This document shows positions 1 through 64,000 of a stretch of DNA of 64,000 nt, one piece after another (the stretch's first letter is position 1; each line of letters opens with the position of its first letter). A program made the position numbers and the translations under genes. The stretch lies in NCBI RefSeq assembly GCF_016811075.1, contig NZ_JAFBGL010000011.1, forward strand, positions 62,001-126,000. The letters are read 5' to 3'. Source of the DNA: Oceaniferula flava (GTDB lineage Bacteria > Verrucomicrobiota > Verrucomicrobiia > Verrucomicrobiales > Akkermansiaceae). The notes under the pieces are model-generated. The model worked only from the letters and a program-made list of their open reading frames with translations, was not told where the DNA came from and searched no databases.

Positions 1-2
1 TC

Positions 3-596
3 GATGTCATCGGCGATCTCATGCTCAGCGGCAAGCGGATCATGGGACACGTCATCTGTGTCAAACCCGGCCACGGCCCGAACACCAAGATGGCATCCAC
101 CCTCAAGAACGAATACATGCGCATGCGCACCATGGTGCCACCCGTCACCATCCCAGAAGGTGAAGCCGTGCTCGATGTCAATGAGGTGATGAAGATCCTG
201 CCTCACCGTTACCCCTTCCTGATGGTCGATCGCGTGGTCGATTTCGAAGGTGACAACAAGTGCACCGGCGTGAAAAACGTCACCATCAACGAACCCTTCT
301 TCCAAGGTCACTTCCCAGGCCACCCGGTGATGCCCGGCGTGCTGCAGGTAGAGGCCATGGCCCAGGTCGCCTCCATCCTGATGCTGCGCAAACCTGAGAA
401 CCAAGGGAAAATTGGTTACTTCATGAGCGTCGACAAGGTCAAGTGGCGCAAGCCGGTCCTCCCCGGCGACACCCTCTTCATCGAGGCTGAAATCCTCAAG
501 ATCCGCCGCAGCATCGGCTCCGCCATCTGCCGCTGTATCGTCAATGGCGAGGTGGTTTCCTCCGGTGAACTCAAGTTCGCCCTGATCGATTCCTAA
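3..596 (+). CDS. lpxC-fabZ: Bifunctional LpxC-FabZ protein, C-terminal part (5' end outside window)
   Basis: The frame is open from base 3, so only the C-terminal ~197 residues are present. The first ~45 residues look like the end of UDP-3-O-acyl-GlcNAc deacetylase (LpxC): DVIGDLMLSG followed by VKPGHGPNTK, the region that carries a catalytic-site His in LpxC. The rest is a complete FabZ hot-dog domain with PHRYPFLMVDR and the active-site segment HFPGHPVMPGVLQVEAMAQ. LpxC commits the cell to lipid A synthesis. FabZ dehydrates 3-hydroxyacyl-ACP and so competes for the same acyl precursor. Such fusions are known in Bacteroidetes, Chlorobi and relatives. lpxA follows 27 bp later, so this is a lipid A operon, and an outer membrane with lipid A is expected. 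Confidence 0.93.
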   Translation, partial: DVIGDLMLSGKRIMGHVICVKPGHGPNTKMASTLKNEYMRMRTMVPPVTIPEGEAVLDVNEVMKILPHRYPFLMVDRVVDFEGDNKCTGVKNVTINEPFFQGHFPGHPVMPGVLQVEAMAQVASILMLRKPENQGKIGYFMSVDKVKWRKPVLPGDTLFIEAEILKIRRSIGSAICRCIVNGEVVSSGELKFALIDS

Positions 597-623
597 TCCT
601 GCGGCTCCCCGATTCCCAAGAGC

Positions 624-1397
624 ATGATTCACTCAACTGCCATTATCGACCCCGCCGCGGAAATTGCCGACGGCGTGGAGGTGGGCGCCTACTGCGTGGT
701 GGGTGCGAATGTCTCCATCGGCAAAGGCAGCGTGCTGAAATCGCACGTGGTCATCGAGGGCCACACCAGCATCGGTGAGAACAACATCTTCTTCCCCTTC
801 TCGGCGATCGGTCAGATCACCCAGGACCTGAAATATGTCGGAGAACCCACCGCCCTGCACATCGGCGATCACAATACCTTCCGCGAGAACACCACGATTC
901 ACCGTGGCACGACCGAGGAGGTTCCCACCACGATTGGGAGCCACAACCTGTTTCTCTCATACTCCCACGTGGCGCATGACTGCCAGGTGGGCAACCACTG
1001 CATCCTCTCCAACAATGGGACCCTCGGGGGGCACTGCACCGTCGGTGATCACGCGATTATTTCCGGACTCTCCGGCGCCCACCAGTTCTGCCACATCGGC
1101 GAGCACGCCCTAGTCGGCGGCTGCACCAAGATCGTGCAGGACGTGCCACCCTACATGATTGTCGATGGCAACCCGGCCGCCGTGCGCAGCCCCAACCTCG
1201 TGGGACTTCAGCGCCGTGGCTTCAGCGAGGAAGCCCGCCGCTCGATCAAGAACGCCTACCGCAAGCTCTTCCTCAGTAAGAAATACAGCCTCACCTCCTT
1301 GATCGACGAACTCGAAGGCACCGAGACGGCCCAGGAAACTCACGTCAAGCGACTGATTGAGTTCATCCGCCAGAGTGAACGCGGAGTCATCCGTTAG
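624..1397 (+). CDS. lpxA: Acyl-ACP--UDP-N-acetylglucosamine O-acyltransferase LpxA
   Basis: Cytoplasmic enzyme of the first lipid A step: it moves a 3-hydroxyacyl chain from ACP to UDP-GlcNAc. The 257 residues match the usual family length (about 255-265). The N-terminal two thirds are hexapeptide repeats of a left-handed beta helix (for example IADGVEVGAYCVVGANVSIG). The catalytic His region is SHVAHDC. QITQDLKY and GLQRRGFSEE are typical LpxA segments, and the C-terminal ~60 residues form the helical domain. It lies 27 bp after lpxC-fabZ and is presumably co-transcribed. A 270-bp non-coding stretch follows. Confidence 0.95.
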   Translation: MIHSTAIIDPAAEIADGVEVGAYCVVGANVSIGKGSVLKSHVVIEGHTSIGENNIFFPFSAIGQITQDLKYVGEPTALHIGDHNTFRENTTIHRGTTEEVPTTIGSHNLFLSYSHVAHDCQVGNHCILSNNGTLGGHCTVGDHAIISGLSGAHQFCHIGEHALVGGCTKIVQDVPPYMIVDGNPAAVRSPNLVGLQRRGFSEEARRSIKNAYRKLFLSKKYSLTSLIDELEGTETAQETHVKRLIEFIRQSERGVIR

Positions 1398-1428
1398 GCC
1401 GTTAGACAATTCACGTTTTCATCGACGT

Positions 1429-1465
1429 GACAATCATCGACAATCATCGACAATCATCGACAATA
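1429..1465. repeat. Tandem decamer repeat, three and a half copies
   Basis: The decamer CAATCATCGA occurs three times head to tail (1431-1460) and continues into a partial copy. It sits 30 bp after lpxA in the 270-bp intergenic stretch 1398-1668. The rest of that stretch holds several GTTAG words near its start and becomes very AT-rich towards the next gene. No gene was found in it. Confidence 0.85.
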
Positions 1466-1589
1466 CTCGTCAGCTACGGAGCACGTAGTTAGGCCCGCTA
1501 AGCACAGGTCGTTAGACAACATCCAAGCTCGGATGATATTTTAAATATGCTATCATAGCTAAGCTATTAAACAGCAATTCATTCGGTTT

Positions 1590-1610
1590 AGTATATACAT
1601 GTTATACACT
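1590..1610. promoter_or_regulatory. Imperfect palindrome upstream of the first OMP gene (candidate operator)
   Basis: A 21-bp near-palindrome is centred on ACATGT in an AT-rich block about 60 bp before the ATG of the outer membrane protein gene at 1669. The position suits a promoter or operator, but no -35/-10 pair is clear. Function is inferred from position and symmetry only. Confidence 0.25.
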
Positions 1611-1668
1611 AACATTATTTTTTTTATAGATTGCCCTGACATTAGATTCTATCCATAATAACATCGTT

Positions 1669-2340
1669 ATGAAATCTACTCTATTCCCCGTGTTGACAGC
1701 GCTTGCGCTTTCCTCCGCCGCTCATGCCGGCTCCGATTACTCCGCTAAAGCTATCCCTACAGCAGCCGCTCCTTCTTGCCTTTGGACATGGTTTGCCGGT
1801 GGTTCTGCTGGTTACCTTTCAGGTGATTGGGACGAAGATATTTACACCATGCATGTAGGCGCTGAGCTGACATGTGCAGGAAGCAATGCTTCGCATGCGG
1901 TTTACCTTGAAGTAGGCTACACCGAGAAACAAGATAACCTGAACTATGGTTATCAATACCAGAGCATTAATGCCATTGCTGCTCCTATGTTAGAAATCGA
2001 CTACGAAGTAGACATCGTGCCTATCACCTTGAACTACAAGTATGAACAAACACTTACTGATAGCCTGAATTGGTACATCGGTGCTGGCGCAGGTATCGCT
2101 CTTTATGACGCTGAAGCCGACAGCTCATACTATGGTCACGCTTCCAAAGACGACACCGTATTTTACGCACACATTTTCGCCGGCATCACCTACAATATCA
2201 CTCCAGCATTTGAAGTGTTCTCAGGTGTTCGCTATGTCTTCATGGACGATCCTGGCTTCTTCGACGATTCTGATCTCGAGGACGACTTGAACCCAGATGG
2301 CGATCTACACATTGAGTTAGGCGGTCGCTATAACTTCTAA
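1669..2340 (+). CDS. Small outer membrane beta-barrel protein, copy 1
   Basis: 223 residues with a Sec signal peptide (about residues 1-20, ending AHAG) and alternating amphipathic strands ending in an aromatic residue (GGRYNF), as expected for an 8-10 strand beta-barrel. Near the N-terminus it shares PSCLWTWFAGGS, DEDIYT and a conserved Cys with the next gene, so the two are paralogues. Repeated blocks such as GYTEK and DDTVFYAHIFAG fit an Opa/OmpA-like porin fold. Base composition is clearly more AT-rich than the flanking housekeeping genes, which may reflect high expression or transfer. It has its own strong terminator. The ligand or exact role cannot be told from sequence. Confidence 0.8.
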   Translation: MKSTLFPVLTALALSSAAHAGSDYSAKAIPTAAAPSCLWTWFAGGSAGYLSGDWDEDIYTMHVGAELTCAGSNASHAVYLEVGYTEKQDNLNYGYQYQSINAIAAPMLEIDYEVDIVPITLNYKYEQTLTDSLNWYIGAGAGIALYDAEADSSYYGHASKDDTVFYAHIFAGITYNITPAFEVFSGVRYVFMDDPGFFDDSDLEDDLNPDGDLHIELGGRYNF

Positions 2341-2368
2341 TGGACTAGCCAAGTTCACAATATCTCTA

Positions 2369-2402
2369 AGCCCACACGGTTTTCCGTGTGGGCTTTTTTT
2401 TG
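2369..2402 (+). terminator. Intrinsic terminator after OMP copy 1
   Basis: A perfect 10-11 bp stem (GCCCACACGG / CCGTGTGGGC) with a TTTT loop is followed directly by a run of eight or more T. It lies 28 bp after the stop codon of the first OMP gene. The 165 bp from here to the next start is AT-rich and probably carries the promoter of OMP copy 2. Confidence 0.93.
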
Positions 2403-2567
2403 CATACAATGCATTCGCACCCGTCAGGCATTCGATGAACATGAAGTCATCATATCATGAAAATTGTGTTTCGATATGATTCCACAGTTACTCAGTCAGG
2501 ATGATTACTCAGGCTCATTAACAATATGATTGCAATCTAACGAACTCTACATCAATATATAAAAGCT

Positions 2568-3245
2568 ATGAAAACCACCACTATATCATTACTAGCCGGC
2601 CTCACTCTGGTCACTGCAGCCCAAGCTGGAGAAAGCTACTCACCCAAAGGAAAAACCATCATCGCGCCCCCTCCGGCACCATCCTGCCTATGGACTTGGT
2701 TTGCCGGTGGCTCCTATGGTAAGATGGATGCCGATCATTGGGATGAAGATATTTACACCCTGCATCTTGGTATCGAGCGCACCTGCGTATCTAACCCATG
2801 CGGATCACACGCCTTCTTCCTAGAAGTAGGATACACCGAGAAGGACGAAGACCTGTTTATTCCTACCAGCACGAATCTGACCAATGGTTTCGATCAGTAT
2901 GGTAACATCGACATGGAGTGGGAAATCATTCCTATTACCTTGAACTATAAGTTTGAATGCAACTTAACAGGTAACCTGAACTGGTATGTCGGTGCAGGTG
3001 CCGGTATCGCACTGGTCGACTTCGAGGCTTCGAGCAGTTACGACAATGTCGATTTTGACGACACCGTGTTCTATGCGCATATCTTCGCCGGATTAACCTA
3101 CAACGTAAGTGAGTCCTTTGAAATCTACGCAGGCGCTCGCTACGTCATCATGGACAACCCTGATCTCTCAGGAACCGTGTATGATGAAGTCGCCGACCTC
3201 GATGGAGGAATCCACTATGAGCTCGGCGCTCGCTTCAACTTCTAA
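2568..3245 (+). CDS. Small outer membrane beta-barrel protein, copy 2
   Basis: 225 residues, paralogous to the preceding gene along its whole length: signal peptide to about residue 20 (TAAQAG), then the same PSCLWTWFAGGS, DEDIYT, LNYKFE, GAGAGIALVD, DDTVFYAHIFAG and terminal aromatic GARFNF. Divergence is mostly in the putative loops, as expected for surface-exposed parts. The gene has its own upstream AT-rich region and downstream terminator, so the pair is probably transcribed as two units and can be regulated separately. Predicted location is the outer membrane; function is unknown beyond a porin- or adhesin-like barrel. Confidence 0.8.
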   Translation: MKTTTISLLAGLTLVTAAQAGESYSPKGKTIIAPPPAPSCLWTWFAGGSYGKMDADHWDEDIYTLHLGIERTCVSNPCGSHAFFLEVGYTEKDEDLFIPTSTNLTNGFDQYGNIDMEWEIIPITLNYKFECNLTGNLNWYVGAGAGIALVDFEASSSYDNVDFDDTVFYAHIFAGLTYNVSESFEIYAGARYVIMDNPDLSGTVYDEVADLDGGIHYELGARFNF

Positions 3246-3267
3246 GTAAAACCAACCCTCGTATTGC

Positions 3268-3302
3268 AAAAACCCGCATGGCTCAGGCTGTGCGGGTTTT
3301 TT
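3268..3302. terminator. Bidirectional intrinsic terminator between OMP copy 2 and lnt
   Basis: The inverted repeat AACCCGCA / TGCGGGTT is flanked by an A-run on the left and a T-run on the right, so it can end transcription of the OMP gene on the plus strand and of lnt on the minus strand. The lnt stop codon lies inside its right edge. Confidence 0.85.
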
Positions 3303-5136
3303 ATGAGCTGCGGAGACGTGCCCGAATGAAAGCCACAGAAGTCAGGCCAATCATCAGGTAGCTAAACCAATCTCCCGCCATCGCATACAAGCTCACAGGG
3401 CCGTGTTTTGGGGCGTAGGCATGACCGTAATGGCTGGCACGCACGAAGGGTCGTCCATTTTCGTCCTCGATCACCTGGCGCTCACCAGTCACGGGGTCCT
3501 TGAGCGAACCGGTGGCGGTGATGATGGCACTGACCCCGGTGTTGGCCGAGCGGATCATGGGACGACGAAGCTCGATGGCGCGGAACTTGGAGTTTGCCAG
3601 ATGCTGCAGCGCTTGCTCGCTTTCCTTGAACCAGCCGTCGTTGGTGACGTTGACAATGACCTGGGGCTCACGCCGGACAAACTTCCTGGTCAGTCGCCCG
3701 ACCGTATCTTCAAAACACACGGTCGGGATCACCTGCATATCGGCGCCCGAAACCGGCACGGTCAGGGGTTCGGTGGAGGTGCCTGCGGTGAACCCTCCTG
3801 CAAACGAGGCCCCTGATGAGAATTTGAAAATATCACGCAGGAACGGCAGTTGCTCGTCAAAGGGGATGTATTCGCCGAAGAGCACGAGATGTTTTTTACG
3901 GTAGGTCTGGATGCTTTGCTCGAGCAAGCCGTCCGGGCGCACGGTGGCCAGCGAGTTATACTGTCCGCCTCCTTCTTTGAAGCGGGCAAATTCACCATCG
4001 AACTCGGCTTCAAATTCATTCATCCCGAGCAGCAGGGTGAAGTTCCCCAGCGGAAGAACCTCTTTCTCGAGCACATGGCGGGTTTCGCCGTAGATAAAGT
4101 AACCGTCGACGCCCTCGGCGAATAACAGGGGCAGCGGCAGGGCACTTTCGGGCCAGACGACCAGGTCGGGGGTCTGGAGTTCCACCTCGTCGCCATTGAC
4201 GTTCTGCTGCACGCTCTCGACATTTTCCTGCTCCAGCTTAGCGAGCGCAGCAGCGGTGGAGTCCGCGTAACCTTGGCGGATATCAGCACTGGCGCGGGGC
4301 TCCCACTTGACGTCTTGGGGGATGTTTTCCTGCACCAGCAACACGCGCACGCGATCGGTCTCCCAGCCATTGACATCCTTCACGCGCCAAACGCCGTAGC
4401 AGAACTGCACGGCTAACAGCAGGGCGGCGACGCTAAAGTCCAAGCGCGGTCTGAGTTTGCCGGTTTGCGCTTCCGCCCCAAGTCTGCGGCACGTCTGAAT
4501 GATCACCGCACTCATGAAGACAGGGGTGAAGGCCAGACCGGTCACTCCCACCAAATCCGCCGCTTGGGCCAGCACCGGGGTGTTGTGAAAAGTGACGCCG
4601 AGACCATTCCATCCGAATCCGGTAAACAACCATCCGCGCAACCATTCGATCGCCACCCAGGCGGCGGCATTGATCAGAGCAAACTTGAGCGAACGAAAGG
4701 AGTCGTCCAGCACGCCACCGAGCAGGCCGGTTTTTTTCCCCGCTTGTTTCGCCGCAATCTTTTGCTGAATCGCGCTTCCCTGGACGTCGTCACGGTTGAC
4801 CGCGCGCTTCCGCCACGGGTTTCCCAAAGTGACGGCAATCAAGCCCCAGAGGCCGAAGTAGAGAGCCAGAAAGGCAGCCAGCACCATCGCGCCGAGACCA
4901 CTCACCGTCCAGACCCACTTCAAGTTCACCGCCCAGAACACCAGTCCGGCGGTGTAGGCGATGCCAAAGCCGTAACGCTTCCGGCTGCCACGCCAAATGG
5001 CAGGTAGCAGCGGCAACATCCACACCCAGACGAGTCCAGACAGGTTCCAGTCGGGAAAACAGAGCGCCAGCAGAAGGCCACTGACCGCAGCCAGCACCCA
5101 TGGCCAGAGACACTTGGGAAAATTCTTCATCGCCAT
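3301..5136 (-). CDS. lnt: Apolipoprotein N-acyltransferase Lnt
   Basis: Inner membrane enzyme that N-acylates the lipid-modified Cys of lipoproteins, the last maturation step. The N-terminal ~260 residues hold several hydrophobic segments. The C-terminal half is a nitrilase-type domain with the expected Glu-Lys-Cys triad: Glu in WPESALP (about residue 328), Lys in RKKHLVLFGEYIPF (about 412) and Cys in PTVCFEDT (about 473), followed by NVTNDGWF. At 611 residues it is longer than the E. coli enzyme (~512), mainly through a basic insert around residues 108-145. Its start lies 27 bp after the phosphohexomutase stop, so they are probably co-transcribed. The window also encodes predicted lipoproteins (MsrB, the hydrolase) that would be substrates. 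Confidence 0.93.
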   Translation of the reverse strand: MAMKNFPKCLWPWVLAAVSGLLLALCFPDWNLSGLVWVWMLPLLPAIWRGSRKRYGFGIAYTAGLVFWAVNLKWVWTVSGLGAMVLAAFLALYFGLWGLIAVTLGNPWRKRAVNRDDVQGSAIQQKIAAKQAGKKTGLLGGVLDDSFRSLKFALINAAAWVAIEWLRGWLFTGFGWNGLGVTFHNTPVLAQAADLVGVTGLAFTPVFMSAVIIQTCRRLGAEAQTGKLRPRLDFSVAALLLAVQFCYGVWRVKDVNGWETDRVRVLLVQENIPQDVKWEPRASADIRQGYADSTAAALAKLEQENVESVQQNVNGDEVELQTPDLVVWPESALPLPLLFAEGVDGYFIYGETRHVLEKEVLPLGNFTLLLGMNEFEAEFDGEFARFKEGGGQYNSLATVRPDGLLEQSIQTYRKKHLVLFGEYIPFDEQLPFLRDIFKFSSGASFAGGFTAGTSTEPLTVPVSGADMQVIPTVCFEDTVGRLTRKFVRREPQVIVNVTNDGWFKESEQALQHLANSKFRAIELRRPMIRSANTGVSAIITATGSLKDPVTGERQVIEDENGRPFVRASHYGHAYAPKHGPVSLYAMAGDWFSYLMIGLTSVAFIRARLRSS

Positions 5137-5163
5137 GAGCTAGCTCGGGTGTCCCATATCGGC

Positions 5164-7107
5164 CTAGGCCATGCGGGACTTGGCATCGGCCTCGAGCGCG
5201 GACCACAGTGAGTCCAGCCCGGCAGCTACCTTTTTCTTACTTGCCGCCAGATCCTCGGCGGGGGCGTCTTTGCCAAAGAGGTAATACTTGATCTTCGGCT
5301 CGGTCCCGGACGGACGCACCGCGCAGGAGCGACCGTCGGCCAGCTCGATGATCAACATGCCTTCCTTGGGAATGGCATCGCCCTCGGCATCTTCGAAATC
5401 GTCCTTGGAGAAATCGCGCACCCGTGTGACGGCGGCACCGTCGATCTCGCTCGGTGGGTTGGAGGAGTAGGAGGCGGCCAGCGACTTGATCTGAGCGGCA
5501 CCGTCGGCACCTTCCATGACCAGCGCTTTACCCACCTCGAGGTGGTAACCGAACTCCTTGTAAAGGTCGTCCAACAAAGCTGCAAGGCTCTGCCCCACGC
5601 TCTTGGCATAGGCGGCGAGTTCGGCAAACATGACGGCCGCGCCGTTGCCATCCTTGTCGCGGATGGTATCGGTGCCGAGGTATCCGTAACTTTCCTCGCC
5701 ACCAAAGATGAAGAAGCGGGAGTATTCCAGACGCAGCGCCCGGCTCTGCTCCTGGCTGAGCTTACGGTAGTCGCCTTTTTTATCAGCGGGGATCGCCTGC
5801 TCATATTTCTCGAGTTTGGCGGAGATGTATTTGAAGCCGGTGAGGGTATCGACGATGCCTACACCGAATTTCTCGGCAATGGCGCGCTGCAGCTCGGTGG
5901 TGACGAAGGTCTTGATGAGCACGGCACGGCTGCGATTGGAATCGGTGATGATGCCTTGGTCGAAGAAGGTTTTGGTCCGATACCAGGCCATCAGCGAACC
6001 GATCTGATTGCCGGTGAGGATTTGCATTTCCCCGGCGTCGTTGCGAACGGCCACCCCCATGCGATCGTTGTCCGGGTCGGTGCCGATGACAATTTCCGCA
6101 CCTTCCTTTTTCGCCAGCTCAATCCCCATGGCAAGCGCCTCGGCGTTCTCAGGGTTCGGCGATTTGACGGTGGGGAATCGTCCATCTTGAATGTCTTGCT
6201 CAGGCACGGTGAGCACATCGAAGCCGAGCTCGGTCAGTAGCGGCACAATGCAGTGCCCGCCTGTGCCGTGGAGGTTGGTGAAGACGACCTTGGTTTTGTC
6301 GTCGCTGTTCTCCAGCAGATCGGGGCGAAGCAGCAGGCCTTTGGCATCGTCCATGTAAACACGATCGGCTTCGGCACCGAGCACGTTCAACAGGCCTCGA
6401 CCCGCCTCGGCCACCGGCTCGTAGGCCTCGCTAGTGATGGCATTGACCTCATTGATCACACCCTCGGCATTCTCACCGACGAGCTGAGCGCCTTGATTGA
6501 AGTAGGCTTTGAAGCCGTTGTCGTGAGACGGGTTGTGGCTCGCGGTGAGTACCACTCCCGCATCCGCATTAAGTGCGCGGATGGCGTAGGAAATTTGCGG
6601 CGTCGACCGTGGTCCGTCGAAGAGGTGCACATCGCATCCCAGATCGGTGCAGATCTTGGCGCAGAACTCGGCAAAATCGCGGGAGAAATGACGGGTGTCG
6701 TGACCGATGACAAAGGCGGGCTTGCGGGCCTCACCTTGCTCCGCGAGGTAGCGTTTGAGGTAGATCACCATGCCGCGAATGGCACGGCTGACGTTGTAGA
6801 AATTCATCGAAGCCGTTCCCACACAGGGGTGCTCCGGGCGCTCGTTCGGGCCTCCTTTTCCAAGCTCTGCATCGGTGACCACCCGGCCAATCGTGCGACC
6901 ACGCAGGCCGCCGGTGCCAAATGCCAGCGTTTTGTAAAATCGATCATTCAGCTCCTGCCACTCGTCGGCGGCGATCAGCTCTTGAATCGAGGCCTCAGCC
7001 ACAGGACTGGTGGTGCCTTGCAGAAGGGCTAGGATGTTTTCGCGAGAAGATTCCAGTAAGCTGCCAGCAGCCACTGCTTGATCAAGGGAGGTCTGAATAT
7101 CGGCCAT
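5164..7107 (-). CDS. Phosphoglucomutase/phosphomannomutase (phosphopentomutase-like type)
   Basis: Alpha-D-phosphohexomutase that would interconvert sugar 1- and 6-phosphates in the cytoplasm. Family landmarks are in order: phosphoserine loop TASHNPSHDNGFKAYF (Ser about 190), metal-binding loop GTDPDNDRMGV (about 342-350), sugar-binding GGEESYGYLG, and phosphate-binding RPSGTEPKIKYY near the C-terminus. The 647 residues fit the larger PGM2/PgcA-type enzymes rather than ~450-residue PMM/GlmM. It lies upstream of lnt on the same strand and is divergent from the methyltransferase at 7153. Substrate preference (glucose, mannose or pentose phosphates) cannot be decided here. Confidence 0.88.
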   Translation of the reverse strand: MADIQTSLDQAVAAGSLLESSRENILALLQGTTSPVAEASIQELIAADEWQELNDRFYKTLAFGTGGLRGRTIGRVVTDAELGKGGPNERPEHPCVGTASMNFYNVSRAIRGMVIYLKRYLAEQGEARKPAFVIGHDTRHFSRDFAEFCAKICTDLGCDVHLFDGPRSTPQISYAIRALNADAGVVLTASHNPSHDNGFKAYFNQGAQLVGENAEGVINEVNAITSEAYEPVAEAGRGLLNVLGAEADRVYMDDAKGLLLRPDLLENSDDKTKVVFTNLHGTGGHCIVPLLTELGFDVLTVPEQDIQDGRFPTVKSPNPENAEALAMGIELAKKEGAEIVIGTDPDNDRMGVAVRNDAGEMQILTGNQIGSLMAWYRTKTFFDQGIITDSNRSRAVLIKTFVTTELQRAIAEKFGVGIVDTLTGFKYISAKLEKYEQAIPADKKGDYRKLSQEQSRALRLEYSRFFIFGGEESYGYLGTDTIRDKDGNGAAVMFAELAAYAKSVGQSLAALLDDLYKEFGYHLEVGKALVMEGADGAAQIKSLAASYSSNPPSEIDGAAVTRVRDFSKDDFEDAEGDAIPKEGMLIIELADGRSCAVRPSGTEPKIKYYLFGKDAPAEDLAASKKKVAAGLDSLWSALEADAKSRMA

Positions 7108-7152
7108 TTCGGGCTGGATGATAGAGAGAGATCATGAGATTGCAACCCCGTG

Positions 7153-8046
7153 ATGCAGCATAAACTAGAGAACGCGATCGAAAAACGCAGCCACCTGCTA
7201 GACGAGCAGACCAACGCCCTGCGGCTGGTCGATGGCGTTGGCGACGGGCTGCCGGACGTCTTTCTGGAAACCTTCGCATCACACTGGGTGGTCTCCACCC
7301 GCGACGGTCGACTCCACCCGGAGATCCGTGCATGGCTGCAGCAACAGGCACATTCTTGTTACTGGAAACGTCTCGATCAGCACGAAAAGGAAAACCCACA
7401 GCACATCGCCGGCCCGAAGCAAGACGAGCCCTTCATCGCCCGCGAAAGTGGTGTCAATTACAAGATCCACCTGCAAGCGGGCTACTCCCAAGGTATTTTC
7501 CTCGACCAGCGACTGAACCGTATCCGCGTGCGCGAGCACTCCGGCCCAGGGAAAACTGTGCTGAACACCTTCGCCTACACCGGCGCTTTTTCGGTCTGCG
7601 CCGCCCTCGCCGGAGCCACCACCACCACCCTCGACCTATCTCAAATCTATCTCGACTGGGCACGCGACAACTTCCGCGCCAACGATCTGGCTCCGGACGA
7701 CCACTACTTTTGCAAAGGCGACACCTTCCACTGGCTAAAACGTTTCGCCCGCCAGGGCCGCACCTTCGATGGCATCATCCTCGATCCCCCGACCTTCTCA
7801 CGCGACGACAAGGGCAAGGTCTTCCGGGTGGAGAAAGATTACGGTCGCCTCGTCGAGCTCGCCTACGCCTGCCTCGCCCCCGGCGGCTGGATGCTCTGCT
7901 GCACCAACTGCCGAAAACTCGACCCCCGCGACTTCTCTCGCATGGTCCGCGATGCCGCCCCTTCCAGCACCATCACCGCGCTCGACATGCCCGAGGAATA
8001 TACCGGCGAGAACTATCTGAAATCACTCTGGGTGCAGAAACGATAG
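7153..8046 (+). CDS. Class I SAM-dependent RNA methyltransferase, RlmI/RlmK-like
   Basis: Probably methylates a cytosine or guanine of 23S rRNA. Visible are the RlmI-type N-terminal segment LRLVDGVGDGLPDVFLE, the strand-turn segment YKIHLQAGYSQGIFLDQR, the SAM-binding VLNTFAYTGAFSVCAA, the acidic LDLSQIYLDWA, and the catalytic-type LDPPTFSR (DPP at residues 211-213). Without the PUA domain of full RlmI (~396 residues) it is 297 residues. A GTG lies just before the chosen ATG and is less likely as start. It begins 45 bp from the divergent phosphohexomutase gene. The exact target base is not determined. Confidence 0.85.
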   Translation: MQHKLENAIEKRSHLLDEQTNALRLVDGVGDGLPDVFLETFASHWVVSTRDGRLHPEIRAWLQQQAHSCYWKRLDQHEKENPQHIAGPKQDEPFIARESGVNYKIHLQAGYSQGIFLDQRLNRIRVREHSGPGKTVLNTFAYTGAFSVCAALAGATTTTLDLSQIYLDWARDNFRANDLAPDDHYFCKGDTFHWLKRFARQGRTFDGIILDPPTFSRDDKGKVFRVEKDYGRLVELAYACLAPGGWMLCCTNCRKLDPRDFSRMVRDAAPSSTITALDMPEEYTGENYLKSLWVQKR

Positions 8047-8085
8047 CTTTCTTGCGCTGCAAGCCACAGATGTTAGCGTCACCGC

Positions 8086-8811
8086 ATGGACGACTATAAC
8101 CGCCGGCACTTCATCCGCACCTCCCTTCCGGGATTCCTCGGTCTGGGGCTTGCCCTGCCCGGCATCACAGCTCTCGCTACCCGCGCCAATGCCTACCAGG
8201 GTCGACTCCCAGAGGACGGAGCCATCAACTGGGACGCCTTTCTGACTGCAGTGGAAAAGGAAGCGTCCAAGCAGCACCTCGATCACTGGAACCAAGCAGA
8301 GTATGTCAAAAAAGCCGCCGCCCTCGCGCTGCGCCTGAACCTGAAAGATCCGGCACTCGCTGAGGCTTTTGAGAAAACCCAGCAAGGGCTCGGCAACCAA
8401 CGGGCCGACTTCTACAAGCTCGAGCGCCAACGCAACTTCGAGGTCAGCCTCGTGCAGTTCGAAAAGGGCGAACAAATTTCCCACCACGATCACCCCGGCA
8501 TGACCGGTGTGCTGCTCTGCGCGACAGGGAAAGTGGATGTCTGGAACTACGATTTGTTAGGGAGAAAAAAGAACAGCAAGAATGTCCTGCTTAAAGAAAC
8601 TGCCCAGTCGACGCTCGCCAAAGGCATGGTCTCCACCCTAACCGCGAAGCAGCGCAATATCCACCGCCTGCAAGCGCACAGCCTGACCCAGCTGGTCGAT
8701 ATTTTTGCCCCTCCCTATAATAAAGAGCGCTCACGCAACAGCAGCTGGTTCACGGTCGATCCCGAACCGTTCAAAGGATACGATCACATCTACGAAGCCA
8801 CCAAACGTTAA
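8086..8811 (+). CDS. Tat-exported thiol dioxygenase homologue (ADO/PCO family)
   Basis: The N-terminus has a twin-arginine signal (RRHFIRTS, then a hydrophobic stretch ending near residue 36, TRANA). The C-terminal half resembles the 2-aminoethanethiol / plant cysteine dioxygenase family (PCO_ADO cupin): HHDHPGM supplies two Fe ligands (H134, H136), IHRLQA the third (H193), and LVDIFAPPYN matches the conserved LDILAPPY segment. Family members oxidise a free or N-terminal thiol to sulfinate with O2 and Fe(II). Export of a folded metalloprotein to the periplasm by Tat is plausible. The next gene, an SDR, begins 2 bp after the stop, so they are one unit. The substrate is unknown. Eukaryotic members are cytosolic, so the Tat signal is the odd feature. 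Confidence 0.72.
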   Translation: MDDYNRRHFIRTSLPGFLGLGLALPGITALATRANAYQGRLPEDGAINWDAFLTAVEKEASKQHLDHWNQAEYVKKAAALALRLNLKDPALAEAFEKTQQGLGNQRADFYKLERQRNFEVSLVQFEKGEQISHHDHPGMTGVLLCATGKVDVWNYDLLGRKKNSKNVLLKETAQSTLAKGMVSTLTAKQRNIHRLQAHSLTQLVDIFAPPYNKERSRNSSWFTVDPEPFKGYDHIYEATKR

Positions 8812-8813
8812 AC

Positions 8814-9515
8814 ATGAATCTCTCAGGAAAAACGGCCCTCGTCACCGGCGCCTCATCCGGTATGGGTTTCGCCATCGCGGAACAACTTCAGCAAGCTGGA
8901 GCCAGGGTCTTCGGCCTCTGCCGCAACATCAGCAAGATCCCGGCGGCAGTCCACCCGATCAGCTGTGATCTCACCAGCCCCGAGCAGATCGACGCCGCCT
9001 TCGCCAGCCTCGACGCACTCGATATCCTGATCAATAACGCCGGCATCGCCATCCTCTCGGGCATTTCCGATGGTGACCCCGCCGACTGGCAGAAAATGTG
9101 GCAGGTCAATGTCCACGCCCTCGCCACCTGCTGCCAGAAGTCTCTCGCCCTGTTTCCGGAATCCGGCGGGCAGATTGTCAATATTTCCAGCATGAGTGGC
9201 CACCGAGTGCCGCGAACCGGTGGCTTTTACGCCCCCACCAAGTTCGCCGTGCGCGCCATTTCGGACGCCCTGCGCACCGAACTGCGATCTCAGGATAACC
9301 CCACCCGTGTCGCCTGCGTCTCGCCCGGCTTCGTGGATACCCCTCTGCTCGATGTCTACTTCAAGGGCCGTGAACAGCAGCTTGAAGAAACCAAGACCTC
9401 GATGGATATGCTCACCGCCGAAGATGTCGCCGAGTCTGTCATGCACATCCTCCGCACCCCCGCCCACGTCGACGTTTCCGATATCATGCTTCGCTGCACC
9501 CAGCAGAAAATCTAA
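8814..9515 (+). CDS. Short-chain dehydrogenase/reductase (SDR family)
   Basis: Classical SDR of 233 residues: nucleotide-binding TGASSGMG (residues 11-18), NNAG, and the catalytic Ser-Tyr-Lys set in NISSMSG and YAPTK (Y139, K143), followed by the PG motif in SPGFVDTP. It would oxidise or reduce an alcohol/carbonyl with NAD(P)(H) in the cytoplasm. It starts 2 bp after the Tat-dioxygenase stop, so the two are probably co-transcribed, though one product is exported and the other is not. Substrate is unknown. Confidence 0.88.
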   Translation: MNLSGKTALVTGASSGMGFAIAEQLQQAGARVFGLCRNISKIPAAVHPISCDLTSPEQIDAAFASLDALDILINNAGIAILSGISDGDPADWQKMWQVNVHALATCCQKSLALFPESGGQIVNISSMSGHRVPRTGGFYAPTKFAVRAISDALRTELRSQDNPTRVACVSPGFVDTPLLDVYFKGREQQLEETKTSMDMLTAEDVAESVMHILRTPAHVDVSDIMLRCTQQKI

Positions 9516-9588
9516 ACCGTTGATAGTCAACAAACGCAAATCGCCTCCTTGCTTTCCAAGCTTGCCGTGATATTGTTCACATCACTTC

Positions 9589-9849
9589 ATGGCGATCTAC
9601 ACCCATAAGCTTAGCTTCCCCTGTCCCGACTGCGGCGGGATCCTGACGATGCGCAGCCCCGATGCCAGCGGCCCTTGCCCGCTTTGCACTAGCCTCATCA
9701 CCGTGAAGCTTACCGTGGAATCAGCCCCCGTCGCCAAGCTTGGAGGAGAGGAGGAAGATACTCGCCTGACTTGGGACAAACGGGCCTTCCGGCGCTGCTC
9801 AGACATCAATAAAAACTCCGCTTCCACACGTTCGGCCCAGGCCCAATAA
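9589..9849 (+). CDS. Small zinc-ribbon-like protein
   Basis: 86 residues with two CxxC pairs, C12-P-D-C15 and C30-P-L-C33, spaced as in a zinc ribbon. The remaining C-terminal half is polar and low in structure. It lies alone between the SDR gene and topB. Such proteins occur in Verrucomicrobia as uncharacterised ORFs; binding of zinc is inferred, and no function is known. The 115 bp after it contain a short inverted repeat (9887-9905) and an A-run, and probably the topB promoter. Confidence 0.6.
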   Translation: MAIYTHKLSFPCPDCGGILTMRSPDASGPCPLCTSLITVKLTVESAPVAKLGGEEEDTRLTWDKRAFRRCSDINKNSASTRSAQAQ

Positions 9850-9964
9850 GTTGCTTCTCAAGCCCTCCGGGAGCGCCCGCTAACTTCTTCCTACTACGTA
9901 GGAAAGAGTGTTCTAAAAAAAAATTCCCTTTTCATTCAGGGTTTCCGGGCTTACCCCCCCTTCC

Positions 9965-12541
9965 ATGTCGAAGACCCTTATCATCGCGGAGAAACCCTCC
10001 GTCGCCACCGATCTCTCCCGTGCACTTGCCAAGGCACCCGAAGTCGGCAAGTTCGAAAAGAAAGGCAAAGGTCGCGATGTCTATTTTGAAAACGATGGCT
10101 ATGTCATCACCTCAGCCGTCGGTCACTTGGTCGAGCTGAAGATGCCCCAGGGCCCGATTGGGAAAAATGGCAAACCCCGTAACCTGCCATGGAACTTCGA
10201 GGTCCTGCCCGCCATTCCCAGCACCTTCGAACTGCAACCGATCGAACAGTCCGAGACCCGCCTGAAGCAAGTCCTCCGCCTCTGCCGCCGCAAGGACGTG
10301 GACACCATCGTTAATGCCTGTGATGCGGGCCGCGAAGGTGAATTGATCTTCCGCTATATCCTCGAGCTCGGCAAAATCGAGAAACCCGTGAAGCGTCTCT
10401 GGATGCAGTCGATGACCCAGCAGTCGATCCTCGACGCCTGGAGCCAGCTGCGCAGCGATGACGACATGCAGAACCTCACCGCCGCCGCGAAGTGCCGATC
10501 GGAGTCGGACTGGTTGGTCGGCCTGAACTCCACCCGTGCCCTGACCTGTTTCCGCTCGCGCCACGGTGGATTTAATATCACCGCCGCCGGCCGTGTGCAG
10601 ACCCCCACCCTCGCCATCCTCGCCAAGCGCGAAATGGAAATCCGCGAGTTCATCCCCGAGGCCTACTCGGAAGTCCACGCCGATTTCTCCGTGGAGAAAG
10701 GCGAATACGCCGGTCGCTGGATCAATGAGTCGTGGAAGCGCGATCCCCAGCACCCACACTCCCGCGCCGAACGAATCTGGAAAAAAGAAGATGCCGAAGC
10801 CATCCGCGAACGATGCGAGGGCAAGACCGGCACCGTCAGCGAGGAGCAGAAACCCACCAAGCAGGCGTCACCCCAACTTTACGATCTCACCACCCTCCAG
10901 CGTGAGGCGTCATCACGATTCGGATTCTCCGCCAAGCGCACCCTACAGGTCGCTCAAGCGCTCTACGAGAAATACAAGATGCTCACCTACCCACGAACCG
11001 ATTCCCGCTACCTGCCGGAAGATTACCTCGGCAACGTGCACGAAACGGTGGACGCCATCGCCCAGCAAGGTGGCGAGCTCGGCAAGCACGCCAAACACGC
11101 GCAGTCCGAAAAGCTCATCATCCCCACCAAGCGCGTCTTTAATAACGCCAAGATATCCGATCACTTTGCGATCATTCCCACCGGACGCTTTGTCAAAATG
11201 GACGAGGCCGCCGAGAAGCTGTTCGATCTCGTCGCCAAACGTTTCCTCGCCGTCTTCTACCCACACGCCGAGTTCCTCAACACCCGCCGCATCACCCGCA
11301 TCGAGAACCCCAACGTGACCGATGCCTTCCTGACCACCGGTAAAATTCTGGTCAAGCCCGGCTGGATGGCGGTTTACGGTCGTCAGCCCGGAGTCGCCGC
11401 CGGAAAAGACGAACTCTGCTCGGTTTCCGAAGGTGAATCCGCTCAAGTGGAACACATCGAAGTCAAGGACGACGAAACTAAACCACCCGCACGCTTTAAT
11501 GAAGCCACCCTGCTCTCCGCCATGGAGGGCGCCGGCAAGCTGATCGATGACGAAGAGCTGCGTGAGGCCATGGCCGACCGCGGACTCGGCACTCCCGCCA
11601 CCCGCGCCGCCACCATTGAAGGCCTGCTGCGCCAGAAATACATCGAACGCGACGGCCGTGATCTTCACGTCACCCGCCGCGGCCTGCGCCTGATCGAGAT
11701 CACCCAGGAGCTGGGGATCGAATCCCTGGCTTCACCGCAAATGACGGGCGACTGGGAAAGCAAACTGCGCCAGATGGAGCAAGGTAAGCTGTCGCGCCCC
11801 GAGTTCATGCGTGAGATCATTGATTTCACCAGTGACATCGTCAACAAAGCGAAAAAATACACCGCCGAGCTGCAGAACAAAACCTTCCCGGACCTCATCG
11901 CCACCTGCCCGAACTGTCAGGCGGACAAGCTCAAGGTCACCGATGCCACCATCGAGTGCTACAACCCGGAGTGTGGATTCAGAACCAATCGCCACATCGC
12001 CTCCCGCACACTCAGCGATCAGGAAGCGAAGGATCTGTTGGAGAAGAAATTCATCGGACCGCTGGAAGGATTCAAATCCCGCTTCAACCGCCCGTTCGAA
12101 GCCGCACTCGAGCTCAAACAGGAAGTTTCCAAAACTGGTAAACTCGGCAAGTGGAAAGTCAGCTTCGTCTTCGATAACGGCGAGGACGAACGCGACGAGC
12201 TCACTGACGACCAAATCATCGCCAATGTCACCACCCCCGACGGCAAGGAGGTCAAGATCTACGAAACCGCCAACGCCTGGTATGTGCCCGCCATCACCAA
12301 CAAGGACAACCCTGACGGCATCCGAATTTCCCGCACGATTCTCCAGTGCGAGATCCCCAGCGAGCAAGGGGTCAAGCTGATCGAGAAAGGTAAAACCGAC
12401 CTCCTCCCCGGCTTCGTCTCCAAGCGCACCAAGCGCGCCTTCTCCGCCTACCTCACCTACGATTCAGAAACCGGCAAGATCGGCTTCGAGTTCGAACCAC
12501 GGAAGAAGACGGCGAAGAAAAAATCAGCGAAGAAGAAGTAG
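9965..12541 (+). CDS. topB: Type IA DNA topoisomerase (topoisomerase III type)
   Basis: 858-residue enzyme that relaxes negative supercoils and decatenates DNA through a transient 5'-phosphotyrosine bond. Toprim motif at the N-terminus ([10 protein letters not shown]; later [11 protein letters not shown]). The catalytic Tyr is Y342 in [24 protein letters not shown] segment and a gate region follow. The C-terminus has one four-Cys zinc element (CPNCQ...CYNPECGF, about residues 649-672), two repeat-like C-terminal domains, and a Lys-rich tail that probably binds DNA. The start and first residues match TopB rather than TopA. Longer than E. coli TopB (653) because of the C-terminal additions. Confidence 0.92.
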
Positions 12542-12561
12542 CCTCGTCGCGTAGTGTCAGG

Positions 12562-13347
12562 ATGCTGCGTTTGCTACTCATCAGCCTGACCCTCGCCCAG
12601 ACGACTCTGGCAGCGCCCGCCGTGCTGCTAGCGGAGGGTTTTGATACGATTGGCCGCAAGAGCCTCGCTGCGAAGCTGTTGAAAAAAAGTCAGGTCTCCC
12701 TGGCGAAGTCGGCCGGTCCGGATGGCAGCGACGCCATCCGCGTGGCCTACATCCCCTACGCACGCGGCAGCGAACGGATCACCACCAACTTCCCCCTCAG
12801 CCGCAAGGTCACCGCCGCCACGCTGAGTTTTGATGTCTGTTTTGAGAACGGCTTTGATTTTGCCAAAGGTGGAAAGCTACATGGACTTGGCCCCGTCAAG
12901 CCGGTGACCGGCGGGCAGCCACGAAAGCCCAACCAGTGGAGCGCGCGCCTGATGTTCAGGAAGGGCGGCGCGGCATCGACATACATTTACGATCAGCACC
13001 CCACCGCCACCTACGGCATCGGAGAGCGCAGCCCGGCCCCCGTTTTCCGTCCCGGAAGATGGCATCACGTCGACCTCCAAGTCTCACTCAACCACGGTGC
13101 GAAAGCAAACGGCCTGGTCCACCTGTTCATCGATGGCAAGAAGGTCGCCAGCAGTCAAAACCTTCGGATCCGTGGCCTGGAGAACGATGCCACCTTGATT
13201 CACTGTTTCATGTTCTGCACCTTCCATGGCGGTCATACCGAAGCCTGGTCGCCAAGAGACACCGATGGACAACCGGCAACCGTGCACGCGCTTTTTGACA
13301 ATATCGTCGTTAGAGAAGGTCTCACCCTCGCTCCACACATACCCTAA
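12562..13347 (+). CDS. Secreted polysaccharide lyase-like protein (PL14-type jelly roll)
   Basis: 261 residues with a Sec signal peptide (about 1-18, LAQTTLAAP). The body has the pattern of a beta-jelly-roll lyase: FDVCFENGFDFAKGGKLHGL, then SARLMFRKGG, then WHHVDLQVSLN and a VHLFIDGKKV strand, like alginate/glucuronan lyases grouped with PL14. In typical members the KGGKLPGL segment and an aromatic-rich sheet line the active cleft; here it reads KGGKLHGL. It starts 20 bp after topB but is unrelated to it. Predicted role is binding or cleavage of a uronic-acid polymer outside the cytoplasm; a plain carbohydrate-binding role is the alternative. Confidence 0.6.
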   Translation: MLRLLLISLTLAQTTLAAPAVLLAEGFDTIGRKSLAAKLLKKSQVSLAKSAGPDGSDAIRVAYIPYARGSERITTNFPLSRKVTAATLSFDVCFENGFDFAKGGKLHGLGPVKPVTGGQPRKPNQWSARLMFRKGGAASTYIYDQHPTATYGIGERSPAPVFRPGRWHHVDLQVSLNHGAKANGLVHLFIDGKKVASSQNLRIRGLENDATLIHCFMFCTFHGGHTEAWSPRDTDGQPATVHALFDNIVVREGLTLAPHIP

Positions 13348-13469
13348 CTCCAGTTAGAACTCTGATTTCCCCCTAATCCGGTGGCATCATTGGTCAATTT
13401 CTCCAACAATCTTCGCATATCCTGAAATTCGATTGTCAGCCCTCGCGCCTGTGGTAAAAAGCGGATGCC

Positions 13470-15311
<1,842 letters not shown>

Positions 15312-15334
15312 CGGCACATGCATTCGATTCACTG

Positions 15335-15373
15335 ATCTCAACCGGCACTGGACCTGATCCAGTCGGTTGAGAT
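15335..15373. terminator. Strong hairpin after pckG (candidate terminator)
   Basis: The inverted repeat ATCTCAACCG / CGGTTGAGAT with an extra ACTGG / CCAGT pair inside is 24 bp after the pckG stop. A T5 run comes only ~15 bp later, so termination may be imperfect. The convergent regulator gene ends 60 bp further on and may share it. Confidence 0.6.
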
Positions 15374-15431
15374 TGGCTGTCGGGTTCTTTTTCAAACCAT
15401 CCGTCGGCGCAATCGAGGCCGTAGGCTGGAA

Positions 15432-16610
15432 CTAGCTCTCATACTTCTTGCGGAACTCGCCAGGAGTCATTCCGGCTTCGCGCTTGAAGAACACGACAAA
15501 TGGACGTGCATCGTTAAAACCGACGGCACTGGCAATCTGCTCAAGGGTGCGACTGGTGGTTAACAGCAAGCGCCTTGCTTTCTCGGCCCGCAGTTGACGA
15601 ATGTCCTGAGCCGGAGATGAGCCCAGCAGTGCGCGGTATCTTTTTTCAAACGTGCTTCTGGCCAGCGGCAATGACTGCGTTAATTCATCAACGGTTAGAC
15701 CACGGCAGGCATTGTCCCTGATCATCGCACGCGCCTTGAGCACTACCATGTCAGGGTTGCTCTCTCCGACGGTCGACTCCCGCACGCGGATCTCACTGGC
15801 ATCCACTTCCACCCGCGAACTTCCTTCGTGGCTACCTTCGACCAGACGAACTAACAACTGAATCGCTTTCTCCGCAATTTCCTGAGTGGGCATCACAATG
15901 CTGGATAGCTCCGGCGTGCAAAGTCGTGCATTGATCGAGTCAAAGCGACCCAAGATGCCCACCTGTTCAGGCACGCGGACATCGTAAGCGGTGCAAAAAT
16001 CGGCAAAGAGCCTGCCGCGCATGTCATGAGAGGTATACACTCCCGTGCGCTTCTCAAGACCGAGTAATTTCTCTCTGAGCTCCGGCACCTCGCGCTCAAA
16101 TTCTTGAAAGCTCCCCGCGCGAATCCCCTCAGGAAGCGTCATCGACCAAAAAGGAATATGCCGACGTTCGCACTCGGCCCGCAGGCAATCTTGCACGGGG
16201 TGATAATCCAGCGGATGCTCGGTATCCAACATCCCAATTTCTTCATATCCCAGTGCTGAAAAATGCTCGCAGATCAATGTGGCTGTCGATTCTTGACGCA
16301 CCAGGACCTGAGCATGGTCACTACGGAGGCAGGCAAAGATATTCACCACCGGCAGCGCCAGTTCCTTCAGCCAAGGAGCATCGAACTGGTCGTTGTCGAA
16401 GGAACACAAAATCGCATCCGGCTGATACCCTTGGGGGAATTCCACCGGCTCGTTGAAATCGGTGTGGATGAAGTTCCTGAAGTGACAATGTTCACGAATG
16501 CCCCTGATTTCCAAAAGACGGTCCATCAGATTCAAGAGAAACGAATACCAGTCCGGAAAAATGACAGCAATATTGTAGCAAGGTTTGTCGGCCATGAGGG
16601 GAATGACCAA
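15432..16610 (-). CDS. XylR-type transcriptional regulator (periplasmic-binding-like sensor + AraC HTH)
   Basis: 392 residues. The N-terminal ~280 residues form a LacI/XylR-like sugar-sensing domain (start MADKPCYNIAVIFPDWYSF region; later QVGILGRFDSINARL and LSSIVMPTQEIAEKA). The C-terminal ~100 residues hold the two helix-turn-helices of an AraC domain (ESTVGES...TLEQIASAVGFNDARPFVVFFKREAGMTP). It is divergent from the two sulfatase genes and probably controls them in response to a sugar. The annotated ATG adds a few residues before MADK; that second start at about 16595 is equally likely. Confidence 0.88.
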   Translation of the reverse strand: MVIPLMADKPCYNIAVIFPDWYSFLLNLMDRLLEIRGIREHCHFRNFIHTDFNEPVEFPQGYQPDAILCSFDNDQFDAPWLKELALPVVNIFACLRSDHAQVLVRQESTATLICEHFSALGYEEIGMLDTEHPLDYHPVQDCLRAECERRHIPFWSMTLPEGIRAGSFQEFEREVPELREKLLGLEKRTGVYTSHDMRGRLFADFCTAYDVRVPEQVGILGRFDSINARLCTPELSSIVMPTQEIAEKAIQLLVRLVEGSHEGSSRVEVDASEIRVRESTVGESNPDMVVLKARAMIRDNACRGLTVDELTQSLPLARSTFEKRYRALLGSSPAQDIRQLRAEKARRLLLTTSRTLEQIASAVGFNDARPFVVFFKREAGMTPGEFRKKYES

Positions 16611-16630
16611 TATACTGACCTAAAAAGGAA

Positions 16631-16645
16631 ATTTGACGATCAAAT
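16631..16645. promoter_or_regulatory. Inverted repeat between the XylR regulator and the sulfatase operon
   Basis: ATTTGA CGA TCAAAT lies 20 bp upstream of the regulator start and 86 bp upstream of the first sulfatase, in the 120-bp divergent promoter region. It is a candidate operator. No similar site was seen at the second XylR gene. Confidence 0.3.
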
Positions 16646-16730
16646 GTTTCTCAGCCTGTGAGTATATATCAGCCGGACCAAATCCGTTTTTGTTCGCTCT
16701 CACGAACTCATCCATCACTCAACACTTGCA

Positions 16731-18083
16731 ATGAAACCTACCTTCCTCGCCATCTCCCTACTTGGCCTCACGTGGCTCCCCAGCCTTAGTCACGCCGCTC
16801 CTACGCCGCCTAACATCGTCATCCTTTTCTCAGACGATGCAGGATACGCCGATTTCGGTTTCCAGCCGGATTGTGCCGAGGAGATGAAACAGCTGACCCC
16901 CAACATCGATACCATTGCCCGCGATGGCGTCCGACTATCCAATGCTTACATGTCCGGCTGTGTTTGCTCACCATCGCGCGCGGGTCTGATGACTGGGCGC
17001 TATCAAGAACGGTTTGGTTTCGATAACAACCTGCCACCGGGCCACAAAAATGGCGTCGATCTCGATGAAACCTTCGGCGTGAAACGCTTGCAAAAGCTCG
17101 GCTACAAGACCGCCCTGATCGGCAAATGGCACCTTGGCTATCCGGCGGAATACCACCCGAACGAACGAGGCTACGATTGGTTTTACGGCCTACTTCAAGG
17201 TTCACGTGGATACCATCCCTACAAGAAACCATCTCCCCACCGGGTGATCCTTGATAATAAAAAACCCACTCCCGAGGAGGGTTACATCACCGACCGCTTC
17301 GGTGACGCGGCCTGCCAGTTTATCCAAGAGAACAAAGGCGAGCCGTTCTACCTCTTCGTTTCCTTCACCGCCCCACACTCACCCAATCAGCCCAACAAGA
17401 AGGACCTCGATCGCATCAAGCACATCAAGAAAAACATGCGCCGCAACTACGCCGGACTGATGGTCTCGCTGGATGACAACGTCGGCAAAATTCTCAAAAC
17501 TATCAAGGACAGCGGCATCGAGGACAACACCCTGGTCATTTTCACCAACGATAACGGAGGCCAAACCGCCACGGGCGCGAACAACGGCCGGCTGAAAGGG
17601 AAAAAAGGCAGCCTCTGGGAAGGTGGCGTGCGCGTACCGTGGGCGATGCGTTGGCCGGGAAAAATCAAGGCAGGCACCGTGGTCAACGACCCCATTATCT
17701 CGCTCGACATCCTCCCCACTGTGGTCGATTTGACAGATCATCCGGTGGCCGACTCGTGGAACTTGGATGGTCGTAGCATGCTTCCTCTGATGACAGGAAA
17801 AGCCGCCTCGCTGCCTGAACGCACCCTGCACTGGCGCCAGCACGGCCCTGAGGGTAGCATCTCGCTTCGTCGTGGGAAATGGAAGCTCATCCACAACCGC
17901 GGCATCGAAGGCGCGACTCCGGAGCTTTATGACTTGGAGAACGATCTCGGAGAAAGTAAGAACGTGGCTGCTCAAAATCCGGAACTGGTGAAATCCCTGT
18001 TGTCCGATATGAAACAGTGGGAAAGCCAGCTTCAAGATCCGCTCTGGGGGCCAGGCTCCCCATCGAGAAAGTCCAAGAAATAA
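16731..18083 (+). CDS. Exported sulfatase (arylsulfatase-type), canonical FGly motif
   Basis: 450 residues with a Sec signal peptide (to about residue 23, LSHAAP). Sulfatase blocks are in order: PNIVILFSDDAGYADFG (metal-binding Asp pair), the formylglycine site C79-S-P-S-R83 followed by AGLMTGRY, the GKWHLGY Lys/His pair, and FTNDNGGQ. It would hydrolyse a sulfate ester, probably from a marine polysaccharide, after conversion of Cys79 to formylglycine. No maturation enzyme (FGE or anSME) is in the window. The second sulfatase begins 10 bp after its stop, so they form an operon under the divergent XylR gene. Confidence 0.93.
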   Translation: MKPTFLAISLLGLTWLPSLSHAAPTPPNIVILFSDDAGYADFGFQPDCAEEMKQLTPNIDTIARDGVRLSNAYMSGCVCSPSRAGLMTGRYQERFGFDNNLPPGHKNGVDLDETFGVKRLQKLGYKTALIGKWHLGYPAEYHPNERGYDWFYGLLQGSRGYHPYKKPSPHRVILDNKKPTPEEGYITDRFGDAACQFIQENKGEPFYLFVSFTAPHSPNQPNKKDLDRIKHIKKNMRRNYAGLMVSLDDNVGKILKTIKDSGIEDNTLVIFTNDNGGQTATGANNGRLKGKKGSLWEGGVRVPWAMRWPGKIKAGTVVNDPIISLDILPTVVDLTDHPVADSWNLDGRSMLPLMTGKAASLPERTLHWRQHGPEGSISLRRGKWKLIHNRGIEGATPELYDLENDLGESKNVAAQNPELVKSLLSDMKQWESQLQDPLWGPGSPSRKSKK

Positions 18084-18093
18084 ACTCCCCCCT

Positions 18094-19515
18094 GTGAAAC
18101 GCACCCTACTCCTCATCGCCGCCTGCCTGCTCCCCCTGACCGCGCGTGCGGGAGAGAAGCCGAACATCCTCTGGATTTACGTCGAGGACCTCTCACCCTG
18201 GCTCGCCTCATACGGTCATCCAGTGAACGAAGGGCAGACGCCGGCACTCGATCAGATGAGCCAGCAGGGGCTGAGGTTTAGTCGGTGTTTTGTCCCCGCC
18301 CCCGTCTGCTCGGCCTGTCGCTCCGCGCTGATCACCGGTGTTTACCAAACAACCACCGGCACCCACCACCATCGATCATCGCGGACGGCCGAATCCCGGA
18401 TTCAGCTTCCCGAGGGAATCCAGACCTTGCCGGAATTGTTCCGTGCCCATGGCTACGCCACCTTTAACAACGGCAAGGACGACTACAATTTCTCCTACCA
18501 GCGCGACCAGCTCTACTCCCTCGGCAATCCTAAAAAGCAAAAGGGGTTCTACGGCAAAAAGGGAAAAGGCCACTGGTCTCAGGTGCCGAAAGGGCAGCCA
18601 TGGTTTGGTCAAATCCAGCTGGCAGGGGGCAAAGCACGCACCCAATCGCTGAGCAATAAGGTCGATCCCGACCGCATGCAGCTGCCCGCCTACTTCCCCA
18701 ACGAGGACCTGTTCCGCAAGGAGTGGGCGCACCACTACGATACTGTGCGAGTCACCGATCGCGAGGTGGGCAAGATCATGGCCCGACTGAAAAAGGATGG
18801 GCTGTTAGAAAACACCGTTGTCTTTTTCTTCTCCGATCACGGCAACAACCACTCGCTGCGTCACAAGCAATTCTGTTACGAAGGAGGCGTGCACGTGCCA
18901 CTGATCATCACCGGCCCGGGGGTTCCTGAAAAGTCGGTGCGCAGCGAACTGATTAGCGCGCTGGACATCTCGGCCACCAGCCTGGCTATGGCAGGCATCG
19001 AGCTGCCGGGCTACTTGCATGGCCAGAACCTGTTGGCCGACGACTATCAGCCGCGCCGCTACATCATCTCCGCCCGCGATCGCTGCGACTACGCCATCGA
19101 CCGCATCCGCACCGTGCGCAGTGAGAAGTTCCGCTATATCCGGAATTTCATGACCGACCGCATCCTCCTGCAACCGCAGTATCGCGACAAGCAAGCCCCG
19201 ACCAAACGCCTGCGTGAGCTGCACGCCAGTGGCCAGCTCGGCAAGATCCCCGAGTGGGCATTTTTCGGCAAACGCCCGGCGGAAGAACTTTACGATTTGA
19301 CCAAGGATCCGGAGCAAATCCATAACCTCGCCGAGGACCCTGCCTTCGCTGCCGAACTGAAAGAACATCGCCAGGTCCTAGAGCAGTGGATCCAAGACAG
19401 CAACGATCGTGGTGAGCAGCCGGAATCCCTCGCCGGCCTGCGTGCCGTCTATCAGCGCTGGGGCCAGCAATGTGTCAACCCGGAGTTCGATACGGTCAAG
19501 AAAGCGGCTGAATAG
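18094..19515 (+). CDS. Exported sulfatase with variant CxAxR motif
   Basis: 473 residues, GTG start 10 bp after the preceding sulfatase; signal peptide ending near ARAGE. Sulfatase blocks: NILWIYVEDLSPWLASYG, the modified-residue site C72-S-A-C-R76 then SALITGVYQT, FNNGKDDYNF, and VFFFSDHGNNHSL. In the usual signature the third position is Pro; here it is Ala, and a second Cys follows. This subgroup (heparan-sulfamidase-like, with TTGTHHHRS) often starts its substrate loop with APVC. Probably acts together with its partner on the same sulfated glycan. Confidence 0.88.
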   Translation: MKRTLLLIAACLLPLTARAGEKPNILWIYVEDLSPWLASYGHPVNEGQTPALDQMSQQGLRFSRCFVPAPVCSACRSALITGVYQTTTGTHHHRSSRTAESRIQLPEGIQTLPELFRAHGYATFNNGKDDYNFSYQRDQLYSLGNPKKQKGFYGKKGKGHWSQVPKGQPWFGQIQLAGGKARTQSLSNKVDPDRMQLPAYFPNEDLFRKEWAHHYDTVRVTDREVGKIMARLKKDGLLENTVVFFFSDHGNNHSLRHKQFCYEGGVHVPLIITGPGVPEKSVRSELISALDISATSLAMAGIELPGYLHGQNLLADDYQPRRYIISARDRCDYAIDRIRTVRSEKFRYIRNFMTDRILLQPQYRDKQAPTKRLRELHASGQLGKIPEWAFFGKRPAEELYDLTKDPEQIHNLAEDPAFAAELKEHRQVLEQWIQDSNDRGEQPESLAGLRAVYQRWGQQCVNPEFDTVKKAAE

Positions 19516-19521
19516 AGGTGC

Positions 19522-19550
19522 CTTGGCCCTTGCCCTGCGAGTGGGCCAAG
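19522..19550 (+). terminator. Hairpin after the sulfatase pair (weak terminator)
   Basis: The arms CTTGGCCC and GGGCCAAG are perfect and lie 6 bp after the stop codon of the second sulfatase, but no T-run follows closely. It may be a processing or attenuation hairpin rather than a strong terminator. Confidence 0.45.
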
Positions 19551-19621
19551 CTCGGCAGCTCGGCACTTTTCCGATCTATTGATTTGTCGAAGCGCCCGCA
19601 TTCCCATAGCTTGCCTACTCC

Positions 19622-21940
19622 ATGATGGCAAAATTGACTGCACTCGCCCTGCTCCTTCTCACCCTCGGCTCCGCCTCCCACACCATGGCCGGGGAGCCCA
19701 CCCTGAAACTTCCCATCAGAGTCCACCTGATCACCGGGGTGGAGATGGTGAGAGAAATTCCCGGCCCTGACGGCAAACCGCACCGAACGGTCATGGGAAT
19801 GCCACTGACGGTCGAAAGCACTGCTCCGATCATGCAGCAGGTGAACGAGATCTGGGAACCAGCCGGGATCCAATGGGTCGTCGACCCCGCAAAGGGTGGC
19901 GGCGGCATCGTCGCAGAGAAAGCCGGCGGTGGAAAACTGAGCCCCGAGCGGCTCCAACAACTGGCACAGGCGGCGGCTGGCCGACAGCGCAAGGTCCCCG
20001 GCCCCTACATGACCCGCATTTTCCCGGCACTGGCCGATCCGGCACAGAACGAATCGATTGGCGCCGATGGCACATTCAATGACGCAGCGGCCAAGATGTA
20101 TCACCTTTACCTCTTCCCCTATGTTGGGCAGACGCTGCAAGGCACCGCGCATCTGCCGGGCACTTTTGCCATCGTGGGGGTCCATTCCGACAAGCGTCCG
20201 CACAAAGCCGGCTACCCGAAACCGCGTCCCCTGCTCATCGCCGGAGATGCCAAACCGACCTTATCCATCGCCAATTTCCCCGCTGCCGGAGCGCTCTCCG
20301 CCACCATCGCCCACGAGCTGGGACACAACCTCACTCTGACCCACCGCGACGAGGGCATGAAAGACAACCTGATGAAAGGGCATGTGAAAATCCGGCTCGC
20401 CCCGAATCAGATCCGCCAAGCACGCGCCCAGGCGATGAAGGGTCCATTGATCAAAGAAGAACCCACCGGCTCGGTGCGGATGGAGTCTCTGCCGGGCGAC
20501 GGCGTCTGGGTGTCGCCACTGCCAGTGGAGTATCAACACGACGGCAGCCCCCTGCGCGCCACCATCTGGTTTGATAAGCAATTGTTAGGCGACGGACAAG
20601 GCTACCAGCGCCGCGCCAAAGAATTCTCAGGAGCAGCCCGCCGCAGCCTCAGGAAACAAGTCATCCAGGCACTGAAATCTGAAAACCAACGCTCGCTCGC
20701 CGCCGCTGACGATAGCTTGCAAAGCCTGCTCAAGGCCGAGGTCATCAGCGAGCTCGATCCCCACTGGATCGTCAACGGATTCACCTGCAACATCCGGCAC
20801 AAAGACATCGCCCAACTCAAAAGCGTGCCCGGGGTGCGCAAAATCTTCCTGCGTGTGCCGCGTAAGGTTTCCGAACCGCAAGCCCCCGAGCAGCCAGTGG
20901 TGCCGGTGATCGAGGCGCCCACGGAACCTTCCTACCAGCAGATCCCGTGGTATGTCACCCAGCTACAGGCCGATCGCGTCTGGAAGGAGTTTGGTGCCGC
21001 CGGCCAGGGCACGCTGAACGTCATCCACGATAAGAACTTCATCTTCTCCGATCATCTCAACAGAACGGTCTACCGCAACCCGCGCGAAACACCCAACAAT
21101 AGCATCGATGACGACGGCAATGGCTACATCGATGATGTCCACGGTTACAATTTCGATCGTCAATCCACCGTGCTCTACACCCGACCGTTTCACGGCAACC
21201 CGAAGAACCGAACCATCCTGCATGGCACCAGTTGTGCTACCATCGTCAGTGGTGCGGCGGCGCTGAGCAGGGCGCCGCAGTATGGCGTGGCACCCCTCAG
21301 CCGCTGGGCGGGCGTGATCAACCTCGGAGGCATCGAACGCTCTGTGGAATGGGCGATCGAACAAGGGGCGGACACCTACAGCATGAGCTTTTCGCGGCGG
21401 AACTTCGGCGAGTATCAATCGCACTGGCGCAAGGTCATGGAGCATGGCTCGTTCTGCGGCGTTTATTTCGTCTCCGGTGCCGGCAACCGAAAGTTAGACG
21501 ACCCCCACCCTTTCCTGATGAACATTCCCCAGAGTATTCCCGCTGCCGTTTTTGCTGCCGCCGGGGTTCACAAGGACCTCAGTAAAACCTCCTTCTCATG
21601 TGTTGGCCCGGTGACTTGGAATACCGAACACTATCAGGACGGCGTGGTGCAGAAGCCGGAAGTCTGCGCATTCAACTACCAAGTGCCCTGCCTCTTCCCC
21701 AATGGCGAAACGGTGCCAGCCCTCCTCAATGGCAACTCCTACGCCGGACCGATGTTCTGCGGAGCGATCTCACTGATGCTCTCCGCCGATCCGGACTTAC
21801 TGCCCTGGGATTTGCAAGAAATCATCACCAGCACCGCCCGCGACGTGGGCCCCGAGGGACTGGATTATGAAACAGGCCACGGACTGATCGATTGCTACGC
21901 GGCCGTCAAGGAAGTGCTCCGTCGTAAGGCGCTACGCTAA
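19622..21940 (+). CDS. Secreted two-protease fusion: metzincin-like domain + I9-like propeptide + S8 subtilase
   Basis: 772 residues with a signal peptide (about 1-22, HTMAGE). Residues ~25-280 hold a zinc-protease-like domain with the metzincin pattern HELGHNLTLTH (H231, H235, H241). Residues ~345-425 resemble an inhibitor-I9 subtilase propeptide (VNGFTCNIRH...LKSVPGVRKIF). The last ~340 residues are a subtilase: DDDGNGYIDDVHGYNF, His-box HGTSCATIVSG (H534), oxyanion Asn622 in SGAGN, and Ser706 in NGNSYAGP. The Asp box reads VIHDKN (Asp470), so the Asp is one place off the usual VIDTG pattern. Not part of the sulfatase operon by spacing (106 bp). Confidence 0.75.
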   Translation: MMAKLTALALLLLTLGSASHTMAGEPTLKLPIRVHLITGVEMVREIPGPDGKPHRTVMGMPLTVESTAPIMQQVNEIWEPAGIQWVVDPAKGGGGIVAEKAGGGKLSPERLQQLAQAAAGRQRKVPGPYMTRIFPALADPAQNESIGADGTFNDAAAKMYHLYLFPYVGQTLQGTAHLPGTFAIVGVHSDKRPHKAGYPKPRPLLIAGDAKPTLSIANFPAAGALSATIAHELGHNLTLTHRDEGMKDNLMKGHVKIRLAPNQIRQARAQAMKGPLIKEEPTGSVRMESLPGDGVWVSPLPVEYQHDGSPLRATIWFDKQLLGDGQGYQRRAKEFSGAARRSLRKQVIQALKSENQRSLAAADDSLQSLLKAEVISELDPHWIVNGFTCNIRHKDIAQLKSVPGVRKIFLRVPRKVSEPQAPEQPVVPVIEAPTEPSYQQIPWYVTQLQADRVWKEFGAAGQGTLNVIHDKNFIFSDHLNRTVYRNPRETPNNSIDDDGNGYIDDVHGYNFDRQSTVLYTRPFHGNPKNRTILHGTSCATIVSGAAALSRAPQYGVAPLSRWAGVINLGGIERSVEWAIEQGADTYSMSFSRRNFGEYQSHWRKVMEHGSFCGVYFVSGAGNRKLDDPHPFLMNIPQSIPAAVFAAAGVHKDLSKTSFSCVGPVTWNTEHYQDGVVQKPEVCAFNYQVPCLFPNGETVPALLNGNSYAGPMFCGAISLMLSADPDLLPWDLQEIITSTARDVGPEGLDYETGHGLIDCYAAVKEVLRRKALR

Positions 21941-21960
21941 CGGAAACCAAGCATTCGCCG

Positions 21961-22950
21961 CTAAGATGCCATGGTGAGCACGTCCAATGCCGGATTGGCA
22001 CTGCCGTAGCTGACGAGCTGGATATCGAGCCCCGCGCTGAACTTGGAGCGCAGGGCGCGATCGATGGCATCGATGATCCAAGCCTCCGAGTTGCCAAAAG
22101 CCCCACCGCCTAACAAAGTCAAATAGACGCTGCGATTGCCCGTTTCCGCCGCATTGATTTGCGCCGCACAGAGAGTCGCTTCATAAGCCGCCTCCAGCAC
22201 CAGCCTGGCAAAACCCGACCAAGCAGCTGGAGCATGGCTGGAATAAGCGACCGGTAAGGCGGACGCATAGACTTGGCTGACGAGATGCGAGCATGATCGG
22301 ATAGTGACCTGCGTGCTTCGCTGAAAGCCCACCTGAAGATGCCCCTTGAGCGTCTCCCGCTCGGCCGAAGTGGCGCGATCGAGCACGGTGGAAATTTCCA
22401 CCAGACCACTGGCGCTGGCCAGTGCGTAACCATTTTGCATCGTCCAGAGTCGATCAGATACATTGCCAAGTGCTGCACCCAAGCCAGCCAAGGCATCCAA
22501 CTGCCGGGTCGCAGTCTGGCCGATCTGACCATGGATATCGGCGAAATAATGACGGTAGATTGTTCCCGCTCCTGCCGCGATCGCGCAGGCTGGGCCCTGA
22601 GTAAAATCCTGTCCATAGATCCCCACTCCCTGCTCCGGTGTGACCTGGGACGAGATCATCTCCAAGAGGTTGAATTGAGAGGCCACTTGGAACAGGGCCC
22701 CAGCATTCTGAGGGTCCGCGTGCAGGTTCTGAACATTGGCCACGAGCTGACGCACCCGGGGAGCTGAGCCATCGACCCATTTGCAGGCACGCTGCCGAAG
22801 GTCTGCCAAAGAAGCGAGTTCCAGCGTGCCGCAGGTCCAGCGGCCCCCATTGACACGCGATCGGATCTCGGCGCCGGAGCACTCCAAATTGGCCCTAACG
22901 GCATCCGATTCCGTCTCTGCAAATCCAGTGAGTTCTTCGAACCAGGTCAT
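21961..22950 (-). CDS. Macrodomain-like conserved protein (function unknown)
   Basis: 329 residues, no signal peptide or membrane segment. Recognisable conserved blocks are GALFQVASQFNLLEM, TQGPACAIAAGAGTIYR, LWTMQNGYAL and, near the C-terminus, TLLGGGAFGNSEAW. The last resembles the ADP-ribose-binding glycine loop of macrodomains, and the QVASQFN block resembles the PARG side of that fold. I infer an ADP-ribose or NAD-derivative binding protein, without proof. Its ATG overlaps the stop codon of the NDH-2 gene upstream by 4 bases, so translation is coupled. That link to an NADH dehydrogenase suggests a role around NAD(H) metabolism. Confidence 0.6.
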   Translation of the reverse strand: MTWFEELTGFAETESDAVRANLECSGAEIRSRVNGGRWTCGTLELASLADLRQRACKWVDGSAPRVRQLVANVQNLHADPQNAGALFQVASQFNLLEMISSQVTPEQGVGIYGQDFTQGPACAIAAGAGTIYRHYFADIHGQIGQTATRQLDALAGLGAALGNVSDRLWTMQNGYALASASGLVEISTVLDRATSAERETLKGHLQVGFQRSTQVTIRSCSHLVSQVYASALPVAYSSHAPAAWSGFARLVLEAAYEATLCAAQINAAETGNRSVYLTLLGGGAFGNSEAWIIDAIDRALRSKFSAGLDIQLVSYGSANPALDVLTMAS

Positions 22951-24206
22951 TGTTTTGCAGTGAACACCCTGGCACCGGGTTTATCTTTTACATAGGCCCA
23001 GGCCCATTGTAGCAGGACGGAGAGCTTGCTGCGGAAGCCGATAAGAAAGAGCAGGTGAATAAACAGCCAAGTCATCCAGGCCAGATAGCCGCGCAGTTTC
23101 ATGCTGCCCATCTTCACCACCGCCGCATTTTTCCCAATGATGGCCATGATTCCCTTGTCTTTGAAAATGAAAGGAGCTGAGGGATGCTCGCCGGGTGCGC
23201 TGGTGAGATCGACAATGCGATCGCCAATGTACTCGCCCATCTGTGTGGCTGCAGGAGCCAGGCCGGGGACCTGTTGTCCTTTGGCATCGGTGTGAGCCGT
23301 GACATCCCCTGCCAGATAGACATTGGACATCCCCGGGGCCGTAAGATCCGGATTGGTTTTCACGCGGCCACCACGATCGGTATCCACACCTAACATCCGG
23401 GTCAAGGGACTCGCGCCCACTCCCGCGGCCCAGATCAAGGTCTCTGCGTGAATCGGCTCGCGCTCATCAAAGGTCAGGGTATGCCGCTCCACCCCGGTGA
23501 CGCGGTGACCCAGGACAATCTCCACGCCCAAATGCTCGAGACGCTCTTGGGTGTATTTCGATTGGTCGGGGTCGAAGGGTTTGAGGATGCGATCACCGCT
23601 CTGGATCAAAATGACTCGCAGGCTATTGATATCGAGTCGGCGGAAATTCGTTTTGAGCGCACGTCTGGCGAGATCGGAATAGGCGCCAGCGAGCTCCACC
23701 CCGGTCGGGCCACCGCCTACAATGGCGATGGTCATCAGGCGTTTACGCTCCTCCGGATCATCAGTGAGTTCGGCACGTTCCAAGGCACCAAAGACACAGC
23801 GCCGCACCTTGAAAGCATCATCTAACGATTTCAAGCCCAGCGTGTGTGCCGCCCATTCATCTTTACCAAAATAAGACGTCTGCGCGCCGGCTGCCACCAC
23901 CAGATAATCGTAGTCGTAGGTTCTGATCGGTGAGCTCACCTGCGACTTTTCCGTATCGATACCGGTGATGGTATCCATCAGCACGGTCACATTGGCGGCG
24001 CGACTCATGAGCTGGCGCAGTGATCTGGCGATGTCTGGTGCGGAGAGTGCGGCGGTGGCCACCTGATAGAGCAGTGGCTGGAACAGGTGATGGTTTTCCT
24101 TATCGATCAAAGTCACCCGGACGCCAGGCCGGTTGGCCAATTTTTTAGCACAGGATAATCCTGCAAATCCGCCACCGATGATGAGCACATGTTTGGTATC
24201 TTCCAC
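22947..24206 (-). CDS. ndh: Type II NADH dehydrogenase-like FAD oxidoreductase
   Basis: 419 residues. The FAD Rossmann motif IIGGGFAGLSCAKKL is at residues 9-23 and the NADH motif IVGGGPTGVELAGAY near 163. Typical NDH-2 blocks follow (NHHLFQPLLYQVATA, LIWAAGVGASPL, NVYLAGDVTAH). The C-terminal ~50 residues are hydrophobic (LAWMTWLFIHLLFLIGF), the usual anchor to the inner membrane face. It would pass electrons from NADH to quinone without pumping protons. The stop codon overlaps the start of the macrodomain-like gene. Confidence 0.9.
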   Translation of the reverse strand: MEDTKHVLIIGGGFAGLSCAKKLANRPGVRVTLIDKENHHLFQPLLYQVATAALSAPDIARSLRQLMSRAANVTVLMDTITGIDTEKSQVSSPIRTYDYDYLVVAAGAQTSYFGKDEWAAHTLGLKSLDDAFKVRRCVFGALERAELTDDPEERKRLMTIAIVGGGPTGVELAGAYSDLARRALKTNFRRLDINSLRVILIQSGDRILKPFDPDQSKYTQERLEHLGVEIVLGHRVTGVERHTLTFDEREPIHAETLIWAAGVGASPLTRMLGVDTDRGGRVKTNPDLTAPGMSNVYLAGDVTAHTDAKGQQVPGLAPAATQMGEYIGDRIVDLTSAPGEHPSAPFIFKDKGIMAIIGKNAAVVKMGSMKLRGYLAWMTWLFIHLLFLIGFRSKLSVLLQWAWAYVKDKPGARVFTAKQ

Positions 24207-24256
24207 AGGTATAGCATGGAGAGAGATCCTCGTCCGTCAAGAAGGCAGGAACAGAA

Positions 24257-24284
24257 AAACGGGAGGACTCCATCCCTCCCGTTT
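24257..24284 (-). terminator. Terminator behind the orphan PEP-CTERM tail
   Basis: A perfect 10-bp stem AAACGGGAGG / CCTCCCGTTT ends in an oligo-U on the minus strand (plus-strand AAAAA at 24255-24259). The flank TTTGCTTGG is shared with the terminator of typA at 25668-25699. It now lies after the gene remnant 24293-24400. Confidence 0.8.
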
Positions 24285-24292
24285 GCTTGGTT

Positions 24293-24400
24293 TTATGCTC
24301 TGATCCCCTGTTTACGGCAGAACAGTAGCAGGGCCAAAAAGCCCAGATCAAGAATGGCTGAAGCTGCCGGCTCTGGGAGGGCGATCCACATAGGTGGCAT
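24293..24400 (-). pseudogene. Orphan PEP-CTERM sorting tail, remnant gene
   Basis: An unbroken minus-strand frame of 35 codons encodes MPPMWIALPEPAASAIL followed by a hydrophobic stretch (DLGFLALLLF) and a basic end with CRK and R. That is the three-part PEP-CTERM signal: PEP motif, transmembrane helix, positive cluster. An in-frame TAG lies 10 codons before the first ATG, so no body domain or signal peptide is attached. The terminator downstream is intact. It looks like the 3' end of a lost PEP-CTERM gene. A functional microprotein is possible but less likely. Confidence 0.6.
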
Positions 24401-24458
24401 CTTTAGGGTATAGTTACAGCGTAGCCACTAGTAGAGGCCCAGCATACACAATGAAACA

Positions 24459-24489
24459 AAACACGAGGAGACCGAAGTCTCCCCGCGTT
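24459..24489 (-). terminator. UUCG-loop terminator of the PEP-CTERM gene
   Basis: On the minus strand the hairpin is GGGGAGAC-TTCG-GTCTCCTC, a C(UUCG)G tetraloop, with a further short pairing outside it (AACGCG / CGTGTT). It lies 21 bp after the stop of the PEP-CTERM gene at 24510 and is nearly the same hairpin as that after typA. Confidence 0.8.
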
Positions 24490-24509
24490 CCGAACACACA
24501 TAAAAAAAA

Positions 24510-25373
24510 TTATCGCCGACGTCGCAGAAGCAGGGCGATACCACCAAGCCCTAACAATGCCGTGGAAGATGGCTCTGGCACAACTTGCACCTGCAGGAGA
24601 CCATCGGTTGTATTATAGACCACCTCGAGCGACTGCCCTGCTCCAAGACCACTCGCATTGACATTGCCGAAGACACCCGCAGCACCGCCAAACCCACTGA
24701 CGTTATTAACCAGTGTATAGCTATCTCCCATTGTAGGTGCAGCTGCAAAATTGAGCGCCAAGGTCGAGGTATCGCCAAGTTCCAAGGCTAGTGAGCTCCC
24801 AGGGATCGTTAAGTGGTTCAGTGAGCTATCAAATGAGAATGACAGAATACCAGCGTCCCCAATGACCAATTCATCCCCCAAGTTTCCTGACCATGACGTT
24901 CCTGAGCTCAGATTGAGTGAACCGCTAATCACCTCAAGAGCCTTAGAAATTTGAGCCGTTGAACCGTCTTCAAATGAAAGCGTTCCGCCATTGGTAATAA
25001 ACACATCAGCTGAAGCACCCGCCACATCGATAGTCCCACCTAAATTGACATTGATCGTGCCGCCATCGACAAAAATATCTGGATTTGAGCTCACGGTGCC
25101 TGAACGAAGCTGAAGCTCGTTAGCACCGGTGTTCAGAGTCCCTTTGACAACGATATCAGTAACCGAGGGGCTATTGTTGAGCATGATATAATCTGCCGAC
25201 ATTGTAGCTGTAGCACCGGCTGCAATTTCCCCAAGGCCATTGCTTGCGTCGGGCAGTCCGTTGTCCCAGTTACCAGCTGTATTAAAATCGCCAATTCCGG
25301 TAAAAATAGTCAGCGCCTGAGCAGGCAAAACCAGAAGACCGCCTAGTAGAAGTGTCGTAGTGTGTGTGTTCAT
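24510..25373 (-). CDS. PEP-CTERM sorting domain protein with beta-rich repeat body
   Basis: 287 residues with a signal peptide (to about residue 20, LPAQALT). The body has pentapeptide-like beta-strand repeats rich in Gly, Ser, Thr and Asn (for example GTLNTGANELQLRSG, GGTINVNLGGTIDV) as in autotransporter-type beta helices. The last 24 residues are a full PEP-CTERM signal: VPEPSSTALLGLG, a hydrophobic helix and RRRR. Such proteins are exported, processed by an exosortase and kept in the outer layer or biofilm matrix. No exosortase is in the window. Very low in Lys and Arg until the tail, as is common for this class. Confidence 0.85.
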   Translation of the reverse strand: MNTHTTTLLLGGLLVLPAQALTIFTGIGDFNTAGNWDNGLPDASNGLGEIAAGATATMSADYIMLNNSPSVTDIVVKGTLNTGANELQLRSGTVSSNPDIFVDGGTINVNLGGTIDVAGASADVFITNGGTLSFEDGSTAQISKALEVISGSLNLSSGTSWSGNLGDELVIGDAGILSFSFDSSLNHLTIPGSSLALELGDTSTLALNFAAAPTMGDSYTLVNNVSGFGGAAGVFGNVNASGLGAGQSLEVVYNTTDGLLQVQVVPEPSSTALLGLGGIALLLRRRR

Positions 25374-25667
25374 GATGGGTTTCTCAATAATGATTAAGTC
25401 CTACGCAAGCTAGCCCAACTATGCCGTCTTCATTGAAGACAAAATTTCATTCAACATGGTCAATTTTAGTTATCGATGCCAATGAACTGGAAAGACCGTC
25501 ACCTCCCGGCCATCGAAACGGTGGGGGGCTACCTCCTACGGCGCTGGACCAGTGCTATCCCACCGAGATCCAGCATGGCTGCGTATGAGGGCTCGAGCTT
25601 GGACTCAAGTTGAGACCGGAAACCCAACACAGCATCAGCTCGCTGCCTATCGAGAGCCTCACTGCAC
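25374..25667. other. Intergenic stretch without recognised gene
   Basis: About 290 bp between the PEP-CTERM gene and the typA terminator. It must hold the PEP-CTERM promoter at its left end (AT-rich around 25374-25480). The right part is GC-rich. The small open frames here show no family resemblance and overlap each other, and I see no RNA gene or conserved repeat. Confidence 0.5.
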
Positions 25668-25699
25668 AAAAAAACGGGGAGACCGAAGTCTCCCCGTTT
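25668..25699 (-). terminator. UUCG-loop terminator of typA
   Basis: On the minus strand: AAACGGGGAGAC-TTCG-GTCTCCCCGTTT followed by a U-run (plus-strand A7 at 25668-25674). The 12-bp perfect stem with a C(UUCG)G loop is one of the strongest terminators in the window, 25 bp after the typA stop codon. Confidence 0.95.
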
Positions 25700-25723
25700 G
25701 CTTGGAAAAGTTGGACGAAAGCC

Positions 25724-27553
25724 CTACAAGCCGGCTTCTGCCTTGCGGGCTTTTTCGGCGCGTTTGCGTTCGTGCGGATCGAGGATGCGCTTGCGCAGAC
25801 GGAGGTGACTTGGGGTTGCTTCCAGCAGCTCGTCGGCCTCAATGTATTCGATGGCGCGCTCAAGGGACATCTTGATTGGAGGCGCGAGGCCCACGGTGAT
25901 GCCCTTGGTGGCGGAACGGTGGTTGGTCAAGCTCTTGGCTTTCACTGGGTTCACCGGAAGGTCGTCCTTCCGTGGGTTTTCACCGATGATCTGACCTTCG
26001 TAAACTTCGTCACCAGGAGCGACAAAGAGTTTACCACGTTCTTCCAGAGGCAGCAGCGAGTATGCCATCGCAGTGCCGGTGCTCATGCTGACCAGAGTGC
26101 CGGTGTTACGAGTGGTGATCTCGCCACAGTGTGGAGCGTATTCCTTGAACAGGTGAGACATCACACCGTGACCACTGGTAAGGTTGAGAAGTTCGAACTC
26201 AAACCCGATCAGTCCACGAGTGGAAATGGTGGCCTCGATGGTGGCTCCGTGGGCGTTGGTGCCCATGTCCTCGATGCGTGCGCGGCGGTTGGCCAGCGAC
26301 TTCATCACACCACCGGTGTATTCCTCAGGCACTTCAACGAAGAGCGACTCGAATGGCTCTTCGAGCTCGCCACTTTCGGACTTACGGGTGATCACCATTG
26401 GACGGGAGACGAGCACTTCATAACCTTCACGGCGCATGGTTTCCACCAGCACAGAGATCTGCATGGCGCCACGAGCGGCGACTTCGAACACGCCGGCCTT
26501 GTCGGTGTCTTCCACCTCGATGGAGACGTTGGTCTTCAGCTCGCGGTCGAGACGGTCTTTGATCGCACGGGAGGTAACGTGTTTTCCTTCGCGACCACCG
26601 TAAGGGCCGTCGTTGATGGAGAACTGCATTTTCACGGTGGGAGGATCAATAGCGACGAATGGCAGCGCTTCGACTTCGGCGTCCGCAGACAGGGTGTCAC
26701 CAATGTCAATATCTTCAAAACCTGCAACCCCCACAATGTTCCCAGCCACACCTTCAGCAGACTCTTGATTAGAAAGTGAACTGTATTCGAAAACTTTAGT
26801 CACCTTGCCGCGCACCTTGCTTCCGTCCTTGCAGATCCGGAAAATGCTATCGCCTTTTTTCACTGAACCAGACTGAACTTTGCCCATGGCAACACGACCG
26901 ACATAATCATCCCAATCGATGTTCGATGCCAACATTTTGAAAGCAGCGTCAGGATCCGAGTCAGGTGCTTGAACGTGTTCGATGATAGTTTCCAGCAGTG
27001 GCGTGACGTCCTTTTGCTCGTCATCGAGAGATTTTACAAAGAAGCCATTCTTGGCGGATCCGTAGACGAAGGGAGCTTCGAACTGCTCTTCGCTGGCTTC
27101 GAGTTCGAGGAAGAGCTCGAGCACGCGATCGTGCACGCCTTCAGGATCTGAGTGGTCACGGTCGATCTTGTTCACCACAACGATGGGGGTCAGCCCTTGC
27201 TGCAGGGCTTTTCTCAGCACGAAGCGAGTCTGTGCCTGGGGGCCATCATGGGCGTCCACGAGAAGGAGCACGCCGTCCACCATCTTCATCACCCGCTCCA
27301 CCTCGCCACCGAAGTCGGCGTGGCCTGGGGTATCGACGATGTTGACGGTGTAGTCGTTCCATTTGACGGAAGTATTCTTCGCCTTAATGGTGATGCCTTT
27401 TTCACGTTCCAAGTCCATGGAGTCCATGGCGCGCTCGCCAGCCTGTTGGTGTTCGCCGTATGCGCCGCCGGCCTTGAGCAGCTCGTCAACGAGAGTGGTC
27501 TTGCCATGGTCAACGTGAGCGATGATGGCGATATTGCGGATGTTATTGGTCAT
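25724..27553 (-). CDS. typA: Translational GTPase TypA/BipA
   Basis: 609-residue ribosome-associated GTPase of the EF-G-like superfamily, involved in ribosome assembly and stress adaptation. G motifs: AHVDHGKTTL (residues 12-21), DTPGHADFGGEVERV and NKIDR. The effector-loop region AMDSMDLEREKGITIKAKNT is typical. The C-terminal part includes KGGHGVMSHLFKEY-like LTSGHGVMSHLFKEY and LRLRKRILDPHERKRAEK, both diagnostic for TypA. Length and start agree with the family. Monocistronic; its own terminator is downstream. Confidence 0.95.
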   Translation of the reverse strand: MTNNIRNIAIIAHVDHGKTTLVDELLKAGGAYGEHQQAGERAMDSMDLEREKGITIKAKNTSVKWNDYTVNIVDTPGHADFGGEVERVMKMVDGVLLLVDAHDGPQAQTRFVLRKALQQGLTPIVVVNKIDRDHSDPEGVHDRVLELFLELEASEEQFEAPFVYGSAKNGFFVKSLDDEQKDVTPLLETIIEHVQAPDSDPDAAFKMLASNIDWDDYVGRVAMGKVQSGSVKKGDSIFRICKDGSKVRGKVTKVFEYSSLSNQESAEGVAGNIVGVAGFEDIDIGDTLSADAEVEALPFVAIDPPTVKMQFSINDGPYGGREGKHVTSRAIKDRLDRELKTNVSIEVEDTDKAGVFEVAARGAMQISVLVETMRREGYEVLVSRPMVITRKSESGELEEPFESLFVEVPEEYTGGVMKSLANRRARIEDMGTNAHGATIEATISTRGLIGFEFELLNLTSGHGVMSHLFKEYAPHCGEITTRNTGTLVSMSTGTAMAYSLLPLEERGKLFVAPGDEVYEGQIIGENPRKDDLPVNPVKAKSLTNHRSATKGITVGLAPPIKMSLERAIEYIEADELLEATPSHLRLRKRILDPHERKRAEKARKAEAGL

Positions 27554-27769
27554 GAGTATCTTGTTGGGCTGTGTGCACGGCGAACATTCTGTCGATCAGG
27601 CGCGCGGAGACTCTTCGATTTTTCACAAATTGCAATCACGAAATCCTTGAGGCTGCGAGAGTTTACTCCGGCAGACAGCTTGAGCTCGGGTGCAGCAGAG
27701 GCTCCCGAACGATTCATCGAGTGATGTTTCCCCGCCCATAGGCTGGGGGGGTTCAGAAAATTGAGGTCT

Positions 27770-28225
27770 CTACTCAGCCAGCTTAGCGATGCGTTGGGCG
27801 GCGGCATCCAACTCGCAATCACTGGCTAGAATGAACAAGCCCTGCCCTTCGTTGAGGCAGTGGTAAATGACGATGACATCATCCATTTCCACCGTCATCC
27901 GGTAGACATTACGCCCTGACTCGTGCATTTGCTGGCAGTTCGACAGGAAAAGCTTGGCGGTCTTCGAGGCGGCCTCATGGCTGAGGAAGGTCTCATTATA
28001 AAGCACTTCCCCTTCGTCATCACAGACGGCAAAGCCGAGAAGTTCCGAGCGATCGTAAAGTGGCTGGAGGTGCTCACGGATTTTAAGATGCTTCTGATCT
28101 GGCTCTGCGGCAGCGGCAGGCTCTTCGGCAGCAGGCTCGTCGGGAGTGAGTTCCTTCAGACTGATCGGTGGCTGCATCGGCTTAGGAGCTGGTGCGACTG
28201 CTGTGTGTGTGTTGGTATCGCTCAT
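27770..28225 (-). CDS. Roadblock/LC7-like small protein (function unknown)
   Basis: 151 residues if begun at the ATG giving MSDTNTHTA. A longer frame would overlap the upstream gene and is less likely. The first ~55 residues are Pro/Ala/Glu-rich and probably disordered. The rest has the pattern of a roadblock/LC7 domain: LLGFAVCDDEGEVLYNETFL, then a helix with KTAKLFLSNCQQM, and strands VYRMTVEMDDVIVIYHCLNEGQGLFIL. In bacteria this fold is used by MglB-like GTPase partners and signalling scaffolds. That assignment is an inference from pattern. It is the last gene of a three-gene operon. Confidence 0.5.
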   Translation of the reverse strand: MSDTNTHTAVAPAPKPMQPPISLKELTPDEPAAEEPAAAAEPDQKHLKIREHLQPLYDRSELLGFAVCDDEGEVLYNETFLSHEAASKTAKLFLSNCQQMHESGRNVYRMTVEMDDVIVIYHCLNEGQGLFILASDCELDAAAQRIAKLAE

Positions 28226-28239
28226 AGTGCTGGGTTTAT

Positions 28240-28584
28240 TTAAGTCAGGTCCTCGATGTCGTTGAGAGCCGTGAGACAATCGCGCAAACTATCTTGATGG
28301 GACTCGAGAATGGCACAGTCGACATCCATCGCCCCTGCTTCGGACGCATCGCCGCCTTCTGCATGGCGCACCGCGGCTACCACGGTGTAGTCTTCTTCGT
28401 CGCTAACGATTCTCATCTGGCCATCATTGCCAAACACCTCGTTTAAAGGGGCAAAAGCTTGGGCAAAGTAGCTGGCATTCTCACCGACAAATCCGGCATA
28501 AATGCCCTCGGGCACTTCATACTCATTTGCCAAGTTTACGAGTGCCGAGGTCTCAACCGGGGCAATGGTTTGGTCTGCATTCAT
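28240..28584 (-). CDS. Small acidic protein of unknown function
   Basis: 114 residues, acidic, no signal peptide or membrane segment. Conserved-looking core: YAGFVGENASYFAQAFAPLNEV followed by a beta-rich segment and a Cys-containing helix (LRDCLTALNDIEDLT). It starts 24 bp after the metallophosphoesterase stop and ends 14 bp before the LC7-like gene, so all three form one operon. No family was recognised. Confidence 0.55.
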   Translation of the reverse strand: MNADQTIAPVETSALVNLANEYEVPEGIYAGFVGENASYFAQAFAPLNEVFGNDGQMRIVSDEEDYTVVAAVRHAEGGDASEAGAMDVDCAILESHQDSLRDCLTALNDIEDLT

Positions 28585-28608
28585 ATCGGTCTATTAATAA
28601 GGTAAAGA

Positions 28609-29385
28609 TTAACTCGCAAGTTCAGGCTCTTCCAGCTGGTCAAGCATAGCCTGCTTAATTTCATCATCTGGGATCTGCAAGCGGAGGGCATTGTGTTCTG
28701 GCAGGCCTGCTTGACGAATTTTCTCACAGGCGCTCTCGATATCATATTCCACTTTGCGTGATTCCACGCACTCTTCCACGGTGTCTAAAATAACATATTC
28801 AGCCCGTTTATCATCGCTACGCGGCTGGCCCACCGAACCCACGTTGACAAAAAACTGATGCTCTCCGGTCAGTTCAATTTTCTCGAAATCTCGATTGGTC
28901 CGTCTTGCCTCAGTAGAAAAATAAATCTGCTGATGGATATGCCCGAAGAAACACACACGGGTTTTTTGAAAATGGAAGTGGAGAATTGCCTCGATGCCAT
29001 TGACCACGTAGTGCCAGTTTTCAGGCTCATACAAGCTGGCGTGCACGATCTCCATGGTTCCCACCCGACGGCTCATCGGTAGATTTTTCAACCACTCAAC
29101 CTGAGCCGGACGCAAGTTGTCGCGGGTCCACTCAAGTGACGCTCTGGCCCTGCCGTTCACGCCTTCCGGGATCTCGTCGCCGGACGCGTAGGCATCGTGG
29201 TTTCCCTTAACCACGGCGCAGTTGAGCCCGCGGATGATATCCACACAAGCTGCAGGATTGGCATTGTATCCTACAATGTCGCCCAGGCAGATGAAGCGTT
29301 TCACGCCTTGCTCGTTTGCGTCTTTGATGACACTGGTGAGAGCCTCAAGATTAGCGTGAATGTCTGAGATGATTCCGTATTTCAT
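28609..29385 (-). CDS. Metallophosphoesterase (YfcE/MJ0936-like)
   Basis: 258 residues of the calcineurin-like phosphoesterase fold. Metal-ligand motifs are in order: ISDIHANLEAL (DxH), LGDIVGYNANP (GD), VKGNHDAY (GNHD), EIVHASLY, and FFGHIHQQIYF (GHxH). It would hydrolyse phosphodiesters or phosphomonoesters in the cytoplasm, substrate unknown. First gene of the operon with the acidic protein and LC7-like protein. A regulatory role with that small-protein pair is possible. Confidence 0.88.
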   Translation of the reverse strand: MKYGIISDIHANLEALTSVIKDANEQGVKRFICLGDIVGYNANPAACVDIIRGLNCAVVKGNHDAYASGDEIPEGVNGRARASLEWTRDNLRPAQVEWLKNLPMSRRVGTMEIVHASLYEPENWHYVVNGIEAILHFHFQKTRVCFFGHIHQQIYFSTEARRTNRDFEKIELTGEHQFFVNVGSVGQPRSDDKRAEYVILDTVEECVESRKVEYDIESACEKIRQAGLPEHNALRLQIPDDEIKQAMLDQLEEPELAS

Positions 29386-29507
29386 AACACATGATGGGAC
29401 TGAACGACAAACGGGGGTCGGCAGAAGTTATCAACATAGCTAAAATTTCCCCCTTTGTAAACAAGCTAAGTCAAATGTTAATCAGAGCTGCACTTGAAAC
29501 AAAAAAA

Positions 29508-29531
29508 GAACCCGCTGCCAGCAGCGGGTTC
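29508..29531 (-). terminator. Terminator of the second PEP-CTERM gene
   Basis: The stem AACCCGCTG / CAGCGGGTT with a four-base loop is followed on the minus strand by a U-run (plus-strand A7 at 29501-29507). It lies 35 bp after the stop of the gene at 29566. The bases 29386-29500 between it and the metallophosphoesterase start hold only an AT-rich promoter-like stretch. Confidence 0.88.
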
Positions 29532-29565
29532 CAAGGGGTGATATAAGGATCAATTTCCGAGCAAC

Positions 29566-30327
29566 TTACCTCCTGCGGCGCAGCATCATTGCGACGGCAC
29601 TCAGGCCGAGTAAAGCACTGGACGAAGGCTCTGGCACAGCAGCCAGATCCGCATTCACCACAATATTGCCAATACCGACGCCGCGCTGACTGACATTGCC
29701 ATTGGTGCTCCCCGTTGAGAGAGGATCGATCAAAAAATCGACAGAGGCGACCGATCCGATACCAGACAAATCCCAACTCACACCCGTGGCTGCCGACTCT
29801 CCGCCGCTGCCGGAAATGCTGGCTCCCGTTTCGCTGCTGAGCAGGGTCCACGAACTGCCTCCATTCAGGCTGTAATACATCGACCAGTCGGCCGAGACCG
29901 TGCCACCCAAGCCTGTGCCTTCAGCAAAGGTATCTGCGGTGGCCGATTGGCCTACGAAATTGAATAAATCCGATCCTGTCGCAGAGACGCTGAAGGTCAC
30001 CCAGGAGGAATTACCCACAGGAGTAATAGTCGGACCAGAATCCAGTTCGCGTAAACTACTGAATTGAATAGCATTGGTGACACCGAAGTCGTTGGTCTTC
30101 CGGTTGGCACTTTCCTGATTACCGGCACTTAAGGCTCCGGTTCCGGTGGCATGATCGGTCAGGTTCGTCGTTGTCCAAGAAGACTGGGCCGAACTATCTG
30201 AAGCTAGCACGGGGTTGTTGCTCGTGTGAGTGAAGCTATCGAATTTAGCAACGACAGTGGCGTGAGTGTTGGATGCGGCGATGAGGGCGGCCAATAAGAT
30301 CATTTGATATTTCATAGTGATTTGCAT
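29566..30327 (-). CDS. PEP-CTERM sorting domain protein
   Basis: 253 residues, Ser/Thr-rich exported protein with a signal peptide (about to residue 24; a start four codons later, MKYQMILL, is as good). The C-terminus is a complete PEP-CTERM signal: VPEPSSSALLGLS, a hydrophobic helix and RRRR. The body (DSFTHTSNNPVLASDSSAQ, YYSLNGGSSWTLLSS) resembles beta-sandwich surface domains seen in Verrucomicrobia. It is divergent from the XylR regulator at 30399; the short 70-bp gap suggests shared control. Confidence 0.8.
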   Translation of the reverse strand: MQITMKYQMILLAALIAASNTHATVVAKFDSFTHTSNNPVLASDSSAQSSWTTTNLTDHATGTGALSAGNQESANRKTNDFGVTNAIQFSSLRELDSGPTITPVGNSSWVTFSVSATGSDLFNFVGQSATADTFAEGTGLGGTVSADWSMYYSLNGGSSWTLLSSETGASISGSGGESAATGVSWDLSGIGSVASVDFLIDPLSTGSTNGNVSQRGVGIGNIVVNADLAAVPEPSSSALLGLSAVAMMLRRRR

Positions 30328-30398
30328 TAGGTTGAGTGAACATATTTCATCCTACATTTCCCCGCCTTTATGTCGTTGCGATCTTGCGTGAATTTTTT

Positions 30399-31553
30399 AT
30401 GATATTGCGCAAAGTGAAAGGCAGCACCACATCCCAACTCCATCAAGCCCCAACCATCGGCCTGGTGCTTGATTTCTTTAATCCCCGTATTTTGGAAGGG
30501 GTGCATGCCTTCTTGGAGCAGTATGATCTGCGCCTGGACGCCCGATGGTCGGTGCGCGGAGATTGGACACCCAAAGAGCCTGGGTGGGACGGGGTGATAT
30601 ACGGCGTGGTCGATAATCCGGAGCTGCATCAGCGGATTCAACAATGGAACATCCCCAAGATCTCACTCACTGCGGAAAAAGCAGACGAGTGCTCGGTCCT
30701 GCCCGATTATGTTCAATGCGGTATGATGGCGGCCCGGGAGCTAGTGGATGCCGGTGCGGCCAGCTTGTTTACAGTCACTCTAACTCCACGCGAAATCGAC
30801 ACCCAGTTCGCTCAAGGAGTCACGGAATTTGCGCGCAGCCATGAGATCCCTCACCACCAGCGTCGAATCAAGATGCCGAGTCTGAAAAAAATGCAGCAGC
30901 TTCTGCTTCGTGAAGTCAACTCACTCCCGCGGCCCTTGGGCTTCTGTCAGCCCCATGCCTCGGTATTTTACAGCACCCAGCCGGTCTTGATCGACGCCGG
31001 CTACCGCATTCCGGAGGATGTCTCGATGGTGGTGATTGATAAGGATGTGCAGTCCACCCCCAGCCTCGCCACCGTGCCCCTGACCACCGTCGAACTCAAC
31101 GAGTGGCACCGAGGGTTTGTAGCTGCAGAGATGCTGCATCAACTCCTCAACGGGGAAACACTGACGCAGAAACAGCTCATCATTCCGGCCAAGGGGATCA
31201 CCCAGCGGGCCAGCACCGGCCACCTTCGCATCGAGGATCAGGTGGTGGGCAAGGCGCTGTCCTTCATGCGACAGAATTTTAGACGGCCGATCGGAGTGGA
31301 CGATATCGTAGCCGTCGCCGGCACCTCACGCAGGACGGCGGAGAACCGCTTCCGCGAGACTTTCAACCTCGGCATCCATCAGGAATTGACCCGCTTGCGC
31401 ATCGAGGAAGCGAAGCGACAGCTCAGTCAGCGCGATGTCAGTGTGACCACGGTGGCGGGCCGGTGCGGATTTTCATCGGTGCACTATTTCTCCACCGCCT
31501 TCAAACGTGAGACCGGCCAATCTCCGAAAAGCTATCAGCTCGGGGCGAAGTGA
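30399..31553 (+). CDS. XylR-type transcriptional regulator (AraC family)
   Basis: 384 residues from the ATG giving MILRKVKGS. An earlier in-frame ATG adds 21 hydrophobic residues that do not fit the family. The N-terminal ~270 residues form a LacI-like sensory domain (PTIGLVLDFFNPRILEGVHAF; VSMVVIDKDVQSTP). The last ~110 carry the AraC double HTH (VDDIVAVAGTSRRTAENRF and VTTVAGRCGFSSVHYFSTAFKRE). It is divergent from the PEP-CTERM gene on its left, its likely target. Confidence 0.87.
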   Translation: MILRKVKGSTTSQLHQAPTIGLVLDFFNPRILEGVHAFLEQYDLRLDARWSVRGDWTPKEPGWDGVIYGVVDNPELHQRIQQWNIPKISLTAEKADECSVLPDYVQCGMMAARELVDAGAASLFTVTLTPREIDTQFAQGVTEFARSHEIPHHQRRIKMPSLKKMQQLLLREVNSLPRPLGFCQPHASVFYSTQPVLIDAGYRIPEDVSMVVIDKDVQSTPSLATVPLTTVELNEWHRGFVAAEMLHQLLNGETLTQKQLIIPAKGITQRASTGHLRIEDQVVGKALSFMRQNFRRPIGVDDIVAVAGTSRRTAENRFRETFNLGIHQELTRLRIEEAKRQLSQRDVSVTTVAGRCGFSSVHYFSTAFKRETGQSPKSYQLGAK

Positions 31554-31635
31554 CGTTTTGCCGCCAAGGCCAGCGCCGCAACGGCAGCGAGACCGGCCAC
31601 GGCCAACCAGAGATCACGATCCGACCAGCCACCGC

Positions 31636-32202
31636 CTACTTTCCCAGCGCTTTATTGGCGCGGGGCATCGAAACGTGTCTGATGTAGGGATCGTTCGGGT
31701 TTTTCTTCGCATAGTCCTGGTGATACTCCTCCGCCTTCCAGAATTTCTTGATAGGCACGATCTTGGTAGCCACCTTTTTACCGAGTTGCTTCTCATGCTC
31801 GATCTTCGACTGCTCCATGGTCCACTGTTCGGCGGCATCCGTGTAGTAGAGCTCGGACCGGTAGTGCTTGCCAAAATCGGGAGCCACACCGCGAGTATTG
31901 GTGGCATCATGGCTGCTCCAAAAGTAGCCTAACAAAGTTTTCAAATCGGTCTTCTCATCGTCGTAGGTGATCTGGATCGCCTCGGCGTGGCCAGTTTTCC
32001 CTGCGCTCACTTGCTCGTAGGTCGGGTTCTTTTCGTCACCGCCGGTGTAGCCAGAGACCACATCGGTCACCCCAGGGAGCTGTTCGTAAATTTCCTCCAT
32101 GCACCAGAAACATCCGGCGGCGAAGACCGCTTTCTTTTCTTTGGCAAACAGGGCGCCCGGCAGCAGCAGCGCAGCCGTTAGGATAGGGATGATTTTTTTC
32201 AT
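31636..32202 (-). CDS. msrA: Exported peptide methionine sulfoxide reductase A
   Basis: 188 residues with a Sec signal peptide (to about residue 20) before the catalytic block [10 protein letters not shown] (Cys31). GYTGG and the HAEAIQI block are family hallmarks; the substrate pocket [16 protein letters not shown] is also present. It reduces methionine-S-sulfoxide in proteins, here in the periplasm. Its ATG overlaps the msrB stop by 4 bases, so translation is coupled. Thiol supply for the exported enzyme must come from an envelope thioredoxin-like pathway not seen in this window. Confidence 0.93.
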
Positions 32203-32726
32203 GGTTGTGTGGATTTGAATGATTGGGCGAGCTCGGGAAACCCTTCTTTTTCCAGATCTTCCGCCGGAATGAAGCGTAGGGCCGCCGAGTTCATGCAGTA
32301 GCGAAGTCCAGTGGGTTCCGGTCCATCGCTGAAGACATGGCCGAGGTGGGTATCGGCATACACCGATCGGATTTCCGTGCGGAATCCATCGCGACGTTCT
32401 TTGATCGCGTCTTCGGAGATGGGTCGGGTGAAACTCGGCCAGCCGGTGCCGGAAACGTATTTATCCTCGGAGCTGAACAAGGGCTCGCCGCTGACTATTG
32501 AGACGTAAATGCCCTCGCGTTTGTTGTCCCAGTATTTGTTTTTAAAGGCGGACTCGGTGGCGTTGCGCTGAGTGACCTTATACTGCAGCGGTGTCAGTTT
32601 CTTCCGCAACACCGTATCGGGAATCTGGGCTTCACCACCGTCGGAAACCCGACTGCAAGATGTCACCACGATCGCTACCGCAGCGCATGCCGCAATTTTA
32701 AGGAAACCAGAGGAAAGCATTTTCAT
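32199..32726 (-). CDS. msrB: Lipoprotein peptide methionine-R-sulfoxide reductase B
   Basis: 175 residues. Lipobox VTSC with Cys24 after a hydrophobic h-region, so a lipoprotein. The enzyme part carries [46 protein letters not shown], with the catalytic Cys in RYCMNS. The zinc-binding CxxC pairs of some MsrB forms are absent. It reduces methionine-R-sulfoxide. Together with msrA it gives repair of both diastereomers on the outer side of the inner membrane. Gene order is msrB then msrA. Confidence 0.92.
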
Positions 32727-32823
32727 GACTGGTTATAAGAGTAGCACAGCTCGGTAGCTATTCCATATTTTTGGCGAGGCCCGCCGTCACAGTTAACGCT
32801 TGCGCCCGAGGGGGGATTTCAGA

Positions 32824-35043
32824 ATGCTGTTTGATATGAGCGATACTTCAACACCCAAGCTAGTCAACCTGACATTGCGAGACGGTCAGCAATCGACCCT
32901 CGACGCCGCAGACTGGGTCTTCGAGCCACGCGATTTTGCCAAAATCATCGCCGCATCGGCCAAGGCCGGGTTCCACGGTGCGGAAATTGCCGGAGGTCAA
33001 AGTTTTCAGATCGCCATCAGTCGCGGCTACAATCCCTTCACCATCTTGGGAGCTGTGAGTCATGCGCTTTCGGAGTCCGAGGACATGCAGGACTTCGAAC
33101 TGCAAATGCTTTTCCGCGGTGCCAATGCCCTGGGTTTCCGCCACTACGATAAGGATGTGTTAGAAATAACGCTCAATGAATTCATCAAAAACGGCATCAC
33201 CAAAATCCGTTTCTTCGACGCCCTCAATGACATCGAGAACCTGGAACTGCCGGAATCCGTGAAAGCCGCCGAGGGAGTGGTGCTGGAGGGGGCCATCTGC
33301 TTCACCCATTACCCAGAAGCCCCCGAGCGCTACTCCGATGAATATTTCTGCCACTACGCGCAAGCCCTGATCGATGCCGGATACAATGCCATCGCCATCA
33401 AGGACATGTCCGGACAGCTCACCGACGACCGCATTTCCACCCTACTCCCCGCTCTGATGAAGGTGCTCGAGCCGGGAGACATTCCGCTCACCCTGCACTG
33501 CCACTCGACCAATACCGAGAACTCCTCCGCCGCCATTGCGCGCGCCATCGAGTTCGGTGTGGATGTCATCGAGACCGCTGAGGGCTGCCTGGCCGGCGGC
33601 TCCTCCCACCACGCGCTCTCGGCCGTCGCTCCGCAGCTGATCAGCGATCAGGATAGCTACGACAAACTTGGCAACCGCATCAATCAAATCTGGGGAGAAA
33701 TGCCCGACCGCAAGGATCAGGAAATCCCCCAGGAACTGAAAGAGCAGCTCTGCGCAGCGGGTGTGCCCGGCGGTGCCATGCCCTTTGTCATCCGCGATCT
33801 GCAACAACAGGAATCCACCATCCGCGCGAAGTATCTTTCGTCACCGAAGGCCACGGACAAGACCATCGACCTCGAGGAGTTTTCCACCATCGTCGATCTC
33901 TTCATCGCGGAGCTGAAACGCGTCTGCCAGGATGCCGCTCTGCCGCTGCTGGTGACACCGACCGCGGACATATGCTGCAAACAAGCGATCGCCAACCTCG
34001 CCATCGGTGCCGACCCCTACTCGGACTCGCTGGCGGATCGTTACCTCAATCGCGGCGGTCAGCCGAACCCAGACCCACGCTTCGCCAAGCTCATCCTCGG
34101 CTACTACGGCGAGCTGAAAGCTTATGATGGCAATGGCGGCGTGCATCAGCCGAAGCCTGAGGTCATTCAATTTTTCGAATCAAACAACCGCCTGCAACTC
34201 ACCGCCATCGAGCGCCACCCATCGCACACCGTCGGAGGCAACGACCTCCGCGAAGCACAGCACTCGGCCTGGCAGCTCATTCAACGGCTCGGCACCAAGG
34301 CACTGTCCTTCGCCGACTTCGATCAGCTCACCATCCTCTACGCCCTCAAACCCGCCGGAGCCGTGCAGGTGGATCCCATTGAGCAAGCGGTGGAATCCTA
34401 CGTCGAGCGCTCGGAGCGGGCGAAGATCGACGGCAGCGGCAGCACCTTCCCTGACTACGAGGCGCTGATGCAGCCCATGCTCAGCCACCTCAGTGCCATG
34501 TTTGTCCTCCGCCCGGATCTCGAGGTGAAGGACATCCCCCTTTTCCCGCTGGAAAAACTCGGCAAAAACCTCTGTAGCCACCTCTTCGATATCTATATCG
34601 ATCTCCCGATCTGGACCAGTGTCACTTCGCTGAGCAATCACCTGTCCAAGCTACTGTCATCGTCGCACATTTCACCTGAATTGTTAGAAGCAGTGCGCAA
34701 CGTCAGCATGAGTCTGGCGAAACTCGATGCCCGCCCTGACCGACAAGACAAAGACAAGCTCACCAAAGCGCTCGATAGCTTCAGTAAGCTGACCATATCC
34801 GACCTCCTCAACAGCATTGCCCTGATCAACAGCTTCATTAACGACATCGCCAAATACGGAACCAACCCCAAAGCCTACGCAGGTCGCAGCATCGGCTTCG
34901 AGGACATGCCATGGCTCACCAAGACCTCCGGAAGCTACCAGGCCACCGACCCCTGGGAGTCGCGCATTCAACAAAGCATCACCGGCAAATACCTCCGCCT
35001 GGAAAACGACTTCCAACGCCGCTCGGAGAATTGGAAAGCTTAG
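32824..35043 (+). CDS. Biotin-dependent carboxyltransferase subunit (pyruvate/oxaloacetate type)
   Basis: 739 residues from the ATG 8 bp after the GAGGGGGG Shine-Dalgarno-like run (MLFDMSD). The N-terminal TIM-barrel has the family signature TLRDGQQS, catalytic-site blocks GAEIAGGQSFQ, FFDALNDIENL, IKDMSGQL and LHCHSTNTENS. A conserved carboxylase post-barrel region follows (LVTPTADICCKQAI). There is no biotin-attachment MKM motif at the end; instead the last ~250 residues are helical and unlike the usual biotinyl domain. So a separate biotin carrier protein is expected elsewhere. It would move carboxyl groups between biotin and pyruvate/oxaloacetate. Confidence 0.82.
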   Translation: MLFDMSDTSTPKLVNLTLRDGQQSTLDAADWVFEPRDFAKIIAASAKAGFHGAEIAGGQSFQIAISRGYNPFTILGAVSHALSESEDMQDFELQMLFRGANALGFRHYDKDVLEITLNEFIKNGITKIRFFDALNDIENLELPESVKAAEGVVLEGAICFTHYPEAPERYSDEYFCHYAQALIDAGYNAIAIKDMSGQLTDDRISTLLPALMKVLEPGDIPLTLHCHSTNTENSSAAIARAIEFGVDVIETAEGCLAGGSSHHALSAVAPQLISDQDSYDKLGNRINQIWGEMPDRKDQEIPQELKEQLCAAGVPGGAMPFVIRDLQQQESTIRAKYLSSPKATDKTIDLEEFSTIVDLFIAELKRVCQDAALPLLVTPTADICCKQAIANLAIGADPYSDSLADRYLNRGGQPNPDPRFAKLILGYYGELKAYDGNGGVHQPKPEVIQFFESNNRLQLTAIERHPSHTVGGNDLREAQHSAWQLIQRLGTKALSFADFDQLTILYALKPAGAVQVDPIEQAVESYVERSERAKIDGSGSTFPDYEALMQPMLSHLSAMFVLRPDLEVKDIPLFPLEKLGKNLCSHLFDIYIDLPIWTSVTSLSNHLSKLLSSSHISPELLEAVRNVSMSLAKLDARPDRQDKDKLTKALDSFSKLTISDLLNSIALINSFINDIAKYGTNPKAYAGRSIGFEDMPWLTKTSGSYQATDPWESRIQQSITGKYLRLENDFQRRSENWKA

Positions 35044-35054
35044 CCAAGACGATT

Positions 35055-35336
35055 ATGAAACCATCGATCGAAATCGAATACTGCACCGGCTGCCGCTGGC
35101 TGCTGCGCGCCGCATGGACCGCGCAGGAGCTGCTGACCACGTTTGAAGATGAGCTGGGGTCGGTCACATTGAAACCCTCCGAGGTCAGTGGCGGTTTTTT
35201 TGTCCGGGCCGATGGCACCATGCTCTGGGATCGCAAACAGCGCGGTGGCTTTCCTGAGATGAAAGAGCTCAAGCAAATCATCCGTGACCACATCGCCCCC
35301 GAGCGAGACTTAGGTCACAGCGACAAAGACGCTTGA
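35055..35336 (+). CDS. SelT/SelW/SelH-like (Rdx family) protein with CxxC
   Basis: 93 residues with the thioredoxin-like redox motif C10-T-G-C13 followed by RWLLRAAWTAQELL and the FEVTL-like KPSEVSGGFFV segment, as in Rdx proteins. Eukaryotic relatives carry selenocysteine at the second position; here it is Cys. Probably a cytoplasmic thiol redox protein of unknown partner. It starts 11 bp after the carboxyltransferase stop, and its own stop is followed at once by the 186-bp repeat element. Confidence 0.85.
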   Translation: MKPSIEIEYCTGCRWLLRAAWTAQELLTTFEDELGSVTLKPSEVSGGFFVRADGTMLWDRKQRGGFPEMKELKQIIRDHIAPERDLGHSDKDA

Positions 35337-35522
35337 GGTAGGGTTGTTTGGCTCAAACAACCGGATCAGAGGCATTCATCGTCACTGACTAGAAAGCTTT
35401 CCAACCGCAAAGAAGCTCCCACCGCATCCGCGAGGTATGTAATCCACGAGGAGTAGCGACGCGCCGCTGTGATGACCTGCCGCGGACTCACCATCCGGCT
35501 GTTTGGGCCAAACAGCCCTACC
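35337..35522. repeat. 186-bp inverted-repeat element, copy 1
   Basis: The unit begins GGTAGGGTTGTTTGG and ends CCAAACAGCCCTACC. Its two ends are imperfect ~29-bp inverted repeats, and each end is itself a hairpin (GTTTGG / CCAAAC). The same 186-bp unit recurs at 35660 with about 12 differences. It carries no plausible gene. The 5' edge directly follows the TGA stop of the Rdx gene. It resembles REP/REPIN- or MITE-like elements. Confidence 0.93.
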
Positions 35523-35577
35523 GTTGCTGTTGGTGTTGGAGGAGGTCAATGGTTTTGGGGAGCACATGGCTTCGTCT
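35518..35577 (-). pseudogene. Decayed 3' end of a hydrolase paralogue
   Basis: In the 137-bp spacer between the two element copies, minus-strand codons next to element copy 1 read RRSHV, then LPKTIDLL and QHQQQR with a stop. The intact hydrolase, next to element copy 2, ends GRSHISTFL...AIAKAIDFLDRQLQR and a stop. R-S-H, K-x-ID-L and the terminal R agree, with a gap of about nine residues. The stop codon in both cases is formed by the element edge (GGTAGGG). So this is what is left of a second hydrolase gene. Confidence 0.6.
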
Positions 35578-35659
35578 GTAGGATGTGATGAAGCGAGGCC
35601 GTTATCGTTGTTATTCCTGAACCATCGCACATGACACTCGCACCCCCAGGTGTCTTGTT

Positions 35660-35845
35660 GGTAGGGTTGTTTGGCCCAAACAACCGGATCAGAGGCATTC
35701 AGCGTCACTGACCAGAAAGCTTTCCAACCGCAAAGAAGCTCCCACCGCATCCGCGAGGTATGCAGCCCACGAGGAGTAGCGACACGCCGCTGTGATGACC
35801 TGCAGCGGACTCACCATCCGGCTGTTTGGGCCAAACAGCCCTACC
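35660..35845. repeat. 186-bp inverted-repeat element, copy 2
   Basis: Second copy of the element, same orientation, same length and ends as copy 1, with scattered substitutions. Its right end supplies the stop codon TAG of the hydrolase gene (read on the minus strand). Strong symmetrical hairpins at each end may act as a bidirectional terminator between the converging genes. Confidence 0.93.
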
Positions 35846-36710
35846 GCTGCAGCTGGCGGTCGAGGAAATCGATGGCTTTGGCGATCGCTCTTCCTGGAAA
35901 CAAAAAGGTGCTGATGTGGCTGCGACCTTTGACCCAGTGGATCTCGTGATGGACCTGATGGTTTTCTAACTTCGGCAGCAAACGATAGGTATGTTCGGGG
36001 GGCACGATCTTGTCCTTGGTCCCCTGATAGATGAAAAGCGGTGGCGTCTCCGGCGTCACTTGATTCATGGGCGAGGCGGATCGGTAGATGTCCGCGTCCT
36101 CCACGAAGGTCTTGCCGATGAATACCGGCACGACGGGGAAGTCCGGGTCGAGTGTTAGATCTTGTGGAGTAGCGCCGGCAACGACAGCCTGGATCGCCAC
36201 CCCATCCGGAGGCGATTGAAACCCGAGCATTTCCGCCAAGTGGCCACCTGCGGAATAACCATACAGGCCGATGCGTTGGGGATCGAGATTCAGCCGCTTG
36301 GCATGGTCTCTCATCCACTTCAAGGCTTCGCGTAAATCATCCACAGGCGCCGGGTAGTTCCACTCGGGTGCCAGGCGGTAGGTGGCATTCATCACCAGGT
36401 ATCCACGCCGCGCCAGCTTCTTGGCCAGGTGGCTCATCTGGTAGCGGTTATCATTCTCCGCCCAGCTGCCACCGTGGATGAGCAGGACCGCGGGGGTCGG
36501 ATGACTGACTAATGGACGATAGATGTCGGCCCGAACCGCCTGCGGCCAATCGCTCGGCGTGTAGATCACCTCTTTTTCCACCGAGAACTTCACCAACGAG
36601 CGAGCACCTGAGCCCGACCATCCACAGGCGGACATCACCATCGAAGACGAGCCAATCACCAGCTGGGCCAAACCTCGATAGCCAAATCTCTCTGCCAGGG
36701 TCCATCGCAT
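35841..36710 (-). CDS. Alpha/beta hydrolase (esterase/lipase type), predicted lipoprotein
   Basis: 289 residues from the ATG that gives MRWTLAERFGYRGLA; an ATG nine codons earlier (36737) is also possible. A lipobox MSAC follows a hydrophobic stretch. Hydrolase blocks: oxyanion hole LLIHGGSWAEN, nucleophile elbow GYSAGGHLA (Ser153), acid in GTKDKIVPP (Asp233) and His265 in GRSHIS. This is the HGG-type carboxylesterase/acetylhydrolase family. It would cleave short ester groups, perhaps acetyl groups on polysaccharides. Its last codon and stop lie at the edge of the 186-bp element. Confidence 0.85.
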   Translation of the reverse strand: MRWTLAERFGYRGLAQLVIGSSSMVMSACGWSGSGARSLVKFSVEKEVIYTPSDWPQAVRADIYRPLVSHPTPAVLLIHGGSWAENDNRYQMSHLAKKLARRGYLVMNATYRLAPEWNYPAPVDDLREALKWMRDHAKRLNLDPQRIGLYGYSAGGHLAEMLGFQSPPDGVAIQAVVAGATPQDLTLDPDFPVVPVFIGKTFVEDADIYRSASPMNQVTPETPPLFIYQGTKDKIVPPEHTYRLLPKLENHQVHHEIHWVKGRSHISTFLFPGRAIAKAIDFLDRQLQR

Positions 36711-36810
36711 GCAGGAGATATACAACGGAATGCGCATGAAACAAGGGGATCGTCACGCTGCGCCGAGGAGTCGATGAGCCACCTCCTTGCGCGGTTTCCT
36801 CGGGGATCCA

Positions 36811-36965
36811 TTGACAAAGGCACCCATTCGCCTCATGGAACGGGTCTGCCAAACCGCAGTGAGCTTTGCTTTTTCCTTCACGGGAAAAGTGAAGCATTGT
36901 GGATGCATCGTCTTCAGATGCTGCGTCCGAGGCCTCCGACTGCTCCGTCGGGGGCCTTATTTTTT
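36811..36965 (+). ncRNA. Candidate small RNA between the hydrolase and the cytochrome-WD40 gene
   Basis: On the plus strand, opposite to both neighbours, TTGACA (36811-36816) sits 17 bp before CATGGA, a weak -10. About 90 bp later an intrinsic terminator follows: GGCCTCCGAC / GTCGGGGGCC (36931-36956) and TTATTTTT. A second hairpin (CTTCAC / GTGAAG) lies between. No frame here resembles a protein. The promoter half is weak, so this is only a candidate; the hairpin may simply serve the minus-strand operon end. Confidence 0.25.
36931..36965 (+). terminator. Hairpin with T-run at the end of the DUF1501 operon
   Basis: A 10-bp stem with one mismatch (GGCCTCCGAC / GTCGGGGGCC), six-base loop, then TTATTTTT on the plus strand. 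On the minus strand it begins just after the stop of the cytochrome-WD40 gene but has no U-run, so it would end plus-strand transcription better. Confidence 0.5.
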
Positions 36966-39491
36966 GCCCGCATTTGGCGGCATCTTAGCCTCCACCGCCT
37001 GCTGGTATTGCTGCCGTTTGGCTGCGGCCTGCTGTTGTTTGGCGAGGGCTTGGGGGGCCGTTTGATCGATCTGGCTGCGGAGTTGCTGCAGACGATGGCG
37101 GACCTTGTCCAAGTTCGCCGTATCTTGCATGGAGGCCACTTCCTTGGCGAGGGCGGTGAAATCATCCATGCTGGCGTGTTGTTTGTTCCTCAATGCTTCG
37201 GCTTCCTGCTTCAGCACGATCGCCTCGGTGTTGATGGCGGCGGCTTGCCAGTGGTGCAGCTGCTGTTGTTGGCGGCTCAGTTGTTTCTTCGCCAATTCGT
37301 AGGCCGCTTTGCGTTGCTTCATCGTGGCCTCGGCTTTGGCGAGTTTCTCCTTAGCGGGTTTGATGCCTTGCTCGAAGGACTTCAGATTTTTCTGAGTCTC
37401 AGTGATCGGTGCATTTAAGGCGGTGCGCTGCTCTTGCAGGGCCTTGCGCTTGGCGTGCAGGTCATTCCATTGTTTGGAAACCTGCTGCCACTGCTTGTCG
37501 GCTTCGGCGAGACGATTGCCGGGGCCTTTTTTCTGATCGACCAGCTTGGCCAAGGCGGTGCTTTTTTCATCGCTGGCTTTTTTCTGGCTGGCGAGTTTTT
37601 GGCGATGTTGTTCAAGCTTGGTCTTCGCCACGGCGGCGGCTTGTTGGGCCGCGCTGTCGTCCGGTTTTGCCTCGGCGAGTTTTTGCACTTTCTGTTGCTG
37701 GTCGATGAGGCGCTTTTCTTCGCCGATGAGTTTTTTCAACTGCTGATCCGCTTGTTGCTTCTCACGCTGCATGGCGGTGATCGCGGCGCTGTGCTGGCTG
37801 AGTTCGCTGCGGGCCTGCTGGACATTTTTGTGTCGCTGGTCGCGCACTTTCCCCATCTCTTTGGCTTGGGCGTAGATCTTCTTGAGCTGACCGTCGAGCT
37901 GGCTTCGCTGCGCCTGCAGCTGCTTCGACTTGGCAACTGCATCACGATGCCCTTGCTCGGTCTTGGCCAGCTGCTCCTTGGCCGATTTCCACGTGGATTC
38001 ACTTTGTTGGAAGGCATCTGCCTGCTCTTTGACCTGGATTGGCAGGCTGACCAACTGGCCTTGGATACCCTTGATCCGCTGGGCGATGCTCGGTGGATTG
38101 GCGGCGATGCTGCCGATCTGTTTGGCCGTGACGGGATCCCACACGGTGATGGCGCCGGTGAGAGTGGCGACAAATACCCGCTTGCCGTCCTGGCTGATGG
38201 CGACCTCGGTGGGGAGGGATTTGAAGGCGGGCAGCTCCTTGGCGAGGGCGAACGAGGGCTTCCAGATTTTGACTTTTTTATCCCTGCCGCTGGTGACCAG
38301 AAACCCACCGCCGTTCAGGTTCCAATCGAGCGCTAACACGCCGCCCTTGTGTGCGGTGATTTTTTTCACCTGCTTGCCGTTTTTCATCGACCAGACAAGG
38401 ACCGAACCATCCTCCGATGCCGTGGCGAGCAGGTTGGAGTCCGAGCGCCAGGCGACACCCGTGATCGATGCCTTGTGACCGCGCAGTTCATAAAATTCAT
38501 TGCCCGTCTGCGCCTCCCAGACGTAGATGCCGCCGCCGCGACCACCGGAGGCTAACAGCACTCCATCGGGAGAATAGGCGAGCTGCGTCACCCAGTCTGT
38601 ATGCTTCTTGATCGAGACGAGCTGCTGATCGTTTCCTGTGTCCCAGAGCTTCACCCGTTTCCCCGGTCCACCCAGTGCCACACCACCAAGGTCGCCACGC
38701 AGCGAGGCGGCGAGCACGGAATCGAAGTCCTTGCCTGCGGTGAGGATCGGCTTCCCGCTTTCGATCTCCCAGGTCACCGTGGTGCCGGATTTGCCCCCGA
38801 TGCCACCACCGGCGAGCAAGTATTTCCCCGACGAGTGGAATGCCAGTGAGCTTGGTTGGCCTTGATCAAAGGGAAGGATGCCGACCAGTTGCAGGCTCTC
38901 CGTGTTATACAGCAGCACCTGGCGCTGACCGGTGACGGCTAACAGCGGCGCCCATGGGCTCACTGCCATGTCGGACACGGCGCTGGCACGATCGGTCTGC
39001 ACCACCGGCTCTAACAAGAGATGGCTCGGCATCGGTGGCGGACCGTCAGGTTTCCCTGCGGTGGGGGCCGCGGTGATCGAGAATGCGGGTTTACGTTTCT
39101 TCTTCGGTTTGCCGCTTTTATTTTCTAACAATCCACCATCAATCCATGCGCGGATGACATCGGCATCCTTCTTATCGAGCTTCTCCCCCTTCGGTGGCAT
39201 CTTGGGTTTCAGCGTGTGGGTGATCACGCCGTAGAGCTTGGAATCGGCGCCCTCACCAGGTTCGGCAATCTTCCCACCCGAGCCACCACGCATCATCGCG
39301 CTGTAGTTGGTGAGATCCAAGTCCCCTTTTTGTTTGTCCGGGTTGTGGCAGTTGGTGCAGGACTTTTCAAAGATGGGAAACACGTGGTCCTCATAGTTCG
39401 GTGCCGCGTGCGCCGAGGACGAAACCGCCAGTGCCACAGCCACGGCGACGCGACTTAGGATTCCGTAGGGCATGTCGTGTTGGGAATGCAT
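36957..39491 (-). CDS. Exported protein with c-type heme domain, WD40 repeats and long coiled coil
   Basis: 844 residues. Signal peptide (to about residue 29, SAHAAP), then a Planctomycete-type cytochrome C domain with CTNCH and ligand-region MPPKGEKL. Next come about seven WD40-like repeats (for example LLASGGRGGGIYVW and LLATASEDGSVLVW). From about residue 440 on the sequence is a coiled coil rich in Gln, Lys and Ala (KKQLSRQQQQLHHWQ). Last gene of a four-gene operon; it starts 1 bp after the DUF1549/DUF1553 gene stop. Role is unknown, presumably an envelope heme protein platform. Confidence 0.85.
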   Translation of the reverse strand: MHSQHDMPYGILSRVAVAVALAVSSSAHAAPNYEDHVFPIFEKSCTNCHNPDKQKGDLDLTNYSAMMRGGSGGKIAEPGEGADSKLYGVITHTLKPKMPPKGEKLDKKDADVIRAWIDGGLLENKSGKPKKKRKPAFSITAAPTAGKPDGPPPMPSHLLLEPVVQTDRASAVSDMAVSPWAPLLAVTGQRQVLLYNTESLQLVGILPFDQGQPSSLAFHSSGKYLLAGGGIGGKSGTTVTWEIESGKPILTAGKDFDSVLAASLRGDLGGVALGGPGKRVKLWDTGNDQQLVSIKKHTDWVTQLAYSPDGVLLASGGRGGGIYVWEAQTGNEFYELRGHKASITGVAWRSDSNLLATASEDGSVLVWSMKNGKQVKKITAHKGGVLALDWNLNGGGFLVTSGRDKKVKIWKPSFALAKELPAFKSLPTEVAISQDGKRVFVATLTGAITVWDPVTAKQIGSIAANPPSIAQRIKGIQGQLVSLPIQVKEQADAFQQSESTWKSAKEQLAKTEQGHRDAVAKSKQLQAQRSQLDGQLKKIYAQAKEMGKVRDQRHKNVQQARSELSQHSAAITAMQREKQQADQQLKKLIGEEKRLIDQQQKVQKLAEAKPDDSAAQQAAAVAKTKLEQHRQKLASQKKASDEKSTALAKLVDQKKGPGNRLAEADKQWQQVSKQWNDLHAKRKALQEQRTALNAPITETQKNLKSFEQGIKPAKEKLAKAEATMKQRKAAYELAKKQLSRQQQQLHHWQAAAINTEAIVLKQEAEALRNKQHASMDDFTALAKEVASMQDTANLDKVRHRLQQLRSQIDQTAPQALAKQQQAAAKRQQYQQAVEAKMPPNAGKK

Positions 39492-39492
39492 G

Positions 39493-42333
39493 CTAGTGGT
39501 TGAAGATGAATTCTTTGGAGTTCAGAAGCGCCCAGAAAATGTCCTCGAGCACTTCGCGTTTGCTTTGAAAATCGTTGGCGTCCTTGAGGTAGTTTTGCAA
39601 CTTCGCCATTTCGGCATCGGTGGGTGGTCGCGACAAACAGGTCAGGTAAAGATGCCGGATGATTTCCTCCGGTGTCTTTTTCTCCTTCAGCATGTTCACC
39701 ACGCGCTGCCCGCTGCGGATGCGGTTGTGGGTGGTGTCGCCATTGAGTAGGTGCAAGGCCTGCGACAGGCTGGGTTCCATTTTAACTTCGCAGGAGCAGA
39801 CGGTTTCGCGAGTAGCCCGACCGAAGGTTTTCAGGAAATAGGTGGAGGTATTGCCATCCGCGATCTGCACCGCGCGGGCACCTTTGGGCAGGCCTTTGAA
39901 TTTGTTCGGGGTGGAGGTGACTTGGGAAACGACATCGAGCAGCACCTCGGCGCGGAGTCGGCGCACGCGGGCGTGGGAGAAGTTGCGGGTGTCCGTGGCG
40001 TTACTTTCGTTCACTCGGGTCGACCGCTGATAGGTTTGCGATGTGCAGATGTCGCGGACCAGACGTTTGAAATCGAAGTTATAATCGACAAAGTGTTTCG
40101 CCAGGTCGTCCATCAACTCGGGGTTCGACGGTGGGTTCGAGATCCGCACATCATCCACCGGCTCGACGATGCCGATGCCAAAGAAATGCGCCCAGATGAT
40201 GTTCGAGACATTGCGGGCAAACCACGGGTTCTCCGGCTCAGTGAGCCACTGCGCCACCAGTTCCCTGCGCGACTTGCCAGAGGTATCCGGTGCCTCACCG
40301 CCGAGGAACTTGGGCTCGGCGGTTTGATTGGTGAGCGGGTTCTTCATCTGGCCGCCGCCATCGAAGATGATCTGCTCGCGCGGGTCTTCCGCTTTCTTGC
40401 GTTTCACCTGCGCGAAGAAGGCGGCGAAGCGATAGTATTCCTCCATCGTCCAGCGATCGAAGGGATGGTTGTGACACTGGGCGCACTGGATGCGGGTGCC
40501 CATGAAGACCTGGGCGACATTTTCTGTTAGCAGGAGCGTTTCCTGCTCCACTTGGAAAAAATTCGTGGCAGGTGTCGAGAACGTGCCCCCTTTGGAAGTC
40601 AGTAGCTCGCGCACGATTTCGTTGAAGGGAGTGTTCGATGCAATGCGCTCGCGCAGCCAGTTATGATAGAGCAGCGCCGCCTTATAGCTGACCTGATTCT
40701 GGAAGGTTCTGATCTGCAGCAGCTCCGACCATTTCATCACCCAAATCTCGGTGAACTCCTTGGTCTCGATCAATCGATCCACGAGTGCGGCACGTTTGTT
40801 GGGATCCTCGTCGGCTAGAAAAGTGGCACGGTCTTCGGGCGTTGGGAGCCTACCAATGAGGTCGAGATAAACCCGCCGGACGAAGACGGTGTCATCGCAG
40901 GTATCCGATGGGATCACGCGCAGTTTGTGCAGCTTCTGATAGACGTGACCATCGATGTAATTCGCCGCCGGCAAGTCCGGCTTGCTGTAGCTCAGCTGAT
41001 CCGGGATGACGATGGTTTGCATGCCCTCGGTGAAGGTTTGGAAACGTCCCATCAAAAACGACTCACCTCGTTTGGCGGAGGTCAGCAATCCGCTGCGGGC
41101 GTCGATTTCCACCGAGTTGTCGTTGCTGGTGCTGTAGGTCGTCAGGCTGGTGACATCGCGGTCGCTGCCGTCGGAATAAATCGCCCTCACCGTGAGCGGA
41201 AGTTTTTGCCCGGCACCCTTTAGCACCGCCTGCGTCGGGCGGACTTCGATGGAGGTCGGCAGCACGATATCGCCATCGTCATAATGCGCCCCGTCTTTGA
41301 TCCAGGCGTGCAGGACCTTATACGCGGCGCTGGATTCATCGAACAGTTTGCCGCCGGTGTGCGGCACTTTTTCGGTCGCTTTGGTCAGCATCAGGCTGTC
41401 CTCGGGCAGCGCGAGATTGATTCGGCGACCCGGCATTTCTCGTGTCAGTCGGTAGTGGTCGCCTTGGGGGTCGTAACCGAAAAGTGACAGATTAAATCCA
41501 TCCTGCCCCCGTGCCGACCCGTGGCATGATCCGGTGTTGCAGCCCGAAGCTGTTAGCACCGGCATGACATCGCGCCGAAAACTCACCGGCCTGGCTTTTT
41601 TCGCCTCTTTCACCACCACCTGAACCGTCGCTTTTTTTCCACGGTAGCTGATTTCCACCGATGTCTCACCGTCCACTTGGGGAAAGAGAGTGGTGCCTTC
41701 AATGCGGACCAATGCCGCATCGGCAGCGCTGATATCCACCGATGGCGTGACATCGCGCGTGGTGGCATCCTTGTAGTGCCCGATGACAATCAGACGATGG
41801 AAGTCCGCGCTGGTCTCCAGGGAAACCTGCTTCGGAAAGACTTCGATGGAGGTGAGATTCGGGTCCGACTGATCGAGATTCGCTTCGCGCCGACTGCGTT
41901 CCTTCGCCTGCAACTGCAATCCATCCGGCCAGGGAGCGCCGGCTACGAGCCAGTTTTCCAGTAGCTTGGTTTGCACCTCCGTGAGTGGTGGCCCGCCGCT
42001 TACCTTGCCGTCTTTGCTTTTCTCCTCGGTCGGCGGCATGATGTCGTCGTGCCCCGGCGCATGGCGAACCAGCTTGAGCAGCAGGCTGCTTTCGGGAGCT
42101 TTCAAGTCCACTGCCAGATCGGTGTCGCCACCTTCTAACAATCCGGCACGGGTATCGAGTCGGAGCGCGCCCTTCTGCTTATCCGCTCCATGACAGCTGA
42201 CACAGTTCTGTTCCAAAATCGGCTGAATCTCCGTGGCGAAATCCGGAGCTGCGGAGGCGGCTTCGGTGAGCAATGCCGCCACCACACTGTGGCAGACATT
42301 TTTCCAAATAGGATGGTTCATCGGATGCTTCAT
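39493..42333 (-). CDS. DUF1549/DUF1553 protein with c-type heme motifs
   Basis: 946 residues, signal peptide (to about 28, SAAP). Heme-binding motif CVSCH in a cytochrome C-like N-terminal domain (PSCyt1 type); second motif in GCNTGSCHG; a third in QCAQCHNHPFDRW, the hallmark block of DUF1549. The C-terminal part is DUF1553 (ending FNH after REVLEDIFWALLNSKEF). A bacterial Ig-like segment lies between (VLKGAGQKLPLTVRAIYSDGS). The family is abundant in Planctomycetes and Verrucomicrobia, role unproven, perhaps glycan oxidation or binding. The stop codon overlaps no gene but is 1 bp from the next start; the start overlaps the PPC gene stop by 4 bases. Confidence 0.92.
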   Translation of the reverse strand: MKHPMNHPIWKNVCHSVVAALLTEAASAAPDFATEIQPILEQNCVSCHGADKQKGALRLDTRAGLLEGGDTDLAVDLKAPESSLLLKLVRHAPGHDDIMPPTEEKSKDGKVSGGPPLTEVQTKLLENWLVAGAPWPDGLQLQAKERSRREANLDQSDPNLTSIEVFPKQVSLETSADFHRLIVIGHYKDATTRDVTPSVDISAADAALVRIEGTTLFPQVDGETSVEISYRGKKATVQVVVKEAKKARPVSFRRDVMPVLTASGCNTGSCHGSARGQDGFNLSLFGYDPQGDHYRLTREMPGRRINLALPEDSLMLTKATEKVPHTGGKLFDESSAAYKVLHAWIKDGAHYDDGDIVLPTSIEVRPTQAVLKGAGQKLPLTVRAIYSDGSDRDVTSLTTYSTSNDNSVEIDARSGLLTSAKRGESFLMGRFQTFTEGMQTIVIPDQLSYSKPDLPAANYIDGHVYQKLHKLRVIPSDTCDDTVFVRRVYLDLIGRLPTPEDRATFLADEDPNKRAALVDRLIETKEFTEIWVMKWSELLQIRTFQNQVSYKAALLYHNWLRERIASNTPFNEIVRELLTSKGGTFSTPATNFFQVEQETLLLTENVAQVFMGTRIQCAQCHNHPFDRWTMEEYYRFAAFFAQVKRKKAEDPREQIIFDGGGQMKNPLTNQTAEPKFLGGEAPDTSGKSRRELVAQWLTEPENPWFARNVSNIIWAHFFGIGIVEPVDDVRISNPPSNPELMDDLAKHFVDYNFDFKRLVRDICTSQTYQRSTRVNESNATDTRNFSHARVRRLRAEVLLDVVSQVTSTPNKFKGLPKGARAVQIADGNTSTYFLKTFGRATRETVCSCEVKMEPSLSQALHLLNGDTTHNRIRSGQRVVNMLKEKKTPEEIIRHLYLTCLSRPPTDAEMAKLQNYLKDANDFQSKREVLEDIFWALLNSKEFIFNH

Positions 42334-44726
42334 GGCTTGCTTTGGCGGAGTTGTTCCAGGCGTGACAGCGGCTTTTTGGTGGCAGGTTTTTTCGTCGTGG
42401 CAGCTGCTTTTTCGCCCTTGGGTTTTGGCGGTGGCGGATTGATTCTCAGCGTGCCGCCCTGGCCAATGTTGTGAGGGATGACGTGACCGCCTTGCTTTGG
42501 CAGCACCTGGCAGAAGATCGTGTTGTGATTTCCCTTGGGGGCGTCGGACGCGACTTCGAGATCGAAAACCAGCTCCCGGGTCTTGGCGGTGATCTTTTTC
42601 GGCACGGTTTTCACCCCGTGTGGCAGGCCGTGCAGAATCACTTCAGCCTCACCACTGAATGCTCGGTTGTGATTTAGTTTGCAGAGCAGCGAAGTGTTCT
42701 GACCGGGAGTGGTCGACGCCATTTCCATGCTTACACTGAGGAAGGGTTCGGAAACTTGCAGGGTGACCGGAGCCGAGGCAACCATCACCGGGCCGGACTT
42801 GGTGGTGGCCTCGGCCGTGACACAAATCCGGTGTGCACCCAGCGCCGCATCGCCATTGGCATTGATCTCATAGACGCCCTCGGTCTTGCCCTTGGCAATG
42901 GTGATCGACGTTGGTGATCCGACCCCCGCCGGCTTCCACGGCAGCACCACATTCACCGGAGCATCGAAGCCTTTGTCGCGCACAAGCGAGACATATAACT
43001 TCGCGGTGCCATTCTTCACGATCGGGACGGGTGGATGTTTCAACCGCACTTGAAACGGCGCCTGCTCGCAGACGGCAACGGTCACCCGACGGTCTTTGGT
43101 GCTGTGAAAGGTGCCGGTGTTGTTGATCTCGATGTGATGCACCACCTCGTTCAAGTCGCCTTTGACCCGACTCTCAGGGTTGGCGTCACGGATGGTGAAA
43201 TGATGCAGCCCTCCGGATAGGGGCGCGTCTACCTTGGCTTCGAAGAATGCGAGGAAAGAGGTCACCCCCTTGGGCACCTTGCCGGCACTCATGGTGACAC
43301 CGGGCGGTAGGGAGTCGGCCTCTAACACACACTCGCAGCCGGTATTCCTACGCGCGACATTGACCACCGTGGCGTAGCGATTCCCCCGGGGTATGACGAT
43401 GGCTTTGCGCAGCTGGCTGTTGTTTCTCGCGGCGACAGGTAAGGTGGCCGACAGCGCTGCCTTCCGATGGTTGATTTCCACCCGGTAAACGTAAGCAGGC
43501 CCACCATTGCCCAGCTGATCGCGGACGTTGAGAAAATAGTCGCCATCTGCGCTCGGTTTGAAATCGATGATGCTATCCAGCTGCCCCTGGTCGTCATTCC
43601 GACTGATCTGCTTCCCTTTGGCATCGCGCAGAATCAGCACGCTATCGAGCGGTGACCGTAGGCTTCGCGCCTTCACCTGAATGCGAAGATTCTGCCCTTT
43701 TTTGGCACTGAAGCGGAACCAGTCGACATCGTTTTTCCGCTGAATGATTCCATGAAAGGCACAAGGAGCGGCTAGGGTCGGGCCGACTTCCTTGGAGCCG
43801 TTGTTAGGTTCTTTTTCGTTGGCAAATGGCAGTGAACTCACCAGCACCGAGTTTGGCGAGGGCGCCTGCAAGCCGTCTTTTTGGGCAAAGATGGGGAACA
43901 ACGCAGCTTCCTCGCCCGTGACGCTGGCGGTCACCTGATAATCTCCAGCCGGATCGCCAATCATGGTGAAGGTGGTGGCCACTCCCGGCTTGGCGGCAGG
44001 TGGGTAGATCGCGGACGGACGGGTGAAGCCTCCGATGTGCAGGCGGTAACGACAGCGGTTGTTTCCTTCGTAAGACGACTCCCTAACAAGAATTGTATAG
44101 TTCCCATCAGCGGGTGCGATGATCGAGGCAAAGGCGTCCTGACGCAGTAGCGGCGCATCATCGGAAGTGGCGAGTTCGAAGCGTTTGCCATCGAGGATGG
44201 CGACGTAGGGATCGAAGAACACGCCACCGAGTCGCATGCCCTCGACTTCCACCGAGATGCGCTGACCCTTTTTCGCCTGCACCTGGTAGTAATCGACATC
44301 CTCCAGCTCGGCCACGCCGGCCACCGTGGTGTTCCACGGCACGGTCTGAGGTTTGCCAAAATCATTGTTCGGCTCCACCTCCTTGGTCGTGGCAAATTGG
44401 CCGACCCAAAAAGTGCGCATGTAGCTCACGCCGCCTCGACAGCGCAAGCGCAGGGCATACTCGCCCAGCTCGGCCTCCGGGGAGATTTTCAGCGCGGCCT
44501 TGACCTGCTTCGCGTTCACCGAGGTCAAGCTGGTGACGCTGATGCCCGGTTTGAGAAAGATGATTTCCTCAGGCGACTCCATCCGGTCGCCATGTAGATT
44601 GACCACAACCTCCTGACCACGCTGCCCACCGCGCGGCAGCACCGCATTCAACACGGGGGTGAATGCCTGGGCCGATAGAGTCGACACACAGAGGAATGCC
44701 AGAGTTTTCAGAGCAGCACGTATCAT
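42330..44726 (-). CDS. Exported PPC-domain protein (bacterial pre-peptidase C-terminal repeats)
   Basis: 798 residues with signal peptide (to about 21, AQAF). Two pre-peptidase C-terminal type domains are visible: EVEPNNDFGKPQTV...VDYYQVQAKKGQRISVEVEG and NEKEPNNGSKEV...VDWFRFSAKKGQNLRIQVK. Beta-rich Ig-like segments surround them, and the C-terminus is Pro/Lys-rich (KPATKKPLSRLEQL). PPC domains usually bind polymers or aid secretion. Second gene of the operon, 5 bp after the DUF1501 gene, overlapping the next by 4 bases. Confidence 0.88.
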   Translation of the reverse strand: MIRAALKTLAFLCVSTLSAQAFTPVLNAVLPRGGQRGQEVVVNLHGDRMESPEEIIFLKPGISVTSLTSVNAKQVKAALKISPEAELGEYALRLRCRGGVSYMRTFWVGQFATTKEVEPNNDFGKPQTVPWNTTVAGVAELEDVDYYQVQAKKGQRISVEVEGMRLGGVFFDPYVAILDGKRFELATSDDAPLLRQDAFASIIAPADGNYTILVRESSYEGNNRCRYRLHIGGFTRPSAIYPPAAKPGVATTFTMIGDPAGDYQVTASVTGEEAALFPIFAQKDGLQAPSPNSVLVSSLPFANEKEPNNGSKEVGPTLAAPCAFHGIIQRKNDVDWFRFSAKKGQNLRIQVKARSLRSPLDSVLILRDAKGKQISRNDDQGQLDSIIDFKPSADGDYFLNVRDQLGNGGPAYVYRVEINHRKAALSATLPVAARNNSQLRKAIVIPRGNRYATVVNVARRNTGCECVLEADSLPPGVTMSAGKVPKGVTSFLAFFEAKVDAPLSGGLHHFTIRDANPESRVKGDLNEVVHHIEINNTGTFHSTKDRRVTVAVCEQAPFQVRLKHPPVPIVKNGTAKLYVSLVRDKGFDAPVNVVLPWKPAGVGSPTSITIAKGKTEGVYEINANGDAALGAHRICVTAEATTKSGPVMVASAPVTLQVSEPFLSVSMEMASTTPGQNTSLLCKLNHNRAFSGEAEVILHGLPHGVKTVPKKITAKTRELVFDLEVASDAPKGNHNTIFCQVLPKQGGHVIPHNIGQGGTLRINPPPPKPKGEKAAATTKKPATKKPLSRLEQLRQSKP

Positions 44727-44731
44727 ATCCG

Positions 44732-46060
44732 TTAGAGAAGAATATCTTTGATCACCTCTCCGCCGTCGACGATCTCGATCGGTCGGCCACCCGGTGCCAT
44801 CAGCTCCTTATCCGCATTGATGCCCATCTGGTGATAGACGGTCTTGGCAAAATCCTGCACGCCCACCTTATTCTCCTCCGGCTCTGCGGCGAGGGCGTTG
44901 GACTTTCCGTAGATCACCCCTTTTTGCACCCCGCCTCCGGCCATCATCACGGAGAAGACTCTGGGCCAGTGGTCGCGACCGTTGGTTTTATTGATCTTCG
45001 GTGTGCGCCCAAACTCGGAGGTGAGCAGCACGAGGGTATTGTCCAACATACCGCGCTGGTTCAGGTCCTTGAGCAGGGCGGCCACGGCCTTATCCACGCT
45101 CGGCAGCTGCTTCTGGATACCGGTTTTAATGTTATCGTGGTGGTCCCAGCCACCGGCAGTCAGGGAGATAAAGCGCACACCCGCCTCGGCCAATCGACGC
45201 GCTAACAACATACGCTGCCCCGCCTGGGTTTTGCCATACATCAGCTTCAGCTTTTCAGGCTCCTTCGAGAGATCAAATGCCTCCCGCGCCTTCTGCGACG
45301 AGATCAGCTTGTAGGCGTGCTGATAGAACGAGTCCATGGAATCGAGCGCATCGGAATTTTCCAGACTGCGAAAATGGTCGTCGACGGTGCTAAGCATCGA
45401 TTTCCGGCGATTAAAGCGTTGCTCATCGACGTCCTTCGGTAAATTCAGATCGCGCACCTTGAAGTTCCCCCTCGCTGGATCGGCGCCCAATCCGAACGGT
45501 CCGTAGGCGGAGCTGAGGTAGCCGGAGTTGGCGAACTCATTCGGCACGTTGGGCACGCAGACGTAGGGAGGAAGGTTATTTTTCGGCCCGAACTCGTGCG
45601 AGACCACCGAGCCCATCGAAGGAAACTGCAGTGCCGGACTGGGCCGGTAGCCGGTGAACATATTGTGGGTCCCGCGCTCGTGCGCCGCCTCGCCATGCGA
45701 CATCGATCGGATCACGGTCATCAGATCCGCCACCTTCGCCATTTCCTTCATATGCTCGCCAAAGCGTTCGCCTTTCAGCACGGTGGGGATCGAGCCGAAG
45801 GGGCCACGGTATTCGCTGGGTGCGTAAGGTTTGGGATCGAACGATTCCTGCTGCGCCAGTCCGCCGGGCAGGAAAATCTGGATCACCGACTTGGCAACAC
45901 CCTCTTTCGAGGCATAGGTTTTCTGCGCTCCGAGGGCCTCCATTTTGAGAAATTCCGGCAGTGTCAGACCCAGCCCCGCGAGCAGGCCAACGTGTAAAAA
46001 TTCGCGCCGTGAGCTGTCGGAGGCAAACGGGTTTCCAGGGCATGAGGGGTTCTTTTTCAT
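44732..46060 (-). CDS. DUF1501 protein with Tat signal
   Basis: 442 residues from the ATG giving MKKNPSCPG. A longer frame would extend into the upstream promoter region and does not resemble the family. A twin-arginine signal SSRREFLHVGLLAGLGL is at the N-terminus. Conserved blocks: LPGGLAQQESFDPKPYAPSEYRGP, TVIRSMSHGEAAHERGTHNMFTGY, LTAGGWDHHDN and LLTSEFGRTPKIN, typical of sulfatase-superfamily-like DUF1501 enzymes with metal-ligand Asp/His. First gene of the four-gene operon. Function unproven; folded export through Tat suggests a metal cofactor. Confidence 0.93.
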   Translation of the reverse strand: MKKNPSCPGNPFASDSSRREFLHVGLLAGLGLTLPEFLKMEALGAQKTYASKEGVAKSVIQIFLPGGLAQQESFDPKPYAPSEYRGPFGSIPTVLKGERFGEHMKEMAKVADLMTVIRSMSHGEAAHERGTHNMFTGYRPSPALQFPSMGSVVSHEFGPKNNLPPYVCVPNVPNEFANSGYLSSAYGPFGLGADPARGNFKVRDLNLPKDVDEQRFNRRKSMLSTVDDHFRSLENSDALDSMDSFYQHAYKLISSQKAREAFDLSKEPEKLKLMYGKTQAGQRMLLARRLAEAGVRFISLTAGGWDHHDNIKTGIQKQLPSVDKAVAALLKDLNQRGMLDNTLVLLTSEFGRTPKINKTNGRDHWPRVFSVMMAGGGVQKGVIYGKSNALAAEPEENKVGVQDFAKTVYHQMGINADKELMAPGGRPIEIVDGGEVIKDILL

Positions 46061-46269
46061 AAGCTTAGGGCATAGGTAAAAAATGACGGTGCTAACATAA
46101 GCATACGCCACCCTCTCGGAAAACCTATCATCGTTTCCAGCGCAATTTGTCATACCATGAGAGACGACCACGAAGCCGAAAACCACCCGCCGCGACGAAG
46201 CCTGTCAGCAGACCAATCAAACGAAAGTTTCTCTGGTAATGCCCATGATCCTTGGCAAAAATACCTCTT

Positions 46270-48807
46270 ATGGTGCAGCCGCAAATTGATGGTTTTGAAA
46301 TCCTTGGCCTGGTAGGCGAAGGAGCGTGTGGCAGCATTTTCATCGCTCGTGAAGCCGACAATGTAAATCCTGGCACCTGGTATGCCATCCGCGTGTTCAA
46401 CGCCATCGCGATCAACCGCCCGCTCATCGAAAACATCGCGGGTCGACTCACCAACGGATCCTACCCGGAGGGAGTGGTGCCCATCCTCTGGAAGCAGTCC
46501 AGACAGGGCAGCAACTGCATGGTCATGCCGATGCTCGCCGACATCGACGAAGCCAAGGGCACCATTGCACCGCGCTCGCTGCAGGAAACCATCGCCGACT
46601 ACCCCAAGGACGACGCCTGGGAGACGATCGAAAAGATCGCTCACGCCATCGCCAGCATGCACGGCCGCCGCATCCCCCACGGCAACCTCAAACCAGGCAA
46701 TGTCTTCTTCGATGAACAGGGCAAGGTGCAGCTTACCGACTTCGCCATGGGCCACATGCCAGGAGTCGGCATGCTACCCTTCACGGACGCCCTGCTCTAC
46801 GCACCGCCCGAGCAGCTGCGTGAGCCGGACGGCTATGTCTCTGGCAAGGGTTATGGCTGGGACACCTACGCCTTTGCCGTGCTCGCCTTTCGCATGCTCA
46901 CCGGCAAGTTCCCGCGCTGCGAAGCCACCTTTAAAAAAGTGGCACCCGGCCCGGGCGAACACCACGTCACGGGCATCCAAGCCGATGTGATCAAACTGGC
47001 CGAGCGCCTGGAACACCGCGAACTGGAAAACTGGCCGGAAGAAGCCCACGACGACCGCGAACGGAAACGCCGTGAGGTGCTGCAGCGCTGCCTGTCACTC
47101 AATCCGGAAGACCGCTACAAAGATCTCAACGAAGTCCTCCAGGCCTGGAGTGATATCGATACCGATGCCGCCGCCGCTTTGGCGAAGAGCAAGCTCAAGA
47201 GCAAGGTGAAGCGCAGTCGTGCCGGCATGCTGTTTGCTCTGCTCCTAGCCGGTGCAGGAGCCTTTGGCTGCTTCACGCTGTTCGGTCTCCTGCAGAAAGA
47301 AAAAATCGCCCGTCAGGACGACATCGAAGCCCTCAACCAGCGCATCACCGCACTCACCACCGAGCGGGACGAGGCGGCGAAGTCCGAAGCCGAGGCCATC
47401 GCGTACAGCCAGAATGCGGCGAAGCGGGAAGATAAACTCCGCAAGCAGCTGATCGCACTTGGGGTGACCAACGATCGGTTGTTAGAATGGATGCTGCGCG
47501 ACCGCAACACCGACTTGCCGGAACTGCAAAAGACCGGCCCGGACAAAACCGCCGCCGATGCCATGGAGCGTGAACTCAGGGCATTTCTGAAAATGACCGA
47601 GGGCGAAGACCAGTTCCAGCCGATCCGCGCCCGCATCATGCTGCAGCTTTCCGAACTGGAAATCCACCGCAAGAACCCCGCTGACGCCGATACATTGTTA
47701 GACCGTGCGATCCCCGCTTTGCAAAAAGCCGGCATCAACGAGCCAGGCCAGCCGTATCGGATCGCCCGCGCTCGTTTGATCACGCTGTTGCAGGCGCTCG
47801 ATCAAAACAACGAAGCTCTAACCAGCAGCTTGCTCCCGAAGGTGCGCAGCGCGATTGCCCAGCTTGAACAGGCCGATCCGGTGGAAACGCAGCGGATCAA
47901 TGCGACCATGGAGCTCATCGAAGGTCGTTTGGTCGAAGCCTCGGATCCAGCCAAGGCACTGGCACATTTTCAAAAGGCGATCCAGAACCTCGAGGGCATT
48001 CACCAAGCGCTGCCGGAAAATGTCAAAATCCGATCGGAGCTCGCGCGCAACATCCTCCATTCCTCCACCTTGGCGGAAAGCCTCGATCGGGTGGAGGACG
48101 CGACCAAGCTCCGGGGAGAAGCCGCAAATCATCTGCGCTGGCTACTCGATAAAAACCCGCAGTTCAGCTTCGCGAAGGTGAAACTCGCCGAGATGGAAAT
48201 CATGGCGGCGGAGGCCGACATGCTCTCGGGCAACGACAGCGCCGGTGAGCGCAAACTGAAGAAGGCGGAGAGTTTGTTAAAAGGAGTCGCCTTAGATGAT
48301 GTTTCCCCAACGGGTAGCGCCATGCAAGTCGCCGTCGTTAAAGGATTACAGGCAGTTTTACTCCGTGATCGTGGCCGCACCAGTGACGCGGCAAAGAACT
48401 TGGACAGAGCCATTGATCTCACCGGCAAGATCGTGGCGGCCAACCCCACTGCCAATGAACCGCTTTATCGCCTGGCAGGATTTCACTGGTCGCGCGCCAG
48501 CCTTGCAGGTGATGCAGGAGATTCCAGCACGGAGCTGAAACTCGGCTCGAAGGCCGCCACCATGATGCAACAGCTGCTCAAGAATGGTGCCGGTAAACGT
48601 GACAACGAACTGCGCCGATCACTCGCCTATCTCTACGGCGACCTCGGCCACACTGCCAATAACTTGGGGAAAACAGCCGACGCCGTTTCCCACTACAAAA
48701 ACGCCGCTGTGATGTGGCAAAGCCTGATCGATAAAAACGGTAAGCGTGACGAGTTTGTGGAGGGCCTCAAGTGGAGCCAATCGCGCGCCAAAGCCGCCGC
48801 CCGTTAG
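46270..48807 (+). CDS. Predicted pseudokinase, membrane-anchored, with TPR-like repeats
   Basis: 845 residues from the ATG (a TTG six codons earlier is the other start). N-terminal protein-kinase fold: GLVGEGACGSIF loop; the VAIK Lys is replaced by Arg (YAIR, R41); the HRD block reads HGNLKPGN with Asn139 in place of Asp; the DFG reads DFA (157-159). APPEQ and DTYAFAV follow as in kinases. Three catalytic positions are altered, so it is probably inactive. A transmembrane helix lies at about 320-340, then a coiled coil and TPR-like helical repeats to the end, presumably outside the cytoplasm. Divergent from the DUF1501 operon. Confidence 0.82.
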   Translation: MVQPQIDGFEILGLVGEGACGSIFIAREADNVNPGTWYAIRVFNAIAINRPLIENIAGRLTNGSYPEGVVPILWKQSRQGSNCMVMPMLADIDEAKGTIAPRSLQETIADYPKDDAWETIEKIAHAIASMHGRRIPHGNLKPGNVFFDEQGKVQLTDFAMGHMPGVGMLPFTDALLYAPPEQLREPDGYVSGKGYGWDTYAFAVLAFRMLTGKFPRCEATFKKVAPGPGEHHVTGIQADVIKLAERLEHRELENWPEEAHDDRERKRREVLQRCLSLNPEDRYKDLNEVLQAWSDIDTDAAAALAKSKLKSKVKRSRAGMLFALLLAGAGAFGCFTLFGLLQKEKIARQDDIEALNQRITALTTERDEAAKSEAEAIAYSQNAAKREDKLRKQLIALGVTNDRLLEWMLRDRNTDLPELQKTGPDKTAADAMERELRAFLKMTEGEDQFQPIRARIMLQLSELEIHRKNPADADTLLDRAIPALQKAGINEPGQPYRIARARLITLLQALDQNNEALTSSLLPKVRSAIAQLEQADPVETQRINATMELIEGRLVEASDPAKALAHFQKAIQNLEGIHQALPENVKIRSELARNILHSSTLAESLDRVEDATKLRGEAANHLRWLLDKNPQFSFAKVKLAEMEIMAAEADMLSGNDSAGERKLKKAESLLKGVALDDVSPTGSAMQVAVVKGLQAVLLRDRGRTSDAAKNLDRAIDLTGKIVAANPTANEPLYRLAGFHWSRASLAGDAGDSSTELKLGSKAATMMQQLLKNGAGKRDNELRRSLAYLYGDLGHTANNLGKTADAVSHYKNAAVMWQSLIDKNGKRDEFVEGLKWSQSRAKAAAR

Positions 48808-48814
48808 AAAAGTA

Positions 48815-48846
48815 ACGGGCCAAGAGCGTTTCCACCCTTGGCCCGT
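48815..48846. terminator. Hairpin between the pseudokinase and alaS
   Basis: Perfect 10-bp stem ACGGGCCAAG / CTTGGCCCGT with a 12-base loop, 8 bp after the pseudokinase stop and 30 bp after the alaS stop on the other strand. No clear T-run on either side; likely serves both convergent genes. Confidence 0.6.
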
Positions 48847-48876
48847 GCTGTGATTACTTGCTTAGCGCCCCACGGC

Positions 48877-51690
<2,814 letters not shown>

Positions 51691-51912
51691 GGAGTCGGTG
51701 GTCGGTGATAAGTAAGCAGTGGCCAGTGCTTGGCCGCTACGCGGAGAGTGCTGATACGGGAAGATGAGCGCGGAGTAAAGCGCGGAGGTGCAGCACTTCA
51801 GTCTCAGCCCCTTATCAAGATCCGCCTGTGTTGATAGATCTTGTGTTTGAGTCGTCTCCTGCCATGCTTGTACATGGCAGTAATCGCTATTCCACCATCC
51901 CCTATCGATCCC

Positions 51913-54864
51913 ATGCACACTTCCATACTCCCCCCCATTCACCGCTTCAGGCAGGCAGTTCTTTCCTCTGGACTCCTTCTGGCCATGGTCTTATCTGCCA
52001 GCGCGCAGTTACTCCACTATCGCGTCAGCGACACTGATGATATCTCTACGTCTGTGCCAAACATCGGCTCGCTAGGAGATGGAACCAATTCCGGCACCGG
52101 AGCTGTCACCCTGTCGGCCGATGTTCCTACGCTTGGGATTCCCGCAGGCGCAGGGAATCGCTCGATGTCCTTCCCAGGCAATGCCGGTGTGCTGGCCCCG
52201 GGCAGCCAACAGCTTCTCAACAGCCAGATCCGCCTGCACGGTGGATTCACCTACGAGGCCTGGGTGAAATACACAGGAAATGGCAATATCAACTCTATCA
52301 TCGACTACGCCGGCACGGAAAAACTGCGCCGATTGGCTTCGAGCAGCGGCTATTCCATGCTAACAAATGCCTCTCCTGTCACCCCGTTTGTCACAGCGCC
52401 GACGAATGAATGGCACTACATCGCCGTTGTTTTTCATAACATCCAGCCTGAAACCACAGCGGGAGAAATCACCGGCGACTATACCTTTTATGTGGATGGT
52501 ATTGTGCCTCTATCGACGGTCCAGAATGTTACTATCACAGACTTTGGTGATGGCTTGAACCGTAGCATCGGAGTAGGCACCCATCCGCAGCTACTCGCCT
52601 CTGATTTCTTCAACGGCCTCATCTACGAGCCCCGCGTGACCTTGGCCGCCGTCACTCCTGAGAACCTTCTCTTTGCCCATCAAATCGTCACCAATACAAA
52701 CGACGCGGGCGCTGGCTCATTGCGCGCCGCGATTGCTGCGGCCTCCAGTGGCTCCCTCATCACCTTTGATCCGACTCTCGATGGCCAGACAATCACTCTA
52801 AGCAGCGGGCAGCTGTTGATTGATAAAAATATTACCATCGATGCTTCCACTCTGACCAGCGGCTTAACGATCGATGCCAATGGCGGCGTCACCAACCATC
52901 GCGTCATCGAGATCGAAACCGGGAGCAGCGTCGAGCTCTCTCACCTCACGATTACAGGCGGCAGAACTCCGGATGCGCCCATCGGAGAGCCTGGGGAAAG
53001 CGGTGGTGGCATATACTGCGGTGGCAATCTCACCCTCACCCATTGCAATGTATCAAACAACTCCACCGGTAGAGGTGGCGATGATTTCGGTGCCGCTCCC
53101 GCTGCCCACGGCGGTGACGGCGGCGGTATCTATATCTACGTGGGCTCCCTCACGCTGAACGATTCCACCGTGACAGGCAACACCACCGGTGATGGTGGAG
53201 ACGGCCAAGACGGCGGCATAGGTGGCAGCGGCGGCGGCATTTACGTAAGCAGCTCCGGGGCTATCAACATCAACAACTCTACCGTCGACAACAATGCCAC
53301 TGGTGATGGTGGCGGCGGCAACAACAGTTACGGCGGGGGCGGCGGAGGTATATGCTTATTTAGTGCCGCCTCTAACAATCTGAACAACTCCACCGTGGCC
53401 AACAATTCCACCGGTGACGGCAGCTACAGCGGCAGCAACTCTGGCGGCCCCGGCGGCGGTATTCATATTTTTTCATCCGATCTGACCCTGCATAACTCTG
53501 TCATCGCTGGAAATACCACAGGCTTGTCCCCCACAGGTACTCCTGGCACTGGGCCTGACCTACTCAGGAGCTCTATCGAATTCGAAAGCACAGGTGCCAA
53601 TTTCATCGGCGATCACTCAGGTATCGAACATTCAGCCTCACTCAGCGGCATTCTCTCTGGAAATGCCATGCTCGCTCCGCTCGGGGACTACGGTGGCCCC
53701 ACCCAAACCATGCCACCCCTGCCTGGCTCACCGTTGCTGGACCTGCTAACTGACAATTCCACCAGCACTGATCAACGTGGATTTCCTCGGCCAACGTCAA
53801 CCAATGCATCCTGGCAAAACGACTTTTCCAGCGGCCTCAATGGTGCCACCGTGTTCACATCTGGGAATGATGCTGCCACCGGAACCATCGACAATGGTAG
53901 CTTCCGCTTCACAGATGCTGTCGCCTCACAAGGCGCTGCGCTAGTCCTGCCAAGCACCGGGATTTTCACCGAATTCACGGCTTCGTTTGACCTTTTTTAC
54001 CAATTGCACCTATCGGATGCAGCCGATGGTTTCAGCTTCTCTTTCGGCCCCGCCGCCACGACTGCCACCTTTTCGTCCGGATCACTCGAGAACGGTGTGC
54101 CTGGTGCGTATGTGATCAGCTTTGACACCTATGACGGAACCGCGGGCCCCAACAGCACGGGTAATATCACACTTCGCGGTCCAAATGGCGCCACCATCAG
54201 CACACCCTATACTTTCTTCCGTGCTAATGAAGCCGGTGCCTTCCGTAGCCTTACCGTCACCCTCGATGGCACTGGACACCTTGTTGTCACCTACAAGGGA
54301 AATACCATCATCGATCAGATGATCAACTACACCCCCACAGCCGGGGACAGCTTTACCTTCGCCGCCCGCACAGGTGACCTTGCTGCGGAACATCGGATCG
54401 ACAACATTGTCATCAATTACCAATCGCAGGTCGAGGCAGACATCGGCGCGGTCGAGATTCAGGATGCCACAGACAGCTATAACATTCTTTCCGATCTCTG
54501 GCTCACGGATGAAGACGGCGATGGCCAGGCCTTCGGCGTGGAATTCGCCCTCGGCACCAATCCCAAGGTGGCAAATACCGTGAACTTCACCGGCCCCACC
54601 ATCAACAGCTCCGGACAGGCCACACTGAATTTCGGATTGAATCTGGCCGCGGTAGATTACACCATCTGGAAGCTCACACGCTCGACCACCCTAGAGGTCG
54701 GTAGCTTCGAGGAGGTGCTTCGTTATGATGGTGCCTTCGACCAGCTGACACTGGGTGAGAATATTACTGTTGCGGGCAGTGGAGAATTCATCGTTACCGA
54801 TGAAGCCCCTCCTACCGGCAAGGCCTTCTATCGCTTCGAAGCCGAGCTTATCGCCCCACCGTAA
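51913..54864 (+). CDS. Exported adhesin: LamG-like, right-handed beta-helix and legume-lectin-like domains
   Basis: 983 residues from the ATG giving MHTSILPP; upstream in-frame starts run into the promoter. Signal peptide (to about residue 32, SASAQ). A concanavalin-like (LamG) domain is at about 50-240 (FTYEAWVKYTGNGNINS). Then a parallel beta helix follows with NDAGAGSLRAAIAAA and many Gly-Asn-Ser-Thr repeats (GNTTGDGGDGQDGG). Next comes an L-type lectin-like domain (SFDLFYQLHLSDAADGFSFSFG) and a Verrucomicrobia-type tail with DEDGDGQAFGVEFALGTNP. Likely a carbohydrate-binding surface protein. Its stop overlaps the convergent glycosyltransferase gene by 17 bases. Confidence 0.82.
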   Translation: MHTSILPPIHRFRQAVLSSGLLLAMVLSASAQLLHYRVSDTDDISTSVPNIGSLGDGTNSGTGAVTLSADVPTLGIPAGAGNRSMSFPGNAGVLAPGSQQLLNSQIRLHGGFTYEAWVKYTGNGNINSIIDYAGTEKLRRLASSSGYSMLTNASPVTPFVTAPTNEWHYIAVVFHNIQPETTAGEITGDYTFYVDGIVPLSTVQNVTITDFGDGLNRSIGVGTHPQLLASDFFNGLIYEPRVTLAAVTPENLLFAHQIVTNTNDAGAGSLRAAIAAASSGSLITFDPTLDGQTITLSSGQLLIDKNITIDASTLTSGLTIDANGGVTNHRVIEIETGSSVELSHLTITGGRTPDAPIGEPGESGGGIYCGGNLTLTHCNVSNNSTGRGGDDFGAAPAAHGGDGGGIYIYVGSLTLNDSTVTGNTTGDGGDGQDGGIGGSGGGIYVSSSGAININNSTVDNNATGDGGGGNNSYGGGGGGICLFSAASNNLNNSTVANNSTGDGSYSGSNSGGPGGGIHIFSSDLTLHNSVIAGNTTGLSPTGTPGTGPDLLRSSIEFESTGANFIGDHSGIEHSASLSGILSGNAMLAPLGDYGGPTQTMPPLPGSPLLDLLTDNSTSTDQRGFPRPTSTNASWQNDFSSGLNGATVFTSGNDAATGTIDNGSFRFTDAVASQGAALVLPSTGIFTEFTASFDLFYQLHLSDAADGFSFSFGPAATTATFSSGSLENGVPGAYVISFDTYDGTAGPNSTGNITLRGPNGATISTPYTFFRANEAGAFRSLTVTLDGTGHLVVTYKGNTIIDQMINYTPTAGDSFTFAARTGDLAAEHRIDNIVINYQSQVEADIGAVEIQDATDSYNILSDLWLTDEDGDGQAFGVEFALGTNPKVANTVNFTGPTINSSGQATLNFGLNLAAVDYTIWKLTRSTTLEVGSFEEVLRYDGAFDQLTLGENITVAGSGEFIVTDEAPPTGKAFYRFEAELIAPP

Positions 54865-55810
54865 GGCGTCTGACCAGCTCACACCAAGCCTGCTTTTCCT
54901 GATGATAGGAAAACAGCGGTGCACGGGTGGATATTTGCTGTTTCAAGTGCTGGTAAAAGTCCGAATCATTAGCAGTGCGAGCCAGGATTTCGATCAGCAC
55001 AGCGGGGTCCTCCAGAGGAAAAAGGCCGTCGTAATCGCTGCCGAGCATGCCGATATTTCCAGCAATCTTACTCGCGATGACGGGCAGCCCGATGACCACC
55101 GCTTCGCAGATTGCATTGGCGCCGCCTTCTTCTGTGGAGGTGTTGAGTAGGACGTGGGCGGTTTTCATTTTCTCAATAACCACATCGTGATCCTGCACTC
55201 CGTGGAAATGGAAATTCGGACACTCGGCGGCGGTTTGTTCCAGCGCCGACTGATACTCGCCCCCTTGCCCAAACGCGTGGAACTGCATGGGCGACGACTG
55301 CAGTCCACGCACCGCCTCCATCATCAAAGCCGGGTTCTTCTCGGCGCGAAAGTTTCCGGCGATGATCACTTCCAGCTGCCCCTTTGGCCGATGCTCCATG
55401 GTATCAGGCAAGCGCACGCTGGGGTAAATGACCTGGGTTTTGGCCGTCAAATCCTCGGGGATGCGATGGGAAAAGCCTTCGTGTAGGGAGACAATGGCAG
55501 TGCTGACGGCCAGCGCCTTGCGGGTGTCCGACTCAGCGTCCTCCATCTCCGGATGGTTCACATCGGTGCCGGTCAGCAGGGTGACAATCGGACTTTTCGG
55601 CTGGCGCTGGTGGAAGGCGAAGATTTCGCCCGCGCTCTTCCTCGCATTGAGCGCGATCAGGCAGCCGGCGGAAATTGGAGCATCACCACGCTCGTGAATG
55701 GCCACGTCTAGGCCACCGTCACGCAGCAGCTCGGTCATCCGTTTCGCGGTCACGGCATTCCCCTGGCTGCGTTGTCGGGGATAGGGCGAGTGGAGGAGAA
55801 CGGCGGGCAT
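54848..55810 (-). CDS. senB: SenB-like glycosyltransferase (selenosugar synthase family, TIGR04348 type)
   Basis: 320 residues, GT-B fold. Blocks resemble the SenB family: SQGNAVTAKRMTELL, LIALNARKSAGEIFAFH, IVTLLTGTDVN, IAGNFRAEKNPALMMEA and EEGGANAICEAVVIGLPVIASKIAGNIGMLG. SenB makes a selenosugar from selenophosphate and a UDP-sugar in selenoneine synthesis. Its usual partners, SenA (formylglycine-type enzyme) and SelD, are not in this window, so another glycosyl transfer is possible. Convergent and overlapping by 17 bases with the adhesin gene. Assignment rests on memory of the family pattern. Confidence 0.6.
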   Translation of the reverse strand: MPAVLLHSPYPRQRSQGNAVTAKRMTELLRDGGLDVAIHERGDAPISAGCLIALNARKSAGEIFAFHQRQPKSPIVTLLTGTDVNHPEMEDAESDTRKALAVSTAIVSLHEGFSHRIPEDLTAKTQVIYPSVRLPDTMEHRPKGQLEVIIAGNFRAEKNPALMMEAVRGLQSSPMQFHAFGQGGEYQSALEQTAAECPNFHFHGVQDHDVVIEKMKTAHVLLNTSTEEGGANAICEAVVIGLPVIASKIAGNIGMLGSDYDGLFPLEDPAVLIEILARTANDSDFYQHLKQQISTRAPLFSYHQEKQAWCELVRRLTVGR

Positions 55811-55929
55811 GAGGTGCTGACTCTCGCCGATGATTGGGAAAAAACAAGCCGCAGCCGTCCCAGCCTACCCCTAAGGTGTCATGATTTTTCCTGTTCAGCC
55901 CACAAGCGATTCGTTAGGTCTGCTTAGTC

Positions 55930-57780
55930 ATGTTCAAGTTTGCCCTCCTCGCCTTCCTCTGTGTCAGCTCTGCCTTTGCAGCCGACAAGCCCAACATCCT
56001 CTGGATCGTCTCCGAGGATAACGATTACCATTGGCTCGGTTGCTACGGCAGCGAGGAGGCACAGACACCGCACCTCGACCAACTGGCCAGCAGCGGCGCA
56101 CTTTTCACCCACGCATACTCCAATGCCCCGGTGTGCGCCGTGGCGCGGTCGACCATCCTCAACGGCGCCTACGCCATCACCCAGGGAACCCAGCACATGC
56201 GCAGTCGCCACCCGATCCCCAACCGCTACCAGCCCTACGTTTCCTACCTGAAAAACGCCGGCTACTACTGCTCCAACCGCTCAAAAACCGACTACAACTT
56301 CCGCGGCGACGACAAAGCCATCTGGGACGAGTGCTCAAAAAAGGCGCACTACAAAAACCGCCCCGAAGGCCAGCCCTTCTTCTCCATTTTCAACCTCACC
56401 GTCTCCCACGAGAGCAATTTGTTCCCCGACAAGATCAAATCTAACCGCAAAAAAGGCCGCATTCCAGAGACACCGCGAATTTCTCCGGACAAGGTCATCG
56501 TGCCGTCCTACCTGCCCGATCTCCCTGAGATCCGCAGAGACATCGCCATCTACCACGACACCATCACTGCGCTCGACACCGAGGTGGGCGAAATCCTCGC
56601 CGAGCTGAAAAAGCGCGGCCTTGCCGAGGACACCATCGTCTTCTACTACGGCGACCACGGCGGCATCACCCCGCGCGGCAAACGCTACCTCAAGGACACC
56701 GGTGTCCGCATTCCCATGCTGGTCCACGTGCCTGAGAAATGGAAATCCCTGACCCCATTCGAACCCGGCCAGAAGGTGGGAGAGCCCGTTTCCTTCGTCG
56801 ACCTCGCCCCCACCCTGCTGTCTCTCATTGGCGAGCAAAAACCCGCGCACATGCAAGGCCGCGCCTTCCTCGGCAGCCATCGCGTTGCCCCGGCGAAAGA
56901 CGCAACCGTGCTCCTGTTCGCCGATCGATTCGATGAAATCTACGGTATGCGCCGTGGGCTCACCGATGGCCGATGGAAATACATCCGTCGCTTCAGCCCG
57001 AATCTCCCCGCCGCTCCCTACAGCTACTATCAGTTCGGCCAGGCTGGCTGGACTGCATGGCAGAAGGCGTGGAAAGAAGGCAAACTCACAGGTCGATTCA
57101 AGGAGATCTGGGAGCCAAACCAGCCGGTGGAGGAGCTCTTCGACACCCAGTCGGATCCATGGGAAATCAACAACCTCGCCAGCGACCCGGCCCACGCCGA
57201 GCAGCTCGCCGCGATGCGCTCGCGCCTGAAAGCGACCATGGTCGAGGTCAACGACAGCGGCCTGATCCCCGAGCCGATGTTCGCCAGGCTCTCGCCGAAC
57301 AAAGCGATAACCGATTACATGATCAGCCGCAAAGACAGCTTGCCGACACTGGTCGACCTCGCCTTTACCGCTTCGGCCAGAGACGTGAAGAAGCTCGACC
57401 AGTTGATCGCCCTAACCAGCTCGCCTGACCCGGTCACCCGCTACTGGGCTGCTCACGGCTGCCTTGTGTTAGGGAAAGCCGCCGCCCCCGCCGAAGCCGC
57501 GCTTACCAAGCTGCTCACCGACGAGCACTCCGTCAACCGGGTCACCGCCGCCCAGGCCCTGTTCGCCATCGGCAAACAGAAAGAAGGCCACGCCGCGCTG
57601 ATCGCCGAGCTGGCTAAAAAGCCGAACGAGTATTCCCTGCAATACCTCATCAACGCCCTGACCATCATCGATGCCCTCGATGACATTCCGCAGCAGTGGG
57701 TGACCGATACGTTGAAAAACAAAAACGCTGGGAAATACATCATCCGTCTGGCGCAAAAACTGCAGCGAGAGCGGCAATAA
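55930..57780 (+). CDS. Exported sulfatase with HEAT-like C-terminal repeats, variant CxVxR motif
   Basis: 616 residues, signal peptide (to about residue 17, SSAFAAD). Sulfatase blocks: PNILWIVSEDNDYHWLGCYG, the modified site C69-A-V-A-R73 in NAPVCAVARSTILNG, SKTDYNF, and FYYGDHGGITPRGK. The third motif position is Val in place of the usual Pro or Ala. The last ~150 residues form HEAT/armadillo-like repeats (VTRYWAAHGCLVLGKAA; VNRVTAAQALFAIGKQ), probably a partner-binding tail. It sits between the SenB-like gene and the A2M gene. Substrate unknown. Confidence 0.88.
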   Translation: MFKFALLAFLCVSSAFAADKPNILWIVSEDNDYHWLGCYGSEEAQTPHLDQLASSGALFTHAYSNAPVCAVARSTILNGAYAITQGTQHMRSRHPIPNRYQPYVSYLKNAGYYCSNRSKTDYNFRGDDKAIWDECSKKAHYKNRPEGQPFFSIFNLTVSHESNLFPDKIKSNRKKGRIPETPRISPDKVIVPSYLPDLPEIRRDIAIYHDTITALDTEVGEILAELKKRGLAEDTIVFYYGDHGGITPRGKRYLKDTGVRIPMLVHVPEKWKSLTPFEPGQKVGEPVSFVDLAPTLLSLIGEQKPAHMQGRAFLGSHRVAPAKDATVLLFADRFDEIYGMRRGLTDGRWKYIRRFSPNLPAAPYSYYQFGQAGWTAWQKAWKEGKLTGRFKEIWEPNQPVEELFDTQSDPWEINNLASDPAHAEQLAAMRSRLKATMVEVNDSGLIPEPMFARLSPNKAITDYMISRKDSLPTLVDLAFTASARDVKKLDQLIALTSSPDPVTRYWAAHGCLVLGKAAAPAEAALTKLLTDEHSVNRVTAAQALFAIGKQKEGHAALIAELAKKPNEYSLQYLINALTIIDALDDIPQQWVTDTLKNKNAGKYIIRLAQKLQRERQ

Positions 57781-57924
57781 TTTCCCACACAGACAATTTT
57801 CGAGATTGTTTGTCACATTCCAGTCACTTTGACACAATAGGGGGTGAAGACTGCGCCTGCCGAATGCTCCTCAACGAGCATCCGGTGAGATGTCGTTCGT
57901 CGATTCACTCACCTATTTGTCATT

Positions 57925-60900
57925 ATGAAACACTGGAAAACACTCATCGCCCTCGTCGTGGCCAGTCTGGTCACCCCCCTCAGCGCTCAGGATGACATGC
58001 AACAGCAAGCCCTCAAACTGGAACAAGCCGGCAACTACAAGGAAGCGGTCGAGCTCTATCAGAAACTGCTCGCTGGCGATCAAGCTAACAGCGACGACCT
58101 GCAGCACGCCCACACTTGTTTCACCAATCTCCACCGCCCCGATGACTCGCACGCCCTGATCGAGCAAACCATCACCCGTTTCCCCGAGAATGCGCCCATG
58201 CTGCGCACCGCGGCCAGCCTCTACAACCAGCTCCCCCACTACGGCTACATCATCGCCGGTGAGTTCAAGCGCGATCGCCAACGCGGCGGTGGCCAGTATG
58301 CCCAGAGCAGCGAGCGCGACCGCATCCGCAGCATCCAGATCTGCCTGCAAGCGCTGGAACATGTGCCCGCCGATGACACTCAGGAAAAAGTCCGCATTTA
58401 CCAGCTGCTGTCGTCAAACATCGCCTCGGGCCGACTCCACACCGCCGCATGGAAACTGCAAATCCTCAGCGATCTCACCGAGCTTCCGGATTACGACACC
58501 AGCCCACGTTACTACCGTGGCCGCAGCGGCAGAGACCCGCAGGGTGCTCCGGTGGATGCCGATGGCGACCCGCTCTACTACACCGTGCCAGCCAGCTGGG
58601 ATGAAGCGAAAAACGACGGCGAGCGCTGGCGCTTCTGCCAGGCCGAACTGGCAAAGCTCCACCCCGCTAACCAAGGCGCCATCGATGAGCAGTGGGCGTA
58701 TTTCCTGCACTCCCAATTTGGCGTCACCACCATGCGGAACTTCTCGTGGTTTGCCAATTTGGACATGGATCAGCAGAAAGGCATCTTGCAGCTGCACACC
58801 CTGAGCGATGAAGAAACTCTGGCGAAGTTGGCTACCGGCGTGAAACGTTTCGAGCTCCCCGCCGAACACAATTTCATCCGCATCTATCAGCAACTGAAAG
58901 ACACTCGCGAAACCTCTGCCGATCGCTTGGTGCAGATCTATCTCGATCGACGCCAGCATGAAAAAGCAGCTGCGTTGTTAGAAGAAACTATCGAGCGATT
59001 CGCCGACAGCATTCGCACCAAGGAACGACAAAAACTGCTCAAGCAAATCACCGGTAACTGGGGCAAGTTCGAGTCCAGCCAAAAGGCATTCCCCATCGGT
59101 GAGGAAGCCAGCGTCTCTTACATCTACCGCAATGCCAAGTCGGTCACCTTGGTCGCCCACAAGGTTGATACCGAGGCACTCATCAACGACCTCTGGAAAT
59201 ACCTCGAGGGCAACCCACTGAAACTCGATTGGCAAAAAGTCCGCTGGTACAGTCTCGGCAACGAGTTAATAAACGGCAATCGCAAGAAATACGTCGGTGA
59301 AGAAGTCGGTCGCCGCACCCACGAACTCAAGCCACGCGCTCACCACTGGGACACCCAGGCCACTCTCAGCGTGCCGGTGAAAGAAGCCGGAGCCTACCTG
59401 ATCACCGCCGAGCTGGAAAACGGCGTCAGCACCCACACCGTGGTCTGGCTGGACGGCGCCATCATCGTGAAAAAAGACGTCAGCGGCGGCGAGCTCTACT
59501 ACGTGGCCGACGCCATCACCGGCAAGGCAATCGCCGGAGCCAAGATCGAGCTGTTCGGCTATTACCAACAGTATCGCAAAGAAAACAACCGCCTGAGACG
59601 CTACGATGTGCAAACCAAACGCGCCGAACGCACCACCGGCGATGACGGCACCGTCATCATCAAAAACGACGAATTGAGCACCCAATACCAGTGGATGGCT
59701 CGCGCCAAAACCGATCGCGGCACCGCCCTGTTAGGCTTCAATCGCATTAGCTCCTCGGTTCGATCCGACAGCGGCCTGCACCAAACCAAATCCTTCGGCA
59801 TCACCGATCGCCCCGTTTACATGCCCGACCAAGAGGTCTTCGGCAAGTTCTGGGTCCGCGTTGCAAAATACGATCTCGATGACGTCTCCACCTTCGCCGG
59901 CAAAGAATTTACCCTCACCATCAACGATGCCGCCGGCAATGCGGTGGTGAAAAACCAGAAAGTCCGCGCCGACTCCTACGGTGGCGTGGAATACACCTAC
60001 CAGCTGCCGGAGGACGCCAAGCTCGGTGTCTATTCCGTGCAACTTCGCCAAGGCAGCAGCCATCGCGGCCATCACAGCTTCCGCGTCGAGGAGTATAAAA
60101 AACCGGAATACGAAGTCACCGTCGAGGCACCCAAGGAGCCGGTGATGTTAGGAGAAAAATTCGAGGCCACCGTGAAGGCGAACTACTACCACGGCGCCCC
60201 CGTCACCGAGGCCAAGGTGAAGGTGAAAGTCATGCGCACCCGCCACAACGACCGCTGGTTCCCCGTCGGCCGCTGGGACTGGCTTTACGGCGGAGGCTAC
60301 GGCTGGCTCGATGTCGAGCGCCCCTGGTATCCCGGCTGGAGAAGATGGGGCTGCGGCCTGCCGTCCCCCTGGTGGATGCACCGTGGCAGCGAACAGCCTG
60401 AGATCGTGTTAGAACAAGAACTCGAGATCGGCGCCGACGGCACGGTCAAGGTGGACATCGATACCGCCCTCGCCAAGGCCGTGCACTCGGACACCGACCA
60501 TCGCTACGAGGTCACCGCCGAAGTGGTCGATGCCTCACGCCGCACCATCGTAGGAAAAGGCAGCGTGCTCGCCGCTCGTCAGGCCTACAAGGTGAGTGTT
60601 TGGTTGAACCGTGGTTACGCCCGCGTCGGCGAGGCCGTCAGCGCCAACATCGCCGCCCGCAGCGCCGATGGCAAACACGTGGAAACCAAGGGCAAAGCCA
60701 CCCTCTACCGCATTTCCACCGTCGACGGAGAAATCAAAGAGACCGATGTCAAAAGCTGGGAAATCGACACCGCTAACGAGCGCAACGCTGAGGTCAAGTT
60801 CGAGGCCGGTGCCGCCGGACAGTATCGCCTTTCCGCCAAGATGACCGATCGCAAAGGCCGCGAAATCGAGGGAGCCATCCTCTTCACCGTGCGCGGCGAC

Positions 60901-63900
60901 ACCGATGCCGATGGCACCTTCCAATACTCGGACATCGAACTCATCGCCGACAAACGGACCTACACAAACGGCTCCACCGTCAAACTCCTGATCAACACCA
61001 AGCGTCCTAACAGCACGGTAATACTCTCCCTGAGAAACGGCACCGAGCACCGCCTGCTGCAGCTCGAAGGGCAGTCGACGGTCGTCGAGATCCCCGTTTC
61101 CAGAAAAGACATGCCGAACTTTTTCGTGGAAGCCGCCACCGTCTCGGATGCCGAGGTCCACACCGCCGTGCGCGAACTCATCGTGCCTCCGGAGAAACGC
61201 ATCCTCAACGTTGAGGTCCTGCCCAATGAAGACCGCGTCAAACCCCGCGCCGAGGGCAAGGTCAAGGTGCGCATCACCGATCAGCACGGCGAGCCGGTCA
61301 AAGGCTCTCTCGCCCTCACCATCTACGACAAATCACTGGAATACATTTCCGGCGGCAGCAACGTCGCCGATATCAAAACCCACTTCTGGAAATGGCGTCG
61401 TCACTTCCGCGGTGGTTTCGGCCACTCCGCGATTCACACCGAAAGCAATGTCCTAAAAAAACGCACCGAGGCCATGCAGGTCCTGGGAGCCTTCGGTCAC
61501 TCCGTGGCATACTCAAACATGAGAAGAGATGGTGGCGGAGGCGCCAGAGCTGGCGCGCTACTCGGTCGCGCAGTCGGCGCAGCACCAAAGAAAAGTCGAG
61601 CCATGCCCGCACCTTCAGCCCCAATAGACGGAGCCGTCATGGAAGCAAGCGCCGAGATGAAAGCTGACTCTGCCCCCGGTGGTGCAGCCACAGCCGCCGA
61701 TGACGCCCCTGCCGTGATGGTCCGCAAGGACTTTGCCGACTTGGTCAAATGGATCGGCTCCGTGGAAACCAACGATGACGGCGTGGCCGAAGTGCCCGTC
61801 ACTTTCCCAGACAACCTCACCACCTGGAAAATCAAAACTTGGGCGATGGCCCATGGGACCCGTGTCGGCGAAGGTTCCGCCGAAGTGATCACCAGCAAGG
61901 ACCTCATCATCCGACTGCAAGCCCCCCGGTTTTTCATCGAGAAAGACGAAGTGGTGCTCAGCGCGGTGGTGCACAACTACCTCAAGACCGAGCAAAATGC
62001 CAAGGTCAGCATCGAACTCGAAGGCGGCACCCTCAGCACCTCCTCACCGGTCGAGCAGTCGGAAAAAATCGAAGCCGGTGGCGAAACTCGTATCGACTGG
62101 CGCTGCAAAGTCACTGGCGAAGGCGAAGCCATTGTTCGAATGAAGGTCGTCACTGCCGATGACTCGGACGCGATGGAAATGACCTACCCGGTTTACGTGC
62201 ACGGCATCCTCAAACAAGAAGCCTGGAGCCGCGTGATCGACCCCGCAGGCACCAGCACCAGCATCACCCTTAAGGTCCCAGCCGAACGCCGCCCGGATCA
62301 AACTCGCCTCGAAATCCGTTACTCCCCCACCATCGCTGGCAGCATCGTCGATGCCCTGCCCTACCTCGTGGAATACCCCCACGGCTGCACCGAGCAGACA
62401 CTGAATCGCTTCGTGCCCACCGTCATCGCCCAGAAACTCATCAAGGAAATGGGCGTGGATTTGGAAGATGTTAGAAACAAACGCGCCAACCTCAACCCGC
62501 AGGAAATTGGCGACGATAAAACGCGCATGGCCCAGTGGAAACGCTGGCAGCGCAACCCGGTGTTCAATGCCAAGGAAGTCGATCAAATGACCCGCGCCGG
62601 TCTCAAGAAACTCCGCGAGATGCAAGTCTCCGATGGCGGCTGGGGCTGGTTCTCCGGCTGGGGCGAGCGCTCCTACCCGCACACTACGGCAGTAGTCGTG
62701 CACGGACTGCTCATCGCCCAGGCCAATGGCGCCAAGGTGGACGAAGGCATGTTAGACAACGGGGTCACCTGGTTGAAAAACTACGAGGTCCGCGAGACCG
62801 AACGCATCCGCATGTGGGAAAAACACAAACGCAACACCAAGAAACACGCCTCCGCCATGGACGCCTTCATCCGTCTGGTGCTCGCCGAAGCCAAGCACAA
62901 CAACGATGAGATGTTAGGCTACCTGTTCCGCGATAAAAACGAGCACTCGGTTTACGTCAAATCCCTCACCGGCATGGCCCTGCACCTCGCTGGCGATACC
63001 GAAAAGCGCGATGCTGTGATCCGCAACATCGAGCAGTTCCTCGTCTATGATGACGAAAACCAAAGCGCCTACCTCAAGCTCGGCAACCGTGGTTACTGGT
63101 GGTATTGGTATGGCTCCGAGATGGAAGCCCACGCCTGGTATCTCAAGCTGCTCGCCGCCGCCAAACCGAAATCCAAGGAAGCCCGCGGCATCGTCAAATA
63201 CCTGGTCAACAACCGCAAACACGCCACCTACTGGAACTCCACCCGCGACACCGCCTACTGCATCGAAGCCATCGCCGACTACATGCGTGCCTCGGGAGAA
63301 AACAATCCGGAAGCCACCGTCACCGTCAAGGTCGATGGCAAGATCCTGAAAACCGTCGAGATCACCAAGGACAACCTGTTTTCCTATGATAACAAAGTCG
63401 TGGTCGCCGGCGATGCCCTCGGCACTGGCGAGCACACCGTCGAGATCGTCAAACTCGGCAACGGCCCGCTCTACACCAATGCCTACCTCCAGGTCTTCAC
63501 CAAGGAGGACTTTATCGAAAAGACCGGCCTGGAAGTGAAAGTCGATCGCGCCTACTACAAACTCGAACGAGTCAAAGACGCCAAGGAAGCCACCGCCGGA
63601 ACCAAGGGACAAGTCGTGCAACACAAGGTGGAAAAATACAACCGTATCCCCCTGAAACCAGGCGACATGTTAGTCAGCGGTGACCTCGTCGAAGTCGAGC
63701 TGCACATCCACAGCAAAAACGACTACGAATACCTGATGTTCGCCGATTGGAAACCGGCCGGTCTCGAAGCCGTCAAGGTCCAGAGCGGCTACACCGGCAA
63801 CAGCCTCGGCGCCTACATGGAGATGCACAACGAAAAGACCTCCTTCTTCGTCCGCCGCCTGCCACGCGGAGAGCACAGCATGAGCTACCGCCTCCGCGCC

Positions 63901-64000
63901 GAGATCCCCGGCAGCTTCAGCGCCCTCCCCACCATGGCCGAAGCCATGTATGCCCCTGAACTCAAAGCGAACTCAGACGAGATGAAGATCCAGGTGCAGG
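57925..64000 (+). CDS. Giant alpha-2-macroglobulin family protein with N-terminal TPR (3' end just outside window)
   Basis: At least 2025 residues in one unbroken frame; the final visible sequence (LKANSDEMKIQVQ) is close to the usual A2M end. Signal peptide (to about 21, PLSAQ). TPR-like helices fill about residues 25-330. Macroglobulin beta-sandwich (MG) domains follow, with VRVEEYKKPEYEVTVEAPK. An Ala-rich linker precedes the conserved VRKDFADLVKWIG block (about 1264) and the bait-to-thioester region. The thioester motif is GC1488TEQ1491. A2Ms trap proteases after bait cleavage; in bacteria they protect the periplasm. The usual partner penicillin-binding protein gene (pbpC) is not seen here. 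Confidence 0.92.
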   Translation, partial: MKHWKTLIALVVASLVTPLSAQDDMQQQALKLEQAGNYKEAVELYQKLLAGDQANSDDLQHAHTCFTNLHRPDDSHALIEQTITRFPENAPMLRTAASLYNQLPHYGYIIAGEFKRDRQRGGGQYAQSSERDRIRSIQICLQALEHVPADDTQEKVRIYQLLSSNIASGRLHTAAWKLQILSDLTELPDYDTSPRYYRGRSGRDPQGAPVDADGDPLYYTVPASWDEAKNDGERWRFCQAELAKLHPANQGAIDEQWAYFLHSQFGVTTMRNFSWFANLDMDQQKGILQLHTLSDEETLAKLATGVKRFELPAEHNFIRIYQQLKDTRETSADRLVQIYLDRRQHEKAAALLEETIERFADSIRTKERQKLLKQITGNWGKFESSQKAFPIGEEASVSYIYRNAKSVTLVAHKVDTEALINDLWKYLEGNPLKLDWQKVRWYSLGNELINGNRKKYVGEEVGRRTHELKPRAHHWDTQATLSVPVKEAGAYLITAELENGVSTHTVVWLDGAIIVKKDVSGGELYYVADAITGKAIAGAKIELFGYYQQYRKENNRLRRYDVQTKRAERTTGDDGTVIIKNDELSTQYQWMARAKTDRGTALLGFNRISSSVRSDSGLHQTKSFGITDRPVYMPDQEVFGKFWVRVAKYDLDDVSTFAGKEFTLTINDAAGNAVVKNQKVRADSYGGVEYTYQLPEDAKLGVYSVQLRQGSSHRGHHSFRVEEYKKPEYEVTVEAPKEPVMLGEKFEATVKANYYHGAPVTEAKVKVKVMRTRHNDRWFPVGRWDWLYGGGYGWLDVERPWYPGWRRWGCGLPSPWWMHRGSEQPEIVLEQELEIGADGTVKVDIDTALAKAVHSDTDHRYEVTAEVVDASRRTIVGKGSVLAARQAYKVSVWLNRGYARVGEAVSANIAARSADGKHVETKGKATLYRISTVDGEIKETDVKSWEIDTANERNAEVKFEAGAAGQYRLSAKMTDRKGREIEGAILFTVRGDTDADGTFQYSDIELIADKRTYTNGSTVKLLINTKRPNSTVILSLRNGTEHRLLQLEGQSTVVEIPVSRKDMPNFFVEAATVSDAEVHTAVRELIVPPEKRILNVEVLPNEDRVKPRAEGKVKVRITDQHGEPVKGSLALTIYDKSLEYISGGSNVADIKTHFWKWRRHFRGGFGHSAIHTESNVLKKRTEAMQVLGAFGHSVAYSNMRRDGGGGARAGALLGRAVGAAPKKSRAMPAPSAPIDGAVMEASAEMKADSAPGGAATAADDAPAVMVRKDFADLVKWIGSVETNDDGVAEVPVTFPDNLTTWKIKTWAMAHGTRVGEGSAEVITSKDLIIRLQAPRFFIEKDEVVLSAVVHNYLKTEQNAKVSIELEGGTLSTSSPVEQSEKIEAGGETRIDWRCKVTGEGEAIVRMKVVTADDSDAMEMTYPVYVHGILKQEAWSRVIDPAGTSTSITLKVPAERRPDQTRLEIRYSPTIAGSIVDALPYLVEYPHGCTEQTLNRFVPTVIAQKLIKEMGVDLEDVRNKRANLNPQEIGDDKTRMAQWKRWQRNPVFNAKEVDQMTRAGLKKLREMQVSDGGWGWFSGWGERSYPHTTAVVVHGLLIAQANGAKVDEGMLDNGVTWLKNYEVRETERIRMWEKHKRNTKKHASAMDAFIRLVLAEAKHNNDEMLGYLFRDKNEHSVYVKSLTGMALHLAGDTEKRDAVIRNIEQFLVYDDENQSAYLKLGNRGYWWYWYGSEMEAHAWYLKLLAAAKPKSKEARGIVKYLVNNRKHATYWNSTRDTAYCIEAIADYMRASGENNPEATVTVKVDGKILKTVEITKDNLFSYDNKVVVAGDALGTGEHTVEIVKLGNGPLYTNAYLQVFTKEDFIEKTGLEVKVDRAYYKLERVKDAKEATAGTKGQVVQHKVEKYNRIPLKPGDMLVSGDLVEVELHIHSKNDYEYLMFADWKPAGLEAVKVQSGYTGNSLGAYMEMHNEKTSFFVRRLPRGEHSMSYRLRAEIPGSFSALPTMAEAMYAPELKANSDEMKIQVQ

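Follow-up and report, generated by a model that had tools for sequence, protein, structure and literature searches.

Paired 186-bp units between convergent genes of Oceaniferula flava very probably belong to a GTAG-tagged REPIN family with a RAYT of its own

Two 186-bp units that lie between two convergent genes of Oceaniferula flava are very probably REPINs, i.e., doublets of GTAG-tagged REP sequences that are non-autonomous and mobilized in trans by a 147-amino-acid RAYT encoded on contig C3 of the same genome. They were found in a window of 64,000 nucleotides (NCBI RefSeq assembly GCF_016811075.1, contig NZ_JAFBGL010000011.1, positions 62,001 to 126,000 of the forward strand), to which all coordinates without a contig name refer; the host genome is called G000 below. 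The units are members of a dispersed family with compensated hairpin ends, which a single-strand transposase, the RAYT, has very probably spread, and the 3′ end of the neighboring gene that is found between them can be explained without any lost gene.

Two Units Between the Rdx and Hydrolase Genes

Both units (Table 1) run in the same direction, are identical at 178 of 186 positions, start with GGTAGGG and finish with CCCTACC. Their outer 30 bp form inverted repeats that are 90–93% complementary, and each end is also a hairpin of its own, in which GTAG is followed by a 9-bp stem with a 3–4 nt loop and then by GGAT. Copy 2 folds very stably (z of −7.1 for RNA and −6.0 for DNA), and none of 200 shuffled sequences was equally stable. 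The first-pass annotation had described two same-direction copies of 186 bp with terminal inverted repeats of about 29 bp and a hairpin at every end; positions and lengths were found to be right, the repeats measure 30 bp and the hairpins are borne out by folding. It had also placed the element edges against the stop codon of the Rdx gene and within the stop codon of the hydrolase gene. Indeed, the TGA of Rdx (35334–35336) immediately precedes copy 1, while on the minus strand the TAG of the hydrolase (35841–35843, in-frame offset +5) is the TAG of the GTAG that closes copy 2. Rdx and the hydrolase are convergent genes around the element pair. A paralogue of the hydrolase, 55% identical, is located at G000:C2:175834-176637 (L148). 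Scans for tRNAs, Rfam families, promoters and terminators gave no useful result.

Table 1. Features of the element pair and its flanks in the window. R1 is the REP model with which the ends were scored.
Feature	Coordinates	Strand	Remarks
Rdx-family gene	35055..35336	+	PF10262, E 3.5e-29; TGA stop abuts copy 1
Probable REPIN, copy 1	35337..35522	+	186 bp; R1 end matches 49.3 and 52.5 bits
REP end, copy 1 left	35337..35366	+	GTAG + hairpin GGTTGTTTGGCTCAAACAACC + GGAT; R1 E 9e-12 in window
REP end, copy 1 right	35493..35522	-	GTAG + hairpin GGCTGTTTGGCCCAAACAGCC + GGAT; R1 E 1e-12
Spacer part homologous to hydrolase 3′ end	35523..35561	-	28/39 identical, in register with 35846-35884
Remaining spacer, 98 bp	35562..35659	.	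no significant match to either flank
Probable REPIN, copy 2	35660..35845	+	186 bp; R1 end matches 51.5 and 52.5 bits
REP end, copy 2 left	35660..35689	+	GTAG + hairpin GGTTGTTTGGCCCAAACAACC + GGAT; R1 E 2e-12
REP end, copy 2 right	35816..35845	-	GTAG is the TAG stop of the hydrolase; R1 E 1e-12
Alpha/beta hydrolase (BD-FAE), 298 aa	35841..36737	-	PF20434, E 2.6e-43; ends in element GTAG

A Dispersed Family in the Host Genome

A covariance model of the REP end, built from 17 ends, locates about 70 ends (72 at E < 0.01), which are spread over more than 20 places in the host genome. The consensus of these ends is GTAG-GGNNGNTTGG(3-4)CAANCNNCC-GGAT, with the inner motif CCGGATCGAAGCCATTCACC. A structure-aware model was needed because plain similarity shows little beyond the window copies: a search with the 186-bp unit recovers full-length copies in the window only and a few end matches of 29–42 bp elsewhere, and a search with the exact end sequence gives only three matches. 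The private repeat that plain DNA similarity had suggested is ruled out by the ~70 ends of the structure-aware model. A strict pattern, GTAGGGNNNNTTGG..CAANNNNCCGGAT, matches the genome 26 times, against none for the reversed control, and the free bases are fully complementary in 25 of these matches, the remaining one having a single G-T pair.

Pairing of the ends, inverted and with GTAG outside, yields at least 29 elements, which occupy 12 places. Most of the elements stand in head-to-tail arrays of two to four copies, namely four-copy arrays on C9 (two) and, around the RAYT, on C3, three-copy arrays on C2 (two) and C6, and two-copy arrays at C3b and on C11, the latter being the pair in the window; the other elements are single. 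Mean identity between elements is ~91% within an array and ~55% between arrays, and the arrays that were read on contigs C2 and C3 share the plan of the window copies with other stems. Elements are 133–147 bp long, whereas the window copies are 186 bp long and have a different middle. Judged by long open reading frames alone, REP ends lie mostly within 40 bp of the 3′ end of a gene or in the gap beyond it.

Compensatory Change in the Stems

The hairpin is conserved through compensatory change. Among full REP ends, GTAG (GGTAG) is intact in 70 of 74 and TAG in all 74, while the stems differ between loci and comprise 20 different sequences; single elements often bear different stems at their two ends. 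Over 53 distinct rows of an alignment fitted to the structure, 98.7% of the stem cells are paired, with which a MAFFT alignment of 17 ends, themselves picked partly as hairpins, agrees. Both sides have changed in five of the nine stem pairs, and the covariation score is 0.527, compared with 0.100 in shuffled alignments (0 of 500 as high) and at most 0.111 when the alignment is slid.

So much compensated variation among the stems is mildly unusual for a family with a single cognate RAYT, which would act on every one of them. We suggest, tentatively, that one RAYT faced with 20 diverged and compensated stems might ignore the sequence of the stem and read its length, along with GTAG, the edge of the loop and GGAT. 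The stem variants constitute a natural set that could reveal what a RAYT recognizes in a REP hairpin.

The Cognate RAYT

The RAYT (TnpA_REP) of 147 amino acids is encoded at G000:C3:244591-245034 (L029:2592-3035), amid two pairs of family elements and directly flanked by those at L029:2396-2537 and L029:3031-3171. Its stop codon, like that of the hydrolase, is the TAG of a REP. It scores 84.1 bits against NCBIfam NF047646 (REP-associated tyrosine transposase; cut-off, 80 bits), and in a profile together with three other cognate RAYTs it matches the solved TnpA_REP structure 4er8 at 4.8e-12, with the HxH, WQ, Tyr and NP positions aligned. H71/H73, Y124 and W103/Q104 are invariant across the four. 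The other three, in the congeners G001, G013 and G007, are 80, 69 and 43% identical to that of G000 and sit amid ends of the same model in different gene neighborhoods. Around 80 RAYT relatives, most of them from Verrucomicrobiota, the density of GTAG hairpins is 2.40/kb within 400 bp of the RAYT and 0.10/kb beyond, a 23-fold difference.

A search of G000 with PF01797 listed seven Y1 transposases, without the cognate RAYT, which was located by reading the C3 array. The orphan family to which the PF01797 list had pointed was overturned by this open reading frame.

Other RAYTs are encoded in the same genome. A second, of 213 amino acids (L033:1367-2195; G000:C10, ~55752-56580), is flanked by another REP, GTAG-GACAAGTTTGCAACTTGTC-GGCAA, and a third RAYT-like gene, of 180 amino acids (L037:1129-1958; G000:C5, ~90550-91379), by GGAG-CATGGACATTCCTGTCCATG hairpins that make up a third REP family; both are among the seven PF01797 Y1 transposases. 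The RAYT at L036:1432-1980 (G000:C9) scores 82.5 bits, over the NCBIfam cut-off, and no REP hairpin was found alongside it. In L168 and L180, GTAG hairpins accompany RAYT relatives from records labeled Acidobacteria and Bacteroidetes, which may reflect either transfer or misbinned contigs.

Relatives and Empty Sites

Under stricter filters, with which weak matches may be missed, family ends were found in 6 of 13 other genomes of the genus and in 1 of 44 outside it. Downstream of gpmI, the next gene begins at 821 bp in G000, with a four-copy array in between; G002 and G007 have the same next gene after gaps of 292 and 168 bp, respectively, and neither gap holds an element. At the window locus, only the Rdx side can be compared, since congeners lack a hydrolase orthologue: at E 1e-20, the 13 other genomes of the genus gave nothing but a distant match of 30% in G011, and no congener has a hydrolase orthologue or a second hydrolase copy at the locus. 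G008 has retained Rdx (80%) and the gene upstream of it, with no element within ~1.2 kb beyond Rdx. The neighbor of the C9a element was found in one relative, in which the other flank had no match.

Some end pairs in other genomes are arranged differently, with GTAG facing inward and the ends ~15 bp apart, in L111 (G007:C470:3303-3379) and L113/L124 (G005:C169:597-672), whereas G000 pairs face outward.

The first-pass annotation had proposed a REPIN-like element and had looked for support to many copies at gene 3′ ends, a RAYT-type gene in the genome and empty sites in relatives. All three are now at hand, as ~70 ends mostly near 3′ ends, as the RAYT within the family on C3 and as the empty gpmI sites of G002 and G007, which concern another locus of the family, and they support its proposal.

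The Spacer and Alternative Explanations

Anchored at the element edge, the spacer is identical to the last 40 nt of the hydrolase gene at 28 positions, which none of 5,000 shuffled sequences equaled, and compared with other places the 28/39 match has p ~3e-4; without anchoring, the local match is weaker, with 1 of 1,000 shuffles reaching an equal score. The resemblance to the hydrolase 3′ end that was claimed earlier therefore stands for the first ~39 bp of the spacer, past which there is no nucleotide match, while the ‘RRSH’ similarity farther up is suggestive only. That the element and the hydrolase 3′ end were duplicated as one unit is supported by the in-register match from the element edge. 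The further step, that the complete hydrolase gene was duplicated along with the element and this second gene was then mostly deleted, is very unlikely. It would explain the recognizable 3′ end in the spacer, and a full paralogue does exist on C2, but the match is limited to ~39 bp and no congener has a second copy at the locus. Both spacers of the C2 array likewise close with a copy of the 3′ tail of the left neighbor (29/35), and the spacer of the C3b array does so with a stretch of its left flank (19/23). As tandem repetition together with the flanks has also been described for REPIN clusters (Bertels and Rainey, 2011; PMC3116915), a lost gene is not needed. A tandem repeat of the element plus 137 bp, i.e., a 323-bp unit, is enough to account for the spacer. 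The spacer tail has diverged by 28% and the elements by 4%, for which gene conversion between elements or drift of the non-coding copy are our guesses.

The 30-bp terminal inverted repeats, the short length, the lack of coding sequence and the many copies would also suit a MITE of the classical DDE type, which has long terminal inverted repeats, moves as double-stranded DNA by cut and paste and creates target-site duplications. We consider this extremely improbable: every end forms a separate hairpin outside which lies a constant GTAG, the stems drift with compensation while TAG is kept in 74 of 74, no obvious target-site duplication was seen by eye in the 12-bp flanks of 29 copies, and the transposase within the family is a RAYT and not a DDE enzyme. 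The very stable fold, the compensatory changes and the location of most arrays at the 3′ ends of genes could instead indicate a structured RNA or bidirectional 3′-end element that is kept for mRNA stability or for termination of convergent genes, its mobility being past. This, too, is improbable as the explanation, because no Rfam family was matched at threshold, the end hairpins are not followed by a T-run terminator, and the pairing fits equally well with recognition of single-stranded DNA by a RAYT, which is linked to the ends in four genomes; it is compatible with a REPIN origin and does not exclude it.

For the REPIN explanation, direct support comes from the family, its architecture, the compensated hairpins, the RAYT linkage and the empty sites for one array. 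The atypical length and middle of the window copies, the ~55% mean identity between arrays, the comparison of the window locus on the Rdx side alone and the failure of PF01797 to detect the RAYT count against it. By analogy with other RAYTs, we propose that the REP hairpin would form while the strand is single-stranded, that the HUH/Y1 enzyme would read GTAG plus the hairpin, cut and rejoin, and that the REPIN would insert as single-stranded DNA, mostly in intergenic DNA near 3′ ends. One REPIN would have inserted where the Rdx and hydrolase genes converge; a unit of this REPIN and ~137 bp, including the hydrolase-side tail, would afterwards have been repeated in tandem. The copies may still move, or the family may be old or inactive, given the low average nucleotide identity between arrays.

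Comparison with Known Systems

To our knowledge, few REPIN-RAYT families seem to have been described in Verrucomicrobia, to which a clearly delimited one is added here. What is new is the family itself, as GTAG REPs, their dimers, tandem groups and TAG stops have already been published. Like the REPINs of Pseudomonas fluorescens SBW25 (Bertels and Rainey, 2011; PMC3116915), the elements of G000 consist of two inverted REP hairpins as one unit, form tandem clusters with flanks and include a cluster beside their RAYT. In SBW25, however, neighboring REPs are 71 and 110 bp apart and copies number in the hundreds, whereas the copies in G000 are 133–186 bp long and number ~30, mostly in arrays, with 20 stem sequences in one family.

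The likeness extends to the GTAG-tagged REP families as characterized in PMC3733652, which have the GTAG tag, stems of 6–9 bp with alternative complementary sequences, homo- and heterodimers with GTAG outside and tandem groups with flanking DNA, and which occur in Verrucomicrobia (Opitutus terrae). According to the same paper, GTAG REPs supply TAG stops to flanking open reading frames. The first-pass annotation had seen in the element a gene-end module; GTAG does provide the TAG stop, but this is a known by-product of GTAG termini, and any separate gene-end function would be putative. The family of G000 was compared with those families at the level of their descriptions. Finally, the RAYT resembles subclass 2.5 (PMC6006769) in its length of ~150 amino acids, its DH[LF]H, WQ and YI..NP motifs and its flanking REPs, a placement by motifs and length only; the members listed for that subclass are from Xanthomonads and Pseudomonads, whereas the RAYT of G000 is from Verrucomicrobia.
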